Assembly (NCBI GenBank): GCA_017469685.1
Contig: JAFUFW010000021.1
Location: forward strand, 1-64,000
Source: Bacteroidaceae bacterium
GTDB lineage: Bacteria; Bacteroidota; Bacteroidia; Bacteroidales; Bacteroidaceae
Length of the DNA stretch: 64,000 nucleotides
Direction of reading: 5' to 3'
Made by a program: the position numbers and the translations under genes. A model generated the notes under the pieces. That model searched no databases, was not told the origin of the DNA, and was given only the letters and a program-made list of their open reading frames with translations. Shown in pieces: positions 1 through 64,000 of the stretch (the stretch's first letter is position 1; each line of letters begins with the position of its first letter).

Positions 1-841
1 GAAAAAGTATTTTGCAATTGTTGCAATGGTGGCTGCCTGCACTTTTGGCATGACACCTTCCGTAATGGCTCAGGACGAAGTAGCTGAAGCTGCTGCCGAG
101 CAGGTTGATTCCGCAGCTGTTGACAGCGCCGCCGTTGACAGCGTCGAGGCTCCCGCCGTCGAGGAGACTGTAGCTCCTGTCGAAGAGGAAGAAGGTCTGC
201 ACAAGACCCTCAAGACAAAGTTCATTGAAGGTGATGCAGGCTTCATGAGTCTCGTTGCCATCGCTCTCGTTCTCGGTCTGGCTTTCTGCATCGAGCGCGT
301 TATCTACCTCACTCTCGCTCAGGTCAACACCCGCAAGTTCCTCGACACCCTTCGCGGCAAGGTTGAGGCCAACAAGATTGACGAAGCTATCGACTACTGC
401 GCCGGCACCCGCGGCCCTGTAGCTCAGGTCTCAAAGAAAGCTATGCAGTGCCTCGCTTCTGACGACCAGAACGACATCGCCACCATCGAGCGTACCATCA
501 ACACCGAGGCTGAAGTGCAGGGCGCTTACCTCGAGGAGAACTGCTCATGGATCACCCTCTTCATCGCCATGGCCCCGTCACTCGGCTTCCTCGGAACTGT
601 GATCGGTATGGTACAGGCCTTCGACGATATCGAGCGCGCAGGTGATATCAGCCCGACCGTCGTTGCCGGAGGTATGAAGGTTGCTCTTATCACGACCATC
701 TTCGGTATCATCGTTGCTCTCGTGCTTCAGGTATTCTACAACTATATCCTTTCCCGCATCGAGGCTCTCAACTCCAACATGGAAGAGACCGCAATGAGCC
801 TGCTCGAGATGTGTGTCAAGTCACCCAAGTGCAAGAAGTAA
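1..841 (+). CDS. exbB: ExbB/TolQ/MotA-type proton channel subunit (5' end cut by two bases)
   Basis: Predicted proton-channel subunit of the inner-membrane ExbB-ExbD motor that energises TonB-dependent outer-membrane transport. The reading frame is open to base 1, and the first base reads as the G of an ATG lying two bases outside the window; starting there gives an N-terminus MKKYFAIVAMVAACTFGM, which resembles a signal peptide ending near VMAQ. Starting at the internal ATG (base 26) would remove half of it. An Ala/Val/Glu-rich linker follows, then a first membrane segment (VAIALVLGLAFCIERVIYL) and the typical paired C-terminal helices with the ExbB signature APSLGFLGTVIGMVQAF and GGMKVALITTIFGIIVAL. 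It heads an operon with a membrane protein and two exbD genes. Family certain; transport substrate unknown. Confidence 0.93.
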   Translation, partial: KKYFAIVAMVAACTFGMTPSVMAQDEVAEAAAEQVDSAAVDSAAVDSVEAPAVEETVAPVEEEEGLHKTLKTKFIEGDAGFMSLVAIALVLGLAFCIERVIYLTLAQVNTRKFLDTLRGKVEANKIDEAIDYCAGTRGPVAQVSKKAMQCLASDDQNDIATIERTINTEAEVQGAYLEENCSWITLFIAMAPSLGFLGTVIGMVQAFDDIERAGDISPTVVAGGMKVALITTIFGIIVALVLQVFYNYILSRIEALNSNMEETAMSLLEMCVKSPKCKK

Positions 842-913
842 GTTAATTTGACGATTTCACTATTTCACATATTCACCCGTCAGGCATCAGGCTATGAAGG
901 TGATAACGCGAAA

Positions 914-957
914 CGTAAATCGTAAATCGTAAATCGTAAATTGTAAAATCGTAAAAT
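914..957. repeat. Heptad tandem repeat in exb operon spacer
   Basis: Four perfect head-to-tail copies of CGTAAAT occupy 914-941, followed by two 8-bp variants (TGTAAAAT, CGTAAAAT) to 957. It lies between the exbB stop and the next gene's start at 964, so it is probably transcribed and overlaps the region where ribosomes load. Copy-number slippage here could change spacing; no function is evident. Confidence 0.9.
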
Positions 958-963
958 TAAATT

Positions 964-1461
964 ATGAAACTCGAAAAGCTTTCAAATATTGCGCTGTACA
1001 CCGTAATCGGTATCGGTGTTGTTTGCTTCGCCCTGTTCTTCCTGGTGGACTACAACAACATGGATTTCGATGGCGTACACGTATCACCGAAGCTGACGGA
1101 CCTCGTACTTGTACTGATGTACGCGCTGTTCGTCGTCACCGCCTGCTTGACCGTCTGGAGCCTCGTGCGCGGTGCTACGGTAAACTCAGGCAATTCAGGC
1201 CCCAGCGCCACGGGTATTCCTGGCGGTAAGGTGGCCCTGCTCACTTGGGGCACCGTGATCGTAGCCCTCATCATCGGCGTCGTCTGCGGCCTGGGCGAAG
1301 ACCCCTTCACAACTGTCTCCGGTAAGACCACGGCTGCCAGCATGGTAACTGTCGTCGACATGTGGCTCATCGCCATCTACATCCTGGCCGTCGTGGCAAT
1401 CATCGCCGTCGTCGTCAGCATGAGCGGATGGCTCACCAAGAGCGCAACGCCGAAGGAATAA
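964..1461 (+). CDS. Four-helix membrane protein of the exb operon
   Basis: Hypothetical 165-aa inner-membrane protein with four predicted membrane segments at about residues 8-28, 43-68, 89-111 and 130-152, joined by short polar loops (SGNSGPSATGIPGG; GEDPFTTVSGKTT). I do not recognise a named family. It lies 122 bp after exbB and 30 bp before the first exbD, so it is very likely cotranscribed and may be an accessory subunit of the ExbBD motor. That role is inferred from position only. Confidence 0.75.
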   Translation: MKLEKLSNIALYTVIGIGVVCFALFFLVDYNNMDFDGVHVSPKLTDLVLVLMYALFVVTACLTVWSLVRGATVNSGNSGPSATGIPGGKVALLTWGTVIVALIIGVVCGLGEDPFTTVSGKTTAASMVTVVDMWLIAIYILAVVAIIAVVVSMSGWLTKSATPKE

Positions 1462-1491
1462 TAAACATTAATCTTTAAACCATTCCTCAAT

Positions 1492-2079
1492 ATGGCAAGA
1501 AAGAAGAAAAAAGTGCCTGGATTGAACTCGAGCTCCACCGCCGACATCTCATTCATCCTGCTCATCTTCTTCCTCGTGACCACCTCGATGGACACCGATA
1601 TGGGTCTGGCACGCCGCCTCCCGCAGCCCCCCGAACCCAATCAGGAAGATGCTCAGATTGATGTCAAGGAGCGCAACGTGCTCAATGTGCGCCTTAATGC
1701 AGCCGGCTATCTGATGGTCAACCACGACTTCATCGACATTAACCAGCTGCGTGCACGGGCAAAGGAGTTCATCCAGAACAAGAACAACAATCCGAAGTTG
1801 CCAGAGCTCCACGCCAAGGTCATCGACCTGCTCGGGACATGCTACGTCACCGATAAGCACGTCATCTCCGTACAGACCGACCGCGGCACACCTTACAACG
1901 TCTACTTCCAGGTGCAGAACGAGCTCGTGGCTGCCTACAACGAGTTGCGCGACGACCTCGCCATCGCCAAGTTCGGGCATCCCTATGCCCGTTGCAACGA
2001 GGATGAGCAAGTGGCAATCCGCACATACTATCCCCAGAAGATCTCTGAGGCCGAACCTAAAAACTATGGAGGAAACTAA
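1492..2079 (+). CDS. exbD: ExbD/TolR family protein, first copy
   Basis: 195-aa single-pass protein that pairs with ExbB to form the proton-driven motor. A basic N-terminus (MARKKKKVPGLNSSS) precedes the membrane helix DISFILLIFFLVTTSMDTD; Asp18 at the start of that helix is the residue expected to carry protons in ExbD/TolR. The remainder is periplasmic and longer than in enteric ExbD (about 140 aa), with an extra region around VIDLLGTCYVTDKHVISVQTDRGTPY. Two bases separate its stop from the next exbD, which implies translational coupling. Confidence 0.92.
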   Translation: MARKKKKVPGLNSSSTADISFILLIFFLVTTSMDTDMGLARRLPQPPEPNQEDAQIDVKERNVLNVRLNAAGYLMVNHDFIDINQLRARAKEFIQNKNNNPKLPELHAKVIDLLGTCYVTDKHVISVQTDRGTPYNVYFQVQNELVAAYNELRDDLAIAKFGHPYARCNEDEQVAIRTYYPQKISEAEPKNYGGN

Positions 2080-2081
2080 TC

Positions 2082-2534
2082 ATGGCAAGAAATAAGGAAA
2101 AGAGAGAAATGCCGGAGATGAACACATCATCTCTGCCTGACTTGATCTTCACGATCCTGTTCTTCTTCATGATTGTTACCACCATGCGCGAAGTCACGCT
2201 GAAGGTGAAGTTCACCGTGCCCGCAGGTACCGAGCTTGAGAAACTGGAGAAAAAGTCGTGTGTCTCGTTCATCTACGTCGGCCCTCCCACCGACCAGCTT
2301 CGTGCACAGATGGGTTCCGGTACTCGTATCCAGCTCAACGACCGCTATGCTGAGCCTCGCGAGGTGATGGACTTCGTGGCTCAAGAGCGTACGACCATGC
2401 CCGACCCCGCTTCACAGGTGATGTCAATGAAGATTGACCAGCACACTCAGATGGGTATCATCACCGATATCAAGGAAGTGCTGCGTAAGTCTTGGGCCCT
2501 GAAGATAAACTATTCCGCAACGCGCCGTAATTAA
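2082..2534 (+). CDS. exbD: ExbD/TolR family protein, second copy
   Basis: 150-aa second ExbD paralogue. Layout matches the first: basic start MARNKEKREMPEMNTSS, then helix LPDLIFTILFFFMIVTT with Asp20 as the predicted proton carrier, then a periplasmic domain (TQMGIITDIKEVLRKSWALKINYS) typical of the family. Two non-identical exbD genes in tandem are usual in Bacteroidetes and suggest a hetero-dimeric ExbD. No tonB gene follows; a hairpin terminator lies about 40 bp downstream. Confidence 0.92.
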   Translation: MARNKEKREMPEMNTSSLPDLIFTILFFFMIVTTMREVTLKVKFTVPAGTELEKLEKKSCVSFIYVGPPTDQLRAQMGSGTRIQLNDRYAEPREVMDFVAQERTTMPDPASQVMSMKIDQHTQMGIITDIKEVLRKSWALKINYSATRRN

Positions 2535-2574
2535 TATATTATGTACGCGCGCGTAGTGAGAGCATAAAAAAATG

Positions 2575-2613
2575 AGAGCGACGGTCTCCACTCATCGAGG
2601 CCGTCGCTCTTTC
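2575..2613 (+). terminator. Hairpin terminator after exb operon
   Basis: Ten-bp perfect stem AGAGCGACGG (2575-2584) pairs with CCGTCGCTCT (2601-2610) around a 16-nt loop, followed by a T-rich run (TTCGTTT). It sits 40 bp beyond the last exbD stop. Confidence 0.7.
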
Positions 2614-2686
2614 GTTTAGGGCGCCAGCATGCCCAGAGGGCAGCCGTTGCGTCAAAGTTAAACCATTCAACATCAATAAATCAGTA

Positions 2687-3160
2687 ATGAGCCATCAACG
2701 CTTAGATCCTTTAGACGAACAAATCCTCAAGCTCATCGCAGGCGATGCCCGCCGTCCCTTCCTCGAAGTGGCCCGCCAGTGCAATGTCAGCGGTGCAGCC
2801 ATCCACCAGCGCATTAACCGTCTGTTCAAATTAGGAGTCCTCAAAGGTTCCCAGTTTGTCCTGAATCCCAACAAAATAGGCTATGACACTTGCGCCTTTG
2901 TGGGCATCTATCTCAAAACACCCTCTGATTTCGACCGCGTCATGGCTGAACTGCGTGAGATTCCTGAGGTCGTCGAGTGCCACGTCACAACTGGCGGCTA
3001 TGACATTTTTGTGAAGCTCTATGCCCGCAACAATGCCCACCTGATGGAAATCATACAGGACAAGCTCCGCCCGCTCGGCTTGCAGCGTACGGAGTCAATC
3101 ATCAGTTTTCACGAGGCTTTCAACCGCCAGATGCCTATTCCCGACGTCAGTGAAAGCTGA
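2687..3160 (+). CDS. Lrp/AsnC family transcriptional regulator
   Basis: 157-aa feast/famine-type regulator, normal length. Residues about 5-60 form the winged helix (LDPLDEQILKLIAGDARRPF, then VARQCNVSGAAIHQRINRL); residues about 70-150 form the RAM ligand-binding and dimerisation domain, with the typical VVECHVTTGGYDIFVKLYAR strand-turn. Members sense amino acids and form octamers. The start is ATG after an A-rich leader. It is a single gene with the exb terminator upstream and a convergent AraC gene downstream; the effector and targets cannot be read from the sequence. Confidence 0.93.
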   Translation: MSHQRLDPLDEQILKLIAGDARRPFLEVARQCNVSGAAIHQRINRLFKLGVLKGSQFVLNPNKIGYDTCAFVGIYLKTPSDFDRVMAELREIPEVVECHVTTGGYDIFVKLYARNNAHLMEIIQDKLRPLGLQRTESIISFHEAFNRQMPIPDVSES

Positions 3161-3181
3161 ATTGCCGAAGGATGAATTAAA

Positions 3182-3224
3182 CCTCCAGCTCCTTTAACGC
3201 CAATGGGCGGTGAAGGAGTGGAGG
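3182..3224. terminator. Hairpin between convergent lrp and araC genes
   Basis: Nested stem: CCTCCA (3182-3187) with TGGAGG (3219-3224), CTCCTT (3189-3194) with AAGGAG (3213-3218), CGCC (3198-3201) with GGCG (3206-3209). No T tract follows, so it may be a processing structure rather than a classic terminator. A second perfect 7-bp stem (TGCAGCA/TGCTGCA) lies at 3308-3327 near the end of the araC-like gene. Confidence 0.45.
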
Positions 3225-3363
3225 GCTATAGGTTGCTGTCATAGGGGCAGAACCCTTATTGTTTTTTGTTATCCTTCAGGCTTTTTTTGCGAAGGGTAGA
3301 GTGAAGATGCAGCAGATCTTTGCTGCAGCCTGTTCTGCATAGGTCCTCTGCGCGCAGCACGTC

Positions 3364-4275
3364 CTAAAGCATCTTGTATTGCTTTGGAGAGTAGCCCGTC
3401 ATTTTCTTGAAGAATCGTCCGAACATGCTCTGCGAGGGGAAGTTGAGCTTGTCGCTCACCTGCTTGACACTGAGAGTGCTGTTGCGCAGCAGGGCCTTGG
3501 CTTCGAGCGATACGTACTCGTCAATCCACTGCATACCGTGCTTCCCGCTGACTTCCTTGATGATGGTCGAGAGGTACTTGGGCGTGAGGCACATGCGGTC
3601 GGCATAGAAGCTGATGCTTCGCTCTTGCGTGTAGTATTTCTCGAGCAGCGTTAGGAAGTCGTGGAAGATTTCTTCTTTTCGGTTGAGAGGCTTGTTGAGT
3701 TCAGGCAGTTTTACCGCTCTCTCGTTGAGCGAGAGATTCTTCAGGACGGCGATTTCGCAGTAGCGCTGAATGACCTCTTTCTTGTAGGTGTAGTCGTTGC
3801 GGTTGAGCTCTTGGCGCAGCAGGATGTAGCCTTGCTTATAATGCTCTATGGCTGCGTCTGTGAAATTGTGGATGCTGTAGCTGTAGTAGCGGTGGGTCAA
3901 ATCAATTTTCAACCCCAGGCTTGTACGCATCACTTCTGAGAATTCTTTGTCCATGAGCATACCGCAGAAGCGGATATCCTTGCTTACGCTTTTGCCCTCG
4001 AAGATGCATCCCGGCATCATCGTGAGCGACTGGCCGGCATGTAGTTCCACTTCGTGGAGGTTCACCACCATGCGAACGGTTCCTCGCAAGAGTGAAAAGA
4101 TGAACAGCGATTCACATCTCACCGGAAAAACAGTGGTCTGCGAGCTGAATGAGAACTCGGAGTCGAGATTGTCAAAGGTCACTAATAGGTTGTGCAGGCG
4201 CCCTGTGGCGAAGTTGTTGGGCAGCTTATCGAGCTCTAATGATATGAGTGCAGGATTTAATTGTATTGTGTCCAT
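3364..4275 (-). CDS. AraC family transcriptional regulator
   Basis: 303-aa one-component regulator. The N-terminal 180 residues form a cupin-like sensing domain (for example LHEVELHAGQSLTMMPGCIF). The C-terminal 100 residues carry the two helix-turn-helix motifs of AraC: YADRMCLTPKYLSTIIKEVSG and VKQVSDKLNFPSQSMFGRFF, ending GYSPKQYK. It lies 110 bp from the helicase gene on the same strand but has its own promoter. A perfect 9-bp inverted repeat brackets that promoter and the start codon, suggesting autoregulation. The regulon is unknown. Confidence 0.93.
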   Translation of the reverse strand: MDTIQLNPALISLELDKLPNNFATGRLHNLLVTFDNLDSEFSFSSQTTVFPVRCESLFIFSLLRGTVRMVVNLHEVELHAGQSLTMMPGCIFEGKSVSKDIRFCGMLMDKEFSEVMRTSLGLKIDLTHRYYSYSIHNFTDAAIEHYKQGYILLRQELNRNDYTYKKEVIQRYCEIAVLKNLSLNERAVKLPELNKPLNRKEEIFHDFLTLLEKYYTQERSISFYADRMCLTPKYLSTIIKEVSGKHGMQWIDEYVSLEAKALLRNSTLSVKQVSDKLNFPSQSMFGRFFKKMTGYSPKQYKML

Positions 4276-4345
4276 TTGGTCGGATTTTTAGGGTGGTGAT
4301 GCTTCTTCTTTATGCAAATATACAAATAACCGACTATCCGACCAA
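4276..4345 (-). promoter_or_regulatory. araC-like gene promoter with candidate operator
   Basis: Reading the minus strand, TTGG (4342-4345) is followed after exactly 19 bp by TATATTTG (4315-4322), a good Bacteroidetes promoter. TTGGTCGGA at 4276-4284, directly abutting the start codon, is the perfect reverse complement of TCCGACCAA at 4337-4345, which covers the -33 element. The two arms are 52 bp apart, so the repeat acts in DNA rather than as an RNA hairpin. Confidence 0.7.
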
Positions 4346-4385
4346 CAATTAGCGCATGTTTATAACTTTTTTTAGCTTACATTTA

Positions 4386-5909
4386 TTAATCTAAACTTGT
4401 GGCTTCCTCTAAGCCCTGCTTAGGCCAGTTGATAAGATAGACTTTCTCCGTGGCGCGCGTAATGGCGGTATATAGCCAGCGGAAGTAGTCGGTACCGAGC
4501 ATTTCATCTGTGATATAGCCCTGATCTACGAAGACGCGGCTCCACTGTCCTCCCTGGGCCTTGTGACAGGTGACAGCGTAGGCGTACTTCACTTGCAGGG
4601 CGTTGAAGTAAGTGTCCTCTTTCACGGCTTTCAAACGGTCCTGCTTGGTAGCTATTTCCGGGTAGTCGTCCCACACGTGTTGGAACAGCGCTTCATGCTG
4701 GCTATGCGTGAGTGCTGGCGCCTCGCTGGTAAGCGTGTCGAGAAGGATGGTGGCGTCCACCTCCACGTCATTGAAGTCGGGGAAGGCGAGCGTCACGTCG
4801 ACGAAGCGAAACCCGTGCGCCTCACGCTCGTTACGGAGCCGGCGCACGAGGGCTGTGTCGCCGTTGGCGATGAAATCCATTGCCGGGCCGCCTGCCGCCT
4901 CATCCTCATCCTCAGGTGTCTGTGGGCTATCCCCTCGCTTCAGCTCCCTCTCGTAGCGTTTTGCCATTTCCTCAGCCTCGGGCTTCACCCAGTGGTAGTT
5001 GTTCTTGACTATGACCACCCTGTCGCCGCAGCTCAACTCCTCTTCGTAGCCCAGTATGCGTGCCCTTATGCCCAGGTTGAAAGCATTGGCCCTTGAGTTT
5101 GAGCGCGTCACCACGATAGTGTCGTCGGTGCCGCATTCGTAGTAAGCCTGCTCGAGAGCTTCAATGAGTTCGTTGCCAGGCATGTAGACGACGTCGGCCG
5201 TAAGCCGCAGGCGCGGGAATGCGTAAGTGTCCGCCGTGGCTAATGTTCGCCGCAGCATGGTGGCGTTCAATAGTATGCCCGATTCAGAGAGCTGACGCAC
5301 CACCTGGGTCAGGGTTATCTCGCTGACGTTCAGACCATAGCCGCCAATCATCTCTGCTGACAAGGCGGGGCTCTCAGCCTCTCCTACAGGTGGCAGCTGA
5401 GCCGTGTCGCCGATGAGCATCAGTCGGCAGCCTTCGCCTGAGTAGACAAACTGTATGAGATCGTCGAGCAGACGTCCCGTGCCGAAGTTGGCGCCGATGC
5501 TGCCGTCGTTGGCAATCATGGAAGCCTCGTCGACAATGAACAGCGTGTGTTTCATTAGATTAACCCCTTGCAGGAAACCGTCCATGTTGCCCGTGAAAGC
5601 TTTCTGGCGGTAGATGCGCTTGTGTATGGTGTAGGCCGTGTGGCCCGTATGCAGTGAGAACACTTTTGCAGCCCTGCCTGTCGAGGCCATGAGCACCGTG
5701 CGTTGCTTCAACTCATCAAGAGCTCTTACGAGCGCACCGACGAGCGATGTCTTGCCCGTTCCGGCATAACCTTTCAGAAGGAACGCTCCTCCGTCCTCGC
5801 GCGATAGGATGAAGTCGGCCATCATTTTGGCCGCCTTTTCCTGCTCTTTGGTAGGCATAAACCCGAAATTATCGAGAATTAACCCCCTCATTTCATCATT
5901 TATTGCCAT
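4386..5909 (-). CDS. RecD-like AAA ATPase / superfamily 1 DNA helicase
   Basis: 507-aa SF1B-type helicase, much shorter than RecD2 proteins, without the N-terminal helix-hairpin-helix region. Walker A is GYAGTGKTS (about residues 47-55), Walker B is LFIVDEASM, motif III is LMLIGDTAQLPPVGE, and the C-terminal UvrD_C-like region has YAVTCHKAQGGQWSRVFVDQ and YTAITRATEKVYLINWP. An acidic low-complexity stretch (PQTPEDEDEAAGG) interrupts the middle. Expected to unwind DNA 5' to 3' in repair or replication restart. It has its own promoter (TACATTTG, minus strand 5973-5980), which overlaps that of the divergent gene. Confidence 0.88.
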   Translation of the reverse strand: MAINDEMRGLILDNFGFMPTKEQEKAAKMMADFILSREDGGAFLLKGYAGTGKTSLVGALVRALDELKQRTVLMASTGRAAKVFSLHTGHTAYTIHKRIYRQKAFTGNMDGFLQGVNLMKHTLFIVDEASMIANDGSIGANFGTGRLLDDLIQFVYSGEGCRLMLIGDTAQLPPVGEAESPALSAEMIGGYGLNVSEITLTQVVRQLSESGILLNATMLRRTLATADTYAFPRLRLTADVVYMPGNELIEALEQAYYECGTDDTIVVTRSNSRANAFNLGIRARILGYEEELSCGDRVVIVKNNYHWVKPEAEEMAKRYERELKRGDSPQTPEDEDEAAGGPAMDFIANGDTALVRRLRNEREAHGFRFVDVTLAFPDFNDVEVDATILLDTLTSEAPALTHSQHEALFQHVWDDYPEIATKQDRLKAVKEDTYFNALQVKYAYAVTCHKAQGGQWSRVFVDQGYITDEMLGTDYFRWLYTAITRATEKVYLINWPKQGLEEATSLD

Positions 5910-5959
5910 CGGAAGTGAAAAAAATCATCGAAGATGAGGTCTATTCAAAAAATTAGTTT

Positions 5960-5980
5960 TACTTTTGCGATGCAAATGTA
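5960..5980. promoter_or_regulatory. Face-to-face divergent -7 boxes
   Basis: TACTTTTG on the plus strand (5960-5967) serves the gene at 6005. TACATTTG on the minus strand (5973-5980) serves the helicase gene ending at 4386. The boxes point toward each other with only 5 bp between, so each predicted transcription start falls inside or beside the other promoter's -7 box. Neither has a clear TTTG at -33. Confidence 0.55.
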
Positions 5981-6004
5981 AACAAAAAGCTGTATATACA
6001 CCTT

Positions 6005-6691
6005 ATGAAAAAAGTTTTTAACGTGCTTTTAGCACTTTGCGTCGTCGGCCTGCTCTTTATCTGCTGGCGTAGTATCCAAGACGACATCGACTTCCAGAAG
6101 GAAGTTACAGTCCGTGAAAATGCTGTAAAGGCTCGCCTCCTCCAGATTAAGGACGCGCAGGAGCAGTTCAAACTTCAGAGCCCTGACGCCGCTTATTGTG
6201 ACAGCCTCTGGAAGCTCGTAGAGTTTGTTCGCACAGGTCGCATTCCTAAGATTGTAAAGGAAGGCGTGCTCTCCGACGAACAGATGGAGAAAGGCCTCAC
6301 CGAGGCTAAGGCTGCTGCCATCGTAGCACGTGGCAACGCTGCTGAGATAGCTGCTAACGGTCTGCAGGGTTTCCGTCGTGATACGACGTGGGTCAACCTC
6401 GCTGACTCGCTCTTCGGCGAAGGCTTCAATGCCGATTCGCTGCGCTACATCCCATTTGCTGAGGGCGACACCTTCCAGCTTAAGACCTTCCTCACCGTCA
6501 CACGCTCTGGCACTCAGCAGTATGTCATGGAGTGCGCTGCCCCCGACGAGAGTTTCCTCAAGAACATGGGCCGCAACGGCGAGCGCCTCATCGTCAACCG
6601 TCGTCAGCTGGCTGATGATATGGGTGCTTATCCTGGCCTGAAGATCGGTGACCTTTACAATTGGAACAACAATGCCGGCAACTGGGAGTAA
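6005..6691 (+). CDS. Membrane-anchored hypothetical protein upstream of DUF3822
   Basis: 228-aa protein with an N-terminal membrane anchor (VFNVLLALCVVGLLFICW, about residues 4-21), a helical region to about residue 110 (rich in Ala, Glu and Lys), and a C-terminal extracytoplasmic part ending GLKIGDLYNWNNNAGNWE. No family that I can name. Gene order (this gene, DUF3822, rsmD) is typical of Bacteroidales, and its stop codon overlaps the DUF3822 start by 20 bp, which indicates coupled translation. Function unknown; envelope location is inferred. Confidence 0.8.
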   Translation: MKKVFNVLLALCVVGLLFICWRSIQDDIDFQKEVTVRENAVKARLLQIKDAQEQFKLQSPDAAYCDSLWKLVEFVRTGRIPKIVKEGVLSDEQMEKGLTEAKAAAIVARGNAAEIAANGLQGFRRDTTWVNLADSLFGEGFNADSLRYIPFAEGDTFQLKTFLTVTRSGTQQYVMECAAPDESFLKNMGRNGERLIVNRRQLADDMGAYPGLKIGDLYNWNNNAGNWE

Positions 6692-7505
6692 ACCATTCAC
6701 GCCGCTAAGTCTATCCATCCGCCTGCGTGCGGATGGATTTTCTTTTTTCGTCTGCGATGTGCAGACGGGCACCCTCATCGAGGGCGAACACTTCTCACTC
6801 TATGAGGAGCAACCCCTTGCCGAACAGCTTCTGTGCCAGCTCGCGCGGCCCGAGTATTTCAACCGCCAGATTGACCAGGCCTACGTGCTCGTTTGCACAC
6901 CCTCAACGCATGTGCCCCTCGAGGCCTTCCAGCGCGACGAGGCAACACAGCTTTATGACTTCACCTTCCCAAAGGCGCTTACCACTTCCCACCGTGTCGC
7001 CTACACTATCCTGCCAGAGCTTGAGTCGGTGGAACTCTTTGCCATCGACCGCGATGTTGAGGAGGCTGTCCTGCAATACTATCCTACAGCCCGCTTCTTT
7101 GCTTCTCGTGCAATGCTTTCTGAGCGTCTGCGGCGATATGCCGATGATAGCTATGCCGATGGCCGCCAGCTCTTCTGCTGTCTGAGCGATGGGGGTGTTG
7201 ATGTCATGCAATTTGCTGACGGGCGGTTGCGGTATGCCAACAGCTTCGGCGAGCATCAGCCCTCCAACATACAATACTACGTTCTCAACGTTTGGCAGAT
7301 GCTCGCTATGAGTGCCGAGGCCGACACTCTGGTCGTCGTTGCCGAAGAGTCATACCCCGGGCTTAAGGACATCCGCCATGGTTTCGGGCTTTATCTTCGT
7401 AATGTCGAAGTGGTGGCTCCGGCTTCCCTCTTCCCTAATGTTGCCCTGGCTCGCGAGCGGAATATGCCTTTGGACCTCAAGGCATTGCTGCTCAACAGGC
7501 TTTAA
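6672..7505 (+). CDS. DUF3822 family protein
   Basis: 277-aa protein of DUF3822, a Bacteroidetes family regularly found beside rsmD. Sequences such as LSIRLRADGFSFFVCDVQTG and YYVLNVWQMLAMSAEADTLVV suggest an actin/hexokinase-like fold, as proposed for this family, but no catalytic motif is obvious. An in-frame GTG at 6648 would add eight residues; I prefer the ATG at 6672, which starts inside the preceding gene and leaves a 20-bp overlap. Role unknown. The rsmD gene follows 32 bp later, so a shared transcript is likely. Confidence 0.8.
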   Translation: MPATGSKPFTPLSLSIRLRADGFSFFVCDVQTGTLIEGEHFSLYEEQPLAEQLLCQLARPEYFNRQIDQAYVLVCTPSTHVPLEAFQRDEATQLYDFTFPKALTTSHRVAYTILPELESVELFAIDRDVEEAVLQYYPTARFFASRAMLSERLRRYADDSYADGRQLFCCLSDGGVDVMQFADGRLRYANSFGEHQPSNIQYYVLNVWQMLAMSAEADTLVVVAEESYPGLKDIRHGFGLYLRNVEVVAPASLFPNVALARERNMPLDLKALLLNRL

Positions 7506-7537
7506 ATGTATCTTGTAGTTAATCTATATCAGCACAC

Positions 7538-8128
7538 GTGAGAGTAGTAGCAGGCAAATACCGAGGTCGCCATTTCGATGTGCCACGCACCTTCAAGGCG
7601 CGCCCTACGACCGATTTCGCTAAGGAGAACCTCTTTAACGTCCTCCGTTCCTACATCGACTTTGAGGCTGAGGAGCCTCGTGCCCTCGACCTCTTTGCCG
7701 GAACGGGTAGCATAACCCTTGAGCTGTTGTCGCGAGGCTGCTCACACGTCACTTCCTTGGAATTCGACCCGCAACACTGCTCCTTCATCCGCAGCTTCTT
7801 AAAAGCCCTCGATGCCGAATCCCAGGTGACTCTTCTTCGCGCTGACGTGCTGAGATTTCTCCGCAAGTCCGGCGAGAGTTTCGATTTCATCTTTGCCGAT
7901 CCGCCCTACGCCCTGCCAGAGTTAGAAAGCCTGCCGGATCTCATCTTCAGGGACGAAACGCTAAGCGAGAGCAGCGAACAGGCTTCAGGCGTCCGCCACA
8001 CTTCATCACTTCTGGTCCCCGGCGGACTCTTCGTGCTCGAACATGGGCGCTCGCAGGATTTCTCATCTCATCCTCATTTCATCGGCCATCGTGCCTACGG
8101 AAGTGTTAACTTCAGTTTCTTCAGGTAA
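7538..8128 (+). CDS. rsmD: 16S rRNA (guanine966-N2)-methyltransferase RsmD
   Basis: 196-aa SAM-dependent methyltransferase that modifies G966 of 16S rRNA. The start is GTG: MRVVAGKYRGRHFDVP is the standard family N-terminus and no ATG fits. The SAM-binding motif is ALDLFAGTGSITLELLSRG; the catalytic motif is FDFIFADPPYALPE. About 15-20 extra residues (LSESSEQASGVRHTSS) sit between the DPPY motif and the LVPGGLFVLEH strand; this is a loop insertion compared with typical members. Activity should be unaffected. Confidence 0.95.
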   Translation: MRVVAGKYRGRHFDVPRTFKARPTTDFAKENLFNVLRSYIDFEAEEPRALDLFAGTGSITLELLSRGCSHVTSLEFDPQHCSFIRSFLKALDAESQVTLLRADVLRFLRKSGESFDFIFADPPYALPELESLPDLIFRDETLSESSEQASGVRHTSSLLVPGGLFVLEHGRSQDFSSHPHFIGHRAYGSVNFSFFR

Positions 8129-8201
8129 AAAAACTCAAGCCCGCAACTGAAAAAACAGTATTAATTATTGTATAATCAGGCAGGCATGAGCTTTTTTTTT
8201 G

Positions 8202-8209
8202 TACCTTTG
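8202..8209 (+). promoter_or_regulatory. alaS promoter -7 box
   Basis: TACCTTTG at 8202-8209, behind a run of T, about 100 bp before the alaS start. No TTTG at the expected -33 position. The 5' leader of about 95 nt shows no T-box-like structure that I could recognise. Confidence 0.55.
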
Positions 8210-8311
8210 CGCGCGATTTAGAGAGATGACAGGCCTGCTGCCTTAAGAGGCATATCTCGCAGTGCAGACTGAATACACTCAGACGATAATTGTAAAATAA
8301 TAAATAACATA

Positions 8312-10948
8312 ATGCGCACAGCTAACGAAATCCGTGAGAGCTTCAAACAGTTCTTCGCAGGGAAGGGGCACACCATAGTGCCCTCTGCTCCCATGGTCGT
8401 CAAGGACGACCCCACACTCATGTTCACCAATGCCGGCATGAATCAGTGGAAAGACATCATACTCGGTACCAAGGACCCTGAGCCGCGCCGACGTGCCGAC
8501 TCGCAGAAATGCCTGCGCGTCAGCGGTAAGCACAATGATCTCGAGGAAGTAGGCCACGACACCTACCATCACACTATGTTCGAGATGCTCGGCAACTGGT
8601 CCTTTGGCGACTACTTCAAGGAGGGAGCCATCGATATGGCTTGGGAATATCTTGTCGACGTCATTGGCCTCGATCCCAAGGACCTCTACGTAACCGTCTT
8701 CGAGGGCTCGCCAGAGGAAGGCATCGCCCGCGACGATGAGGCCGCTCAGTTCTGGGCTAAGCACGTGCCTGCCGACCATATCATCAACGGCAACAAGCAC
8801 GACAACTTCTGGGAAATGGGCGATACAGGCCCCTGCGGCCCATGCTCCGAGATTCATCTCGACAGCCGTACGCCTGAGGAGAAAGCCGCCGTTCCCGGTC
8901 GTGACCTCGTAAACAAGGACGACCCCCAGGTTATCGAAATCTGGAACATCGTCTTCATGCAGTTCGAGCGCAAGGCCGACGGCTCACTCGTGCCGCTTGG
9001 CATGAATGTCATCGACACCGGTATGGGCTTCGAGCGCCTCGTGCGCGCTCTTCAAGGCAAGCATAGCAACTACGACACCGATGTCTTCCAGCCCGTCATA
9101 AAGGCCATTGAGCAACTTTCGGGAAAGAAGTATGGCGAGAGCGAGGAAGTCGACGTGGCCATGCGCGTCATCGCTGACCATATCCGTGCCGTGGCTTTCT
9201 CCATTGCCGACGGCCAGCTGCCCTCGAATGCCAAGGCAGGCTATGTCATACGGCGCATCTTACGACGCGCCGTGCGCTACGCCTACACCTTCCTCGGCCA
9301 GAAACGTTCGTTTATGAACCTGCTCATGCCCACGCTCGTTCAGGAGATGGGCGCAGCATATCCTGAACTCGTAGCTCAGCAAGAGCTCATAACGAAGGTG
9401 ATGAAGGAGGAGGAAGAGAGCTTCCTGCGCACGTTGGAGACGGGTATCCGCCTCTTGGATAAAGTCATGGCTGACACTAAAGCTGCAGGCAAGGCCGAGA
9501 TCAGCGGCCCAGAGGCCTTCACTCTTTTCGATACTTACGGCTTCCCTCTCGACCTCACGGAACTCATTTGCCGCGAGAATGGCTTGACCGTAGACGAAGC
9601 TGGCTTCAACACCGAGATGCAGAAGCAGAAGGAACGCGCTCGCGGAGCTGCAAAGGTTGAGACAGATGACTGGCAGGAGGTCGGAATCGCAGTAGATGGC
9701 AAAAACGTTGAAAGCGAGTTCGTAGGCTGGGACTTCACCGAGTACACCTGCCATATCCTCCGCTATCGTAAGGTGACACAGAAAAAGCAAACCTACTATC
9801 AGATAGTCCTCGACAAGACACCTTTCTACGCTGAAATGGGCGGACAGGTGGGCGACCAGGGCGTGCTCGTAAGTGAGTACGAGACTATCGAAATAATAGA
9901 TACCAAGAGCGAGAATGGCCTCACCGTTCACATCGCCAAGCGCCTGCCAGAGCATCCAGAGGCTGAGTTTATGGCTTGCGTCGACACCGACAAGCGTCGT
10001 GCCAGCGAAGCCAACCACAGCGCTACGCACCTCCTTGACCAAGCCCTGCGCGAAGTGCTCGGTGCGCACGTCGAGCAGAAAGGCTCGCTCGTCTCGCCCG
10101 AGGGCCTCCGCTTCGACTTCAGCCACTTCCAGAAGGTAAGTGCTGAGGAACTCCGCCAGGTGGAACGCATCGTCAATGCACGCATCCGCGAGAACATACC
10201 TCTCCAAGACCACCGCGACGTGCCCATTGATCAGGCCAAGGAACTCGGAGCCATCGCACTTTTCGGCGAGAAGTACGGCGACCGCGTCCGCGTTGTCCAG
10301 TTCGGGCAGAGCGTCGAATTCTGCGGCGGTTGTCACGTCAAAGCCACGGGGCAGATTGGCATTTTCAAGATTGTTGCAGAGAGCAGCGTCGCTGCCGGCA
10401 TTCGTCGCATCGAGGCTTTGACGGGCGCAAAGGTTGAGGAGGCTCTCTATCAGTTGCAAGATACCTTTGATGCCTTGCGCGGGATGTTCAATGGAGCTCC
10501 CGATCTGCATGGAGCCATCGAGCGTCTCGTCAACGAGAACGCTGGCATGAAGAAGCAGGCTGAGGAGTTTATCCACGAGAAAGCCCAAGCCTGGAAGCAG
10601 GAACTCGTTAAGAATGCCAAGGAGCGCGACGGCGTTTGCATCCTCTGCGGGCGTACTATCCTCACGCCCGACGCCGTCAAGGACATCGCCTTCCAGCTGC
10701 GCGCTGAAGTGGAGAACGCCCTCGTATGCATTGGAAGCATCCATGAAGGCAAGCCCATGCTCACCTGCGCAGCCAGCGACAGCCTTGTCAAGGAACATGG
10801 CGTGAATGTTGGGCAGTGCATCCGCGAGGCCGCCAAACTCATTCAGGGTGGCGGAGGTGGCCAGCCTCATTTTGCCACTGCAGGAGGCAAGAACCCCGAC
10901 GGCCTCAGTGCTGCCATTGATAAATTCGTGGAGCTTGCTCTGAGTTGA
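8312..10948 (+). CDS. alaS: Alanine--tRNA ligase
   Basis: 878-aa class II aminoacyl-tRNA synthetase, full length. The N-terminal catalytic core starts [20 protein letters not shown] with motif 1 region [21 protein letters not shown]. The editing domain carries the zinc-binding [16 protein letters not shown] and the paired [13 protein letters not shown] motif. The C-terminal C-Ala domain ends with the glycine-rich [18 protein letters not shown]. All hallmark motifs are intact. It has its own promoter and a 77-bp gap to the MerR-like gene, which may be read through. Confidence 0.98.
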
Positions 10949-11025
10949 CGGCCCACAGCTAACAACGGCACTATTCACACAGGATATTTCATCTGGCGTC
11001 GCCCGACGTCATATCACTCTTAACT

Positions 11026-11373
11026 ATGGCTTACAACCCCAACAAGGACCTCAAGACTTTCTATTCCATTGCCGAAGTAAGCGAGATGTTCGGCTTGCCA
11101 GCCTCGCTCCTGCGCTTTTGGGAGAAGGAGTTCCCCACCATCAGCCCTAAGAAAGGCGGCAATGGCGTGCGGATGTACACCAAGGACGATATTGAGGAGA
11201 TTCGTCTGGTGAACGACCTCGTGAAGGGGCGCAACATGAAGCTGGCTGCTGCTCGCGAGCTCATTCAGCGCAATCATGAAGGTGCCCGCAACACCAACGA
11301 CCTGCTCAACCGCCTTCAGGGCGTGCGCCAACAGCTCGTGGACATTAAGAGAGAATTAGATTCCATAGTCTGA
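11026..11373 (+). CDS. MerR family transcriptional regulator
   Basis: 115-aa protein with an N-terminal MerR winged helix: FYSIAEVSEMFGLPASLLRFWEKEFPTI, then the wing GGNGVRMYTKDDIEEIRLV, then a short coiled-coil dimerisation helix. There is no cysteine for metal sensing and no effector domain, as in the short MerR-like proteins conserved next to alaS in Bacteroidetes. Its stop overlaps the next start by one base (TGATG), so the two are translationally coupled. Confidence 0.9.
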   Translation: MAYNPNKDLKTFYSIAEVSEMFGLPASLLRFWEKEFPTISPKKGGNGVRMYTKDDIEEIRLVNDLVKGRNMKLAAARELIQRNHEGARNTNDLLNRLQGVRQQLVDIKRELDSIV

Positions 11374-11780
11374 TGTCTCTGCTTGCGTTGGCTCTTTCAG
11401 CCCTTACAGCTTTGCAGCCGTCGGCCAGCGACTCGCTGACCGCGGCTCGCGACTCACTGCCTACCGATACCATGCGCGAGGTGACGGTGCGTGCTGGCCG
11501 TGTGCTGAAAGTTGATTCCTTCCCGCTCAGTGGTGGCTATGGTGCTCTGAAACAGCAACTGCCTCCACCTTCCTTCGGCGACATAGTGGAGAAAATCGTC
11601 CCAGGGTTCAACGATAAAGCCACTCATCCCTTTGCAATCAAGCAGCGCAAGCGTGAGCGAAGACACAAACGTGCGATGCGGGCGCTCGATGACTACGGCC
11701 GCGTGAAGACTTTCAATGAACTTCTTCGCGAGGCCTACGAGAGGCAGATGCTTGAGGATTCTCAGAAATCAGCCAGATAG
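11373..11780 (+). CDS. Small exported hypothetical protein
   Basis: 135-aa protein with a short hydrophobic N-terminus (MSLLALALSALTALQPSAS), probably a signal peptide, followed by a basic, mostly helical C-terminal part (AIKQRKRERRHKRAMRALDDYG). No recognised domain. The region TMREVTVRAGRVLKVD resembles the opening of Bacteroidetes proteins with a carboxypeptidase-like or TonB-plug start, but it is too short for one. It is coupled to the MerR-like gene by a one-base overlap and ends just before a strong palindromic terminator. Confidence 0.7.
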   Translation: MSLLALALSALTALQPSASDSLTAARDSLPTDTMREVTVRAGRVLKVDSFPLSGGYGALKQQLPPPSFGDIVEKIVPGFNDKATHPFAIKQRKRERRHKRAMRALDDYGRVKTFNELLREAYERQMLEDSQKSAR

Positions 11781-11790
11781 GTATATTATT

Positions 11791-11830
11791 AACGCAGAAG
11801 GGCGTACCCGCGGGTACGCCCTTCTGCGTT
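11791..11830. terminator. Perfect 40-bp palindromic bidirectional terminator
   Basis: AACGCAGAAGGGCGTACCCG (11791-11810) is exactly mirrored by its reverse complement at 11811-11830, with no unpaired loop in the DNA palindrome. It lies between a plus-strand operon ending at 11780 and dnaG ending at 11862 on the minus strand, so it probably terminates both. Confidence 0.8.
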
Positions 11831-11861
11831 TCATATCGCCGTTAAAAAAAGTCGCAAGACC

Positions 11862-13958
11862 TTACATCATTACGCGGTCGCCACGTAGACGGCCCAGCTC
11901 GCCCTGCACCTGCTTAAGTTCCTGAAAGCGTAGCATCAACTCGGCCGACAGTTCTCTCGATGCTAAGACATCGCGGCTGCTGAGTTGTTTCATCAGCGAG
12001 CGGAGTTCATCGTCGACGATGGCCAGCTTGTAGTCGGTTATCACGTGTGGCACAAGTTCCATGAGGCGTTCCTCCTCGGGTTTCACAGGAATGCCCTTTT
12101 CGTGGATCTTACTGAGTGTTTCTGGGTCGTGGGCGAGCTCACTGGCGAGTTCGGCAATCAGCGGGTCAGGGTGGTTCTCGAAATAACGATTGCAGCGGAA
12201 GCCTTCTTCGTCAAAGTGCTCCAGCGCTTCGGCCAGTATCTGTCGGTGACGCTCATCGTGCAGTCTGAGATTATCCTGTTCGAGAGCGTAATTAATGAAT
12301 TCTACAACCGTTAGCGGATGCGATTCTCCCTCGTCGTTCTCGAAGTCGCCCATGACTCTTTCGCCGTAGCGTACTATCATTTGTACCACAAGAGCTTCGG
12401 TCTGCAGTATAGCCTGTTCGCCGTCGCGTCTGGCCTTGCTTATGTTTATCGCAGTTGTGGGACTTTGTTGCCTTTCCTCGGAGCCACTGTCAGAAGGCAC
12501 TATGCCAGCTATTATGGCTTCCTCCTCGGGCGTTAGCGCCGCCTCGCGATCATTCTCTGGCTGTATGGTCGCAGGCTGTTGTGTCATCACAGCAGTCTGC
12601 CCCTGGGTCCGAAGCTCGCGTTCACGTTCTTTCTGCTTTTCCTCGCGCATCCGCTGGCGCACTCTCGCCACGGCACTCGTTATGATGCGCTCTTCAACAG
12701 ACAGCATCTGGGAGGTCTCTTTGATATAGAACGTGCGTGTTATCTCGTCAGGTATTACCGCTACGCTGTCAACGATGTTGTTCACCAGTCGGGACAGCTT
12801 TATTGGATCGCCCTGCGCCTCGGTCAGCAGCAAGTCGGTCTTGAAGCGTATGAAATCGACCTGATGCTCCTCAAGGTACTGCTGATATTCAGTGGCAGAA
12901 TGTTTGCGTGCGAAGCTGTCGGGGTCGTCGCCGTCGGGAAGCAGGAGTAGTTTCACGCTCATGCCCTCGGCCAACAGCATGTCAATACCCCGTTGTGAGG
13001 CCTTGATGCCGGCCGCATCGCCGTCGTAGATGACAACTATATTCTCTGTGAAGCGGTGTATGGCGCGGATTTGTTCGTTCGTGAGGGCCGTGCCGCTGGA
13101 CGCTACCACGTTTTCGACGCCCATCTGGTGCATGGCCATCACGTCGGTGTAGCCTTCAACGAGGTAGCAAAGCTCTTGTTTGACGATGGCCTGCTTCGCT
13201 TGGAACAGACCGTAGAGCTCGCGCTTCTTTGAATAGATAGCACTCTCAGGCGAGTTCTGGTACTTCACGCTGACACCTTTCGTGCGCGAGTCCAGCACGC
13301 GACCGCCGAAGCCTACGACCTTCCCTGAGATTGAGAATATGGGGAAAATGACACGAGCCCGGAAGCGGTCATATGTCTTGCCTGCATCATTGCGTATGCA
13401 GAGCCCGGTCTTAAGAATATAGTCCTCGTTGAAACCCTCAGCGCGAGCGGCCTGCCATTGTGCATCGTACTTGTCTGGGCAGAAACCGAGCTGGAACTTC
13501 TTTATTATGTCGTCGCGGAAACCACGTTGGCGGAAATAGCCTAAACCAATGGCACGCCCGTCGACAGTGTCGTTCATCTGTCTCTGAAACCACTCATTGG
13601 CCCATTCGTTGACCACGAAGAGACTCTCGCGCTCGCTCTGCTCGGCCTTCTCCTCATCAGTCTGCTCGCGCTCCTTAACTTCGATATTGTACTTCTTGGC
13701 CAGATATCGAAGGGCGTCGGGGTAGGTGAGCTGCTCGTGCTCCATGATGAAGTGTACGGGCGTTCCACCCTTGCCACAAGCGAAGCACTTGCAGATGTTC
13801 TTTGAGGGCGACACCATGAACGAAGGCGTCCTGTCATCATGGAACGGACACAGCCCCTTCAAGTTCGCTCCTGCGCGCTTCAAGGTCACGAAGTCCGAGA
13901 CGACATCCACGATGTTCGCCGCGTCCAGAATGCGATCCACTGTCAATCGGTCTATCAT
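11862..13958 (-). CDS. dnaG: DNA primase
   Basis: 698-aa primase that lays replication primers. I choose the ATG at 13958 (MIDRLTVDRILDAANIVDVV), the family's usual start; the open frame runs 30 bp further upstream but that extension covers the promoter. The zinc-ribbon is CPFHDDRTPSFMVSPSK with CKCFACGKGG. The TOPRIM catalytic core has YLVEGYTDVMAMHQMG and VVIYDGDAAGIKAS. A charged linker (about residues 430-510) precedes the C-terminal DnaB-interacting domain. The -7 box ends only seven bases before the start codon, so the mRNA leader must be extremely short. Confidence 0.97.
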   Translation of the reverse strand: MIDRLTVDRILDAANIVDVVSDFVTLKRAGANLKGLCPFHDDRTPSFMVSPSKNICKCFACGKGGTPVHFIMEHEQLTYPDALRYLAKKYNIEVKEREQTDEEKAEQSERESLFVVNEWANEWFQRQMNDTVDGRAIGLGYFRQRGFRDDIIKKFQLGFCPDKYDAQWQAARAEGFNEDYILKTGLCIRNDAGKTYDRFRARVIFPIFSISGKVVGFGGRVLDSRTKGVSVKYQNSPESAIYSKKRELYGLFQAKQAIVKQELCYLVEGYTDVMAMHQMGVENVVASSGTALTNEQIRAIHRFTENIVVIYDGDAAGIKASQRGIDMLLAEGMSVKLLLLPDGDDPDSFARKHSATEYQQYLEEHQVDFIRFKTDLLLTEAQGDPIKLSRLVNNIVDSVAVIPDEITRTFYIKETSQMLSVEERIITSAVARVRQRMREEKQKERERELRTQGQTAVMTQQPATIQPENDREAALTPEEEAIIAGIVPSDSGSEERQQSPTTAINISKARRDGEQAILQTEALVVQMIVRYGERVMGDFENDEGESHPLTVVEFINYALEQDNLRLHDERHRQILAEALEHFDEEGFRCNRYFENHPDPLIAELASELAHDPETLSKIHEKGIPVKPEEERLMELVPHVITDYKLAIVDDELRSLMKQLSSRDVLASRELSAELMLRFQELKQVQGELGRLRGDRVMM

Positions 13959-13965
13959 CAGATGG

Positions 13966-13997
13966 CAAAAGTAGTATGAATCAGCCAAACTGCCAAA
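13966..13997 (-). promoter_or_regulatory. dnaG promoter
   Basis: On the minus strand, TACTTTTG (13966-13973) follows TTGG (13993-13996) with a 19-bp spacer; a TTTG overlaps one base further out (13994-13997). Only seven bases separate the -7 box from the ATG, which predicts a leaderless or nearly leaderless transcript. Confidence 0.7.
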
Positions 13998-14066
13998 TTA
14001 TTTAGCATTATTTTTCCACTTGCGACGAATCTGCCGTCTCTTTTTTTTCCGTTGGAAAAAATTGTG

Positions 14067-14074
14067 TAACTTTG
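14067..14074 (+). promoter_or_regulatory. Promoter -7 box of the hybrid two-component gene
   Basis: TAACTTTG at 14067-14074, with TTTT 19 bp upstream. This leaves a leader of about 140 nt before the ATG at 14224. Confidence 0.5.
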
Positions 14075-14223
14075 CCGCAGAAACAACACCCGCTCACCCA
14101 AACTCGTCAGAAATATCGCAACATTTTTATTCCCCTGCTGACAGCGTGTTTGCCAATCTCCGCGTAGTATGCACCGACGTCCACTGGCATTGAACAGGCA
14201 TGGTGGCAGCAGCTTACAAGTCT

Positions 14224-17200
14224 ATGAGGTCTGACCTCCACATCTTCCTGAAACCCCTGCTATGCTGTCTGCTAATTTGCGCCCACGTTGCAGCTAATGA
14301 CAGTCCACTTCACAGCCAGCGCCTTTCCACGAGCGACGGGTTGGGCAGCAACAGCGTGCGTGCCACGCTGCAGGATCAGTCGGGATACCTGTGGGTGGCC
14401 ACGGCCGATGGGCTGAGCCGCTACGACGGGCACCACTTCATCAACTTCGTAGCCGACGGCTCGAAGACTCCCGGATTCATCACAAGCAGCGTCAGCGAAC
14501 TCTACGAAGACACCATTCACCATCTCCTCTGGACGGCATCTCCCTCCAGCCAGATGGCTTGCTTCGATCTGCAGCGGAACACCTTCATCAACGTCCTCGA
14601 CAGCCTGCCAGCCGACGCCCATCTGCCTGAAGTGCATCTGTCTAAACGCAACACCGTATTCTCTGGTGAGCACTTCGGCCTCCGCCAAATATGGTTTGAG
14701 GACGGACGCCCCCACGCCCGCGACTTCACCGAGGCCAACGGCCTCCTGCACAGCAACCGCATCTTTCCCGTCGCGGAGGACCGCCGCGGCACGATATGGA
14801 TCCCGACCTTGAAGGGCCTGGCTACGCTCACGCCCGCAGGCCGGCTGCGCTACCTGAAGGAAACGGGTGTATTCCGTGCAGCCATGGCCGACGGTGGCAA
14901 GGTCTATGTGTTGGATGATGCCAACACGCTCTACACCTACGACCTCGACGGCCGTCTCCTGCATCGCACAGCCATTCCCCGCCAGCTTGGCAGCACCGAG
15001 CGCGTATGGCATCACTTCCGCTGGCGAGGGCTATGGGTTATCATGGGACGCGAGCACGCTATCCTCTTCGACCCTGCCACCTGGCAGTTCACGGCTCCGA
15101 ATGGTTGGGACGTCTTCGATGGCCGAATCGTGGGCCGCACGGGCGATGATATATGGGTGCTTTCGGGGAGACGCGACCTTGTGCTTTTCCGCCCGGACGG
15201 TCAGGTGAAGACTCTCTCCCTGCTGCCGCAGTCTGTGCTGGACATGGGGTTCAATGCGCGCTACCGCATCGTTCAGACATCACCCGACATCTTCTATATT
15301 GCTACGAACGGCAATGGGCTCTTCCGGTACGACGCCCGCTCTGAAGCCCTTGAACACTATTCGGCCAACGATGCCCACCCCCTGCTGCATTCCGACTATC
15401 TGCTCCATATCTTCAAGGACTGCAGCAACACCCTGTGGCTGTCTAACGAGCTGGTCGGACTGACTCGCCTCACTCCGCAAAAGCAGGAGGTGGCGACACT
15501 GCTGCCAAACAACGCTGCCCGCCGCGACCGCAGCAACCACATCATCCTCTGCAAACCACTCTCTGACACAACAGCCGTGGTCGGCACACGCGACGGTAAT
15601 ACCTATATATATTATACGCGCGCGCAACAGCTGCGCCCCGAAGGACACGTCGCCGGTGCCCTCTACGCCTATTTCCGTGACAGCCGCGGCCGCCAATGGC
15701 AAGGTACGCGCGGCAGCGGCCTCATCGTAGATGGCCGTGTTTATACGCCAGAGACGGAGCCCAACCGTCCTATGCCGTATGTCTATGGCATCGCAGAAGA
15801 TGGCAGAGGGCGTATCTGGATGGCGACGCTCGCCGACGGCCTCATCTGCGCAGAGACCCGAGGAAACGGGGAGTTGCGGTTCACCTCACTTCACCTTACC
15901 GACGCCCCCGTGCGTATCAATGCTGTCTGCATAGATCGCGACGGCTTCCTCTGGGCTGGCACGGCCGACGGTCTCTACGTGGCCGATGCCCGCAAGGCAC
16001 AGGTCGGGCGCGGCGATTTCGAGAAGGTTAACTGGGGAGGAAACAACACACATCATATAATCTGTCTTGCTGCCAGCGCCAGTCACGTCTGGGTCGGGAC
16101 ACTGCATGACGGTGCTGTTCGGATTCATCGCAGTTCCAAGGGTAGTAGGAACGTGGAGCCCGTCGTTCAGGCAACGAGTGTCATGGCAATTGTTCCCACT
16201 CACGACGGCGGATCATGGATGGGCACAGACAGCGGCTATCTGCGGTGGGATGCGCATACGCAATGCGTAAGCAGCTACTTGATGGCCGACGAAGACCTGA
16301 GCAATATCTGTGTCATGGGAGCAGCCACACGTACCACTGAGGGGGATTATCTTTTCGGCTCCTATTATGGTCTGCTTCGCATCCGTGATCCTCAGACAGA
16401 AAGTGATTCACTCACGCTCCGCCCACAAGTGACGGATATCCTGGTCGGTGACAGCTCACTGGTGGAGGCGGGGCAATATTCTGAGGGGACGACGGCTGTC
16501 ACGCTCTCCCACGCCCAGAACAACATCAGCCTTCACTTTGCGACCTTGCATTTTACCGCTGAGACATCCACACTCTACACATATTGGCTCGAAGGCTATG
16601 AAGAGCAATGGCTTCACAAGGGAGCAAGCGGCACTGCCACCTATGAGCATCTTCCGCCGGGCCACTACCTTTTCCATGTCAAGACCGTGGGCTCCAATGC
16701 CGGCGCAAACGACGAGGCCGTCTTGTCCATTCGCATCCGGCCGCCCTGGTGGTGCACGTGGTGGGCATGGCTCCTCTATCTCGTCGTCGCCAGTAGTCTT
16801 GCAGCAGCCATCATTCACCAACTCCGCACTCGCAACCGCTTGCGCTCACGCCTCCAGCTTGAACGCCGTCTCTCACAATTCCGTCTCGATTTCTTCACGC
16901 AAATCAGCCACGAGCTGCGTGCTCCCTTGGCACTTATCCGAAGCGGAGTAGAGCGGCTCGAAGCTGGCAAGGGACAGTGCACCGACACGGCTCAACTGCA
17001 AGTTGTAGGGCGCGGCTCGCGCCGTCTGACCAAGCTCGTGGATCAGCTGCTCCTCTTCCGCCGCATCAGTGAGGACAGCATACGGCTGCATCCCAAGGAA
17101 GCCGATATCGTTCAGCTCGTGCGCGATGTCTGCACAGACTTCTTCCCTCTGGCCGAAAGCCGAGGCATGACCATACAGTTCACGCCCTTCGACCATCATC

Positions 17201-18516
17201 TCATGATGACCTTTGATGCCAGCTTCATAGAGACCATCACCTATAACCTCGTCTCGAACGCCGTCAAATACACCCCCTCCGGCGGCAGCATCCGTGTACG
17301 CATTCCTAAGCCGGAAGCTGGGCAGCTATGCATCAGCGTCTTCAACAGCGCCCAACCTCTTACCGCCGAGCAACGTGTCCAGCTCTTCAAACCCTACATG
17401 CACGGTTTTGCATCACAGGGTGGCATGGGTATAGGGCTTTATGTCGCCCACCAACTTGCCAAACTCAGCCACGGCGACCTCACCTACACCGAAGCTGATG
17501 GCGGTGTGCTCTTCACGCTGATGCTTCCCGCAGAAGAAAGTGAAAAGGGGAGAGTGAAAAGTGAAAAATATAATGTAGCAGATGCCGATGAACGTTACTC
17601 TTATTCGTCATTCGACACTCGTCATTCGTCATTCCCAGACTCTCCCACACCCACACAACTGTTGCCGCGCTCCGTCAACAGCCAGAGCGTGGCCATTGTG
17701 GAAGACGACAGCGATATGGCCGAGCAGTTACGACAGCAAGTAGGCGTGTTCTTCAATGTTGAGACCTACGCCGACGGTGCCGAGGCACTGAAAAGCATCT
17801 TGGCCTCGCCGCCCGACCTGGTGCTCTGCGACATCATGCTGCCTTCGTTGGACGGCTACAGCATCGTCCACCGTCTCAAAGAAAACGAGGCCACAAGCCA
17901 TCTACCCGTCATCCTTCTCACCTCCCTTCAGGACGATGCCCACCACGTCCGGGGCATCAAGAGCGGTGCCGACGCTTTCCTCACCAAACCATGCAACCCC
18001 GAGGTGCTCGTAAATCTCATGGCGCAGTTTATGAAGAAGAAAAGCCACAGCTCCGAATCCATACCCGCTGACGCGCCTACCCGTAGCCTCTCCCGTGAGG
18101 GAGGGGAAGCCTCCGGCTTGAGAGAAGACCTCCAGCAGCTTGTCCAACAATTTGTGGAGACACCCACTGCCGAGGACACCATCATCACGAGCCTCGCCGA
18201 TCAGCGTTTTCGCGAGCAGGCCGCACAACTCGTGACGCAGAACCTTGCGAATACGGGCTTCAATGCCGACGTGCTGGCTCAGCAGATGGGCATCGGGCGC
18301 ACTCTCTTCTTCCGCCGCTTCAAGCAACTCCTTGGTCACTCGCCGAGCGAGTATATCCGCACAGAACGTATGCGTCTGGCTGCACGCCTCCTCACCGAGG
18401 ACAAGCTCAATGTGGCAGAGGTGGCACAACGAACGGGCTTCACCGACGCGAGCCACTTTATCCGCGCCTTCAAGGCCTTCTATGGCGTGACGCCAACGCA
18501 ATTCCGTCAGGTTTAG
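14224..18516 (+). CDS. Hybrid two-component system sensor/regulator (HTCS)
   Basis: 1430-aa one-protein signalling system of the type that controls polysaccharide loci. An ATG 24 bp upstream (14200) is in frame, but 14224 gives the better signal peptide (MRSDLHIFLKPLLCCLLIC). Order: periplasmic two-beta-propeller sensor with repeated reg_prop motifs (DGLSRYDGHHF, GRIWMATLADGL), Y_Y_Y domain, membrane segment near residue 845, HisKA with phospho-acceptor His896 (ISHELRAPLALI), HATPase, receiver with Asp1203 (LVLCDIMLPSLDG), and AraC-type DNA-binding domain (about 1340-1430). Two linkers contain repeat-derived inserts. It lies directly upstream of the glycan genes and probably activates them when it binds an oligosaccharide in the periplasm. 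Confidence 0.96.
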   Translation: MRSDLHIFLKPLLCCLLICAHVAANDSPLHSQRLSTSDGLGSNSVRATLQDQSGYLWVATADGLSRYDGHHFINFVADGSKTPGFITSSVSELYEDTIHHLLWTASPSSQMACFDLQRNTFINVLDSLPADAHLPEVHLSKRNTVFSGEHFGLRQIWFEDGRPHARDFTEANGLLHSNRIFPVAEDRRGTIWIPTLKGLATLTPAGRLRYLKETGVFRAAMADGGKVYVLDDANTLYTYDLDGRLLHRTAIPRQLGSTERVWHHFRWRGLWVIMGREHAILFDPATWQFTAPNGWDVFDGRIVGRTGDDIWVLSGRRDLVLFRPDGQVKTLSLLPQSVLDMGFNARYRIVQTSPDIFYIATNGNGLFRYDARSEALEHYSANDAHPLLHSDYLLHIFKDCSNTLWLSNELVGLTRLTPQKQEVATLLPNNAARRDRSNHIILCKPLSDTTAVVGTRDGNTYIYYTRAQQLRPEGHVAGALYAYFRDSRGRQWQGTRGSGLIVDGRVYTPETEPNRPMPYVYGIAEDGRGRIWMATLADGLICAETRGNGELRFTSLHLTDAPVRINAVCIDRDGFLWAGTADGLYVADARKAQVGRGDFEKVNWGGNNTHHIICLAASASHVWVGTLHDGAVRIHRSSKGSRNVEPVVQATSVMAIVPTHDGGSWMGTDSGYLRWDAHTQCVSSYLMADEDLSNICVMGAATRTTEGDYLFGSYYGLLRIRDPQTESDSLTLRPQVTDILVGDSSLVEAGQYSEGTTAVTLSHAQNNISLHFATLHFTAETSTLYTYWLEGYEEQWLHKGASGTATYEHLPPGHYLFHVKTVGSNAGANDEAVLSIRIRPPWWCTWWAWLLYLVVASSLAAAIIHQLRTRNRLRSRLQLERRLSQFRLDFFTQISHELRAPLALIRSGVERLEAGKGQCTDTAQLQVVGRGSRRLTKLVDQLLLFRRISEDSIRLHPKEADIVQLVRDVCTDFFPLAESRGMTIQFTPFDHHLMMTFDASFIETITYNLVSNAVKYTPSGGSIRVRIPKPEAGQLCISVFNSAQPLTAEQRVQLFKPYMHGFASQGGMGIGLYVAHQLAKLSHGDLTYTEADGGVLFTLMLPAEESEKGRVKSEKYNVADADERYSYSSFDTRHSSFPDSPTPTQLLPRSVNSQSVAIVEDDSDMAEQLRQQVGVFFNVETYADGAEALKSILASPPDLVLCDIMLPSLDGYSIVHRLKENEATSHLPVILLTSLQDDAHHVRGIKSGADAFLTKPCNPEVLVNLMAQFMKKKSHSSESIPADAPTRSLSREGGEASGLREDLQQLVQQFVETPTAEDTIITSLADQRFREQAAQLVTQNLANTGFNADVLAQQMGIGRTLFFRRFKQLLGHSPSEYIRTERMRLAARLLTEDKLNVAEVAQRTGFTDASHFIRAFKAFYGVTPTQFRQV
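17540..17634 (+). repeat. Two heptad arrays inside the HTCS coding sequence
   Basis: Four 7-bp units at 17540-17567 (GTGAAAA, GGGGAGA, GTGAAAA, GTGAAAA) and four at 17606-17633 (CGTCATT, CGACACT, CGTCATT, CGTCATT). In both, unit two is the degenerate one. They encode the Ser/Tyr-rich linker between the kinase and receiver domains. Confidence 0.85.
18087..18119 (+). repeat. Palindromic insert in the receiver-HTH linker of HTCS
   Basis: CCTCTCCC-GTGA-GGGAGGGG (18087-18106) forms one hairpin and AAGCC-TCC-GGCTT (18107-18119) a second. Both lie in frame in the linker between the receiver and the AraC-type domain and resemble intergenic palindromes rather than conserved coding sequence. Confidence 0.65.
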
Positions 18517-18537
18517 CCCCCTAAATATCTTCAATTT

Positions 18538-18575
18538 GTACACTATGGCCATTGTTCGTACACAATGGCCATAGT
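18538..18575 (+). promoter_or_regulatory. Candidate HTCS operator upstream of CE12-GH115 gene
   Basis: A perfect 14-bp inverted repeat, ACTATGGCCATTGT (18542-18555) and its complement (18562-18575), separated by six bases. The same bases also form a direct repeat: GTACAC.ATGGCCAT starts at 18538 and 18558, a 20-bp period. A -7-like box (GAACTTTG, 18594-18601) lies downstream with no -33 element, placing the repeats at roughly -32 to -69, where an AraC-type activator would bind. The five T after the repeat also allow a terminator reading for the HTCS transcript. Confidence 0.6.
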
Positions 18576-18653
18576 ATTTTTACGCATACACGCGAACTTT
18601 GTGCCCGAGAAATAGCAACTAACTACATTCAGTCTTCAAAACTACTAACTCAC

Positions 18654-21600
18654 ATGAAACGAATCAAACAAATCCTCATTGTCCTTGCTGCACTCGCAGG
18701 CACAGCAGGCGCATGGGCTGCCGTCACACAGTTTGGCGGCACCGAGACAAAAGAGTGGACGGCGACGTCGGCTGATGGCTGCAACAGCGGAACCACCATC
18801 ACCCTCGACGGTGCCGTCGTGACCCTCGGCTCGGCCGACAACAGTTCAGTTACATGGGACTGGAACGCTAAGAACGGCGGACTCCTACCCAGCCAGATGC
18901 CCACCACAGACGGAACCACGGGAACCCTCATCACATCCTTCTCGGCAACGTCACCCTTCGGCACGCTGCCCACAAAGGGATGCTTCCTGCAGATTCAGCC
19001 AACCAAGAAAGGCACCATCACTATCAAGGGCAAGCCGTCGGCCAATGCCGCTCAGAAGCTTGTCTTTGTGACTCTCGACAAAAGTAACCCGTCCACCATC
19101 CTTGCCGCACAGATTACCGATTACAATGCTGCTACAACAGAGTGGAGCTATGCGGTCGATGCCGACCATCTCTATTACTTCTTCCAGATGGCCTACCCGA
19201 ACCAGCTTACAGGCTATCGTTTCACCCTGCGTGGCCTCGCTTTCGATGACAATGTGACGGAGACCGAGACCACCACCGTCTGGACCATCGGCGACAGCAC
19301 CATGGCCAACAAGACCAGTGCCACCGAGCGCGGTTGGGGTATGCTCTTCCCGACCTTCGTGGATGCTACCCAAGTCACCGTCAGCAACCATGCCACCGAC
19401 GGCCGCAGCACTAAGAGCTTCATCGATGAAGGGCGCTGGGAGACCGTTCGCAGCCAGCTGGCTGAAGGCGACTACGTGCTGATGGAGTTCGGCCACAACG
19501 ATGAGAAGACCACGTCTTCGCTGCACACCGACCCGCAGACAACCTACAAGGAGAACCTCACCAAGTTCATCAACGAAACACGCGCCGCTGGTGCCACACC
19601 CGTGCTGCTCACGCCCATCGTGCGCCGCATCTTCGGTCCGGACGGCAACATCTACGACGAGCACGGAGAGTATTGCACAGCTGTGCGCGAGCTGGCAGCC
19701 GCCCTCAACGTGCCTCTCATCGACATGAACATCCTCAGCGGCTATTACGAGAACGTTGCCGGCATCGTGGGCTCACGCGACATTCACGAGTACTTCCCCG
19801 GTAAGGAGATCGACAACACGCACATGTGCCAGCTTGGTGCCTACATCACTGCCCGTTGTGTGGCCGAGCAGATTGCGCTCAACGATGACATTGACATCCC
19901 CCTGAATGCCAACCCCGCAGCCCAGAACGGTGCCTATAGCTCCACGCTGGCCTTCGCCCAGCACTACTATCAGACCGCCTACCCCGGCCGTGCAGTGCCC
20001 ACCACGCTTGCCGCCCTCGACGCCAGCGTCCGTGCCCTGCGCCGCGAGGCTCGTCAGGCTCTTGTCACCGCCGACAAGCCCGCCGACGCCACCTTCGCTC
20101 TCGTCAACCCCGACTTCGTGGAGGGTACTTGCTGGTACAACGGCCCACAGGCCTCCTACCCCATGGGCTGGAATCTCAGCAAGAGCACCAGTGGCACCGA
20201 GAATATCCAGGTGAAGACCGACGAAACCGATGGCTTCAACTACTTCATCGTCTGGGCTCCCACGATGAACTATATCGACATGAGCCAGACGGTAGCCGAC
20301 CTGCCTGACGGCACTTATCAGGTGACAGCACAGGTCAACGCCAGTGCAGGCGCCGAAGGCAGCACGACCTACCTCTACGCCACCTCTGGCGATGCCACTC
20401 AGAAGACAACCGTCACGGCCTTAGACGCCTGGACGCCCGTCAGCGTGCAGTGCGAAGTCACCGACGGCGAGCTTCGTCTGGGGCTACGCTCCGAGGGTGG
20501 TGCCTACCACCGCATTGCCGACGTACACCTGACGCTCGTGAGCGTTCCCGAAGGCTCCGGCACAGAAGCCCTTGAAGTCTCTGCCGAGGCAACGGAAGGT
20601 GCCTTCGTCATTGCCAACACCACAGGTGTTACACCTATTATATATAATGAGGGCGATCACAGCGTAGTAGGCGTAGCCGCCAACGCCATCGCCTCCGACA
20701 TCAAGGCCATCACCGGCCAAGAGCCCACTGTGCTCAGCGGTTTACCCGCTGAGGTTCCCTCTTCTGCTATCATCCTCGGCACCATCGGCCAGAGCGGCCT
20801 CATTGACCAACTTGTCACGGACGAAAAGATTGACGTTTCCGCTATCAATGGCAAGTGGGAAGCCTATACCCTTCAAGTGGTTTCCAACCCCATGTCGGGC
20901 GTCAGCCAGGCACTCGTTATCGCGGGCAGCACGCCGCGCGGCACGGCCTATGGTGCATTCGAGCTTTCCCGTCTGATGGGCGTATCGCCATGGATTTGGT
21001 GGGCCGACGTGCCCCCCGAGCCTCGCACAGCCCTCTATGCCACTGCCGGCAGCCTCACAGTCGATGAACCCTCGGTGAAGTTCCGCGGCATTTTCATCAA
21101 CGATGAGGACTGGGGCCTGCAGCCCTGGGCTGCCAAGAAGATGGACACCGACATCAAGAACATCGGTCCCCGCACCTACGAGCGCGTCATGGAACTGCTG
21201 CTGCGTCTGCGTGCCAACATCCTCTGGCCCGCCATGCACAAGTGCTCCACCGCATTCTGGAACATCGCCGAGAACCCGCAGCTGGCAGCTAAGTATGACA
21301 TCGTGCTTGGCAGCAGCCACTGCGAACCCATGCTGCGCAACAACGTCGGCGAATGGACCGGCGGCGACAGCAACTACAACTATGCCACCAACGCCAGTGG
21401 CGTGCAGGCCTACTGGCGCCAGCGCGTGGAGGAGTCCAAGGATATGGACGTCATGTACACTCTCGGTATGCGCGGCGTGCACGACGGCAGCATCCAGGGC
21501 TACAGCGGCGCAGCCAATATCGCCGCAGGCCTCAAGGACATCATTGCCTTCCAGCGCGGCCTCATCGAGGAAATCGTGAACCCCGACGTGACGCAGGTGC

Positions 21601-24131
21601 CGCAGACCTTCATCCCCTACAAGGAGGTGCTCGATGCCTACAACGCCGGTCTGCAAGTGCCCGACGACGTCACCCTCACATGGGTCGATGACAACCACGG
21701 CTACATCCGCCAGATGCCTACCGAGTCCGAGCAGGCACGCTCCGGCAGCAACGGCATCTACTACAACCTCTCCTACTACGGCTCGCCGCAGGACTACCTA
21801 TGGCTCTCCACCATCGGTCCATCGCAGATCAGCTACGAGCTCACCCGCGGCTACCAGCAGGGCATCCAGCGCCTGTGGATCATCAACGTGGGCGACATCA
21901 AGCCCGCCGAGGCCGAACTGGAATTCTGCATGGACCTCGCCTGGGACGTCAACGCTTGGGGACCCACCAAGGCTGCTAAGTGGAGCCGCACCTGGGCTGC
22001 CCGCACCTTTGGCGAGGACGTGGCCGACGAGCTCGGTGCCATCAAGCAGGAGTACTACCGCTTAGCTGCCGGCGGCAAGCCCGAGCACGTGGCTTTCGTC
22101 GACTACAGCACCGAGGAGATGAACCAGCGCATTGCTGACTACGAGGCACTGGCCGCACGCGTCGATGCCGTGAAGGGCAGCATCCGCAGCGAGTTGCAGG
22201 ACGCTTTCTTCGAGCTCATCGAATATCCCGTGCGAGGAGCATACCTGATGAACGTCAAGCATCTGCGCGCCACACAGAGCTTCACCGAGGCCAACGCCGG
22301 TCGAGGCACGACGGCCTTGCAATATGCCAGCGCTGCCACAGCCGCCTACGACGAGATACAGACCCTCACAACGAAATACAACAAGCAGATTGCCGGTGGC
22401 AAGTGGGATGGCATCATGAGCGCCGCACCGCGTTCGCAGGCAGCCTTCAACAAGCCCAGCGTGGCCACCGAGGCCGACGTTGTCCCCGTGGAGAGCAACT
22501 TCTCTGAGGGCACGCACCTCACTGTCGCTGCTGCCGACTACACATCTGCCAGCTCTTCTGTCAAGAAGCTCGACGGTCTCGGAATGCAGGAGCAAGCCGT
22601 ATGCGTGTGGCCCATGGATCTCACCAGCTACAGCCAGGCTACCGATGCGCCCTATGTGGACTACAGCCTGCCCGTCAAGGCCGGCACGAATATCATCACC
22701 CTGCGCTTCCTGCCCACCTTCCCGCTGCACGCCGGAGGCACCCTGCGCTATGGCATCCAGTTCTTGACCGCAGGCGGCAAGGCTACGACCTTCAGCATCG
22801 CCACCACCGCAACCTCCAGCACCTGGAACCAGAACGTCCTGCGCGGATGGTCCACCGGCAAGAGCCATGAGTACGAGGCCGACGAGGACGGCACACTCGC
22901 CATCCGCGTCTATCTGATGGATCCGGGCATCGCACTCAGCGAGATTACTATCGACCAAGAGGCTGAGAACGAGTCTCTGACAGACTCCTATATCGTCAAC
23001 CCCGACTTCGAGCTCTCGGCCGAAGGTGTCACCAACTCTGGCGGTGCCACAGTGCGCGGCGTGCCTTACGGATGGAGTACCAACATAGAGTTTACGGGTA
23101 ACTCCAAGGGCATCAATGGCACCGGCACGAACATGCATGGGGCCAACAGCTGCTGGTTCTGGAATAAGCCTATGCCCGCAGACTTCGAGTTCTATCAGAC
23201 CATCAAGGATCTGGAGCCCGGCCGCTACCGCATCTCCTGCCGCTTAGGCGCACGCTCCGGCTACATGGGCACCATGCGCCTCTTCGCAGGGGCCGATGTG
23301 CAGTACTTCGGCAAGGAGAGCGACTACAATAGCAGTATCTTCGTCAAGGGTGAGCGCAACACTTTCGCCGGTCACTCGGGGACGTCGGACTACAACACGC
23401 TGCAGAGTATGTTCGTCGATTTCCAGATCACAGAGAAGCGTGACATCAACGTCGGCATCCGCACCAGCAACGTCAAGGCCGACGGCACCACCGACACTTC
23501 GGGCGAGACAGGCACCTTCCGCGTCGATTACTTCCAGCTCTTCCGCCTTGGCGACGCAGTGCCCACCTACACCGTCACTTTCCGCCTCGGAACGGACGAG
23601 GAGAGCTATGCCGGCTTCGTGCCCCTCTTCAATGCCGACTTCGCCGCCACCGAAGGTGTGACAGCCTACGTGGCTACGGCTGAGCACGACGGCGTTGTCA
23701 CCCTCTGCGAGGTCAGCGCCGTGCCAGCAGGTACGCCTGTCATTCTGAAAGGCACGAAGGGGCAGACCGTCACCATCGCTGAGGCAACCTCCGCACCTGC
23801 TGCTGTAGAGACGAACCTCCTACGTGCCGCCCACGACACCGAGATCGCTGCTACCGACCCGCGCTATGTCCTCACCTATCAGACCGAGCAGTGGCTCTTC
23901 GCCCACTACGCCGGCATCCTGCCTGAGGGTAAGGTCTATCTCGAGCTGCCTACAGGCGAGGTCAAGAGCCAGCTCCATTTCGTCTTCGACAAGGAAACTG
24001 GAATCAGCCGTCCCGCCACCGACTCATCCAAGTCAACAACCATCTACAACCTTGGCGGCACACAGCTTAGCTCACCACAGGGCAGTGGTGTCTACGTGGT
24101 GAACGGTAAGAAAGTGGCAATTAAACAATAG
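18654..24131 (+). CDS. Secreted CE12 acetylesterase - GH115 alpha-glucuronidase fusion
   Basis: 1825-aa multidomain enzyme. The start is ATG at 18654, giving the signal peptide MKRIKQILIVLAALAGTAG; the open frame extends further upstream through the operator. Order: N-terminal beta domain (about 23-200), SGNH esterase of the CE12 rhamnogalacturonan acetylesterase type (GDSTM with Ser215, GHND block, Asp387 and His390 in DNTHM), a CBM-like domain (about 480-635), GH115 alpha-glucuronidase (about 640-1430; RGIFINDEDWGLQPWA, LWPAMHKCSTAFWN), a second CBM-like domain, and a tail GSGVYVVNGKKVAIKQ of the kind seen on exported Prevotella proteins. It would remove acetyl groups and terminal glucuronic acid from the same glycan. 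First gene of the locus after the HTCS. Confidence 0.9.
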   Translation: MKRIKQILIVLAALAGTAGAWAAVTQFGGTETKEWTATSADGCNSGTTITLDGAVVTLGSADNSSVTWDWNAKNGGLLPSQMPTTDGTTGTLITSFSATSPFGTLPTKGCFLQIQPTKKGTITIKGKPSANAAQKLVFVTLDKSNPSTILAAQITDYNAATTEWSYAVDADHLYYFFQMAYPNQLTGYRFTLRGLAFDDNVTETETTTVWTIGDSTMANKTSATERGWGMLFPTFVDATQVTVSNHATDGRSTKSFIDEGRWETVRSQLAEGDYVLMEFGHNDEKTTSSLHTDPQTTYKENLTKFINETRAAGATPVLLTPIVRRIFGPDGNIYDEHGEYCTAVRELAAALNVPLIDMNILSGYYENVAGIVGSRDIHEYFPGKEIDNTHMCQLGAYITARCVAEQIALNDDIDIPLNANPAAQNGAYSSTLAFAQHYYQTAYPGRAVPTTLAALDASVRALRREARQALVTADKPADATFALVNPDFVEGTCWYNGPQASYPMGWNLSKSTSGTENIQVKTDETDGFNYFIVWAPTMNYIDMSQTVADLPDGTYQVTAQVNASAGAEGSTTYLYATSGDATQKTTVTALDAWTPVSVQCEVTDGELRLGLRSEGGAYHRIADVHLTLVSVPEGSGTEALEVSAEATEGAFVIANTTGVTPIIYNEGDHSVVGVAANAIASDIKAITGQEPTVLSGLPAEVPSSAIILGTIGQSGLIDQLVTDEKIDVSAINGKWEAYTLQVVSNPMSGVSQALVIAGSTPRGTAYGAFELSRLMGVSPWIWWADVPPEPRTALYATAGSLTVDEPSVKFRGIFINDEDWGLQPWAAKKMDTDIKNIGPRTYERVMELLLRLRANILWPAMHKCSTAFWNIAENPQLAAKYDIVLGSSHCEPMLRNNVGEWTGGDSNYNYATNASGVQAYWRQRVEESKDMDVMYTLGMRGVHDGSIQGYSGAANIAAGLKDIIAFQRGLIEEIVNPDVTQVPQTFIPYKEVLDAYNAGLQVPDDVTLTWVDDNHGYIRQMPTESEQARSGSNGIYYNLSYYGSPQDYLWLSTIGPSQISYELTRGYQQGIQRLWIINVGDIKPAEAELEFCMDLAWDVNAWGPTKAAKWSRTWAARTFGEDVADELGAIKQEYYRLAAGGKPEHVAFVDYSTEEMNQRIADYEALAARVDAVKGSIRSELQDAFFELIEYPVRGAYLMNVKHLRATQSFTEANAGRGTTALQYASAATAAYDEIQTLTTKYNKQIAGGKWDGIMSAAPRSQAAFNKPSVATEADVVPVESNFSEGTHLTVAAADYTSASSSVKKLDGLGMQEQAVCVWPMDLTSYSQATDAPYVDYSLPVKAGTNIITLRFLPTFPLHAGGTLRYGIQFLTAGGKATTFSIATTATSSTWNQNVLRGWSTGKSHEYEADEDGTLAIRVYLMDPGIALSEITIDQEAENESLTDSYIVNPDFELSAEGVTNSGGATVRGVPYGWSTNIEFTGNSKGINGTGTNMHGANSCWFWNKPMPADFEFYQTIKDLEPGRYRISCRLGARSGYMGTMRLFAGADVQYFGKESDYNSSIFVKGERNTFAGHSGTSDYNTLQSMFVDFQITEKRDINVGIRTSNVKADGTTDTSGETGTFRVDYFQLFRLGDAVPTYTVTFRLGTDEESYAGFVPLFNADFAATEGVTAYVATAEHDGVVTLCEVSAVPAGTPVILKGTKGQTVTIAEATSAPAAVETNLLRAAHDTEIAATDPRYVLTYQTEQWLFAHYAGILPEGKVYLELPTGEVKSQLHFVFDKETGISRPATDSSKSTTIYNLGGTQLSSPQGSGVYVVNGKKVAIKQ

Positions 24132-24155
24132 TAGTTCCTCCACATTAATATATAT

Positions 24156-24314
24156 ATGAAAAAGATATATGTCCGGCCAGACATGCGCACCTGTCGCATC
24201 ACTCCTGCCACCATCATCGCCACTTCAATCAATATCTCTAACGATATCGTCATCACCGACCCCGACGATGTGGCCGTCAAAGGCGACGGCGACTGGGGAG
24301 ACATCTGGGATTAA
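24156..24314 (+). CDS. Small protein, MKKIY family, copy 1
   Basis: 52-aa gene, 24 bp after the CE12-GH115 stop, starting MKKIYVRPDMRTCRITPATI and ending with an acidic, Trp-containing region VAVKGDGDWGDIWD. No signal peptide, no membrane segment. It resembles the 60-aa product at 26069 in its start (M[KR]KIY..P), hydrophobic I/V positions, central Ile-Asn, and the VKG...W..D ending. Each copy follows a large secreted protein with the same tail. The frame ends with TAA 47 bp before the next signal-peptide gene. Function unknown; similar short proteins are common in Bacteroidales and usually left unannotated. Confidence 0.7.
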   Translation: MKKIYVRPDMRTCRITPATIIATSINISNDIVITDPDDVAVKGDGDWGDIWD

Positions 24315-24361
24315 GAGGCAATGAAAGACTTAAGCTAATCAAGAATCAACAAATAGACATA

Positions 24362-26050
24362 ATGAGACATACAATAATCAAAACACTCCTGCTTGGGCTG
24401 ATGCTCGCAGGAGGAGCAAGTTCTGTCTGGGCTGAAAACACCGTTCAAGAGTTTGGCCGTGAGTCAGCCACCAACTGGACCACCTCTTCATCTACCACAA
24501 ACATCAAGTTTGGCAGCACGGTCACGTTGAATGGTCTTGTCATGACCTTTGGTGGCAGTACATACGCGACGCCGCAGAGCACCAATGGTAGTACCTTCAG
24601 CGAAGACTTCTGGACATGGAATAGCAATAATGGCGGTGTGGTTCCTGGCTTTATGCCAAACAATGGCAGTACAAGCAGTGGCGTCATTTCTATAGCTGTA
24701 GGTGATGCACTTCCCACCAATGGTGCTGTCTATAAGTTTGAACTATCCAAGTCTGGCACGCTTACCATCAACGGCAAGGGTGGCACGACAAAAGGAAAAA
24801 TTGTGTTGCTGCAGGCCGACAATGATAACAAGGTGACTGCTGTCCTCAGACAAGATGCAGCTACCAATACGGCGGTTACAACCACCTATTCCCTTGAGGC
24901 GGGTACTTACTATTTCTTCCAGTTGTGTGAAGGAGCCGGTAATGTCAACGGCTATCGCTATACGCTGAAGAGCATCCAGTTTGAGACCCTTGAACCTGTT
25001 GAGGGCCTGAAGGTATGGAACTTCGAGGAAAGCGGATGGAAAAGTGTTTCCACGACCTCTCCGCTGGGTGTTATACAAGATCAGCTCTGGCTGAGCGGAT
25101 CTATTACTTATGATGCCGCTCAGACACGCTACAACATAGCTGCTGGAAAGAGTAATCAGATTCGATTCAAGGTGAAAAAGGGCCAGAAGGGTTATGTGGT
25201 CATCGTGGCTAAAGGAACAAACAGTAGCACAGGTATACAATATGGTTTGGGCAGCAAGGCCAGCGTAGACAACACCAGCAAGGTCTGCGTAGGCACCATC
25301 TACAAAGTATATACCTCTACGTTTGTCACCTGCGATGCAGACAAAGATGTGCTGATCCATACCGACGGCAACATGGGATATATCAAGAAGATTGCATGGG
25401 TACCCAACGCTAATTCCGCCACAGCCTTGGCTTCTGTCACCATGGGCACAGCAGGTTTCTCCACGTTCTGCCCCACGGCTACGGTCAACATCCCTACTGG
25501 CGTAAAGGCATACATCCTGAATTCATGCAGTGGCACGACCGCCACCTGGAATGAAATCACAGGCAAGATACCCGCATTTACTGGTGTACTCCTGGTCGGT
25601 GAGGGCGGCACACAGTATGACTTCTATTGCCCATCATCCAGCAGTTCTGCCATTGACGGTATTGTCGCCACAGGGCCTACTCCAGCTTGGTATAACACAG
25701 CTTCTACCCAGCAGAATATCCTCGTCGGCACCTACAAGACGACTTCTATCCCCGCCTCCGACGCTACGACCTCTTACTATGGACTCAAGAAGAACACCAA
25801 TACGTTCGGTCTGGTGAGCGCTAATGTGGATATGCCCGCAGGCATGGCCTATTTCTCTGTAGCAACTGCTGAAGTGAAGGAACTGCACGAGTTCATATTT
25901 GGCTTAAGCGGCGCAACAGCCATCCATACGACCGAACAGGCAATGCCCCAGGGTAAGCAACCATTCTACACCCTCAGCGGTATGCTCGTCAGTGGCAATC
26001 CCGCACCTGGCATCTATGTCAAAGGGGGCAAAAAGGTCATCATCAAATAA
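24362..26050 (+). CDS. Secreted non-catalytic protein sharing domains with the CE12-GH115 protein
   Basis: 562-aa protein with signal peptide (IIKTLLLGLMLAGGASSVWA). Its N-terminal domain (about 27-205) is clearly related to that of the preceding enzyme: compare WTWNSNNGGVVPGFMP here with WDWNAKNGGLLPSQMP there, and SGTLTINGK with KGTITIKGK. A later module (TAGFSTFCPTATVNIPTGVK, then GVLLVGEGG) matches the enzyme's C-terminal module, and it ends in APGIYVKGGKKVIIK, the same class of tail. No glycosidase, lyase or esterase motif is seen, so glycan binding at the cell surface is the likeliest role. That is inference. Confidence 0.75.
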   Translation: MRHTIIKTLLLGLMLAGGASSVWAENTVQEFGRESATNWTTSSSTTNIKFGSTVTLNGLVMTFGGSTYATPQSTNGSTFSEDFWTWNSNNGGVVPGFMPNNGSTSSGVISIAVGDALPTNGAVYKFELSKSGTLTINGKGGTTKGKIVLLQADNDNKVTAVLRQDAATNTAVTTTYSLEAGTYYFFQLCEGAGNVNGYRYTLKSIQFETLEPVEGLKVWNFEESGWKSVSTTSPLGVIQDQLWLSGSITYDAAQTRYNIAAGKSNQIRFKVKKGQKGYVVIVAKGTNSSTGIQYGLGSKASVDNTSKVCVGTIYKVYTSTFVTCDADKDVLIHTDGNMGYIKKIAWVPNANSATALASVTMGTAGFSTFCPTATVNIPTGVKAYILNSCSGTTATWNEITGKIPAFTGVLLVGEGGTQYDFYCPSSSSSAIDGIVATGPTPAWYNTASTQQNILVGTYKTTSIPASDATTSYYGLKKNTNTFGLVSANVDMPAGMAYFSVATAEVKELHEFIFGLSGATAIHTTEQAMPQGKQPFYTLSGMLVSGNPAPGIYVKGGKKVIIK

Positions 26051-26068
26051 CCTCAAAACGCAATAAAC

Positions 26069-26251
26069 ATGAGAAAGATATATCAAGTTCCTGTCGTAAA
26101 GGCTCTCGTTATCGCTCCCGAGTCCATTTGCGTTGGTTCGGGCACTCAGGGCGACATTAACAACCTCGGCATCTCCAACGACGAGAGTTCCACCATCTCT
26201 TCTGGCTCCGACTTCGGAGTCAAGGGCAACAATGTCCAATGGGAAGATTAG
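26069..26251 (+). CDS. Small protein, MKKIY family, copy 2
   Basis: 60-aa product, 18 bp downstream of the secreted protein gene, starting MRKIYQVPVVKALVIAPESI and ending SDFGVKGNNVQWED. It is homologous to the 52-aa product at 24156 by its start motif, the Ile-Asn core and the VKG(D/N)...W.D ending; the middle is Ser/Asp-rich. No export signal. A strong terminator follows 60 bp later, so this gene closes the transcript that begins with CE12-GH115. Confidence 0.75.
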   Translation: MRKIYQVPVVKALVIAPESICVGSGTQGDINNLGISNDESSTISSGSDFGVKGNNVQWED

Positions 26252-26311
26252 GATTGAGCAAACTGACTGACAGAATAATTGAGTTAGTAGTTAGTTGTTT
26301 TGTAGTTAGGG

Positions 26312-26347
26312 AGCCCGTCGTGCAATGTAGCACGACGGGCTTTTTTT
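26312..26347 (+). terminator. Intrinsic terminator after small protein copy 2
   Basis: Perfect 12-bp stem AGCCCGTCGTGC (26312-26323) with GCACGACGGGCT (26330-26341), six-base loop, then seven T ending at 26347. It separates the CE12-GH115 transcript from the GH35 gene. Confidence 0.9.
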
Positions 26348-26441
26348 GTGCTGTTGTTCGAAACACGTTGGCCGAATCGGTTGTTTTTGAAAAAGTGAAA
26401 ACTTTTCCTTTGATTATTATATTGACTTGTCTTTTTTACTG

Positions 26442-26449
26442 TATCTTTG
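26442..26449 (+). promoter_or_regulatory. GH35 gene promoter -7 box
   Basis: TATCTTTG at 26442-26449, 28 bp before the ATG at 26478. An ATTG lies 17 bp upstream in place of TTTG. A short dyad (AAAAGT/ACTTTT) lies further upstream near 26393. Confidence 0.6.
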
Positions 26450-26477
26450 TCACCGGAAACTTTTTACGATAGCTAAT

Positions 26478-28607
26478 ATGAAACGTCTGCTTACCCTCCT
26501 CCTCACGTGTTGCTGGCTGGCCACAGTCGTTGCGCAGATGCCGTCAACAATCTCTTTTGCATCGCCCGTCACATGGGATCAGCACAGCCTCATCATAGAT
26601 GGTCGGCGTGTGTGTCCCGTCATGGGCGAGATTCACTATAGCCGTGTGCCTGCCAACGAGTGGAAAGACGAAGTGCGCAAGATGCGCGAGGGCGGCGTGA
26701 CCATAATCGCCACCTACGTCTTCTGGAACCACATCGAAGAGTTTGAGAACCAGTTCGACTGGAGCGGACAGCGCGACCTTCGCCGCTTCCTCGAGGTGTG
26801 CAAAGAGGAGGGAATGCCCGTCGTCCTGCGCATTGGCCCCTGGTGTCATGGCGAAGTGCGCAACGGAGGTCTGCCCGACTGGCTGTTTGGCCCCCTCCCG
26901 ACCTCCACGCAGGGGGAGGGGAGAGGGCTGCGTGTACGTTCCGAAGACCCTCAATTCCTTTTTTATGTCACCCGCATCTACCGTCAGATCTTCACGCAGG
27001 TGCAGGGGCTTCAATGGAAAGATGGCGGACCTGTCATTGCGGCGCAGTTCGACAATGAGTTCCGCGGTCCCGCCTCCTACCTGATGGCACTGAAGCACAT
27101 CGCACTTGGCATCGGCTTCGACCTTCCCTTCTACACCCGCACAGGCTGGCCCGAACTGACCACCCCCATGCCCTTTGGTGAGATGCTGCCACTCTTTGGC
27201 GACTATGCCGACGGTTTCTGGAACAAGAGCACGCTCGAGGGCATCGGCAACCACTACAAGGCTTTCAACTTCAAGGGACAGGTGCAACCAGCGAGCAACA
27301 TGGGAGCCCCAGAAGAGCAAGCCACTAAAGCCGCCCCTTCAGCCCCCTCGGATGCCGTGGGGACTTCTGGGGCTTACCCCTACTTCACCTGCGAACTTGG
27401 TGGCGGCATGGCCACGTCCTACCACCGCCGCCCTTACCTCTACCCAGAAGATGCATACGCCATGGCGCTCGTGAAGCTCGGTAGCGGCTCCAACCTGTTG
27501 GGTTATTATATGTACCACGGCGGCACGAACCCAGAGGGCAAGCTCAACCCGCTCAACGAGTGTCAGACCTCGCCCTTCACCGCCAATAACGACCTGCCCA
27601 CCTGTACCTACGACTTCCAGGCACCCCTCGGCGAGTTCGGGCAGACCTATCCACAGTACTACCGTCTGCGGCCTCTCCACCTCTTCATGCACGACTTCGG
27701 CGAGCTGCTCGCCCCCATGGAAGCCCAGTTCCCTACAGCGCAGGACCTCAAGCAAGGTGACGACACCCAGCTGCGGTGGTCTTACCGCGTAACATCGCAA
27801 CCTCAAAACCTTGCAACCTCAAGACCTAAATCCGCCTTCGTCTTCCTCAACAACTACGAGCGTTTTGCCAACCTCACAGCCAAGAGCGGCGTGCAGTTCG
27901 ATGTTTGCGGCGTGCAGTTTCCTGCAAAGCCCATCACTATCCCAGCCGGTTGCTCTGCTATTTTCCCCGTGAATGTCGAGGGCATACGCTACGCCACAGC
28001 TCAGCTCGTGGCGAAGCGCGACGGCAAGCTCTACCTCATGCAGGTTCCTGGCATCCCTACCACCATCGCCCTGCTGAGCGGCAAGACGTTGAAGAACGTC
28101 AAGCCGCGTGGCACTGAGCGCCCCGTCCATGGCAACATCTATCTCTTGAGTCAGCACGAGGCCGAGCACCTCTTCCTTGCAGTACGCACGCATGAGGATC
28201 TCGGCATTAACGCAAATTGCACAAAGACCAGGGACGCTGGCCCGCTGCGCACCATTGCCCTGGGCAAGGCCAAGGTGGCAGAGGCACCTACAGATGCGGA
28301 CTGGCAGCAGGCGGCTTGCTACAAGATAACCTTCCCAGAGAGTGCCGCCACCAAGTGGCATTGCCTCCTCTCCATCGCCTACCACGGTGACTGCGCCCGC
28401 CTCTATGCTGACGGTCACCTCATCGCCGATAATTTCTACTATGGCCGTCCCTTCCTCTTCGGCCTCTGGCGTCTGCCCGAAGGCAGCACCGAGCTGGAGC
28501 TCCGCATCCTTCCCCTCCAACCCGACGCACCCATATATCTCCCCCGCGAAGCCGGCAGAACCGCAGGCGAGGGTGTGGATAAGGTGGAAATCGTGTTGGC
28601 CGATTAA
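26478..28607 (+). CDS. GH35 family beta-galactosidase, secreted
   Basis: 709-aa enzyme that releases terminal galactose from side chains. The start is the ATG at 26478, downstream of the promoter (signal peptide MKRLLTLLLTCCWLATVVAQ). The GH35 barrel is evident from MGEIHYSRVPANEWKDEV, NHIEEFENQFDWSGQRDL and LRIGPWCHGEVRNGGLPDW; the predicted acid/base is Glu194 (QFDNEF) and the nucleophile Glu306 (TCELGGGM). Three in-frame low-complexity inserts interrupt loops: near residues 138-150, 286-299 and 440-450. They are repeat-like at DNA level. The inserts avoid the catalytic motifs, so activity is plausible. Likely substrate: galactan or arabinogalactan side chains. Confidence 0.93.
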   Translation: MKRLLTLLLTCCWLATVVAQMPSTISFASPVTWDQHSLIIDGRRVCPVMGEIHYSRVPANEWKDEVRKMREGGVTIIATYVFWNHIEEFENQFDWSGQRDLRRFLEVCKEEGMPVVLRIGPWCHGEVRNGGLPDWLFGPLPTSTQGEGRGLRVRSEDPQFLFYVTRIYRQIFTQVQGLQWKDGGPVIAAQFDNEFRGPASYLMALKHIALGIGFDLPFYTRTGWPELTTPMPFGEMLPLFGDYADGFWNKSTLEGIGNHYKAFNFKGQVQPASNMGAPEEQATKAAPSAPSDAVGTSGAYPYFTCELGGGMATSYHRRPYLYPEDAYAMALVKLGSGSNLLGYYMYHGGTNPEGKLNPLNECQTSPFTANNDLPTCTYDFQAPLGEFGQTYPQYYRLRPLHLFMHDFGELLAPMEAQFPTAQDLKQGDDTQLRWSYRVTSQPQNLATSRPKSAFVFLNNYERFANLTAKSGVQFDVCGVQFPAKPITIPAGCSAIFPVNVEGIRYATAQLVAKRDGKLYLMQVPGIPTTIALLSGKTLKNVKPRGTERPVHGNIYLLSQHEAEHLFLAVRTHEDLGINANCTKTRDAGPLRTIALGKAKVAEAPTDADWQQAACYKITFPESAATKWHCLLSIAYHGDCARLYADGHLIADNFYYGRPFLFGLWRLPEGSTELELRILPLQPDAPIYLPREAGRTAGEGVDKVEIVLAD
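26891..26928 (+). repeat. Palindromic insert 1 in GH35 gene
   Basis: CCCCTCCC (26892-26899) pairs perfectly with GGGAGGGG (26914-26921). The in-frame translation LPTSTQGEGRGLRVRSEDP does not look like the GH35 fold. Related in style to the hairpin at 18087 in the HTCS gene. Confidence 0.6.
27333..27373 (+). repeat. Palindromic insert 2 in GH35 gene
   Basis: Outer GCCCC (27333-27337) pairs with GGGGC (27369-27373) and inner CCCC (27343-27346) with GGGG (27359-27362). It encodes the Ala/Pro/Ser loop just before the predicted nucleophile strand. Confidence 0.5.
27797..27828 (+). repeat. Four-octad array in GH35 gene
   Basis: Four consecutive 8-bp units: GCAACCTC, AAAACCTT, GCAACCTC, AAGACCTA, i.e. 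a 16-bp direct repeat with an internal 8-bp period. It encodes the polar stretch SQPQNLATSRPKS in the C-terminal part. Confidence 0.75.
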
Positions 28608-28625
28608 TGATTATTTAAAGACAAC

Positions 28626-28633
28626 TATATTTG
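28626..28633 (+). promoter_or_regulatory. GH2 gene promoter -7 box
   Basis: TATATTTG at 28626-28633, only five bases before the ATG at 28639; any transcript starting here would be leaderless or nearly so. There is no TTTG at -33, so readthrough from GH35 is the alternative. Confidence 0.45.
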
Positions 28634-28638
28634 CCTCT

Positions 28639-31455
28639 ATGAAGATTCGTGCTCTTATGGCCTTGGTGGTCACTCTGTTACTACCCACGCCCTCATCGGG
28701 GACGGTGAGGGTTGAGGCCGCCCCGGCTTCTATCGACCTGTCCGGCACTTGGCGTCTCACATCACGCCTCGAGGCGAAGAGCGTCACCCTCCCCGGCTCG
28801 CTCCTCACCAACGGCCTCGGCGATGACGTTTCCACGGAAACCCGCTGGACAGGCTCGCTCTACGACAGCAGTTTCTACTTCAATCCCTTCATGGAGCCCT
28901 ACCGTCGTGCTGGGCAGATGAAGTTCCCATTCTTCCTCACCCCGCGGAAGCATTTCGTGGGCGAAGCCACCTACAGCCGCACCGTCAGCATCCCCAAGAC
29001 GTGGAAGGGGCGCCGCGTCACCCTTTTCATGGAGCGCCCACACATCGAGACAACCGTCTTTGTGAACGGCCACGAAGCAGGTCATCAGATGAGCCTCAGT
29101 GTGCCCCACCAGTACGACCTCACCCCCTACCTGCGCTTTGGCGAGGGTAATGAGCTCGCCATCCGCGTCTACAACGGCATCGAAAACGTCTGCGTAGGGC
29201 AGGATTCCCACAGCGTCACCGACCAGACGCAAGGCAACTGGAACGGCATCGCCGGGTGTATCGAGCTCCGCACGACACCTTATATCTATAAGCAGCACGT
29301 CGCGACAGACCTCGCCACCCGCACTGCCCACATCACCCTCAACGAGCAGACTTTCGATATTGAAGTGCCTAACGCCCAGCCGTGGAGCGAAACCAACCCG
29401 AAGCTCTACACCGCCACCGTTTCCTACGAGGGAGAGCCCATCACCATCACCTTCGGTTTCCGCGAAGTTGCCGTGAGTGGCCGCGACATCCTACTTAATG
29501 GCGAGCCCATCCACCTGCGCGGAACGGTGGAGAACTGCTGCTTCCCCGAGACAGGCTTCCCGCCCACCGACACAGCGTCGTGGGAACGCATCTTCCGCCA
29601 ATGCAAGGACTTCGGCCTCAACCACATGCGCTTCCATAGCTATTGCCCGCCCGAAGCTGCCTTCGTGGCTGCCGACCGCCTTGGCTTCTACCTGCAGCCC
29701 GAAGGCCCCTCGTGGCCCAACCACGGCGTGAAGCTCGGTGTCGGTATGCCTATCGACAAGTATCTCGCCGACGAGTGCCGTGCCATCCTCGACCGCTACG
29801 GCCATCATCCCTCCTTCATCATGCTTGCAGCTGGCAATGAGCCCGCAGGCCATTGGGTGGAGTGGGGCGACCAGTTTGTGAAAGATATGAAAGCCTACGA
29901 CCCCTCACGTATCTATACTGTCGCCAGCGTCGGCGGCGGATGGGAGTGGGACTACGGCTCGGAGTACCACGTCAAGGGCGGTGCCCGCGGCCTCGAATGG
30001 AACCGCCGTCAGCCCAGCAGCGATGACGATTTCTGTGAGCAGATAGCACATCCAAGAAACTTTAAAGAAAGAGCCCCCTATAATCCCCCGTTTGGGGATG
30101 CAAATAGCGGCGGCAAGGAAATGTCCTCCGCCAGTGGCCCACGGGGTGCTATCATCTCCCACGAGCAAGGTCAGTGGTGTGCCTTCCCCGACCTGAAGGA
30201 GACCGACCAATACACAGGAGCCTACAAGGCCGCCAACTTCGAGATCTTCCGAGACCTGCTTGCCGCGGGCGGCATGGCCTCGCAGGCTGAGAAGTTCCTC
30301 ATGGCCAGTGGACGCCTGCAGGTGCTGGCCTATAAATATGAGATTGAACGCCACCTGCGCACGCCGGGCTACGCCGGCTTTCAGCTCCTCGGCATCAACG
30401 ACTACAGCGGCCAGGGCACCGCCCTCGTGGGGCCCCTCAACGTCCATTGGCGCGAGAAAGGCTACTGCACTGCTGCCGACTGGCGCGAGTTCTGCTCCGA
30501 CCTCGTGCCCTTGGCCCGTTTCCCCCGCTTCACCTTCGAGAGCACCGAAACCATCCGCATCCCCGTCTCACTCTACAACGCCACCTCATCTTCCTCAACA
30601 CGGTCGGGCGTGGCGGGTGTTCGCGCCGAGACTCCCATCCTCTCATATACCATCACTTCTCCAGCCCTCTCCTCGGCCGTCCTACAGCAAGGCAGCCTCC
30701 TCCCCGGCGATACCATCACATTCTTCCCCTCCAGCGTTGATCGCGCCGCCAAGCTCACGCTGACCATCACCGCCGATGCTACCCATCGTAACCATTGGGA
30801 CTTCTGGGTGTATCCGGACGCATCATGCGAGACCGCGCAGCAACCTTGCTTGACGACCACTGTCCTTGACTCCGCCCTGGCTGCCCTTGCTTCCGGCCGA
30901 GACGTCCTCCTCCTCGCCGGCGGTCAGATCAAATACGGCAACGATGTCGTGCATCGCTTCCTGCCCGTCTTCTGGAATACGTCGTGGTTTAAGATGAAGC
31001 CGCCGCACACCACGGGCGCTTACATCCAGGCCGACCACCCCATATTCCGCAACTTCCCCACCGACGACTGGCAAGACCTGCAGTGGTGGGAGCTTACCAA
31101 CCGTGCCCAGTGCATCAACCTCGCTGAGTTCCCCGCCGACTTCCAACCCATCGTGCAGCCCATCGACACGTGGCACCTCTCCCGCAAGCTCGGTATGCTC
31201 CTCGAGGCGCGCGTAGGCAAGGGACGCCTCATCCTCACCACCTTCGACCTCACCACTGACCTCAACCGCCGCATCGTGGCCCGTCAGCTCCGCAGCAGCA
31301 TCATGCAATATATGCAGAGCCCCGACTTCCAGCCCGCACTCACCCTGGAACCCGAGACACTCCGCCACCTCTTCGAGCGCGAGGCCCCGGCCGTTAATAT
31401 GTTCACCAACGACTCCCCCGACGAACTAAAACCTAAGTTCAGCAATAATCCTTAG
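28639..31455 (+). CDS. GH2 family glycoside hydrolase, secreted
   Basis: 938-aa enzyme. The start is ATG at 28639, giving a short signal sequence (MKIRALMALVVTLLLP); the frame is open far upstream inside the GH35 gene but out of register with any sensible start. N-terminal jelly-roll: TYSRTVSIPKTWKGRRVTLF, ETTVFVNGHEAGHQ. Barrel: LRGTVENCCFPETGFPPTD, HMRFHSYCPPEAAF; predicted acid/base Glu401 (LAAGNEPAGHW) and nucleophile Glu509 (ISHEQGQW). GH2 covers beta-galactosidase, beta-glucuronidase and others; the sequence does not settle which. A hairpin-rich insert lies at about residues 482-498. It starts 31 bp after GH35. Confidence 0.9.
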   Translation: MKIRALMALVVTLLLPTPSSGTVRVEAAPASIDLSGTWRLTSRLEAKSVTLPGSLLTNGLGDDVSTETRWTGSLYDSSFYFNPFMEPYRRAGQMKFPFFLTPRKHFVGEATYSRTVSIPKTWKGRRVTLFMERPHIETTVFVNGHEAGHQMSLSVPHQYDLTPYLRFGEGNELAIRVYNGIENVCVGQDSHSVTDQTQGNWNGIAGCIELRTTPYIYKQHVATDLATRTAHITLNEQTFDIEVPNAQPWSETNPKLYTATVSYEGEPITITFGFREVAVSGRDILLNGEPIHLRGTVENCCFPETGFPPTDTASWERIFRQCKDFGLNHMRFHSYCPPEAAFVAADRLGFYLQPEGPSWPNHGVKLGVGMPIDKYLADECRAILDRYGHHPSFIMLAAGNEPAGHWVEWGDQFVKDMKAYDPSRIYTVASVGGGWEWDYGSEYHVKGGARGLEWNRRQPSSDDDFCEQIAHPRNFKERAPYNPPFGDANSGGKEMSSASGPRGAIISHEQGQWCAFPDLKETDQYTGAYKAANFEIFRDLLAAGGMASQAEKFLMASGRLQVLAYKYEIERHLRTPGYAGFQLLGINDYSGQGTALVGPLNVHWREKGYCTAADWREFCSDLVPLARFPRFTFESTETIRIPVSLYNATSSSSTRSGVAGVRAETPILSYTITSPALSSAVLQQGSLLPGDTITFFPSSVDRAAKLTLTITADATHRNHWDFWVYPDASCETAQQPCLTTTVLDSALAALASGRDVLLLAGGQIKYGNDVVHRFLPVFWNTSWFKMKPPHTTGAYIQADHPIFRNFPTDDWQDLQWWELTNRAQCINLAEFPADFQPIVQPIDTWHLSRKLGMLLEARVGKGRLILTTFDLTTDLNRRIVARQLRSSIMQYMQSPDFQPALTLEPETLRHLFEREAPAVNMFTNDSPDELKPKFSNNP
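30083..30132 (+). repeat. Palindromic insert in GH2 gene
   Basis: ATCCCC (30083-30088) pairs with GGGGAT (30094-30099); GGCGG (30109-30113) pairs with CCGCC (30128-30132). The in-frame product NPPFGDANSGGKEMSSASGP lies just upstream of the predicted nucleophile strand and looks like an inserted loop. Confidence 0.55.
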
Positions 31456-31480
31456 GGGGATTATCTTACAGGGCAAATAA

Positions 31481-31530
31481 AAAGAATCACCGCACCGAAG
31501 CGTTCATCTCGGTGCGGTGATTCTTTTTTT
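31481..31530. terminator. Bidirectional terminator between GH2 and GH105
   Basis: Perfect 18-bp stem: AAAGAATCACCGCACCGA (31481-31498) with its complement at 31509-31526, a 10-nt loop, A-rich on the left and seven T on the right (31524-31530). It serves both convergent genes. Confidence 0.92.
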
Positions 31531-31556
31531 ATTTAGCATCTATGATGCAGGGCCGT

Positions 31557-32996
31557 TTACTTCACGGCTTCGCCCTGTCCGTCCTCGGTGAGGTAGAAGA
31601 GGGGAGCGGGGTTTGTTTGTTCCTGCTCGTAGTAGTGCAGGCCGCTGTCGTTGGTGCGTGGGTGCCATTCGCCCAGGAGATTGATCATCTCGGCGGCAGC
31701 CCAGATGACGGGACCATAGCCGTGGGCTGCAGCAGCGCTGACGGGACGATAGTAGTAGAAAGCGGGGTCGAATGCCATGCCCGTGCCTACGCAGGTGCCG
31801 ACCACCTTGCCGTCCTCGGTAATCTTAGTGCTGATAGCGTGCCATGCCAGTTGGGCGACGCCGCCATAAGTGATGCCCTCGAGCCAGCCCTTGCGGATGG
31901 CATGGGCGATGGCGTAGCAGTAGATGGCGGTGGCAGAGGTTTCAAGGTAGCTGTCATTACGGTCGAGCAGCTGATGCCAGAAGCCTTCGCTCGACTGCAG
32001 GGCGCAGAGTCCTGCCACATGCTCACGCAGCTGATTGAGGATGAACTCGCGGTCGGGGTGGTTCTCTGGCAGCATATCAAGCAGCTCCACCGTAGTCAGC
32101 AGTGCCCAGCCGTTGGCACGTGCCCAGTGGTAGGTCGGCTGCTGTGCCAATCCTTCCACGTAGCCGTGGCGGTAAATCTTCTTCTCCGGCACCCACATAC
32201 GCTTCACAAAATTCTTGTACATTGTGGCTGCTTCGTCGAAGTACTTCGGGTCGTCAAAATAGATACCGGCATAGGCGATAGTGGGGATGCCCATGTACAT
32301 ATCGTCGAGCCACACGGTGTTGTGCTGCGGGCGGTGGCGTGCGAAGGTGCGGTCGGGCAGGCGGTACTGTCCGTTCTCCACGAAGTTGAAGTAATTGTCG
32401 ATGATGGGTGCAATGGCAAGCTCTTCACCTGCGCGCTTGGATGCCTTCATCATGGCCGTGCACATCGTGCCACAGTCGTCCAATGCGCGCGGGTGGATAA
32501 TCTGTTCCATCTGTGCGTCTTCAATGTCTTCCTTTTGTCCGTCGCGCTTTTGGAACGCAGGCACAGCCTGTGCCAGCAGACGGAACTGTTTCAGGACATA
32601 CTCCTTGTACTTCTGCTCGCCAGTGGCCTCGGCGGCATCCAGGAAAGCCTGGTAGGTGATGCCCCATTCGTAGCTGCCGATGCGGAAGGCGCCCTTTTCC
32701 ACCGTGGCTCCCTCGGGCAGGCTCTGCAGGTCGGTGACCTCGTTGCCATCCTTGTCGATGATGCGGTGCGGGGTGTTGGCATCGCAGTAGTTGAATACAC
32801 GTTCCAGGTCTGCCTTCACCTCGTCGGCCGTGAGTTCACCGTAGGGCACTTTGTAGTCGGGCTTGAGGAGGTGGAGCGGGGTAGTGGAGTCGTTGATCTC
32901 GTCGGCCTGTTGGTTGACGGGTGATGTGCAGGCAGCTATGCACACTGTAGCTGCGATGCCAAGCGATGCATGCAGGAATGATTTTAGACTTCTCAT
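31557..32996 (-). CDS. GH105 unsaturated rhamnogalacturonyl hydrolase, lipoprotein
   Basis: 479-aa (alpha/alpha)6-barrel enzyme that removes the 4,5-unsaturated uronic acid left by pectic lyases. Start at 32996 rather than 33053, because MRSLKSFLHASLGIAATVC followed by IAAC is a clear lipoprotein signal. Family motifs: VWLDDMYMGIPTIAYAG (catalytic Asp region), WARANGWALLTTVELLDMLP, SSEGFWHQLLDRNDSYLETS and YYYRPVSAAAAHGYGPVIWA. Lipidation predicts a surface or periplasmic anchor. It is divergent from the PL26-like gene; together they would cleave and then process rhamnogalacturonan ends. Confidence 0.9.
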   Translation of the reverse strand: MRSLKSFLHASLGIAATVCIAACTSPVNQQADEINDSTTPLHLLKPDYKVPYGELTADEVKADLERVFNYCDANTPHRIIDKDGNEVTDLQSLPEGATVEKGAFRIGSYEWGITYQAFLDAAEATGEQKYKEYVLKQFRLLAQAVPAFQKRDGQKEDIEDAQMEQIIHPRALDDCGTMCTAMMKASKRAGEELAIAPIIDNYFNFVENGQYRLPDRTFARHRPQHNTVWLDDMYMGIPTIAYAGIYFDDPKYFDEAATMYKNFVKRMWVPEKKIYRHGYVEGLAQQPTYHWARANGWALLTTVELLDMLPENHPDREFILNQLREHVAGLCALQSSEGFWHQLLDRNDSYLETSATAIYCYAIAHAIRKGWLEGITYGGVAQLAWHAISTKITEDGKVVGTCVGTGMAFDPAFYYYRPVSAAAAHGYGPVIWAAAEMINLLGEWHPRTNDSGLHYYEQEQTNPAPLFYLTEDGQGEAVK

Positions 32997-33031
32997 GTTG
33001 ATATTACTGTTGGTTTTAATGTTCGTGGCTG

Positions 33032-33090
33032 CAAATTTACAAAAAAAATGCATTCTCCATAGTTCTTTTGCAAAAAATATTTTACCTTTG
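33032..33090. promoter_or_regulatory. Divergent promoters of GH105 and PL26-like genes
   Basis: Minus-strand TAAATTTG (33032-33039) and plus-strand TACCTTTG (33083-33090). Both -7 boxes are followed almost at once by CCACG, so an inverted pair CGTGGC (33024-33029) / GCCACG (33090-33095) marks the two start sites. Confidence 0.6.
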
Positions 33091-33115
33091 CCACGTAAAT
33101 TATAATATGTTGCAT

Positions 33116-35758
33116 ATGAAAAAAATAGCTCTCCTTTTGTTTTTTATTCTTGGGGCTGCTGCGCAAGCTCAAGAGCCGGCCCGCCTGCACTGGATAGGCA
33201 GCGTGCCAGCTGCCGACAAGCCCGTCAGTTTCGGCATTCCCTTCAATAGAGGTGAGATGAAGGCCAAGGATTCCTTCTCTCTTACAACTGATAAAGGCAA
33301 GACCATCGCGGCCGATTTCTGGCCTACTGCCTACTGGCCCGACGGCTCGGTGAAATGGGGCGGTTTTGCCGCTGTAGTGCCGGGCGGCACAGAAAGCGTG
33401 ACGTTCAGATTAAAAGAGAAGGGGGGGAAGGGGAAAGATGAAGCAAAAGAGAATTATGAGGCTGGTCGCCTTCAGGTAGTGGAGACGGCATCGCAGATAC
33501 AGATCACATCAAATGACTTCTCTGCTTTCATCCCTAAGAGCGGCGATGCCATTCTGGACAGTCTGGTGCTCGGAGGCGTGCGTGTCTCGGGTCGTGGCCA
33601 GCTCGTTTGCACCATTCAGGATCAACCTTATGTCGGCGGTGTTACTGACATCCATTTCGCAGACCATGTCGGCCATATCGGCAAAGTGGAAGTGGAGCGC
33701 GCGGGCGATGTTCGTGCCGTGGTTAAGATTGAAGGGGCTTGCCAGGGGCTTGTGTCCTATGTGGTTCGTCTCTATTTCTACGCAGGTTCAGAGCAAGTGC
33801 GCCTTGTGCATACTTTTATATACGAAGGTGACCAGAATCGGGATTTCATTCGCTCGCTTGGCGTGCGCTTCGAAGTGCCTATGCGCGAGCAGGCCTACAA
33901 TCGGCATGTCGCCTTTGGCACACACAGCGGTGGCGTGTGGGCCGAGAGCGTGCAGCCGCTGAGCGGCCGCCGTGTCCTTGCCGACGGCAAAGCCGGAGGC
34001 AAACTGTTAGAAGGCGCCGTGAGCGCAGGCTTCCCTTCGCTCGAGCACGCCCAAGTGTCCGGGCAGCGCATTCCCGAGCCCGACGCCTTCGACGAGCGTG
34101 GGCAGGAGCTCCTCCGCCATTGGGCCAGCTGGAACACCTACCGTCTCTCACAAGTCAATGACCAGGGCTATGCCATTCAGAAGCGGGCCCACTTGAACAA
34201 CCAGTGGATAGGCACTCACACAGGCCAGCGCGCTGATGGCTATGCCTTCGCGGGCGACGTCAGCGGAGGTCTTGGCGTCTCTGTCAAGGACTTTTGGCAG
34301 AGTTACCCCGCCTCGCTGCAAGTAGACAGTGCCGCGCACGAGACGGCTTACCTTACGGCATATCTCTGGGCACCCGAGGGCGGTGCTATGGATCTGCGCC
34401 ACTACGACAACGTGGCCCACGACCTCAACGCCTCATACGAAGATGTGCAGGAGGGTATGTCCACGCCTGAGGGCATTGCACGCACTTCTGTCCTCACCCT
34501 CATACCCGAGCGCCGCTATCCCGGCAAAGCCGCCATTGCGCAGCGTGCCGTGCAGCAGGCCGAGGACGCGCCACTCGTCTGCACTCCTGAGTATCTGCAT
34601 TCGCGCCGTGCCTTCGGCATCTGGAGCCTGCCTGACTCGAGCAATGCCCGCCGCGCCCGAGTGGAAGAGCAGCTACGCGCTTACATTAATTTCTATACGC
34701 GCGCGATTGAGGACAACCATTGGTATGGTTTCTGGAACTATGGCGACGTCATGCACGCTTACGACCCCGCACGCCACGAATGGAAATACGACGTGGGTGG
34801 CTTTGCGTGGGACAACACCGAGCTGGGCTCCATCTCGTGGCTGTGGTATTCGTTCTTGCGCACGGGCGACCCCTTAGTCTGGCGCATGGCAGAGGCTATG
34901 ACGCGCCACACTTCGGAGGTCGATGTCTACCACCTCGGGCCCTTTGCAGGCCTGGGTAGCCGGCATAACGTCTCGCACTGGGGCTGCGGCGCCAAGGAGG
35001 CTCGCATCTCGCAGGCCGCGTGGAACCGTTTCTACTACTACCTGACCACCGACGAGCGCACGGGCGACCTGATGACAGCCGTCCGCGACGCTGACCAGAT
35101 GCTCTATACCATCGACCCGATGCGCCTGGCACTGCCGCGCGAGAAGTACCCCTGCACAGCTCCTGCCCGTCTGCGTATAGGCCCCGACTGGGTGGCTTAC
35201 GCCGGCAACTGGATGACCGAGTACGAGCGCACGCTCAACCCTCTCTACCGCAAGAAGATAGAAGCGGGCATGAAGAGCATAGCCGCCCTGCCTAACGGAA
35301 TGTTCACGGGGCCAGGTGTGCTCGGCTACGACCCCGCCACGGGCATACTCTCCTACGAGGGCGACCCGGCAATTACCTCTACCAACCACCTGAAACTCAT
35401 CATGGGCGGCTTTGAATTGCTGCACGAGATGATGGAGATGGTGCCCAATAAGAAGTTCGAGGCCTGCTACCTCGACCATAATGCCCGCTACTACAGCATG
35501 ACCAAAAACCGCTTCCGCATCAGCCGCATCAAGGGCTACGCTGCCTATCACCTCCACGATCGTAAGCTGGCTGACGAGACATGGGCTGGCATGTGGAACT
35601 ACGACCCGGCCGAACAGCACTACCTCTTCGATGCTCACGAGGTGCTGCCGCCCGAGGTGCCGCAGAAGAAACTTGAGAGTGTGCAGATCTCCACCAACGA
35701 TGCAGCTCTCTGGAGCCTCGATGCAATATATCTACAAGAAGTAATACCACAAGAATGA
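33116..35758 (+). CDS. PL26-like exo-rhamnogalacturonan lyase (PcRGLX/YetA family)
   Basis: 880-aa secreted protein (signal peptide MKKIALLLFFILGAAAQAQ; start 33116, downstream of the promoter). N-terminal RIFT-barrel-like region FGIPFNRGEMKAKDSF, FWPTAYWPDGSVKWGGFAAV; central beta region; C-terminal helical barrel with WYGFWNYGDVMHAYDPARHE and LGPFAGLGSRHNVSHWGCG. This layout matches the exo-rhamnogalacturonan lyase/YetA family. It would release unsaturated galacturonosyl-rhamnose from chain ends, the substrate of the GH105 next door. A Gly/Lys/Glu-rich purine insert sits at about residues 101-114. Its last four bases overlap the next gene (ATGA). Confidence 0.78.
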   Translation: MKKIALLLFFILGAAAQAQEPARLHWIGSVPAADKPVSFGIPFNRGEMKAKDSFSLTTDKGKTIAADFWPTAYWPDGSVKWGGFAAVVPGGTESVTFRLKEKGGKGKDEAKENYEAGRLQVVETASQIQITSNDFSAFIPKSGDAILDSLVLGGVRVSGRGQLVCTIQDQPYVGGVTDIHFADHVGHIGKVEVERAGDVRAVVKIEGACQGLVSYVVRLYFYAGSEQVRLVHTFIYEGDQNRDFIRSLGVRFEVPMREQAYNRHVAFGTHSGGVWAESVQPLSGRRVLADGKAGGKLLEGAVSAGFPSLEHAQVSGQRIPEPDAFDERGQELLRHWASWNTYRLSQVNDQGYAIQKRAHLNNQWIGTHTGQRADGYAFAGDVSGGLGVSVKDFWQSYPASLQVDSAAHETAYLTAYLWAPEGGAMDLRHYDNVAHDLNASYEDVQEGMSTPEGIARTSVLTLIPERRYPGKAAIAQRAVQQAEDAPLVCTPEYLHSRRAFGIWSLPDSSNARRARVEEQLRAYINFYTRAIEDNHWYGFWNYGDVMHAYDPARHEWKYDVGGFAWDNTELGSISWLWYSFLRTGDPLVWRMAEAMTRHTSEVDVYHLGPFAGLGSRHNVSHWGCGAKEARISQAAWNRFYYYLTTDERTGDLMTAVRDADQMLYTIDPMRLALPREKYPCTAPARLRIGPDWVAYAGNWMTEYERTLNPLYRKKIEAGMKSIAALPNGMFTGPGVLGYDPATGILSYEGDPAITSTNHLKLIMGGFELLHEMMEMVPNKKFEACYLDHNARYYSMTKNRFRISRIKGYAAYHLHDRKLADETWAGMWNYDPAEQHYLFDAHEVLPPEVPQKKLESVQISTNDAALWSLDAIYLQEVIPQE

Positions 35759-36996
35759 AAACCATAGCTTCCCTCCTTGCGGCGCTGCCATTAGCTGCTG
35801 CCGCCCAGACGCTTACCGTCTCTGTTACCAATCCTTCGTCTGCCGCCCGTCGCGATGTGCCTGTTGTGGTTGACCTCCACAAGGCTCTCGGCAAGAAAGT
35901 AGCTGCGGTACTTTCCGCCAATGTCTATGCCACGCATACGGCAGAGAAGCAGAGAGGCAACGGACCGCTGCTACCTTCTCAGCTCGACGACCTCGACGGT
36001 GACCTTGTCCCCGACGAGCTTGCCTTCGTGTGCGACCTCCCCGCCAAGGCCACAATAACGTTTAAGGTCGTGTGCTCGGCGAGTTCGTCGGCGAGTTCCT
36101 TCGCCCCACGCACGGCAGCCTTTATGAAGGTCTGGGACCGCAAGTACCGCTATCCTTACATTAATAGTATAGAGTACCAGGGCCGCAACGAACCTCTGGC
36201 CACCTACGATGCTATCTACGGACACGGCGCACAGTGGGAGAGCGAGCTCGTAGGCTTCCGCGTGTACATGGACCACCGCCAGAGCATCGATATCTATGGC
36301 AAGCCCACGCCGCAGCTGGTCCTGGACAAGACCAACTTCTACAGCACACGCGAGGATATGGCTGCAGGCCTCGGCTGTGACATTCTTTTCGCAGGCCCAA
36401 GCGTGGGCGCAGGCTCTTTTCGCGGCTACGTCAATGGCGAACCTACCTATGTGGATAGCGTCGAGGCCCGTGGCCAGCGCGTGGTTGCCAGCGGGCCCGT
36501 GCGCGCCATAGTAGAAGTGTGGGACAAGAATTGGTTCTACAACGGCAAGACCCTTCAGATGCACCAGCGCTATACAATCTACGCCGGCCATCGCGATGTC
36601 GAGGTCGACGTAAAGCTTGCAGGTGAGGGCTCGGCTGACGAGCTCTTCTGCACAGGCGTTCAGAAACTTGAGATTGACAACGAGGGCTACATGACCTCAG
36701 ACGACGGCCTTGTAGGCTCCTGGGGCAAGAATGTACCTGACAAGGCTGCCGAGGATCTCATAGAAGGTGTAGGGCTCGGCGTATTCGTCGGGCCAGACTA
36801 CCTCGTGCAGACACGCGAGGATGCTTACAACTACCTCACCATCCTACGCCCTCGCGACGGGCATATCCGCTACCGCCTTGCCATCTGTGCGCTCATGGAG
36901 CGCGACGGCTTCAGGGATTCCGAAAGCTGGTTCGCCTGGCTCAGGCAATGGCAGCGGCAGATTGTAGAGCCATGTAAGGTAAAGGTCGGCAAGTGA
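35755..36996 (+). CDS. DUF4861 family secreted protein
   Basis: 413-aa protein with signal peptide (MKTIASLLAALPLAAAAQT). N-terminal beta domain (LTVSVTNPSSAARRDVPVVV, DDLDGDLVPDELAFVCDLP), then the DUF4861 body (MKVWDRKYRYPYINSIEYQG, GHGAQWESELVGFRVYMDHR, SVGAGSFRGYVNGEP). This family regularly sits beside GH88/GH105 and pectic lyases, so action on uronic-acid-containing glycan is likely; the reaction is not established. A 4-bp overlap with the lyase gene shows translational coupling. A run of serine codons (SASSSASS) near residue 105 is a small tandem expansion. Confidence 0.78.
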   Translation: MKTIASLLAALPLAAAAQTLTVSVTNPSSAARRDVPVVVDLHKALGKKVAAVLSANVYATHTAEKQRGNGPLLPSQLDDLDGDLVPDELAFVCDLPAKATITFKVVCSASSSASSFAPRTAAFMKVWDRKYRYPYINSIEYQGRNEPLATYDAIYGHGAQWESELVGFRVYMDHRQSIDIYGKPTPQLVLDKTNFYSTREDMAAGLGCDILFAGPSVGAGSFRGYVNGEPTYVDSVEARGQRVVASGPVRAIVEVWDKNWFYNGKTLQMHQRYTIYAGHRDVEVDVKLAGEGSADELFCTGVQKLEIDNEGYMTSDDGLVGSWGKNVPDKAAEDLIEGVGLGVFVGPDYLVQTREDAYNYLTILRPRDGHIRYRLAICALMERDGFRDSESWFAWLRQWQRQIVEPCKVKVGK

Positions 36997-37028
36997 TGTG
37001 CAGACCCGGGCTTTAGCTCGTCCGGCAA

Positions 37029-37086
37029 AACCCTTAAGCCTTTCGCCCAAAACCCTTAAGGGTTATGGCCAGAACCCTTAAGGGTT
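37029..37086. repeat. 22-bp-period palindrome array, copy A
   Basis: AACCCTTAAG at 37029, AACCCTTAAGGGTT at 37051-37064 and again at 37073-37086: exact 22-bp steps. A fourth, degenerate unit may precede at 37007. The last unit runs into TTTTTT, so it can double as a terminator for the DUF4861 transcript. The same family recurs at 63679. Confidence 0.85.
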
Positions 37087-37120
37087 TTTTCAATAAGCCT
37101 TGGGCTGTCTCCGGAAACAG

Positions 37121-37167
37121 AAACGCCGAAGGGGCTGCAACGTGCTGTCGCAGCCCCTTCGGCGTTT
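37121..37167. terminator. Bidirectional terminator
   Basis: Perfect 18-bp stem AAACGCCGAAGGGGCTGC (37121-37138) with its complement at 37150-37167; 11-nt loop. It lies between the DUF4861 gene and the minus-strand barrel gene. Confidence 0.85.
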
Positions 37168-37179
37168 AGTGTTTAGCTA

Positions 37180-37698
37180 TCAGAAACGATAGGCGATGCC
37201 CACGCAAAGGTTGCCGCGGTCGAAGTCGTTGAGATAGGTGTACTTCATCTCGGCATTGACGTAGAGGCGCTCGTCGATGTCGTATTGCACGCCGGCGCCG
37301 ACGTTCAGGCCTACGCGCATCTTGTCGTCATAGCCTTTGTTTGCTTTTTTGTATGTCTTGTCATAGGTGTAGTGGCGGTGCAGAGCCTGTACGCCTATGA
37401 GAGGATAAATCCACAGCCCCGTGTCCTTGATGGGGAAAGTGTAGTGGAAGTTGAAGTTCACGTCCCAGTCGATGCGCTCCTTCTGCTTGAAATAGTAGCC
37501 GAAAGAGGCTTCCATGCGGAAGCGTGAGGTGGCATAGAACTGCACCTTGGGCTGGATGCCGAGGTGGTAGTCGTCGCCCCAGGTCTGCGGCAGGTTAAGG
37601 CCGAACGCCCAGTCGCCGCTCTCGGGCTCGTCAAATTTCTGTGCAAAAGCGCCTGTGCCCACCAGGACAAGGCAGAAAGTAAGCATGAGTTTCTTCAT
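37180..37698 (-). CDS. Outer-membrane beta-barrel protein
   Basis: 172-aa protein with signal peptide (MKKLMLTFCLVLVGTGAFA) and alternating amphipathic strands such as GIQPKVQFYATSRFRMEASF, VGLNVGAGVQYDIDERLYV and the terminal LCVGIAYRF, which ends in Phe as barrel proteins do. This is the OmpX/OmpA-type eight-strand size class. Single gene with its own -7 box (minus strand 37742-37749). Function not readable. Confidence 0.85.
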   Translation of the reverse strand: MKKLMLTFCLVLVGTGAFAQKFDEPESGDWAFGLNLPQTWGDDYHLGIQPKVQFYATSRFRMEASFGYYFKQKERIDWDVNFNFHYTFPIKDTGLWIYPLIGVQALHRHYTYDKTYKKANKGYDDKMRVGLNVGAGVQYDIDERLYVNAEMKYTYLNDFDRGNLCVGIAYRF

Positions 37699-37741
37699 CG
37701 TTGAGTTGAATTAAGTTGAGATAATGTTAGCATTACGAGCA

Positions 37742-37749
37742 CAAAAGTA
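37742..37749 (-). promoter_or_regulatory. Promoter -7 box of barrel gene
   Basis: TACTTTTG on the minus strand, 43 bp before the start codon at 37698. No clear -33 element. Confidence 0.5.
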
Positions 37750-37812
37750 TAAAATAATTCGCTCTGATTGATTTTTTTGGCGAAAAAAGATAGTTTTGCC
37801 GACTTTTCTTTA

Positions 37813-37820
37813 TATTTTTG
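37813..37820 (+). promoter_or_regulatory. Promoter -7 box of the tat operon
   Basis: TATTTTTG at 37813-37820, leaving about 35 nt of leader before the tatA start at 37860. Confidence 0.5.
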
Positions 37821-37859
37821 CAGCAAAGTTGTGTCTAACCATACTAAAGTAAGGATCGT

Positions 37860-38042
37860 ATGAACTTAGGAACACCCGAAATCCTCCTTATCGCCCTTGT
37901 TGTGCTGCTGCTCTTCGGAGGCAAGAAGATACCCGAACTCATGAAGGGCCTCGGCAAAGGCGTCAAAAGCTTTAAGGATGGCGTGAAAGGCCTCGATGAC
38001 GAGATCAAGGAAGCCACTTCCATCGACGACGTGAAGAAGTGA
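37860..38042 (+). CDS. tatA: Twin-arginine translocase subunit TatA
   Basis: 60-aa TatA/E: short N-terminus MNLGTPEI, a single helix [19 protein letters not shown] with the hallmark FGG hinge, then an amphipathic helix [20 protein letters not shown] and an acidic end. It polymerises into the pore that exports folded proteins. No separate TatB, as in minimal TatAC systems. One-base overlap with tatC. Confidence 0.95.
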
Positions 38043-38929
38043 TGGAAGAGCAGATGACCTTTTGGGATCATCTGGACGTACTGCGCGGCAGCATCATCAG
38101 GGTGCTCGTGGCGGGCGTCGTCATGGGCATAGGAGTTTTCTTCCTGAAGGACTGGCTCTTCGACGTGGTGCTGTGGCCCCGCCAGAGTGATTTCCCCACC
38201 TATCGTCTGCTCGGCGCCGAGCCGTTCGAACTGAACCTCATCAACACCGAGCTGACCGAGCAGTTCATGATTCACATGAAGGTGGCGCTCATCGTTGGCT
38301 TGCTCGTGGCGTCGCCATATATCATCTATGTCCTCTTTCGCTTCATCTCCCCTGCGCTCTACGAGAGCGAACGGCGCGCCAGCTACAGGCTCGTAGGCGC
38401 AGCCTATGGGATGTTCATCGTCGGCATTGTTGTCAACTACTTCCTAATCTTCCCGCTTACAGTGCGCTTCCTGGGCACTTATAGCGTGAGCGAGGATGTC
38501 GTGACGATGCTCACCCTGTCAAGCTATGTCGACACGCTCCTGCTGATGAGCCTCGTGTTCGGCATCGTCTTCGAGATTCCTGTCATAGCATGGCTGCTGG
38601 CACGTTTCGGGATGCTCAAGCACACGTGGATGGCCGAGTACCGCCGCCACGCCATAGTAGCCATTCTCATCGTGGCTGCTGTCATCACGCCTACTGCCGA
38701 CATCATGACGCTCATCGTAGTATCGCTGCCTATCTGGCTGCTCTACGAGGTTAGCATCTGGATAGTGAAATTCACAAACACACCTGTCCCCGAGGATGGG
38801 GCTGCCTCCGAAGGCACTACCGCTTCGTCCGCCATTCCCGAGGGCTCTCCCGAGGACTCTAATTCCCAAACAACCCAATGCTCAGAAGAATCAGAACCAT
38901 CCTCGCCGTCGTCGCCTTTGCAGGAATAA
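38042..38929 (+). CDS. tatC: Twin-arginine translocase subunit TatC
   Basis: 295-aa six-helix receptor for RR signal peptides. I take the ATG at 38042 ([20 protein letters not shown]), overlapping the tatA stop by one base; a GTG three bases earlier is in frame. Core motifs FWDHLDVLR, VASPYIIYVLFRFISPALYESER and VIAWLLARFG are present. The last 50 residues are an unusual acidic Ser/Glu/Pro-rich extension (SEGTTASSAIPEGSPED, then PSSPSSPLQE), and the next gene begins inside its coding sequence, overlapping 52 bp. Confidence 0.95.
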   Translation: MEEQMTFWDHLDVLRGSIIRVLVAGVVMGIGVFFLKDWLFDVVLWPRQSDFPTYRLLGAEPFELNLINTELTEQFMIHMKVALIVGLLVASPYIIYVLFRFISPALYESERRASYRLVGAAYGMFIVGIVVNYFLIFPLTVRFLGTYSVSEDVVTMLTLSSYVDTLLLMSLVFGIVFEIPVIAWLLARFGMLKHTWMAEYRRHAIVAILIVAAVITPTADIMTLIVVSLPIWLLYEVSIWIVKFTNTPVPEDGAASEGTTASSAIPEGSPEDSNSQTTQCSEESEPSSPSSPLQE

Positions 38930-40347
38930 CCCTTCTATTCCTCGACGTCAGCGGCATCCTCCACACCTATCTCGGCTGGCTGGCCAAGGTGCAGTTCCTG
39001 CCCGCCGTGCTGGCAATGAACGTCGGCGTCGTCGTGGCGTTGCTCGTGCTCACCCTCATCTGCGGTCGCATCTATTGCTCCGTCGTCTGCCCCTTGGGCA
39101 TACTGCAGGACGGCCTCGCACGCCTGCGCCCGCGCAAGAATAAAAAGGTAGGGCGCTACACGTTTTCGCCAGAGGTAAAGTGGCTACGCTATCCCGTCTT
39201 CGTCATCTTTGTCATCGCTTTGCTCGCTGGCGTAGGCTCACTAATTGCTTTGTTGGCGCCCTACAGCAGCTTCGGCCGTATCGTCACCAACCTCCTGCGC
39301 CCGCTCTACGAACTGACCAATAACGGCCTTGCAGCCATTGCCGAGCACTATGGGAGCTACGCCTTCTATGCCACCGACGTTTGGATACGCAGTCTGCCGA
39401 CCTTCATTATCGCTGCCGCTACGCTCATAGTGCTGGCCGTTCTGGCCTGGATTGGCGGCCGGACATATTGCAACACCATCTGCCCCGTAGGCACAGCGCT
39501 TAGCTTCTTCTCGCGCTTCTCGCTGCTGAAGGTCAACTTCGACGAGGACAAATGCCGCAAGTGCAGTAAGTGCACCAAGGCCTGCAAGGCATCGTGCATT
39601 GATTTCAAGACGCATACCGTCGACTATTCACGCTGTGTAGTCTGCGGCAACTGCATCGACAGCTGTGAGTTTGGAGCGCTGAAGTATGACGCTCCCAACA
39701 TTCATCGCCCGGCGATGGATGGGGGGAGACGCTCTTTCCTCATGGGCTCTGCACTTGTCACCACTGCCGCCCTCGCACAGGAAACCAAGATAAAAATGGA
39801 TGGGGGCCTTGCCGAGATTGAGGATAAGGTGGCGCCCGAGCGTAAGACGCCACTGACACCTCCGGGATCGCTCTCCGCCAAGAACCTTGCTCAGCACTGC
39901 ACTGGCTGCCAGCTTTGCGTAGCTCAATGCCCCAACAGCGTCCTGCGTCCGTCTGCTGGCCTTAAGACGCTCATGCAACCCACTATGTCATACGAGCGAG
40001 GATACTGCCGCCCCGAATGCAACCGCTGCTCAGAGGTATGCCCCGCAGGTGCAATCCGTCCCATCGCTCTTGAAGAGAAGACAAGCACGCAGATTGGACA
40101 TGCCGTGTGGATAAAGAAGAACTGCGTCACCGTGACCGACGGCGTGGATTGCGGCAACTGCGAACGCCATTGCCCGACGGGGGCTATACAGATGGTGCCG
40201 CTAAACCCCGACGATGAGCTCGGAGCATACGTCCCAGCCATCAACGAAGCTCTGTGCATAGGCTGCGGAGCCTGCGAGAACCTTTGCCCTGCACGGCCTT
40301 TCTCTGCCATTTACGTTGAGGGGCACGAAGTGCACAAGATGGTATAA
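38878..40347 (+). CDS. NapH/NapG-like fused membrane polyferredoxin with internal twin-arginine motif
   Basis: 489-aa protein. N-terminal half resembles NapH: four membrane helices (near 7-27, 42-62, 102-127, 175-195) and two cytoplasm-facing CxxxCP motifs (CGRIYCSVVCPLG, GGRTYCNTICPVG), then ferredoxin motifs CRKCSKCTKACKASC and CVVCGNCIDSCEFGAL. At residues 284-289 comes RRSFLM followed by a hydrophobic stretch, exactly where a NapG Tat signal would start, then four more Cys motifs (CTGCQLCVAQCP, CNRCSEVCP, CGNCERHCP, CIGCGACENLCP). This looks like a gene fusion of NapH and NapG moving quinol electrons outward. It starts inside tatC. Confidence 0.85.
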   Translation: MLRRIRTILAVVAFAGITLLFLDVSGILHTYLGWLAKVQFLPAVLAMNVGVVVALLVLTLICGRIYCSVVCPLGILQDGLARLRPRKNKKVGRYTFSPEVKWLRYPVFVIFVIALLAGVGSLIALLAPYSSFGRIVTNLLRPLYELTNNGLAAIAEHYGSYAFYATDVWIRSLPTFIIAAATLIVLAVLAWIGGRTYCNTICPVGTALSFFSRFSLLKVNFDEDKCRKCSKCTKACKASCIDFKTHTVDYSRCVVCGNCIDSCEFGALKYDAPNIHRPAMDGGRRSFLMGSALVTTAALAQETKIKMDGGLAEIEDKVAPERKTPLTPPGSLSAKNLAQHCTGCQLCVAQCPNSVLRPSAGLKTLMQPTMSYERGYCRPECNRCSEVCPAGAIRPIALEEKTSTQIGHAVWIKKNCVTVTDGVDCGNCERHCPTGAIQMVPLNPDDELGAYVPAINEALCIGCGACENLCPARPFSAIYVEGHEVHKMV

Positions 40348-40418
40348 TGGCCTGCTGACGGCCTCTATACATTGTGTAAACATTCCTACAGCCCGAATCA
40401 TATAAGCTCCAGAAACCT

Positions 40419-41849
40419 ATGAGTAAAGCTATAAACAGAAGAAACTTCCTGAAATATATGGCCGGAGGTGCTGTCAGTGCCGCTCCTGCCGCCTCGCTCC
40501 TCGTAGCCTCATGCAAGCCAGCCTCATCTGCGGAAGGGCAAAATGGGACTATGACCATGCGTACCAACCATAACACGGGCGACCGCGTCTCGCTCCTTGG
40601 CTATGGAATGATGCGCTTGCCGATGCTCCCCGAGGGCTCTAAGGAGGACCCGCAGACAGGGCTCTTCGATCAGGAGATGATTAATCGCCAGGTTGACTAT
40701 GCCCTTGAGCATGGTGTCAACTATTTCGACACAAGCCCGGTCTACTGCCGTGGCCTCTCGGAGCGCTGCACGGGAATAGCGCTGAAGCGCCATCCGCGCG
40801 ACAAATATTTCATCGCTACCAAGCTCTCGAACTTCGACAACAGCACTTGGCCTCTCGATGAGTCTAAAAAGATGTTTGAGAACTCGCTAAAGGAACTCCA
40901 GACTGACTATATCGACTACCTCCTGCTCCACAGCACTGGGGGCGGAGGGCGAGACCCTGAGACGGGCGAAGAACTAAGTGGGCTCGAGGTGTGCAAACGG
41001 CGTTTCATCGACAATGGCCTGACGGACTGGCTCGTAGAGCAGAAGACTGCCGGACGCATTCGCAACCTCGGATTCTCATGGCACGGAGACTATCGTGCCT
41101 TCGAGCTCTTGCTTCAGCTGCACGACGAAGGGCGCTACCACTGGGACTTCTGCCAGATAGAGCTCAACTACCTCGACTGGTTCTACGCCAACGAGATCAA
41201 CAGCCGCAATGTTGATGCTGTGAAACTCTATGGTGAGTTGGAGAAACGCAACATTCCGGCAGTTATCATGGAGCCGCTGCTCGGAGGGCGTCTGGCCAAC
41301 GTCAATGAGGAAGTGGCAGCCGAGCTCAAGCAGCGCGACCCTGAAGCCACAATAGCGTCGTGGGCTTTCCGCTTCGCGGGCTCTCCCGAGGGCGTGCTCA
41401 CCGTGCTCAGCGGCATGACATTCATGGAGCATCTGCAGGAGAACGTCGCTACTTACTCGCCACTGCGACCTGTCAGCGCCGAGGAACACGACTTCCTGAT
41501 GCATATCGCTGAGCTGATATTCGGGCAGCAGGAGGTTCCCTGCACAGCCTGTCAGTACTGCATGCCATGCCCCTACGGGCTCGACATACCCGCCATCTTT
41601 GCACATTATAATAAATGTATCCGCGAGGGAAACACTCCACAAAGCAGCGGATCGCCAACCTTCAGAAAGCAACGCCGCGCCTTCCTCGTGGGTTACGACA
41701 GATCCGTTCCACGTCTGCGCCAGGCCAGCCACTGCATAGGCTGCAACCAATGCGCACCCCACTGCCCCCAGCAGATTGAGATCCCTCGCGAGCTTCAGCG
41801 TATAGATGCATACGTTGAACAGCTCCGGCGCGAAGGGGGTGCGCTATGA
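40419..41849 (+). CDS. Tat-exported lipoprotein aldo/keto reductase with C-terminal ferredoxin motifs
   Basis: 476-aa protein. The N-terminus has a textbook Tat motif (NRRNFLKYMAGG, residues 6-17), then hydrophobic residues and a lipobox-like LVASC with Cys32, so it may be a lipoprotein. The aldo/keto reductase barrel keeps the full tetrad: Asp104 and Tyr109 (NYFDTSPVY), Lys135 (FIATKLSN), His171 (YLLLHSTG). The end carries two cluster motifs, CTACQYCMPCPYG (from Cys375) and CIGCNQCAPHCP (from Cys439). Electrons probably come from the fused ferredoxin encoded upstream rather than from NADPH, which is absent outside the cytoplasm. Substrate unknown. Confidence 0.9.
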   Translation: MSKAINRRNFLKYMAGGAVSAAPAASLLVASCKPASSAEGQNGTMTMRTNHNTGDRVSLLGYGMMRLPMLPEGSKEDPQTGLFDQEMINRQVDYALEHGVNYFDTSPVYCRGLSERCTGIALKRHPRDKYFIATKLSNFDNSTWPLDESKKMFENSLKELQTDYIDYLLLHSTGGGGRDPETGEELSGLEVCKRRFIDNGLTDWLVEQKTAGRIRNLGFSWHGDYRAFELLLQLHDEGRYHWDFCQIELNYLDWFYANEINSRNVDAVKLYGELEKRNIPAVIMEPLLGGRLANVNEEVAAELKQRDPEATIASWAFRFAGSPEGVLTVLSGMTFMEHLQENVATYSPLRPVSAEEHDFLMHIAELIFGQQEVPCTACQYCMPCPYGLDIPAIFAHYNKCIREGNTPQSSGSPTFRKQRRAFLVGYDRSVPRLRQASHCIGCNQCAPHCPQQIEIPRELQRIDAYVEQLRREGGAL

Positions 41850-41895
41850 TGGCTTAACCTTGTTACAGACTCACCTTAGGTGTTGAGTCCATAAT

Positions 41896-41930
41896 ACAAA
41901 AGAGCGCCCATGTGGGCGCTCTTTTGTTTT
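41896..41930. terminator. Bidirectional terminator
   Basis: Perfect 14-bp stem ACAAAAGAGCGCCC (41896-41909) with its complement at 41914-41927, tetraloop ATGT, T-rich on the right and A-rich on the left. It ends both the reductase gene and the convergent C10 peptidase gene. Confidence 0.9.
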
Positions 41931-41954
41931 GTCATGAGAAAACTGAACGGCGGC

Positions 41955-44900
41955 TTAACGGACCTTGCTCACTGCAACTTTCTTCTTGTTGCGGATGTAG
42001 ATTCCGTTTTGCGTGCGGTTGACCTTACGGCCTGAGAGGTCATAGACAGCTCCTGCATTGGCCTTGTCGGAGGCTATGCCATTTATGGCGTCGGGGCCGC
42101 CCTGGATGGTGAGCTTGCCTGCTACGTAGGTGAACTCGTAGTTGTCGGCCTCGCAGCCAGAGACACGGATTTCGTAGACACCAGCATAGCTTTCTGGCGT
42201 AGCATCGCACTCGAATATGGGCTCATGCTTGAGCACATCGTCGATCTTCTCGCGGTTGCGAAGGGAAGAGTACTTGGCCTCAAAGACAGGATTCTCCTCG
42301 CCATATTCGCGTGTGTAGGAGAGTGCCGTCACGGTTACAGGTGCGCGCTCTACGGTGAGAGTGCCTTCGACGTATTGTACGCCAAGGCTTACGATGGAGC
42401 CCGCTGCCACTTGAATGGGATAGTCGCCCACAGGCGATGTCAGTTCGGCATCGCAGGTCAGGACGGGGTCGCCGGTTACGGGAGCGCCGGTGACGGCGTA
42501 GGTGAAGGTTCCGTTGGCACGGCCATACTGGCGCGATGAGGGCTGAGCCGTCACAGTGGGCACGCCAGTGTACTCTTCAACGTCGAACTTACCCCAGAAC
42601 TCGTCTGCCTTGTAGGCGTCGACCAATGCTGCGGGCACGAAGATTGTCTTTGCAGTGTTGTTGATGCCAGAGGCGTTGCCGTCGACGATAGATGAGGGAT
42701 TGAGGATGGCAATGTACTTAAGCTTGGAGGTGGTGGCAAATGCGTTCTCGCCGATGGTACGAACGTTTGCAGGGATGATGATAGCCTGCATGGCAGTGTT
42801 GCTGCGGAAAGCCTCGGCAGGAATCTCGGTGATAGAGGTGAAGTACTGTAAGTCTTCGAGCGTCTTGATAGCTGAAGCACCCTTGAACACTGTCGAAAGG
42901 TCGGTGACAGATGCCAGCTCCTCAGCGCTCAGCTCATCATCGTCGTTAAGATCCCAGCGGTTGAGCGCGAGGGACTTTGCCTTTGCATCGATGAACGGAA
43001 CGAAGTGGAGCTTCGTGCGGACAGATGCTATGGCATCCTGAATCTGGGCTTCTGAAGCCTCGAAGTTGTCATAGACGGCTTGCTCTGCTGCCACGTCTAT
43101 ATCCTGAGCCTTGGCTTGCTGGATCAACTGCTTGAGATCCTCTGTCAGATTGAAGAACTCGCGGTTAGCCTCTACTTCGTCAATGCTGATGAATCCCCAC
43201 TGAGTAGCCTCGGGAGCCTCCTCGTTGCGGGCGATGTCCCAGTAGAGGCCGTAGGTGCTTGTGGTGAAATCTGTAGCATGTTTGATGTCGGTGCCGAGGT
43301 ATTCACCCTCGACGTAAGTGCTCAAGGTTGAAGGCACCTGCAAGGTGTAGATATGCTCGCCCACCTCTTCGATGCTCCAATAGGCGGTCTTGTCGGTAAG
43401 CCTATCTGAAGGACCGTCGACGAAGCAGGCCTTGGTGCCTGAGCCCACCTTAGAGTCAGTAGAGGTGCGGAAGAGCAGTTTGTTGCCAGTGAGGTTCTCC
43501 GCTTCCATGTAGTAGGTGTTGGATGTGCTTGCGCCTACGTGCTTGAAATGATAGATAAGACCTTCGTTTGATACTACTGCCTGAGTGCCATAGGCCTCAC
43601 CCTTATTGATGTAGGCGCGCATGCCAAGGTTGAAGACGTAGTATGACTTGTTGACCTCGAACTCTGCGAAGTCCGGCCATCGCATAGCGCGCATCTCACG
43701 AATCTCGCCGAACTCCTTCCACACGTCTGCCTGGGCGTAAAGATCCTTGCTGCCGTAGGGAACGTAGAGCACAGCACTGCTGACGGGAACGTTCTTGAAA
43801 ACGTTCTGGCCAAGTGAGATGAGGGCCGGATCAGCTACGGATACTCGAACTTCTTTGAGCTTGGCACAGCCGTAGAAGGCATTGTCGCCGATCTCCTTGA
43901 GCTTCAGCGGCAACTCAATGCTCTCGAGCTTGCTGCAACCACGGAAGGCATTGTAGTAAATACCAGTGAGGTTCTCGGGGAGAACCACCTTCTCCAACTT
44001 GGTGCAATTCAGGAATTCATTGCCGGCAAGGTACTGCAATTTGGCGAAATACTTCAGGTCAGAGGCATCAACAATAGCGGTGTTGGCTGTGAAGATGCCC
44101 TCGAGAGTGCCTAAGGTGGCTGCTTCAGTGTAGCTTATCTCTCCGTCGCTGTCGCCGTCGATAGAGTTCACGCAGACGTTGCGGAAGGCTTTGTCGACGA
44201 AGTTGATGAGGTCGAGCTTCTTGCGCAGGCGGCCGCTGGCCTGTTCTATGAGTTCATCGGAGCTTTCGAGGTCGGCATAGACGGCTTCCTCGTTGGTGCA
44301 GTCGAGTTTCTTCTTCTTGGCTACATTGAGGAGGTTCTCAAGCTGTTTGGCTTTCTGATAGGTGGCAAGCTTGTCGGCATCGTAGGGCGTGAACATCCAA
44401 TGGCAGTTGCTCTTGTAGTCGGCATAGCTGATGTCGCTGTAGATGCCATAGGTCGGAACGAAGGCATTGCTGGCATGTGACGGCTGCACTCCGAGATATT
44501 CTCCTTCGACATAACCAGTGACGTCCGATGGAATCTGCAACGTGTAGGTGTTATCAGTGCCCTCAACGAGCTTTATCTCCCAGTATGCGGTCTTGTCGGT
44601 GACGACTGATGTCTGGCCGTCGACGAAGCAAGCCTTAATGCCGCGCCCGACCTTCGTGTCGGTGGACGAACGGAAGAGGATGTGCTTGTCGTTGCCTGTA
44701 TCATTGGAATAGAGATAGTAGACGCCCTCTGGCATTGAGGCTGAGTGGCGGAGCTGAAAGCGCATAGGCTCGTCCGTGTCATCCACTATAGCCTGAGTGT
44801 TCCAAGCCTCGCCGCGAGTCAGGTAACGGCCAGTACCCACATTATATAAATAAAGGTTGGTGTTCGTCGTAATGCCAATGTAGTCGCCTCCGCTCAAGAT

Positions 44901-46775
44901 GCGCTGGCGATAGTTGGAACCGAAGTCGCGCCACTGAGGAGTATTGGCGAAATACTCTTGCGTGCCTTGCAGCGAATTGAGTGTGGCGTTAGAGAGGTCG
45001 ATGCCATCCCACACATCTTCGCCAAGGGTTATTTGCTCGGGATTGATGCTGTTGACGGTGAACGATTTCAGCTTCGTGCAGTTGGCAAAGGCGCGGTTGC
45101 CAATGCTCTTAATACCGAGAGGCAGGGTTACGGCATTAATTGTGGCACAGCCCTCGAACGTGCCAGCCTCGATGGCTGTGAGGTTGGCTGGCAAGGTTAC
45201 ATTGGGTAGAACGCGGCAGCCATTGAAAGCACCCTCGCCTATCTCGGTGATGTCGTCGCGCAGGTTTATCTCCTTGAGTGTGCGGCATCCTTCGAAGGCG
45301 CGTGCGCCTATCCTCTTGACGCTTTTCGGAAGTTTGATAGTCGTCAGACGTGAGCAACCGCTGAAGGCTTCGTCTGGGATCTCGGTGAGACCTGTGAAAT
45401 TGTATAGCTCGGTAAACTCGGTGAAGGATTTACCCTTGAATGTGTCGCCAAGGTCGGTTACCTCGGCAGCTTCGCCGTAGGTGAGCTTGCCATCGCCATC
45501 CTTGTCGAAGGCTGCAATAATCAGCCGCTTGAGAGTGGCGTTGGCAATGGGCAGGGAGCGAGTCTCGAAGTTGATAGGCTCGACACCTATCACACACTCG
45601 CGCGACTGGCTGTAGCCACCGTCGGAACCGCCGATGCCCTGAGAGCCTGGGTGAAGGCTGGAGAGGAGGTAGTAGCCGTCGGACGAGCCGCCCCAACCCC
45701 AGTTGATATGGTAGCAGAGGTTACCATCGTAGCCGTCGCAGACAAAAGCGTGGCCGCCACTGCCGTTGGCGCCCGAGAGGTACACGGGACGGGCATTGGC
45801 CACTTCGTTGTAGATCATGGCATCCCACTGCTCTTCAGTCATGCCGTTGAATGAACTATATTTGACCGATTCGCCGAAGCCGAAGTAGTTTCTGAAGGCA
45901 TCGTCAACAGCGCTTGAGTAAGCGCCTGAAGAGGAATTGGAGTAGTCCATCTGGACAGAAGCACCGCAATACAGCATCAGGTCGGCAACAGCCTTGCGCT
46001 GTTTAGCTGTTGAGGAACTGCTGTAAGTGTCGGTCATATTGTCCCAGTCGATGGGAGAGTTGTTAGGTACGGCCGGCACCTGCAGCTTTTGTCCGTTGTA
46101 ATCCTTGCGGCCTTGGAAGGCGGGAATCTCTGCCTGCGTCTCGGTGACCATCTTCGCGCGGTGGTAATATAGTATCTGTGCCATGGCTGTTGCCACGCAT
46201 CCGGTGACGGAACGACCGAGGGTGAAGTACATCGGGCATGACTCGTTGTAAGGGCTGCCTTGGTTCCATTTGGATGTGCAGAGCTGTTCAACGGGGTCAT
46301 GCTTTGGGATGTTTGCCTTGCGTATAGGAGCTCCCGAGCGCCGGATGGCGTCGAGTTCATCCTCGTAGCTTTCGAGCCAGAACTTCATATTCTCTGGCAG
46401 TTGGGTGTAGTCGAAGTGTCCTTGGTTAGTATAGCCAAGAACGGGGAACGTCTGGTCGTCGCCGGAGACGATGACGAAGCCTTCCTCCTGACCACGGTCG
46501 AAAACGTAGTAGAGGTCGAGAGCGTCAGTTTTGAGACCTCGAATCTGGCGTACATGGCGACGCGGCGACAGACGGAAGTCGGATTCTACGGCTTTAAGCT
46601 GGCGGCTGCCCTTTCGCGTTGAAAGGAATTCGGCAGCGCGCTGGCGAGCTTGGTCCTGGGTGATGGGCTCGGCATTTGCGCCCGTCGAAGAGAGGAGCAT
46701 CAAAGCTGTTGACGCCAGAGCTAATGCGGTGTGGCGTGTGAGGCTGGTTAGCCTGAAGAAGTTAGTTGGTTTCAT
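41955..46775 (-). CDS. Giant C10 family cysteine peptidase with EF-hand loops, BspA-type LRRs and MBG domains
   Basis: 1606-aa secreted protein. Signal peptide (ALASTALMLLSSTGANA), propeptide (about 37-150), then a streptopain-like peptidase with Cys193 (VTGCVATAMAQ), His342 (GGHAFVCDGYDG) and INWGWGG. There follow three EF-hand-like loops (DKDGDGKLTYGE near 424, DGDSDGEISYTE near 870, DLNDDDELSAEE near 1273), each leading into BspA-type leucine-rich repeats (RIGARAFEGCRTLKEINL). Two copies of a ricin-like domain (YLYNVGTGRYL; YVFNLGMRAYI) mark a tandem duplication of about 400 residues. Two MBG domains and a GIYIRNKKKVAVSKVR tail end it. Likely a surface protease and adhesin. It follows the nucleoside kinase gene by 42 bp. 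Confidence 0.9.
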   Translation of the reverse strand: MKPTNFFRLTSLTRHTALALASTALMLLSSTGANAEPITQDQARQRAAEFLSTRKGSRQLKAVESDFRLSPRRHVRQIRGLKTDALDLYYVFDRGQEEGFVIVSGDDQTFPVLGYTNQGHFDYTQLPENMKFWLESYEDELDAIRRSGAPIRKANIPKHDPVEQLCTSKWNQGSPYNESCPMYFTLGRSVTGCVATAMAQILYYHRAKMVTETQAEIPAFQGRKDYNGQKLQVPAVPNNSPIDWDNMTDTYSSSSTAKQRKAVADLMLYCGASVQMDYSNSSSGAYSSAVDDAFRNYFGFGESVKYSSFNGMTEEQWDAMIYNEVANARPVYLSGANGSGGHAFVCDGYDGNLCYHINWGWGGSSDGYYLLSSLHPGSQGIGGSDGGYSQSRECVIGVEPINFETRSLPIANATLKRLIIAAFDKDGDGKLTYGEAAEVTDLGDTFKGKSFTEFTELYNFTGLTEIPDEAFSGCSRLTTIKLPKSVKRIGARAFEGCRTLKEINLRDDITEIGEGAFNGCRVLPNVTLPANLTAIEAGTFEGCATINAVTLPLGIKSIGNRAFANCTKLKSFTVNSINPEQITLGEDVWDGIDLSNATLNSLQGTQEYFANTPQWRDFGSNYRQRILSGGDYIGITTNTNLYLYNVGTGRYLTRGEAWNTQAIVDDTDEPMRFQLRHSASMPEGVYYLYSNDTGNDKHILFRSSTDTKVGRGIKACFVDGQTSVVTDKTAYWEIKLVEGTDNTYTLQIPSDVTGYVEGEYLGVQPSHASNAFVPTYGIYSDISYADYKSNCHWMFTPYDADKLATYQKAKQLENLLNVAKKKKLDCTNEEAVYADLESSDELIEQASGRLRKKLDLINFVDKAFRNVCVNSIDGDSDGEISYTEAATLGTLEGIFTANTAIVDASDLKYFAKLQYLAGNEFLNCTKLEKVVLPENLTGIYYNAFRGCSKLESIELPLKLKEIGDNAFYGCAKLKEVRVSVADPALISLGQNVFKNVPVSSAVLYVPYGSKDLYAQADVWKEFGEIREMRAMRWPDFAEFEVNKSYYVFNLGMRAYINKGEAYGTQAVVSNEGLIYHFKHVGASTSNTYYMEAENLTGNKLLFRTSTDSKVGSGTKACFVDGPSDRLTDKTAYWSIEEVGEHIYTLQVPSTLSTYVEGEYLGTDIKHATDFTTSTYGLYWDIARNEEAPEATQWGFISIDEVEANREFFNLTEDLKQLIQQAKAQDIDVAAEQAVYDNFEASEAQIQDAIASVRTKLHFVPFIDAKAKSLALNRWDLNDDDELSAEELASVTDLSTVFKGASAIKTLEDLQYFTSITEIPAEAFRSNTAMQAIIIPANVRTIGENAFATTSKLKYIAILNPSSIVDGNASGINNTAKTIFVPAALVDAYKADEFWGKFDVEEYTGVPTVTAQPSSRQYGRANGTFTYAVTGAPVTGDPVLTCDAELTSPVGDYPIQVAAGSIVSLGVQYVEGTLTVERAPVTVTALSYTREYGEENPVFEAKYSSLRNREKIDDVLKHEPIFECDATPESYAGVYEIRVSGCEADNYEFTYVAGKLTIQGGPDAINGIASDKANAGAVYDLSGRKVNRTQNGIYIRNKKKVAVSKVR

Positions 46776-46817
46776 AGTCCTTTTCTTGTTATCTAAAGTC
46801 CTTATTGTCTAAAGTTC

Positions 46818-48497
46818 TTAGTACTTGAAGCTTGACCCGCCGACGAACTCACGCATTATTGAGGTCGGTGGAATCTCTTTGTCGCTTACGGGGATGAAGT
46901 AGTGTATGAATTTCAGGAGGCGATGGGCTTCGCTGTATTCCTTGCAGTTCTTGGGCACGGAGGCCAGGATGATCTCGGCGTGTGTGCGGAGGACCGCAAA
47001 CTCTATGTTAAGCGCAGAGTTAAACATGACATCGGCCGTTTCCTGGAACGGCAGTATCCAACGCTCTTCAGCGTCGCAGACATTCTTCCACTGGGCGATG
47101 GTCTGCTGCGCGGTGAATGCTCCTTTGTTGTAATCACGAATGATGCGGCGCAGCAGACGGTTGTCCTGCGTAGGAATCCAATTGTGGTCGTCGAGCGAGA
47201 TGCTGGTGAGGGCCGAGACGAATATCTTAAACTTCATTGATTCCTCGATGCGCTCTGTCAGCAGAGGATTCAAGGCGTGTATGCCTTCGATGATGAGGAC
47301 GCTGTCGTTCTGCAGCTTGAGGCGTTTGCCATTGAACTCCCGCTTGCCTGTGACGAAGTTGTACTCGGGAATCTCGACGCGCTCACCTGCCAACAGACGC
47401 GACAGGTGCTCTTCGAGAAGTTCGCAGTCGACGGCCTTTACGTTGTCGAAGTCGTAGCTGCCGTCGGGCAGCAGGGGGGTGTCGACACGGTTGACGAAAT
47501 AGTCGTCTGTTGAGAAGGAGAGGGGGCGGAGTCCGCAGGCAAGCAGCTGAATGGATAGGCGCTTGCAGAAGGTTGTCTTTCCCGAGCTCGACGGGCCTGT
47601 TATGAGTACGATGCGTATTGGCTGCTCCTTCTGGCGGAAGCGCTTGTCGATTTCCTCGGCTATCTGTACTATCTTTTTCTCCTGCAACGCTTCGCTCACC
47701 TGGATGAGCTCTGAAGCATTACCGCGGAGAACCGCCTTGTTGACGTCGCCGACATTGGAGAGGCGCATGATGATGTCCCAACGCACCTTTTCGGCAAACA
47801 TGTCGAACGTCTTTGGTTGCTCCATCATTGGGGCCAGCTTCGTGGGGTCGTTAGTGTCGGGAACCCGCAGAAGCAGGCCTCCATGGTAGCTCTCGAGCCC
47901 CCACACCTTAAGGTATCCTGCTGATGGTACGAGCGGGCCATAGTAGTAGTCCACAGTGTCGCCGAGCATATAGTAGTCGGTGTAGATCTGTCCGCTCGTC
48001 TCAAGCAGCTTCACCTTATCGGCAAAACCTCGCTCCGAGAAGATGCGAAGCGCTTCTTCGTTCGTGGCTTCGAAGCGGCGGAAGGGCATGTCGAGCCGGA
48101 TAATCTCGGCCATGCGCTCGCGGATCTTTACCACGTCGTCCTCTATGAAAGGCTCTGCACCGCGTTTCTTGAAGTTGCAGTAGTAGCCGCGTGAGATAGG
48201 ATGCTCGATGAAGAGCTTGCTGCCGGGGAAGATATCCGTGGCAGCCTTGTAGAGCACGAAGCACAAGGAGCGGACGTAGACTCGGTGGCCAGAACCGGCG
48301 CTAGCATCGAAAAACTCAACGTCGCGGTTCTGGTAGAGCCGGAACTTCAGGCCCTGCGAGGCATTGTTCACCTTTGCCGAGACAACAGGAAAGGGGATAT
48401 TGAGTTCAGAGGCAAATTCGTGGTAGACATCAAGCAGCGACGAGCCTTCGATGAAGCTTTTTGTGACGCCATTGTTCTTGCAGCGGATTTGTAGCAT
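46818..48497 (-). CDS. Nucleoside (uridine) kinase with TGS-like N-terminus
   Basis: 559-aa cytoplasmic protein. Residues 1-70 resemble a TGS domain, followed by a region like the tRNA-synthetase second additional domain (LFIEHPISRGYYCNFKKR). The kinase domain (about 290-500) has Walker A GPSSSGKTTFCKRL, FSTDDYFVNR, YNFVTGKREF and VLIIEGIHALNP, as in phosphoribulokinase/uridine kinases. Such fusions are standard in Bacteroidetes and phosphorylate uridine or cytidine for salvage. The promoter -7 box is TATCTTTG (minus strand, 48537-48544). Confidence 0.9.
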   Translation of the reverse strand: MLQIRCKNNGVTKSFIEGSSLLDVYHEFASELNIPFPVVSAKVNNASQGLKFRLYQNRDVEFFDASAGSGHRVYVRSLCFVLYKAATDIFPGSKLFIEHPISRGYYCNFKKRGAEPFIEDDVVKIRERMAEIIRLDMPFRRFEATNEEALRIFSERGFADKVKLLETSGQIYTDYYMLGDTVDYYYGPLVPSAGYLKVWGLESYHGGLLLRVPDTNDPTKLAPMMEQPKTFDMFAEKVRWDIIMRLSNVGDVNKAVLRGNASELIQVSEALQEKKIVQIAEEIDKRFRQKEQPIRIVLITGPSSSGKTTFCKRLSIQLLACGLRPLSFSTDDYFVNRVDTPLLPDGSYDFDNVKAVDCELLEEHLSRLLAGERVEIPEYNFVTGKREFNGKRLKLQNDSVLIIEGIHALNPLLTERIEESMKFKIFVSALTSISLDDHNWIPTQDNRLLRRIIRDYNKGAFTAQQTIAQWKNVCDAEERWILPFQETADVMFNSALNIEFAVLRTHAEIILASVPKNCKEYSEAHRLLKFIHYFIPVSDKEIPPTSIMREFVGGSSFKY

Positions 48498-48536
48498 ACG
48501 CTTGCGTTCGTATTATTTATTTAGTTAAGGAATGCA

Positions 48537-48668
48537 CAAAGATAAGAAAAGATTAGAGATTATGGATTAGTGAATAAAGTTTTTTTCTGTTTTTGGAGAT
48601 TTTTTTCTTCTTACTGCTATTTTTTCTTTAATCACTAATTCCTAATCCCCGATCTTTTCATATCTTTG
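48537..48668. promoter_or_regulatory. Mirror-image divergent promoters built from heptad arrays
   Basis: Minus-strand TATCTTTG (48537-48544) drives the kinase; plus-strand TATCTTTG (48661-48668) drives the UPF0597 gene. The flanking 43-bp arms (48537-48579 and 48626-48668) are inverted copies of each other, 36 of 43 positions identical. Inside each arm are four 7-bp units: GATTAGA, GATTATG, GATTAGT, GAATAAA on the left; GATCGGG, GATTAGG, AATTAGT, GATTAAA on the right (complement strand). Confidence 0.75.
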
Positions 48669-48689
48669 CGGTAATTAAACGGACCTGTT

Positions 48690-49991
48690 ATGCTTTCATC
48701 CAATGAGAAAGAAGCGATGCTCGAACTGCTGCACGAGCAAGTGGTGCCCGCAATCGGATGTACGGAACCGATGGCGGTGGCTTTGTGTGTGGCTCGTGCC
48801 ACAGAACTGCTGAGCGCAGAAGCGGATGCCACCGGGCCTCGCGTAGTGCCTGAGACTATCGAGCTCAGCCTTAGCGCGAACATTCTTAAGAACGCTATGG
48901 GCGTTGGCATTCCAGGCACTGGCGGTATGATAGGCCTGCCAATAGCCGTTGCCATGGGAGCAATAGGCGGCAAGTCGTGCTTGGGGCTGGAGGTCCTGCG
49001 CGACTGCACTGCCGATGTCCTGGCTGCTGCCCGACGGTATGTCAAGGAGGACCATATTGACATCCGTCTTGAGACATCCGACCCGGATAAACTGTTTATT
49101 CGCGCCAAAGTCAGTGCGCAAGGTCATGAGGCTGAGGCTCTCATCAAGGGCGCACATACGAACTTCATGGATGCCTCCCAAGCTACGGCGACTATGGGGC
49201 AGGAGTGTAGCGAATGTAATGAGCTGAAGTGCCTAACGCTGCGCAAAGTCTATGATTTCGCCACCACGATGCCTGTCTCCGACATCGATTTCATCCTCGA
49301 AGCCAAACGCTTGAACGAGGCGGCAGCCGAAGAGGGCCTGCGCGAGAACTATGGCCATCAGCTGGGAAAGACAATGTGCTCGCCGCTCGGCCGTGGCATC
49401 ATGGGCGACAGTATCTTCTCGAAAGTCCTGTCGGTGACATCATGTGCCTGCGACGCCCGCATGGCCGGAGCCATGATTCCTGTGATGAGCAACTCGGGAA
49501 GCGGTAACCAAGGCATCTGCGCCACGATGCCCGTGGTAGTGTTTGCACGCGAGAACCACAACACCGACGAGGAACTCATCCGCGCCCTGACGCTCTCGCA
49601 CCTCACGGCGATCTACATAAAACAGTCGCTCGGCTGCCTCTCGGCGCTTTGCGGTTGCGTCGTAGCCAGCACTGGCAGCAGCGTTGGCATAACCTACCTG
49701 ATGGGCGGAACCTACGAGCAAGTGTCTCATTCCGTGAAGAATATGATTGCCAACCTCACGGGCATGATTTGTGACGGAGCCAAGCCTTCGTGCGCACTCA
49801 AGCTGACAACGGGCGTAGGTACAGCCGTCATGAGCGCCATGCTGGCCATACAGCATAAATACGTCACATCGGCTGAAGGCATCATCGACGACGATGTCGA
49901 CCGCAGCATCCACAACCTCACGTCGATAGGCTCACGGGGCATGGACGAAACAGACCGCTTCGTGCTCGACATAATGACGAGCAAGAGTTGA
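48690..49991 (+). CDS. UPF0597 / CyuA-type L-cysteine desulfidase family protein
   Basis: 433-aa iron-sulfur protein related to the serine dehydratase alpha domain. Conserved cysteines that would hold a 4Fe-4S cluster are visible: Cys24 in AIGCTEP, one in QSLGCLSALCGCVV, and the pair CDGAKPSC seven residues apart, as in the archaeal L-cysteine desulfidase. Glycine-rich NSGSGNQGICATMPV is also characteristic. Expected reaction: L-cysteine to pyruvate, ammonia and sulfide; some annotations call the family serine ammonia-lyase. Its own promoter lies 21 bp upstream. Confidence 0.85.
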   Translation: MLSSNEKEAMLELLHEQVVPAIGCTEPMAVALCVARATELLSAEADATGPRVVPETIELSLSANILKNAMGVGIPGTGGMIGLPIAVAMGAIGGKSCLGLEVLRDCTADVLAAARRYVKEDHIDIRLETSDPDKLFIRAKVSAQGHEAEALIKGAHTNFMDASQATATMGQECSECNELKCLTLRKVYDFATTMPVSDIDFILEAKRLNEAAAEEGLRENYGHQLGKTMCSPLGRGIMGDSIFSKVLSVTSCACDARMAGAMIPVMSNSGSGNQGICATMPVVVFARENHNTDEELIRALTLSHLTAIYIKQSLGCLSALCGCVVASTGSSVGITYLMGGTYEQVSHSVKNMIANLTGMICDGAKPSCALKLTTGVGTAVMSAMLAIQHKYVTSAEGIIDDDVDRSIHNLTSIGSRGMDETDRFVLDIMTSKS

Positions 49992-50037
49992 TAGGCCGGC
50001 AGCCGACGGCTGACAGTTGAAACCAAAGTTTTAAACA

Positions 50038-50754
50038 ATGACAATAGGAGTTATTTCTGCAATGACTAAGGAGCATGAGCAACTGACGGCTCTGCTCTCA
50101 GACGCCCGCCACGAGACCGATGGCGCTTTTGCTTTCTACTGTGGCCATCTGGGCGGGAACATGCTCGTGCTGATGCAATGCGGCATCGGAAAAGTGAATG
50201 CTGCCGTGGGTGCTACAGCCCTCATACGCCGCTATGCCCCCGATTGCGTAATATCCACAGGCTGCGCGGGCGGAGCTGCCGAGGGCATGAATGTTATGGA
50301 CGTGGTCGTGAGCACGGCCGCTTGCTACCACGACGTAAGCATCCCGGGATGCGATGCTGGCCAGGTGCAGGGCCTGCCCCAGCGCTTCCGTGCCGAGGAG
50401 CAACTTGTGGAGGCTGCCATGGCCGTGCACTCAGAGGGTACAGCCCTTCACGCCGGCCTCATAGCCAGCGGCGACCAGTTCATCTCTGGTGCCGCACAGC
50501 TCGACGCTATCAGGAGCGCTTTCCCCGATGTCTTGGCTGTGGATATGGAGAGCGCCGCAATAGCTCAAACCTGTTTCCTCATGCAGACACCCTTCCTCAG
50601 CTTCCGCATCCTAAGCGACACGCCGGGAGCCGACAAACATCTGGAACAATACTTCAATTTCTGGGATGAGATGGCCGAGCACAGCTTCGACGTCACGCGC
50701 CGCTTCCTCTCGTCGCTGCCCACCGAGTTCTCGGTGCTGAAGTTTGAAGATTAA
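50038..50754 (+). CDS. mtnN: 5'-methylthioadenosine/S-adenosylhomocysteine nucleosidase
   Basis: 238-aa enzyme of the purine nucleoside phosphorylase fold that cleaves adenine from MTA and SAH in SAM recycling. Start IGVISAMTKEHEQL carries the catalytic Glu region; MQCGIGKVNAAVGATALI, GDQFIS, VLAVDMESAAIAQ and RILSDTPGADKH are typical. It begins 46 bp after the UPF0597 gene, so both may share a transcript and a link to sulfur metabolism. No luxS follows. Confidence 0.95.
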   Translation: MTIGVISAMTKEHEQLTALLSDARHETDGAFAFYCGHLGGNMLVLMQCGIGKVNAAVGATALIRRYAPDCVISTGCAGGAAEGMNVMDVVVSTAACYHDVSIPGCDAGQVQGLPQRFRAEEQLVEAAMAVHSEGTALHAGLIASGDQFISGAAQLDAIRSAFPDVLAVDMESAAIAQTCFLMQTPFLSFRILSDTPGADKHLEQYFNFWDEMAEHSFDVTRRFLSSLPTEFSVLKFED

Positions 50755-50762
50755 GTCTATGG

Positions 50763-50811
50763 CTCAGCCATTAACATCCTTATCTCCTTTGCAGGCTTAA
50801 TAGTGGCTGAG
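50763..50811 (+). terminator. Hairpin after mtnN
   Basis: CTCAGCCA (50763-50770) pairs with TGGCTGAG (50804-50811), with TTAA tracts extending the stem; followed by ACTCTTTGT, a weak T tract. Modest evidence for termination. Confidence 0.4.
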
Positions 50812-50856
50812 ACTCTTTGTCCCTACGGATTTTTATCCGCTTTTGTGGGTCACTGC

Positions 50857-50887
50857 TTGGCAATTACGTGCATAAAGTGTAGCTTTG
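50857..50887 (+). promoter_or_regulatory. DUF2752 gene promoter
   Basis: TTGG (50857-50860), exact 19-bp spacer, TAGCTTTG (50880-50887), 34 bp before the ATG at 50922. Confidence 0.7.
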
Positions 50888-50921
50888 CATAGCAATAGAA
50901 TTATAACAAAGACAGCTCAAG

Positions 50922-51179
50922 ATGCTAATATGCCCCTTCCATTGGCTCACTGGTCTCAACTGCCCCCTCTGCGGTGCCCAACGAATGATTGTGGCACTCT
51001 GTCATGGCAGCGTGGCCGAAGCCTTCTGGCTGAACCCTCTGCTGTTCGTGGGGCTTCCGCTGCTCGGGCTCTGGTGGTTGAGGAAAAGAGAGATAAGCTC
51101 ACGTGTGGCACTCGTGGCGCTATGTGTCTCTGTGGCGTGGGGCATTGTCCGCAACATGGTGCCAGCCCTGCAGATTTAA
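50922..51179 (+). CDS. DUF2752 family small membrane protein
   Basis: 85-aa protein beginning MLICPFHWLTGLNCPLCGAQ, which holds the family's CPxCGxxR motif, followed by two membrane helices (NPLLFVGLPLLGLWWL and VALVALCVSVAWGIV). Function unknown. It has its own consensus promoter and is 77 bp before another membrane protein gene. Confidence 0.85.
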   Translation: MLICPFHWLTGLNCPLCGAQRMIVALCHGSVAEAFWLNPLLFVGLPLLGLWWLRKREISSRVALVALCVSVAWGIVRNMVPALQI

Positions 51180-51256
51180 TTCATCTCTGCTGCAACTTTT
51201 GTTATACAGTCTACGTCTTATATTAAAAACCATAATTTCAACCAAAACCAATTACA

Positions 51257-51985
51257 ATGATGAAAAAATTATCGATTGGCGAAATTGTCTCCCGCGCATG
51301 GGATCTCGCCGTTAAACACTGGCCCATCTTCGTACTCTTCTCGTTCGTGACGTCGCTCATCGGCGGCCTCGGTGTGAACCTTGATCCTGCCACTTACGCA
51401 CAGATCTTCTCTACATCCGACTCCACCGCTCAGGCCGAGCTGCTCAGCGAAGCGCTGCAGGTCAACTACCCCCTGGCCATTTTCGGCGCGCTGCTTTCCA
51501 TCTATCTGGGCTTCGTAGTAATTAATTTGTACGTGAATACGCATAATACGGGTCGTCCCTATGCCTCTTTGTCAGGAGTCTTCAAGGTGGATCTCAACCA
51601 GCTCGCCATCTATTTCTGCGTCAGTCTCGTCTATGGCCTCATCGTAGGCCTGGGTGTTGTGCTCTGCATCCTGCCGGGTATCTTCTTCGCAGTGCGCCTG
51701 TGGTACGCTCCCCTGCTTGCTGCCACCCAGGGAGCCTCCTTCGGCGAAGCCTTCAGCCGCTCTTGGGAGATGACCAAGGGCCACTTCTGGAAGCTCTTCC
51801 TCTTGGGTCTTACCATGGTAGGCATCGTCATCCTTGGCATCTGCGCCTGCTTCGTAGGTGTATTCTTCGCTGAGGTGGTCGTAGAGTTCATGCTCGTCGT
51901 CAGCTTCTTCATGCTGAAGCCCGAAGAACCTGCACCCGCTGCAGACTTCTCAACAGAGACTTCCGACTACTTAGAAGTGAAGTAA
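51257..51985 (+). CDS. Multi-pass membrane protein (DUF975/YciC-like)
   Basis: 242-aa protein with about five or six helices: WPIFVLFSFVTSLIGGLG, LAIFGALLSIYLGFVVINL, LAIYFCVSLVYGLIVGLGV with CILPGIFFAVRLWYAPLLA, and two more near the end. The motif FAVRLWYAPLLAATQGASFGEAFSRSWEMTKGH-like segment (Pro-Gly-Ile-Phe then a conserved amphipathic loop) is common to DUF975 and glycerophosphodiesterase membrane domains. It starts at tandem ATG codons (51257, 51260). Function unknown. Confidence 0.75.
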   Translation: MMKKLSIGEIVSRAWDLAVKHWPIFVLFSFVTSLIGGLGVNLDPATYAQIFSTSDSTAQAELLSEALQVNYPLAIFGALLSIYLGFVVINLYVNTHNTGRPYASLSGVFKVDLNQLAIYFCVSLVYGLIVGLGVVLCILPGIFFAVRLWYAPLLAATQGASFGEAFSRSWEMTKGHFWKLFLLGLTMVGIVILGICACFVGVFFAEVVVEFMLVVSFFMLKPEEPAPAADFSTETSDYLEVK

Positions 51986-52011
51986 TACTCATCCCGCTTC
52001 TCTCCTTCGAT

Positions 52012-52099
52012 TGCTCCATCACCATGGAGCAATCGTTCCAAGACCACTGAACAACCGTTCCATGGTCACCGAACGACCCTTCCAAGGTCAAGGAAAAAT
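52012..52099. repeat. 22-bp-period palindrome array with compensating arms
   Basis: Four units start at 52012, 52034, 52056 and 52078. Each has its own dyad with different arm bases: TGCTCCAT/ATGGAGCA, GTTC/GAAC, CGTTC/GAACG, CCTT/AAGG. The array lies between a membrane-protein gene stop (51985) and a strong terminator (52101). Confidence 0.8.
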
Positions 52100-52100
52100 A

Positions 52101-52140
52101 AAAGCGCCTAAGAGAATCTTGCGAATCTCTTAGGCGCTTT
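52101..52140. terminator. Bidirectional terminator
   Basis: Perfect 15-bp stem AAAGCGCCTAAGAGA (52101-52115) with its complement at 52126-52140, 10-nt loop, A-rich and T-rich flanks. It separates the membrane protein gene from the convergent beta-helix operon. Confidence 0.88.
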
Positions 52141-52179
52141 GTTGTATCTGCCTATGAAAGCAGGGCTTTTTTCTGGAGC

Positions 52180-53478
52180 TTAGTATTTGAAAGTGCCGCT
52201 GACGGTACCGCCCTGGCCGCCGACGAAAGCGTTGTCGAGCTTGATGCCCTGGCTCTTTGCGCCTGTGTTGGTCACGGTGAGCGAGCCGCCTGTGGCGGTG
52301 AGTGTGGCCGCGCGTACGCCGCGAGACTTGGCGCCTGTGGCGCTGACTGTGGTGGTTCCGCCTGCTATCGTGAGTGTCAGGCCTGCTTTGAGGCCTGTGG
52401 CGCGGTTCTCCTCTTCTGTAGCCGGATCGGTATACACGCCTGCGGCTACGGCTACTGTTACCGTTGGTTCTGTGGCTGCGCTGCCGATTGTAAAGTTGCC
52501 GTCGCTGGCGATGGCTTTGCTGCCGAGCGCTGTGGATGTAAGGTTGACATTGACCGTGCCGTCGAGCAACTGCATATTAGGTGTTATTGTTGCGTCGAGA
52601 GGATCTGAATCCAGACGGATGCCTTTGCTGTCCTGAGCCGACATAGTGACGTCGATGCTGCCGCCCGTCATGAGGAACTGTCCGTTGAGCTCTTCGGTTG
52701 AGCTGGCGTCGGTCTCTACTTGCAGGCCGTCGGATCCGGTGCCGCTAATGGTGATTGCGCCGCCATTCATCTGGAAATATTCGCCACAGTGTATGCCGTC
52801 GGCCACGGCCCCGTTGATGGTGATGGCGCCGGTTGTCTTTTTGAGGAGGAGATATTCCTTGGAGCGGAGGGCGTGATTGGTCTTTCCTGTTACGGTGAGG
52901 CTGCCGCCACCTGCAATCTCGAGATGTCCCTGGCAGTTGAGAGCTGCCTTTTGCGTGCCGCCGGCGGCATCGGTGAAGCTGTTGTCAGAGCCTGCCTCAA
53001 GGATAAGGTCGATGCGCTTGCCGCACTGGATGTTGAAGGCTGCACCGTTGGTGCTGGTGAGGCTTACGCCAGCGAGATGGAACTTGCACTTGAACGTTCC
53101 ATTGTAAGTCAGTGAGCCTGTTCCTGTGCCCTTGAGGATGAACTCTTGCTCTGAGACGACATTGGCGTTGTTGATAACTACGTCGCCGCCAGTGACCGTG
53201 GCTGTTATGCCTTCAGCGCTGTCAGGGATGTCCACGGTGGCAGATGTGCCAGACCACGTTATGATGACAGGATTGACTATGGTTATACTGTCAATGGCTG
53301 AGGTCGTGTAGGTGTCAGAGCCCACAGTGAGTGTGGAGCCTGCCGAGGCGTAAGGGATAGAGGGGGCTTCGCTAATGGCGTAGCGTGTGCTTTCGCCGTT
53401 TTGCCAGACACGAAGCCATTGTGCCTGTGCCACTACGGACACAGCACAAACTACAATGGTGAGTATTGTCTTTTTCAT
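52180..53478 (-). CDS. Cthe_2159-like beta-helix carbohydrate-binding protein
   Basis: 432-aa secreted protein (signal peptide MKKTILTIVVCAVSVVAQAQ). After a short spacer it has the repetitive beta-helix pattern of the Cthe_2159 family: GAAFNIQCGKRIDLILEAGS, AALNCQGHLEIAGGGSLTVT, ADGIHCGEYFQMNGGAITIS, SKGIRLDSD. The archetype binds acidic sugars and calcium. It is the last gene of a five-gene operon with VTC and DUF4956 proteins, starting 3 bp after the preceding stop. It ends abruptly GGTVSGTFKY without a sorting tail. Confidence 0.82.
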   Translation of the reverse strand: MKKTILTIVVCAVSVVAQAQWLRVWQNGESTRYAISEAPSIPYASAGSTLTVGSDTYTTSAIDSITIVNPVIITWSGTSATVDIPDSAEGITATVTGGDVVINNANVVSEQEFILKGTGTGSLTYNGTFKCKFHLAGVSLTSTNGAAFNIQCGKRIDLILEAGSDNSFTDAAGGTQKAALNCQGHLEIAGGGSLTVTGKTNHALRSKEYLLLKKTTGAITINGAVADGIHCGEYFQMNGGAITISGTGSDGLQVETDASSTEELNGQFLMTGGSIDVTMSAQDSKGIRLDSDPLDATITPNMQLLDGTVNVNLTSTALGSKAIASDGNFTIGSAATEPTVTVAVAAGVYTDPATEEENRATGLKAGLTLTIAGGTTTVSATGAKSRGVRAATLTATGGSLTVTNTGAKSQGIKLDNAFVGGQGGTVSGTFKY

Positions 53479-53481
53479 GGC

Positions 53482-53934
53482 CTAATGCAGGAATTTAATG
53501 GTTTTATGTCCGAACTTAGCGATGAAGATGCCGTGGGTAAGGCCGTCGAGGCTCAGCTCGCCACGCCCTCCTGCCATACGCTGTTGGCGGATGAGCTGGC
53601 CGGAGGCGTTGTAAATCTGTAGCCAGCCGCTGCCTGATGTCACGACGCAGCCCCGCTCATAGGTGATGGTGCCGTCTTCGCGCAGGTCGCTCACTCCAAG
53701 GGCAGTGTCGGTGAACGTCAGTGCCGAGAGCGTTGCGAGTGGTGCTGAGAGTTTGGAGCCGTCGGTCAACGTGACTACGGCTTGCGTGCCCTCAAAGGTA
53801 ATTTTCTTCACCGAGGTGCGCGCTGCACTCTGAACCGTGGACGTGGAGATTAGGTTCAGGTAGTTATAGGCATCAGCCAAAGCTACGGCAGAGATGCCGA
53901 ATGCGAAAGCTAAACCAAGCATTAACTTTTTCAT
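53482..53934 (-). CDS. Secreted protein with C-terminal sorting-type domain
   Basis: 150-aa protein: signal peptide (MKKLMLGLAFAFGISAVALA), a beta-rich middle (VKKITFEGTQAVVTLTDGSK), and a C-terminal domain WLQIYNASGQLIRQQRMAGG ... GIFIAKFGHKTIKFLH that resembles a type IX secretion tail (nYdlsGqlv ... Gxyixk). A protein consisting of little more than this domain is odd; it may be a surface partner of the beta-helix protein whose gene begins 3 bp downstream. Confidence 0.7.
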   Translation of the reverse strand: MKKLMLGLAFAFGISAVALADAYNYLNLISTSTVQSAARTSVKKITFEGTQAVVTLTDGSKLSAPLATLSALTFTDTALGVSDLREDGTITYERGCVVTSGSGWLQIYNASGQLIRQQRMAGGRGELSLDGLTHGIFIAKFGHKTIKFLH

Positions 53935-54015
53935 ATTGAGGGCTTTTATAATAATTCTGATGAAAGATATTATGAATTATCTGAGAAAGAATCTGTAACA
54001 GAGAGGAGCCGGGCG

Positions 54016-54846
54016 TCAGAACTTAAAGCGATAGCCGATACTGATGGCATGGATGTTCTCGTTGCCGTCGTCGTCGTTCTCATGAGTGAAGACATAGGCG
54101 GCTGAGATTTTGTGCTGCTTCGAGACGGCATACTCTGTGCCGGCTGCACAGCGAATTTTGTCGAGGTGCCAGCGTTCGCCCATATTGTTGTGCGTCTCGG
54201 CACTGATGTAGGGCTCCCACTGCCAGCCTTTCTTGTCGATGGCGAACTTCAGTCGCGAGCGCAGGAGGTGGCGATTCCATGCGGCTTTGTGGCGGACGAC
54301 CTCCTCGGTGTCATCGAATATGATGTTGCCGCTTTCGTCGCGCACGAGCCGACCTGCGGCGTCGTACGACGGGTCGCGGTAGCGGGTGCGGTCGACGTCG
54401 CGCGCGGCCTGATGTGTGTACTGATAACGTTCGCGCAGCGAGATGCGGAGCGTTTTCCAAAAGCGTTTGTCGGCTGTGACGTCGAAGGCTACGCGGTGGC
54501 GCGGAGCCCAATGTGCAGCATCAACATTGTAGCCGTTGAACAAGCCCGATTTGTTACCGTAGTTCTCCTTCCATTCCTCGCGGTAGTGCTTTTCTATAAA
54601 GGTGTAGCTGAGCCCGAACTTAAGGTGTTTGCCGAGCTTATAGCCGAGTCCGAGGCTGGCATCGAAGCGGTTGGCATCCTCGAACCAGTCGAGTGTACGG
54701 AAGCCAACGCCAGCGTCGATGCTGAAATTGTATGGCAGGACCTTCGTCACGCCCACCTCTGTCCACACGGCGCCGTAGTTCTCGGTGTCCTGAGCCTGCA
54801 CTAAGAGTGGCAGGGATAGCAGTATGAGGGGAATGATGCGTTTCAT
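54016..54846 (-). CDS. DUF2490 outer-membrane beta-barrel protein
   Basis: 276-aa protein with signal peptide (MKRIIPLILLSLPLLVQAQ) and alternating strands such as ASLGLGYKLGKHLKFGLSYT, RHRVAFDVTADKRFWKTLRI, LRSRLKFAIDKKGWQWEPYI and the Phe-terminal IHAISIGYRFKF. Matches the DUF2490 barrel family. In this operon it may export or anchor the beta-helix protein; inference from context. Confidence 0.82.
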   Translation of the reverse strand: MKRIIPLILLSLPLLVQAQDTENYGAVWTEVGVTKVLPYNFSIDAGVGFRTLDWFEDANRFDASLGLGYKLGKHLKFGLSYTFIEKHYREEWKENYGNKSGLFNGYNVDAAHWAPRHRVAFDVTADKRFWKTLRISLRERYQYTHQAARDVDRTRYRDPSYDAAGRLVRDESGNIIFDDTEEVVRHKAAWNRHLLRSRLKFAIDKKGWQWEPYISAETHNNMGERWHLDKIRCAAGTEYAVSKQHKISAAYVFTHENDDDGNENIHAISIGYRFKF

Positions 54847-54911
54847 TTTGTCTGTGTAAAAAAAACTTATTCTTGTTCTTTCTCTTTTCTCTTATCGCCG
54901 TTAACCTGGAA

Positions 54912-55625
54912 TCACATCTCCTTGGGCATGCGGCCGAAGCGGGCAATGCTGTTGCCCACATCCTCGGGATCGTCGTAGAAAATGCGTATGAGGGCTGAGT
55001 CCTTGAGGAAATCGAGCATACCCACTTCGATGCGTGTGATATTCAATCCGGTGCGCTTCTCGAGGTCGGCTTTTAGCTCGTTTCGGCGCTCGGGGGTGAT
55101 GAGTGTCACATTGTCGTAGCGTATTATCTTGGAGCATTCCTGACTTATTACCTTTGAACTCTCAAACAGAGCAGCCATACATATAAAGGCTGCATTGACG
55201 AAGATGATCGTGACGATGCCCACACCGTCCCAATAGTCGGCCTTGGGGTGGTAGTCGCCATGAGCCAAGGCATTAATGACGCTCAGCGCTATGAGCATGA
55301 ACAGATAGGTCATCTCGCGGATGGGCACGGCTTCGGTGCGGAAACGCATGATGCCAAAGATGGCAAACAGACCCATAGCTGCGCCGAGTTGCATGCCGCC
55401 GCCGTCCATCAGGCTCACGAGCAGGAAGATGCTCATGGACATGAGGATGAAGATGAACATGTAGTCGCGGCGCATACTGCGTGGGTAATAGAACTTGCGC
55501 GCAATGATGAGCACCACGACAAGGTTGATGATGAAGCGGATGATCAGCGAGATGAATTGCTGGGGGTCGAGGAGGGTTACTCCTAAGAGGTTGCCGATGA
55601 CGTAGTTGATGTGGGTGAAATCCAT
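54912..55625 (-). CDS. DUF4956 membrane protein
   Basis: 237-aa protein with four membrane helices (LIIRFIINLVVVLIIA, YMFIFILMSMSIFLLVSLM, MTYLFMLIALSVINALA, GIVTIIFVNAAFICMAALF), the family motif LGAAMGLFAIFGIMRFRTEA between helices two and three, and a cytoplasmic C-terminal domain of about 80 residues. DUF4956 genes are consistently linked to VTC-domain genes, as here (26 bp apart). Proposed partner or transporter for the VTC product; unproven. Confidence 0.88.
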   Translation of the reverse strand: MDFTHINYVIGNLLGVTLLDPQQFISLIIRFIINLVVVLIIARKFYYPRSMRRDYMFIFILMSMSIFLLVSLMDGGGMQLGAAMGLFAIFGIMRFRTEAVPIREMTYLFMLIALSVINALAHGDYHPKADYWDGVGIVTIIFVNAAFICMAALFESSKVISQECSKIIRYDNVTLITPERRNELKADLEKRTGLNITRIEVGMLDFLKDSALIRIFYDDPEDVGNSIARFGRMPKEM

Positions 55626-55651
55626 GTTTTTATTTTATTATTTACGACTTA

Positions 55652-56464
55652 CTACGATATAATCTGTTCTTGTGGCACGCGGAAGCGGTGGCCGGTAAGT
55701 TTGCTGAGGGTGATCATCTTGAACTTGAAGTTGTTGTTCTTCAGCTGCCAGTTGGTCATGGCTGAGCCTATGCAATACTTCGAGAAGCCATGGGGCTTGA
55801 TGCGCACCTTGCGAAGCAGTTCGAGAATCGGGGAGTAGACATTGCCGTCGCGCTTCAGCTCGATGATGACGAGGTCGCCTGTCACAGCGTCCATCTCGGT
55901 CTCATAGTTGTGGAAACGCACGTTGAAGTCAATGGTCAGGCGCTCCGTCTTGCCGAAGTTCACGAGTGTGATGCGCTGGAACTGGTTTTGCACGGTGGGG
56001 ATGATGGTGTCGAATGTCTGTCCCGTAAGGCCTTGTATGAACCGCGTGCCGCCCGCGTCGATAGCGTCCTGCCGCTCTTGCGAAGGCACGCTGATGCGCT
56101 TTTTCTTCGTTCGGCCATGGTTGTTCTTCGTCTTCACTTCGAGGAAGGAATCGTCGGAGTCCATGTATGTGCGGATGCGAATCTTCTGCCGGGGCTGACG
56201 CCCGTTGTGATGCTCAAGGTAGAACAGGTGTGCCGGCGTATCCCAATACGTCGTGCGGTAGTTCGCAATGCGCTGGCCATTGATTTGCTGGGCGTAGTAC
56301 TTGCCTTGCGCCAGCTCCAGGAGCTCTGCCAGCTTTTGCTTGCTGGTGACGAACTTGGTGTCGGTGCGGTTCATGAGCTTTATGCCGCTCATCTCGTCGA
56401 GCGAAATGGGTGCCAACTGCTCCAGCCAGTGGCTGATTCTGAGGTCTGCTTCAGGCATAAACAT
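55652..56464 (-). CDS. VTC-domain polyphosphate polymerase-like protein
   Basis: 270-aa protein of the triphosphate-tunnel fold. Visible tunnel residues: MNRTDTKFVTSKQKL, TTYWDTPAHLFYLEHHNGRQ, RQKIRIRTYMDSDDSFLEVK, NNHGRTKKKRISV, RLTIDFNVRF, LVIIELKRDG, and KPHGFSKYCIG. In yeast Vtc4 such residues polymerise phosphate from ATP. The bacterial substrate is not established. First gene of the operon; a second ATG two codons in (56458) is equally possible. The -7 box is TATATTTG on the minus strand (56479-56486). Confidence 0.88.
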   Translation of the reverse strand: MFMPEADLRISHWLEQLAPISLDEMSGIKLMNRTDTKFVTSKQKLAELLELAQGKYYAQQINGQRIANYRTTYWDTPAHLFYLEHHNGRQPRQKIRIRTYMDSDDSFLEVKTKNNHGRTKKKRISVPSQERQDAIDAGGTRFIQGLTGQTFDTIIPTVQNQFQRITLVNFGKTERLTIDFNVRFHNYETEMDAVTGDLVIIELKRDGNVYSPILELLRKVRIKPHGFSKYCIGSAMTNWQLKNNNFKFKMITLSKLTGHRFRVPQEQIIS

Positions 56465-56478
56465 ATTATTGTCGCTTG

Positions 56479-56486
56479 CAAATATA
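56479..56486 (-). promoter_or_regulatory. Promoter -7 box of the VTC operon
   Basis: TATATTTG on the minus strand, only 14 bp before the ATG at 56464; short leader again. No TTTG at -33. Confidence 0.5.
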
Positions 56487-56560
56487 GAAATTACTTTGAC
56501 TTGAACTGATAAGGAAAGAGCATTTTTTTAGATTTTAGCGTATTTTTTCTCGCCAAAGGC

Positions 56561-56590
56561 ATTGCAAGTCAATGAAAACACTTATCTTTG
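56561..56590 (+). promoter_or_regulatory. frr promoter
   Basis: ATTG (56561-56564), an 18-bp spacer, and TATCTTTG (56583-56590), 31 bp before the frr ATG. Confidence 0.6.
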
Positions 56591-56621
56591 TAGCCAAATA
56601 AACCTAAAAACCTAAATAACT

Positions 56622-57182
56622 ATGGCTGAATACAGAGAAATACTTGACAGCGCCGAGGAGCGCATGGAAGAAGCCGTCATGTACCTCGAGGACTCGCTCG
56701 CACGCATCCGTGCCGGCAAGGCTAACGTGAAACTGCTCGACGGCATACGCGTTGACAACTACGGAGCAATGGTGCCTATCAATAATTGTGCTGCCGTGAC
56801 TACGCCCGACGCCCGCACCATAGCCATAAAGCCATGGGACAAGTCGATGTTCAAGGTCATCGAGAAGGCTATCATCAACAGCGACCTCGGTATCATGCCT
56901 GAGAACAACGGCGAGATTATCCGCATTGGCATACCGCCCCTTACCGAGGAGCGCCGCAAGCAACTCAACAAGCAATGTGGCAAGGAAGGGGAGCAGGCCA
57001 AGGTGAGTGTGCGCAACTCACGCCGCGACGGCAACGAGCAGCTCAAGAAAGCCGTTAAGGACGGCCTTAGTGAGGACTTTCAGAAGGACGGCGAAGGCGA
57101 GCTACAGAAGATGCACGACAAGTATATTAAGAAGATCGATGAACTTCTCGCTGCCAAGGAGAAGGAGATTATGACAGTGTAA
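56622..57182 (+). CDS. frr: Ribosome recycling factor
   Basis: 186-aa factor that splits post-termination ribosomes together with EF-G. The full two-domain pattern is present: YLEDSLARIRAGKANVKLLD, VDNYGAMVPINNCAAVTTPD, IAIKPWDKSMFKVIEKAI, SDLGIMPENNGEIIRIGIP, and the C-terminal helix KMHDKYIKKIDELLAAKEKE. Normal length. rsgA follows 3 bp later, forming a ribosome-maturation pair. Confidence 0.97.
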   Translation: MAEYREILDSAEERMEEAVMYLEDSLARIRAGKANVKLLDGIRVDNYGAMVPINNCAAVTTPDARTIAIKPWDKSMFKVIEKAIINSDLGIMPENNGEIIRIGIPPLTEERRKQLNKQCGKEGEQAKVSVRNSRRDGNEQLKKAVKDGLSEDFQKDGEGELQKMHDKYIKKIDELLAAKEKEIMTV

Positions 57183-57185
57183 GGC

Positions 57186-58169
57186 GTGCGAGGTCTCATC
57201 GTTAGGAATACAGGAAGCTGGTACGACGTCCGTACGGACGACGGCCAGCTTTTTGCTTGCAAGGTGAAAGGCAACTTCCGCCTCCGGGGCATACGCTCAA
57301 CAAACCCCGTGGCCGTTGGCGACATCGTGGAAATAAAACCTCAATACGATACCCCCGGGCGGAACAGCACTCCTGACGTGCCCGAGGATTCCCCTTCTGG
57401 CTCTTACGCCCTCATCACGGACATTCACGACCGCCGGAATTACATTATTCGCAAAGCCTCGAACCTCTCAAAGCAAAGCCATATCATTGCAGCAAACGTT
57501 GACCTTGCGGGACTCATCGTCACGATAGCTCATCCTGAAACCTCAACTACGTTCATCGACTGCTTCCTGGCTACGGCCGAGGCCTATCGTGTACCGGTGC
57601 TTCTTATATTTAATAAGGTAGACCTTTACGATGAGGCCGACCGCCGTTATCTCGATGCCATAATGTTTCTTTATCGCCAACTTGGCTACGAGTGTCTTGC
57701 CGTATCGGCCGCTACAGGCGATGGGCTGGAGGCTCTTATCGGGGAGCTTCGCGGAAAGACGACGCTCTTCAGCGGCAACAGCGGCGTTGGCAAGAGCACT
57801 CTGCTCAACCGTCTCGTGCCCGAGGCCCGGGCAAAGACGGCAGAGCTGAGTACAGCGCACGACCAGGGGCAGCACACTACCACTTTTTCTGAGATGTACG
57901 ATCTCGCTGTCGGCGGTTCAATCATTGACACGCCGGGAATTCGAGGCTTTGGTACTTTTGATTTCGAGCGCGAGGAGGTGTCGCACTACTTCCGCGAAAT
58001 CTTCCAGACGGGCCGCCATTGCCGCTTCGGCAACTGTACGCACACTCACGAGCCAGGGTGCGCAGTAAAAGAAGCTCTCGGCAATCATGAGATCGCCGAG
58101 AGCCGTTATCAGTCATATCTCTCAATGCTTGAGGATAAGGACGAGGGGAAGTATCGTGAACACTTCTGA
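57186..58169 (+). CDS. rsgA: Ribosome small-subunit GTPase RsgA
   Basis: 327-aa circularly permuted GTPase acting in late 30S assembly. The start is GTG at 57186 (MRGLIVRNTGSWYDVRTDDG, the usual OB-fold opening). G motifs appear in permuted order: NKVD (LLIFNKVDLYD), then GNSGVGKSTLLNRL, then DTPGIRGFG. The zinc knuckle CRFGNCTHTHEPGC is near the C-terminus. A Pro/Ser-rich loop (DTPGRNSTPDVPEDSPSGS) interrupts the OB domain. Confidence 0.97.
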   Translation: MRGLIVRNTGSWYDVRTDDGQLFACKVKGNFRLRGIRSTNPVAVGDIVEIKPQYDTPGRNSTPDVPEDSPSGSYALITDIHDRRNYIIRKASNLSKQSHIIAANVDLAGLIVTIAHPETSTTFIDCFLATAEAYRVPVLLIFNKVDLYDEADRRYLDAIMFLYRQLGYECLAVSAATGDGLEALIGELRGKTTLFSGNSGVGKSTLLNRLVPEARAKTAELSTAHDQGQHTTTFSEMYDLAVGGSIIDTPGIRGFGTFDFEREEVSHYFREIFQTGRHCRFGNCTHTHEPGCAVKEALGNHEIAESRYQSYLSMLEDKDEGKYREHF

Positions 58170-58172
58170 CGT

Positions 58173-58493
58173 CTATTCGCCTTGTTCGCCGTATTCCAGC
58201 TCGCCCTGAACCACCCATAGGAGGTCGTCAGGCTCGAATGTCCCATACTTGTCCTTTTTGGCACGCTCGGCGATAGCTTTTGCGATGGCTTCAGTGTCTA
58301 TGTCGACATAGCCGTCCTCGTCGGGCTCTTGCTCGAGCAGGCCGCTTTCGACGTAGTACTCAGCCAACAGGTCTATGAAATAGAAGAGGTCGTCGTCGGT
58401 GAACTTCTCCTTAACTTCCTGGGGGAGGTATGCACGAATGAACTCCACGGTCTGGAGGTCGTCTTCAGCTTGTGCGAGGAAATCTTCTTCCAT
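58173..58493 (-). CDS. Small acidic conserved protein
   Basis: 106-aa, very acidic, mostly helical protein (FIRAYLPQEVKEKFTDDDLF, FIDLLAEYYVESGLLEQEPD, DIDTEAIAKAIAERAKKDKY). No signal or membrane segment and no family I can name. It is convergent with rsgA, 3 bp from its stop, with no room for a terminator between. Its start is preceded by a heptad-type repeat (58501-58536). Confidence 0.7.
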   Translation of the reverse strand: MEEDFLAQAEDDLQTVEFIRAYLPQEVKEKFTDDDLFYFIDLLAEYYVESGLLEQEPDEDGYVDIDTEAIAKAIAERAKKDKYGTFEPDDLLWVVQGELEYGEQGE

Positions 58494-58500
58494 GATGTTT

Positions 58501-58536
58501 GGATTCGGGTTTAGAGATTATGGATTCGGGTTTGGT
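58501..58536. repeat. Heptad-type repeat upstream of the acidic protein gene
   Basis: GGATTCGGGTTT occurs at 58501-58512 and 58522-58533, a 21-bp step made of 7-bp units (GATTCGG, GTTTAGA, GATTATG, GATTCGG, GTTTGGT). It shares the 16-bp string TTAGAGATTATGGATT with the promoter arm at 48553. Confidence 0.75.
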
Positions 58537-58540
58537 TGCG

Positions 58541-58589
58541 AAAAAAATTTCCCCGTCATAGCCTTCTTGGGTTGAAGGTTATGGCGGGG
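58541..58589 (-). terminator. Intrinsic terminator of trxA
   Basis: On the minus strand a 16-bp stem with two G-U pairs (58574-58589 with 58551-58566) is followed by AAATTTTTTT (58541-58550). It lies 10 bp after the trxA stop. Confidence 0.85.
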
Positions 58590-58599
58590 ATTCCTGTTT

Positions 58600-58914
58600 T
58601 TAGAGTATAGCCTTGAGCTTGTCTTCGAGCACGTTCTTGGGTACGGCTCCTATTTGCTTGTCCACCACTTGCCCATCTTTGATGAAGAGGATGGTGGGGA
58701 TATTGCGAACGCCAAACTGCATAGGCAGGTCTTGGTTCTCGTCGACGTCCACTTTCCCGATGATAGCCTGTTCGGCATATTCTTCGGCCAGTTGTTCGAT
58801 GTAGGGACCTACTTTCTTGCAAGGGCCACACCATGTAGCCCAGAAGTCCACAATCATGGGTTTGCCTTGTTCAAGCAGTTCGCTGAAGTTGCTGTCAGTG
58901 ATTTGAAGTGCCAT
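58600..58914 (-). CDS. trxA: Thioredoxin
   Basis: 104-aa cytoplasmic thioredoxin: MIVDFWATWCGPCKKVGPYI with active-site Cys29 and Cys32 (CGPC), KVDVDENQDLPMQFGVRNIP with the cis-Pro loop, FIKDGQVVDKQIGAVPK. Normal length, no export signal. It sits between dnaE and the acidic protein gene with its own terminator. Confidence 0.97.
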   Translation of the reverse strand: MALQITDSNFSELLEQGKPMIVDFWATWCGPCKKVGPYIEQLAEEYAEQAIIGKVDVDENQDLPMQFGVRNIPTILFIKDGQVVDKQIGAVPKNVLEDKLKAIL

Positions 58915-59051
58915 AATGTCAGATGTTATTTAATGGTTGATAATTGAGTATTGTTGATCCTTCGCGTGTGTGCGAAAATAAAGATGTGTGTAGACCGGCT
59001 GAGCGGGTATGTATTCAATTGGGCAAAAGCCGTGCCAAAGTAGGGCGTTTA

Positions 59052-62000
59052 TTATTCTGCGTTAACTTTATAGCTGACGGCGTCGTTGCTTGTGAGGTAT
59101 TCTATTAGTTGCCTTTGCACTGCTATCTTCCGCTCGCGGCTTCGCAGCCTAATGGGCATGTGGCCCTCAGGGTCGAGTATTTGGAAGTAGAGGTCTGAAT
59201 TGCCGGGGCTGTTGTCGACGAGGTCGTGAATAGTCTGAACGAAGTCTTCATTGAGGTCGTCAAGAGATATCGTGATGGTGATGTTCTTGACTGCGTCGTC
59301 CTTCACGTCGGCCAGGAATTGAATGCTCCCTATAAGTATCTCTATGCGATTTGGGTTGTACTTGCTGGGTTGCACTTTAGCCTTCACGAAGATGGAGCTT
59401 CCGATGCTCATGTAGTTGGCCCAAGTGGTCCAGTCCTGCCCCCACAGCGGAAGTTCTCCAGAGCCAGAGAAGTCCTCGAGTGTGACGATGCCGTAGGGCT
59501 GTCCACTCTTGCCTACTCCCTGTCGCAGGGCTGTGACGATTCCTCCGAAGCTTATGTTCTGGTTGATCCATCTCTCTTTGTCTGCCAGCTCTGTGACACG
59601 GGTAGTGCAGACGTCTTTAAGCACTACGGCGAACTCATCGAGCGGGTGTGCCGATAGGTATATGCCTACGAGGTCGCGCTCGCGGTTAAGGCGTTCGAGC
59701 TGGCTCCACTGTTCGTAGTCGTTGGGGATGGGCGGCGTACTTACTTCCACATCGTCGAAGTCGTCGAAGAGCGAGGCTTCGGCTGACTGTTTGGCCTCTT
59801 GGTAAAGTTGCCCGAAACGCACGAGGGTGTCGAGGAAGGTCTCGCCTTTTATGTTGCGGGCGAAGTATTGTTCGCGGCAGAGCTGAGGTAAGCTGTCGAG
59901 AGCTCCACTGATTACGAGGCTCTCCACTCCGCTGCGTTTCACGGCAGGAATGCTTACGCGCTGAATGAAGTCGAAGATGTCGGTGAAGTCACCGTTGGTG
60001 TCGCGCTCGTTGATGATGGCATCCACGGCACTTTCGCCCAAGCCTTTGATGGCGCCGAGGCCGAAGCGTATGTTGCCGTCGGCGTCGACGCTGAACTTTT
60101 GGCGGCTCTTGTTGATGTCAGGCCCCAGCACCTGCAAGCCTAAGGCCTTGCATTCGCCCATGAGCTTGGTGATTTCGGTGATGTTGTCGAGGTTGCGGCT
60201 CAGGTCGGCAGCCATGTATTCGGCCGGGAAATTAGCCTTGAGCCAGGCCGTCTGGTAAGCGACCCATGAATAGCACGTGGCGTGGCTCTTGTTGAAGGCA
60301 TAGGATGCGAAGTCCTCCCAGTCGCCCCATATTTTCTCCAGCACCTTGGCCTCGTGGCCGTTAGCCTGCCCTTGAGTGATGAACTTAGGCTTCATGTGGT
60401 CGAGCTTGTCCTTGAGCTTCTTACCCATGGCCTTGCGCAGCGTGTCGCTCTCGCCTCTGGTGAAGCTTGCAAGCTGGCGGGAAAGCAGCATGACTTGCTC
60501 CTGGTAGACGGTGATGCCGTAGGTGTCCTTGAGGTAGTTCTCCATGCAAGGGATGTCGTACTCCACTGGCATGCGGCCCTGCTTGCGGTTGATGAAATCG
60601 GGTATATATTTCATCGGCCCTGGGCGGTAGAGGGCATTCATGGCTATGAGGTCTTCGAAGGTCGAGGGTTGCAGCTCTCGCAGGTACTTCTGCATGCCAG
60701 CAGATTCAAATTGGAAGGTGCCTGTCGTAAGTCCATTGCAGTAGAGCTGGTAGGTTGCGGGGTCTTCGATATCTATGTTGTCTATGTCGATGTCGATGCC
60801 GAGGCTGTCGTGTATGTTGCTTATAGCTTCCTTAATGATGCTGAGTGTCTTCAGCCCGAGGAAGTCCATCTTGATGAGCCCTGTGTCCTCAATGACAGAG
60901 CCCTCATACTGCGTGCAGATGATTTTCTCGCCTGTTTCCTTGTCCTCTGCGGTGCTGACGGGCACCCAGTCGCTGACATCGTCGCGGCAGATGATGACGC
61001 CGCAGGCGTGTACGCCTGTATTGCGCACGTTGCCCTCGAGCATACGTGCGAAGGTTATTGTGTTGCGCAGCGTCTCGTTGGGCGACACGGCCGCCTGCTG
61101 CAACTCGGGCACGCAAGCGATGGCGTTCGTCAGGTTCATCTTGCGTGGATTGCCTTTCTCGTCATCAGGCAGGCGGTCGGGAATGGCCTTGCAGAGAGCA
61201 TTGCTGATGTCGAGGGGCACCTTCTGCACGCGTGCCACGTCCTTTATGGCGAGCTTCGTGGCCATGGTGCCGTAGGTGATGATGTGTGCGACGTTGTTCT
61301 CGCCGTATTTCTGCGTAACCCATGAGAGCACTTTGCCACGTCCGTCGTCGTCGAAGTCAACATCTATATCGGGCAGCGAGATGCGGTCGGGGTTGAGGAA
61401 GCGCTCGAACAGGAGGTCGTACTTTATGGGATCGACTTTCGTGATGCCGAGGCAGTAGGCCACGACGCTGCCTGCTGCGGAGCCACGGCCGGGCCCTACG
61501 CTGACGCCGAGCTCGTAGCGTGCTGCATTGATGTAGTCCTGCACGATAAGGAAGTAGCCAGGGAAGCCCATTGTCTTCATCACGTGGAGCTCGAAGCGTA
61601 TGCGGTCAGTGACTTCCGTGCTGAGTTGCTCGCCGTAGATGCGCCGTGCGCCGGCCATTGTGAGCTGCTCGAGGTAGTCGGCTTCGAGTTTCAGGCGGTA
61701 GAGTTTGTCGACCCCTCCGAGTGCGTTGACCTTCTTCTCGGCCTCCTCGTCCGTGCATACCACGTTGCCGTTCTCGTCGTGCGTGAATTCATCGAAAAGC
61801 TGTTTCTCGGTAAAGCGCTGGCGGTAGTCCTCTTCGGTGGCGAACGTCTTGGGGATAGGGAAGTTCGGCATGATGGGAGAGTGGTCGATGCTGTAGGTCT
61901 CGACCTTGCCGAGCACCTCGAGTGTATTGGCCAATGCCTCTGGCACGTCGGCGAAGATGGCATTCATCTCGGCCGTAGTCTTGAACCACTCCTGCTTTGA

Positions 62001-62780
62001 GTAGAGCATTCGCTTGGGGTCGTCGAGGTCGCGGTTTGTGCCGAGGCAGATGAGGCGGTCGTGGGCCTCGGCATTCTCCTCGTCGACGAAGTGTACATCG
62101 TTGGTGCACACCACTTTCACACCATGCTTTCGTGCCAGCTCAAGGATGACCGCATTGGCCTGTTGCTGCAGGGGAAAGGTCTCACGGTTGGCACGTTGGT
62201 TGGGATCGCGCACCTCGTGGCGCATGATTTCGAGGTAGTAGTCGTCGCCGAAGACGCTCTTGTACCATTCAATGCGGCGTTCAGCCTCCGCGATGTCGCC
62301 GTTCAGAATGAAGCGAGGGACCTCGCCGGCCAGGCATGCCGAGCATACTATTAGGCCTTCTGAGTGCTTTGCCAGCTCGTCGTGGTCGGTGCGCGGGCGT
62401 GTGTAGAATCCGTCGACCCACGATTTCGACACGAGCTTTATGAGGTTGTGGTAGCCCGTCTGGTTCTTGGCGAGCACGATAAGGTGGTAGCGAGTGTTGT
62501 CTCCTCGATCCTTGTCCTTGTCGTAGAGCGTGCGTGCGGCAACGTACATCTCGCAGCCGAAGATAGGCTTGAAGGGTGGCTTGCCTTCCTCCTTGAGCTT
62601 CTTGTTGCGCTTGTTGAGGTAGTTGAAATACTCTTTCACGCCCATCATGTTGCCATGGTCGGTGATGGCCATGCCCGGCATGCCGTCGGCGATGGCTTTT
62701 TCAACGAGCTTTGGTATGCTTGCCTGGCCATCAAGCAGAGAGTACTGCGTGTGGACGTGTAGGTGTACGAATTCTTGCAT
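59052..62780 (-). CDS. dnaE: DNA polymerase III subunit alpha
   Basis: 1242-aa replicative polymerase. I choose ATG at 62780 (MQEFVHLHVHTQYSLLDGQ); ATGs at 62786 and 62822 would add residues not typical of the family, and a -7-like TACTTTTA lies about 25 bp upstream. Order: PHP domain (HLHVHTQYSLLDG, ITDHGNMMGVKEYFNYL), palm with the catalytic ISLPDIDVDFDDDGRGKVL, fingers (MNALYRPGPMKYIPDFINRK, RGESDTLRKAMGKK), helix-hairpin-helix region (FGLGAIKGLGESAVDAII), and OB domain (ISFGGIVTALRQG). Full length and intact. Confidence 0.97.
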   Translation of the reverse strand: MQEFVHLHVHTQYSLLDGQASIPKLVEKAIADGMPGMAITDHGNMMGVKEYFNYLNKRNKKLKEEGKPPFKPIFGCEMYVAARTLYDKDKDRGDNTRYHLIVLAKNQTGYHNLIKLVSKSWVDGFYTRPRTDHDELAKHSEGLIVCSACLAGEVPRFILNGDIAEAERRIEWYKSVFGDDYYLEIMRHEVRDPNQRANRETFPLQQQANAVILELARKHGVKVVCTNDVHFVDEENAEAHDRLICLGTNRDLDDPKRMLYSKQEWFKTTAEMNAIFADVPEALANTLEVLGKVETYSIDHSPIMPNFPIPKTFATEEDYRQRFTEKQLFDEFTHDENGNVVCTDEEAEKKVNALGGVDKLYRLKLEADYLEQLTMAGARRIYGEQLSTEVTDRIRFELHVMKTMGFPGYFLIVQDYINAARYELGVSVGPGRGSAAGSVVAYCLGITKVDPIKYDLLFERFLNPDRISLPDIDVDFDDDGRGKVLSWVTQKYGENNVAHIITYGTMATKLAIKDVARVQKVPLDISNALCKAIPDRLPDDEKGNPRKMNLTNAIACVPELQQAAVSPNETLRNTITFARMLEGNVRNTGVHACGVIICRDDVSDWVPVSTAEDKETGEKIICTQYEGSVIEDTGLIKMDFLGLKTLSIIKEAISNIHDSLGIDIDIDNIDIEDPATYQLYCNGLTTGTFQFESAGMQKYLRELQPSTFEDLIAMNALYRPGPMKYIPDFINRKQGRMPVEYDIPCMENYLKDTYGITVYQEQVMLLSRQLASFTRGESDTLRKAMGKKLKDKLDHMKPKFITQGQANGHEAKVLEKIWGDWEDFASYAFNKSHATCYSWVAYQTAWLKANFPAEYMAADLSRNLDNITEITKLMGECKALGLQVLGPDINKSRQKFSVDADGNIRFGLGAIKGLGESAVDAIINERDTNGDFTDIFDFIQRVSIPAVKRSGVESLVISGALDSLPQLCREQYFARNIKGETFLDTLVRFGQLYQEAKQSAEASLFDDFDDVEVSTPPIPNDYEQWSQLERLNRERDLVGIYLSAHPLDEFAVVLKDVCTTRVTELADKERWINQNISFGGIVTALRQGVGKSGQPYGIVTLEDFSGSGELPLWGQDWTTWANYMSIGSSIFVKAKVQPSKYNPNRIEILIGSIQFLADVKDDAVKNITITISLDDLNEDFVQTIHDLVDNSPGNSDLYFQILDPEGHMPIRLRSRERKIAVQRQLIEYLTSNDAVSYKVNAE

Positions 62781-62846
62781 AAGCATCAATTTTCGGGCAT
62801 AAAAGTACGTTTCTTTTAGCAAACCACCAAAAAAGGCGTGGTTTTT

Positions 62847-62877
62847 TTTGCCGCTTTACAAATAATGTCTACTTTTG
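62847..62877 (+). promoter_or_regulatory. psd promoter, full consensus
   Basis: TTTG (62847-62850), a spacer of exactly 19 bp, and TACTTTTG (62870-62877): the complete Bacteroidetes consensus, 35 bp before the ATG. Confidence 0.8.
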
Positions 62878-62912
62878 TGGAGAAAATAGTAAAATTGTAG
62901 TACTTAGCTTAT

Positions 62913-63611
62913 ATGGTTAAGCCTCTTAGAAAGATAAGAAAGAATATTAGGCTCCACCGTGAGGGTACCCATACCCTCGTCGCCGGTGCTGTAGCTCTGG
63001 CTGTCTGGTGCCTGCTCATAGGATTGCTTTTCGGTTTCTCAAGCCCGTGGTTCATAGGGCTCGTCATAGTCTGTGCTGTCGTCTATGCCATAGTGGTCAA
63101 TTTCTTCCGCTGCCCTATTCGCCTCTTCGAGGGCGAGACTGAGGGCGTGGTCGTTGCTCCGTGCGATGGAAAGGTAGTCGTCGTCGAGGAAGTTGACGAG
63201 AACGAATATTTCCACGAACGCCGCATAATGGTCAGCATCTTCATGAGCCTCTTCAACGTACATGCCAACTGGGTGCCAACGGATGGCCGCATCGTCAGCG
63301 TCGACCATCAGAACGGTCGCTACCAGGCTGCATGGCTGCCTAAGGCCAGCACCGACAACGAGCGCTCGGGCGTGGTAATAGAATCAGAGTCGGGTGCCCG
63401 CCTACTCGTGCGTCAGGTGGCAGGCGCTGTGGCCAGGCGCATCGTTACATATGTCAGTCCTGGCGACGAATGTTTCATCGACGAGCATCTCGGTTTCATC
63501 AAATTCGGCTCGCGAGTCGACCTCTACTTGCCGCTTGATGCCGAAGTCTGTGTGGCGGTCGGGCAGCGTGCGACGGGCAACGAGACTATTGTGGCTCGCC
63601 TTGCAAAGTGA
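62913..63611 (+). CDS. psd: Phosphatidylserine decarboxylase
   Basis: 232-aa short-type (archaeal-like) decarboxylase making phosphatidylethanolamine. Two N-terminal helices ([40 protein letters not shown]), then [34 protein letters not shown], and the self-cleavage motif [15 protein letters not shown], where Ser200 becomes the pyruvoyl group. No pssA appears before the window ends. Confidence 0.95.
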
Positions 63612-63678
63612 TTCTGCGCTGTGTCTTGGCCGAACCCGGCTTTGAACTCGAATAGGCTTGCCAGGGGCGATAAAGAAA

Positions 63679-63758
63679 ACAGCCCAAGGGTTAACGCAAA
63701 AACCCTTAAGGGTTATTGCCGAAACCCTTAAGGGTTATGACCAAAACCCTTGAGGGTT
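63679..63758. repeat. 22-bp-period palindrome array, copy B
   Basis: AACCCTTAAGGGTT at 63701-63714 and 63723-63736, AACCCTTGAGGGTT at 63745-63758, and a half-matching unit at 63679: exact 22-bp steps. The spacers ATTGCCGA and ATGACCAA resemble ATGGCCAG of copy A at 37029. The last unit ends in TTTTTT, so it may terminate psd. Confidence 0.88.
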
Positions 63759-63821
63759 TTTTCATACAAGCTAAATCCCCCTGCGGAAAAGGATTATACT
63801 ATTATAATATACAAATTAAGA

Positions 63822-63938
63822 AAAACGCCCATTTCATCGATTCAAAAGATACATCTTACATACATCTTGAGAACCCGAAATCTCATCATAATTTCATCAA
63901 AATCTAACTTTATTCTTCAAAAAACGCCCATTTCATCG
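63822..63938. repeat. 18-bp direct repeat, 99 bp apart
   Basis: AAAACGCCCATTTCATCG occurs at 63822-63839 and 63921-63938. The rest of 63760-64000 is AT-rich, with no convincing gene; short open frames there lack start signals and have no recognisable product. Confidence 0.7.
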
Positions 63939-64000
63939 GTTTCCGTTCATTTTTCAAGACTAATATAATATGCTTTTCAATCTACCAAACCTCGTCACAC

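Follow-up and report, generated by a model that had tools for sequence, protein, structure and literature searches.

Putative LPP-like peptide precursors encoded directly behind genes for T9SS surface proteins in the Bacteroidaceae

Small genes of one family stand directly behind genes for secreted proteins with a T9SS tail in the Bacteroidaceae, and we consider it probable (roughly 70%) that they encode LPP-like RiPP precursors whose enzymes are encoded elsewhere, each precursor belonging with a single pre-CTD-bearing T9SS surface protein, and the peptide acting with or on this cargo. In the proposed model, the dispersed precursors would be matured in trans by an RRE, a kinase and a peptidase encoded elsewhere in the genome, each would be encoded together with one pre-CTD surface protein, and the mature peptide would most likely act with or on its paired protein at the cell surface; the model thus supposes co-expression, binding, phosphorylation, cleavage, export and cargo interaction. 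What the sequences themselves establish is the family, its linkage, co-inheritance and selection at the protein level, the conserved geometry of the leader, and the presence and order of the three enzyme genes. It is based on a window of 64,000 nucleotides from a Bacteroidaceae bacterium (GCA_017469685.1, contig JAFUFW010000021.1, positions 1 to 64,000, forward strand), on the remainder of this source genome and on related genomes. The features of the window are as follows.

18654..24131, plus strand: T9SS cargo 1, composed of a GDSL esterase, GH115, a pre-CTD domain and a short CTD (start set at the ATG before the signal-like stretch; the longer frame is 18552-24131)
23586..23999, plus strand: pre-CTD domain of cargo 1 (E 8.1e-23; 81.8 bits with the profile from other genomes)
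24000..24128, plus strand: short T9SS CTD of cargo 1, IYNLGG..GSGVYVVNGKKVAIKQ (tail profile E 2.0e-17, this tail being one of the 26 sequences in the profile)
24156..24314, plus strand: small protein 1, putative RiPP precursor, 52 aa, with conserved Y5, P8 and S24 (profile E 1.3e-22, itself in the profile)
24156..24227, plus strand: putative leader of small protein 1, through the conserved Ser24 (Tyr+19)
24362..26050, plus strand: T9SS cargo 2, 562 aa, with an N-terminal domain common with cargo 1, a pre-CTD domain and a short CTD
25421..25912, plus strand: pre-CTD domain of cargo 2 (E 1.7e-30 with a 50-row profile that includes it; 75.3 bits with a profile made without cargo 2)
25913..26047, plus strand: short T9SS CTD of cargo 2, FYTLSG..APGIYVKGGKKVIIK (tail profile E 1.1e-15, the profile having been trained on this tail as well)
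26069..26251, plus strand: small protein 2, same family as small protein 1, 60 aa (profile E 2.1e-18, itself in the profile)
26069..26140, plus strand: putative leader of small protein 2, through Ser24 (from the family alignment and the Ser position count)
41955..46775, minus strand: contrast gene with a CTD (tail E 1.4e-11), no pre-CTD domain (-1.5 bits) and no small partner

An earlier note on this DNA had pointed to two small frames behind two related secreted proteins, and this description holds: the frames of 52 and 60 aa exist, they start 24 bp (first) and 18 bp (second) past the stop codons of the tailed genes, and the two secreted proteins have an N-terminal domain in common (66 of 208 residues identical, E 2e-20). 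The pattern M[KR]K.Y..P, with I, M, T, K or N as fourth residue, matches twice in the window and not once in 100 shuffles; in the source genome it matches nine times, compared with one match for the reversed pattern, and two of the nine are probably one gene split over the ends of contigs C52 and C92, leaving eight genes. A profile search brought the family to 11 members in the source genome, all of them (11/11) on the same strand as, and directly 3' of, a tailed gene or a tail remnant, so that the pairing is real and extends well past the two pairs seen in the window. For the split gene the linkage rests on the C52 piece, the C92 copy having just 96 bp of upstream DNA, and for the copy at C61:2556 the nearest tail is a 30-aa remnant, with an intact tailed gene 432 bp off. 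This T9SS tail remnant (G000:C61:2742-2795, locus L014, minus strand) lies directly before the small gene, which seems to have outlived its cargo gene. Several contigs, namely C52, C92, C6 and several loci elsewhere, end at a cargo 3' end plus small gene, where near-identical repeats are possible.

The same arrangement recurs in other genomes. The first profile found 29 loci there (L029-L057); the linkage is present in each of the 26 that extend far enough upstream, the other three having 34-61 bp of upstream DNA. Sixty further loci from six other genomes, which represent most, not all, of the matches listed for those genomes, contain 61 small frames, and 58 of the 60 with at least 200 bp of upstream DNA follow a tailed gene; the 61st frame, with 3 bp upstream, was left out, two of the 58 linkages (L124 and the first copy in L107) were recognised only by reading frames, and one locus is common to both sets (L032 = L103). 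Where the gap was measured in these six genomes (56 cases), it runs from -4 to 230 bp and is at most 130 bp in 52. The two exceptions are L129, where the secreted protein is shortened and ends in GKKYIK, and L162, which holds an orphan small gene.

The small proteins have no convincing counterpart among named families. Neither of the two window proteins has a convincing Pfam or NCBIfam family, 39 members compared with NCBIfam gave no match, small protein 2 has one weak PHROGs match of unknown function (E 0.013), and no relative was found among solved structures. RebB of Pfam was rejected as the family, because it matches one of the 39 members only, at a chance-level E of 0.008. Among the matches listed, at least 66 of 151 genomes of the bacterial family match the small family with profile A1, compared with 2 of 295 other genomes of the phylum with profile A2 (few of these 295 come from the same bacterial family), and of these two matches the one in G372 appears to be an unrelated 152-aa protein; on these counts the family is not common across Bacteroidota. 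The small genes are maintained as proteins: over 37 non-independent pairs the pooled dN/dS comes to about 0.26 in the leader and about 0.22 in the remainder (the second value is rough, with synonymous differences near saturation), so the genes stay under purifying selection after copying.

What marks the partnered genes is a domain of about 200 residues in front of the tail, here called the pre-CTD domain. In the source genome, 10 of the 11 tailed genes with this domain carry a small gene, compared with none of the 61 without it (p 2e-11; Fisher tests in this work ignore kinship, and the training sequences of profiles A3, A5 and 'pre' came from partnered genes). These genes derive from 85 matches to the tail profile at E up to 1, of which the analysis took the 76 at E no higher than 0.0053; these yielded 72 tailed frames, one match (C6:8-49) being without a locus and three fragments under 100 aa being skipped. 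C61:3138 was counted as unpartnered, a tail remnant standing between this gene and the small gene, and the pre-CTD threshold was set at 40 bits, with three unpartnered genes scoring 14-34 bits. The small protein can thus be rejected as a partner of the CTD as such, because the 61 tail-like genes without a pre-CTD domain have no small gene. The proposal in the earlier note of a dedicated partner of a secreted class survives in its linkage, which is strong, and needs amending in its definition of the class, which is marked by the pre-CTD domain and not by the GKKV tail.

A pre-CTD profile made from partnered cargos of other genomes recovers all 10 intact partnered cargos of the source genome at 54-156 bits, and in other genomes the domain is present in 55 of 55 partnered cargos tested, 51 of which trained the profile. 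In the other direction the tie is less strict: forty hand-chosen places with a pre-CTD domain and no partner in the first search divide into 18 with a divergent partner (weakest accepted score 7.3 bits) and 22 with none, two of the latter showing no tail end. Twelve genomes without a small match to the first profile were also searched for the domain: seven have no match, G004, G085 and G122 have 1-8 mostly weak matches each, and in G012 and G020 divergent partners are present. A comparison with solved structures gave no relative of the domain, and no Pfam family is common to 52 cargos.

The partnered proteins are cargo of the T9SS, as their tails show CTD motifs B, D and E, even though neither tail of the window matches a Pfam or NCBIfam model at E 1. 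They resemble the short-CTD cargo of Prevotella intermedia as described in the available portion of PMC11969387, with motifs B (Y.L.GRR), D (GxY/GxN) and E (basic GKK) and a TGI-like cleavage region, and differ from it in that the subset studied here adds the pre-CTD domain and a downstream small gene; the words 'downstream', 'operon' and 'small protein' are absent from the main text of that paper, as far as the available portion goes. The source genome encodes a SprA/Sov translocon (G000:C61:48682-56376, 2640 bits), and SprA is found in 63 of the 66 genomes with a listed small-family match, compared with 54 of the 85 without one (Fisher p 1e-6, kinship ignored). The three small-family genomes without SprA are G008, G047 and G131, the last two with one weak small match each. 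G008, which is given as 100% complete, has 14 small-profile matches among the matches listed and no SprA match at E 1e-10. The cargo domains are diverse and include BNR/sialidase-type repeats, NAGLU, GH95, leucine-rich repeats, endonuclease I and lectins, and because of this diversity a general role of the small protein as an inhibitor of the neighbouring enzyme was ruled out. Cargo 1 (18654-24131) fuses a GDSL-type esterase to GH115, and its surroundings look carbohydrate-degrading by eye; no relative of cargo 2 was confirmed in the genome contigs.

The N-terminus of the small proteins is what suggests their nature. An alignment of 39 members (11 from the source genome and 28 from other genomes) has three invariant columns only, Y5, P8 and S24. 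Among 117 unique small proteins, 116 have YxxP within the first 14 residues, and of these 100 have Ser at Tyr+19 and 85 have Ala at Tyr+17, counts that come from sequences found by profiles that themselves include the YxxP and Ser positions. An ordinary Sec signal peptide was rejected, the sequences, read by eye, having no continuous hydrophobic run at the N-terminus. A comparable leader is found in the linear polyphosphorylated peptides (LPPs), RiPPs described from Bacillota in 2026 (PMC13381572, to the extent that this source was available, also for the following). LPP precursors have a conserved N-terminus with the leader motif YxxPxVLxHQxIxFETxxS, in which the phospho-acceptor Ser is at Tyr+18, and a variable C-terminus. 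YxxP is the motif bound by the discrete RREs of lasso peptides and LPPs; in LPP synthesis the RRE protein LppB binds it, the HprK-like kinase LppK phosphorylates Ser, the third core residue, and the leader is removed by the signal-peptidase-like LppS. The roles of LPPs are given there as unknown, and the discussion states that they are restricted to Bacillota.

By analogy with that paper, Ser24 of the small proteins would be phosphorylated and the leader cleaved. The small family resembles LPPs (PMC13381572, available portion) in having short precursors with a YxxP leader, a conserved N-terminus, a variable C-terminus and a Ser 18-19 residues past Tyr, and in the presence of a discrete RRE, an HprK-like kinase and an archaeal-type signal-peptidase-like protease, which are encoded together and, here, in trans. 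It differs from LPPs in its leader, which lacks HQ, FET and the Ser at +18 and has the Ser at Tyr+19, with (I/L)A-x-S replacing FET-x-x-S; in its gene arrangement, the precursor genes being dispersed (11 found in the source genome), located outside the enzyme cluster and following a T9SS cargo gene or what remains of one; and in its host, which belongs to Bacteroidota and not to Bacillota. Because the leader consensus and the clustering of the precursor fail, we do not file the small family as LPP. Of the roles offered in the earlier note, 'leader-type peptide' fits best in view of the YxxP, the Ser at a fixed distance and the RRE/kinase/signal-peptidase-like operon in trans. Nothing found favours a chaperone or a sorting factor, and such a role is not needed as an explanation.

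The candidate enzymes lie together at one locus of the source genome.

C72:45576-47501, source genome: HprK-related kinase, signal-peptidase-like protein and PqqD RRE in a row, no precursor adjoining

The RRE scores 52 bits, the HprK-related protein matches TIGR04352 (E 2.3e-5) and TIGR04249 (E 1.7e-5), and the signal-peptidase-like protein matches TIGR02228 (E 4.6e-4). Against named families the kinases and peptidases score weakly (E 3e-3 to 2e-7, below the curated cut-off in every case), so these two names draw on motifs and gene order as well. The 15 aligned HprK-related kinases share invariant Walker A residues, and Ser66, His104 and Asp120 are invariant in 14 aligned peptidases. A PqqD-type RRE is present in 64 of the 66 genomes with a listed small-family match; as a discriminating marker it was discarded, because 11 of 12 genomes without the small family also carry one. 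The HprK-like kinase is found in 63 of these 66 genomes, compared with 60 of the 85 without the family (p 5e-5, kinship ignored), and in 60 of the 63 small-family genomes having both, the RRE follows the kinase downstream on the same strand at a distance of 496-989 bp. The signal-peptidase-like gene was read directly in 10 loci (L242-L250 and L261, from G012 and nine small-family genomes), and in all of them it stands between the two. Beside the enzymes in these 10 loci no YxxP small gene of the family was seen, three of the loci (L248, L250, L261) being cut by contig ends, and at the source-genome locus no nucleotidyltransferase or NTP transferase and no exporter, MsbA-like or other, was seen beside them; NTP_transf_5 is present elsewhere in the source genome (G000:C31:14082). 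Neither RRE nor kinase was found in G059 (94% complete) and G123 (86% complete), in which the small family is present, and G038, with a single weak small match, lacks the kinase. Directly before the kinase in L242 (5044-5580), and at the same place in L243, L244 and L246, is a gene for a protein of about 146-178 aa with a signal-like start, which has no Pfam family (L242) and may belong to the operon. In L242, L246 and L247 the RRE operon lies in a housekeeping neighbourhood near a gene that we take to be that of the primary sigma factor, rpoD.

A parallel arrangement occurs outside the T9SS setting. In G152, which belongs to another family of the class, the four profile matches are all YxxP small genes, as is the further gene L257, and each lies 12-32 bp before a lipoprotein-like gene (by eye); in G006 (L252) a YxxP small gene lies 28 bp before such a gene. 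Compared with Pfam, five of these lipoprotein-like neighbours gave one Mfa-like fimbrillin, one Fib_succ_major match below the cut-off and three without a match. The L257 pair adjoins an RRE and a nucleotidyltransferase, the L252 pair is near an RRE, a nucleotidyltransferase (PF14907), a kinase and a Wzc-like gene, and L256 (6358-13982; G152, Bacteroidota) contains a full LPP-type set of SpI, RRE, nucleotidyltransferase, ABC transporter and HprK-like kinase, with a Wzc-like gene close by. In the G152 and G006 loci, YxxP small genes and surface proteins thus occur together with enzymes of the LPP type, an association that the T9SS setting does not provide on its own.

Three other explanations have to be weighed. 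The main rival for the cargo link, which is compatible with the small genes encoding RiPP precursors, is that the pre-CTD domain, the CTD and the small gene are copied together from gene to gene as a 3' cassette, with a peptide whose function (a signal or an antimicrobial, for example) is unrelated to the cargo; we regard this as a tentative though live possibility. It would account for the diversity of the N-terminal and catalytic domains of the cargos, and the distances between small-protein cores and between pre-CTD domains correlate within three genomes as joint copying expects (G144, 20 pairs, r 0.51, permutation p 0.0005; G133, 10 pairs, r 0.60, p 0.001; G106, 10 pairs, r 0.54, p 0.01), as do core and CTD distances in two of the three (G144 r 0.50, G106 r 0.52; no correlation in G133, r 0.11). 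The core/pre-CTD correlation agrees equally with joint copying and with co-evolution, however, and the purifying selection on copied small genes speaks against simple hitch-hiking; the pairing of YxxP small genes with lipoprotein-like surface proteins in a different lineage likewise hints at a link beyond copying. The core/pre-CTD correlation would also fit an unmodified cytoplasmic partner, a chaperone or secretion-holding factor bound to the pre-CTD domain before Sec export. So would the one-to-one match of small genes to cargo genes, in which the two often overlap or almost touch (gaps as low as -4), and the strict tie to the pre-CTD domain in the source genome. We consider such a partner unlikely, as the strongest constraint falls on YxxP and one Ser, whereas the C-terminal half varies in length and sequence, and as 22 of the 40 inspected pre-CTD places (two of the 22 without a tail end) do without a small partner.

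A lasso peptide, or another YxxP-dependent RiPP that is not an LPP-like linear phosphopeptide, appears very unlikely. YxxP is also a lasso leader motif and the RRE matches the lasso PqqD model weakly (E 3.9e-4, below the cut-off); paeninodin-like lasso peptides in particular, in the available portion of PMC13381572, combine an RRE that goes with a [Y/W]xxP leader with an HprK-like kinase, as here. Against this, in each of the 10 loci read the RRE operon includes genes for a kinase-like and a signal-peptidase-like protein, and neither a macrolactam (lasso) cyclase nor a B2 protease was recognised by eye among its neighbours. The reading of the small proteins as LPP-like precursors, each encoded with one pre-CTD surface protein, is the one that we prefer.

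No earlier report of a pairing between genes for small peptide precursors and surface proteins was found in the open-access full-text literature, and in a study of RiPP mining in Bacteroidales (PMC10352776, available portion) YxxP and T9SS are absent. More speculatively, and with the odds rather against it, there may be a class of T9SS surface proteins each with its own phosphopeptide, the pre-CTD domain serving as dock, the small gene supplying the ligand and one RRE-kinase-peptidase set of the core genome serving them all. If true, RiPPs would here be dedicated co-factors of cell-surface proteins and not free natural products, and the arrangement of a YxxP peptide before a lipoprotein-like surface protein beside LPP-type enzymes would hold more widely in Bacteroidota. 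The family described here is a probable LPP-like precursor family in Bacteroidota, present in many copies per genome and with its genes linked one by one to those of secreted surface proteins; this linkage offers a concrete hypothesis for what LPP-like peptides do, and a class of uncharacterised small proteins gains a probable partner and a gene context.
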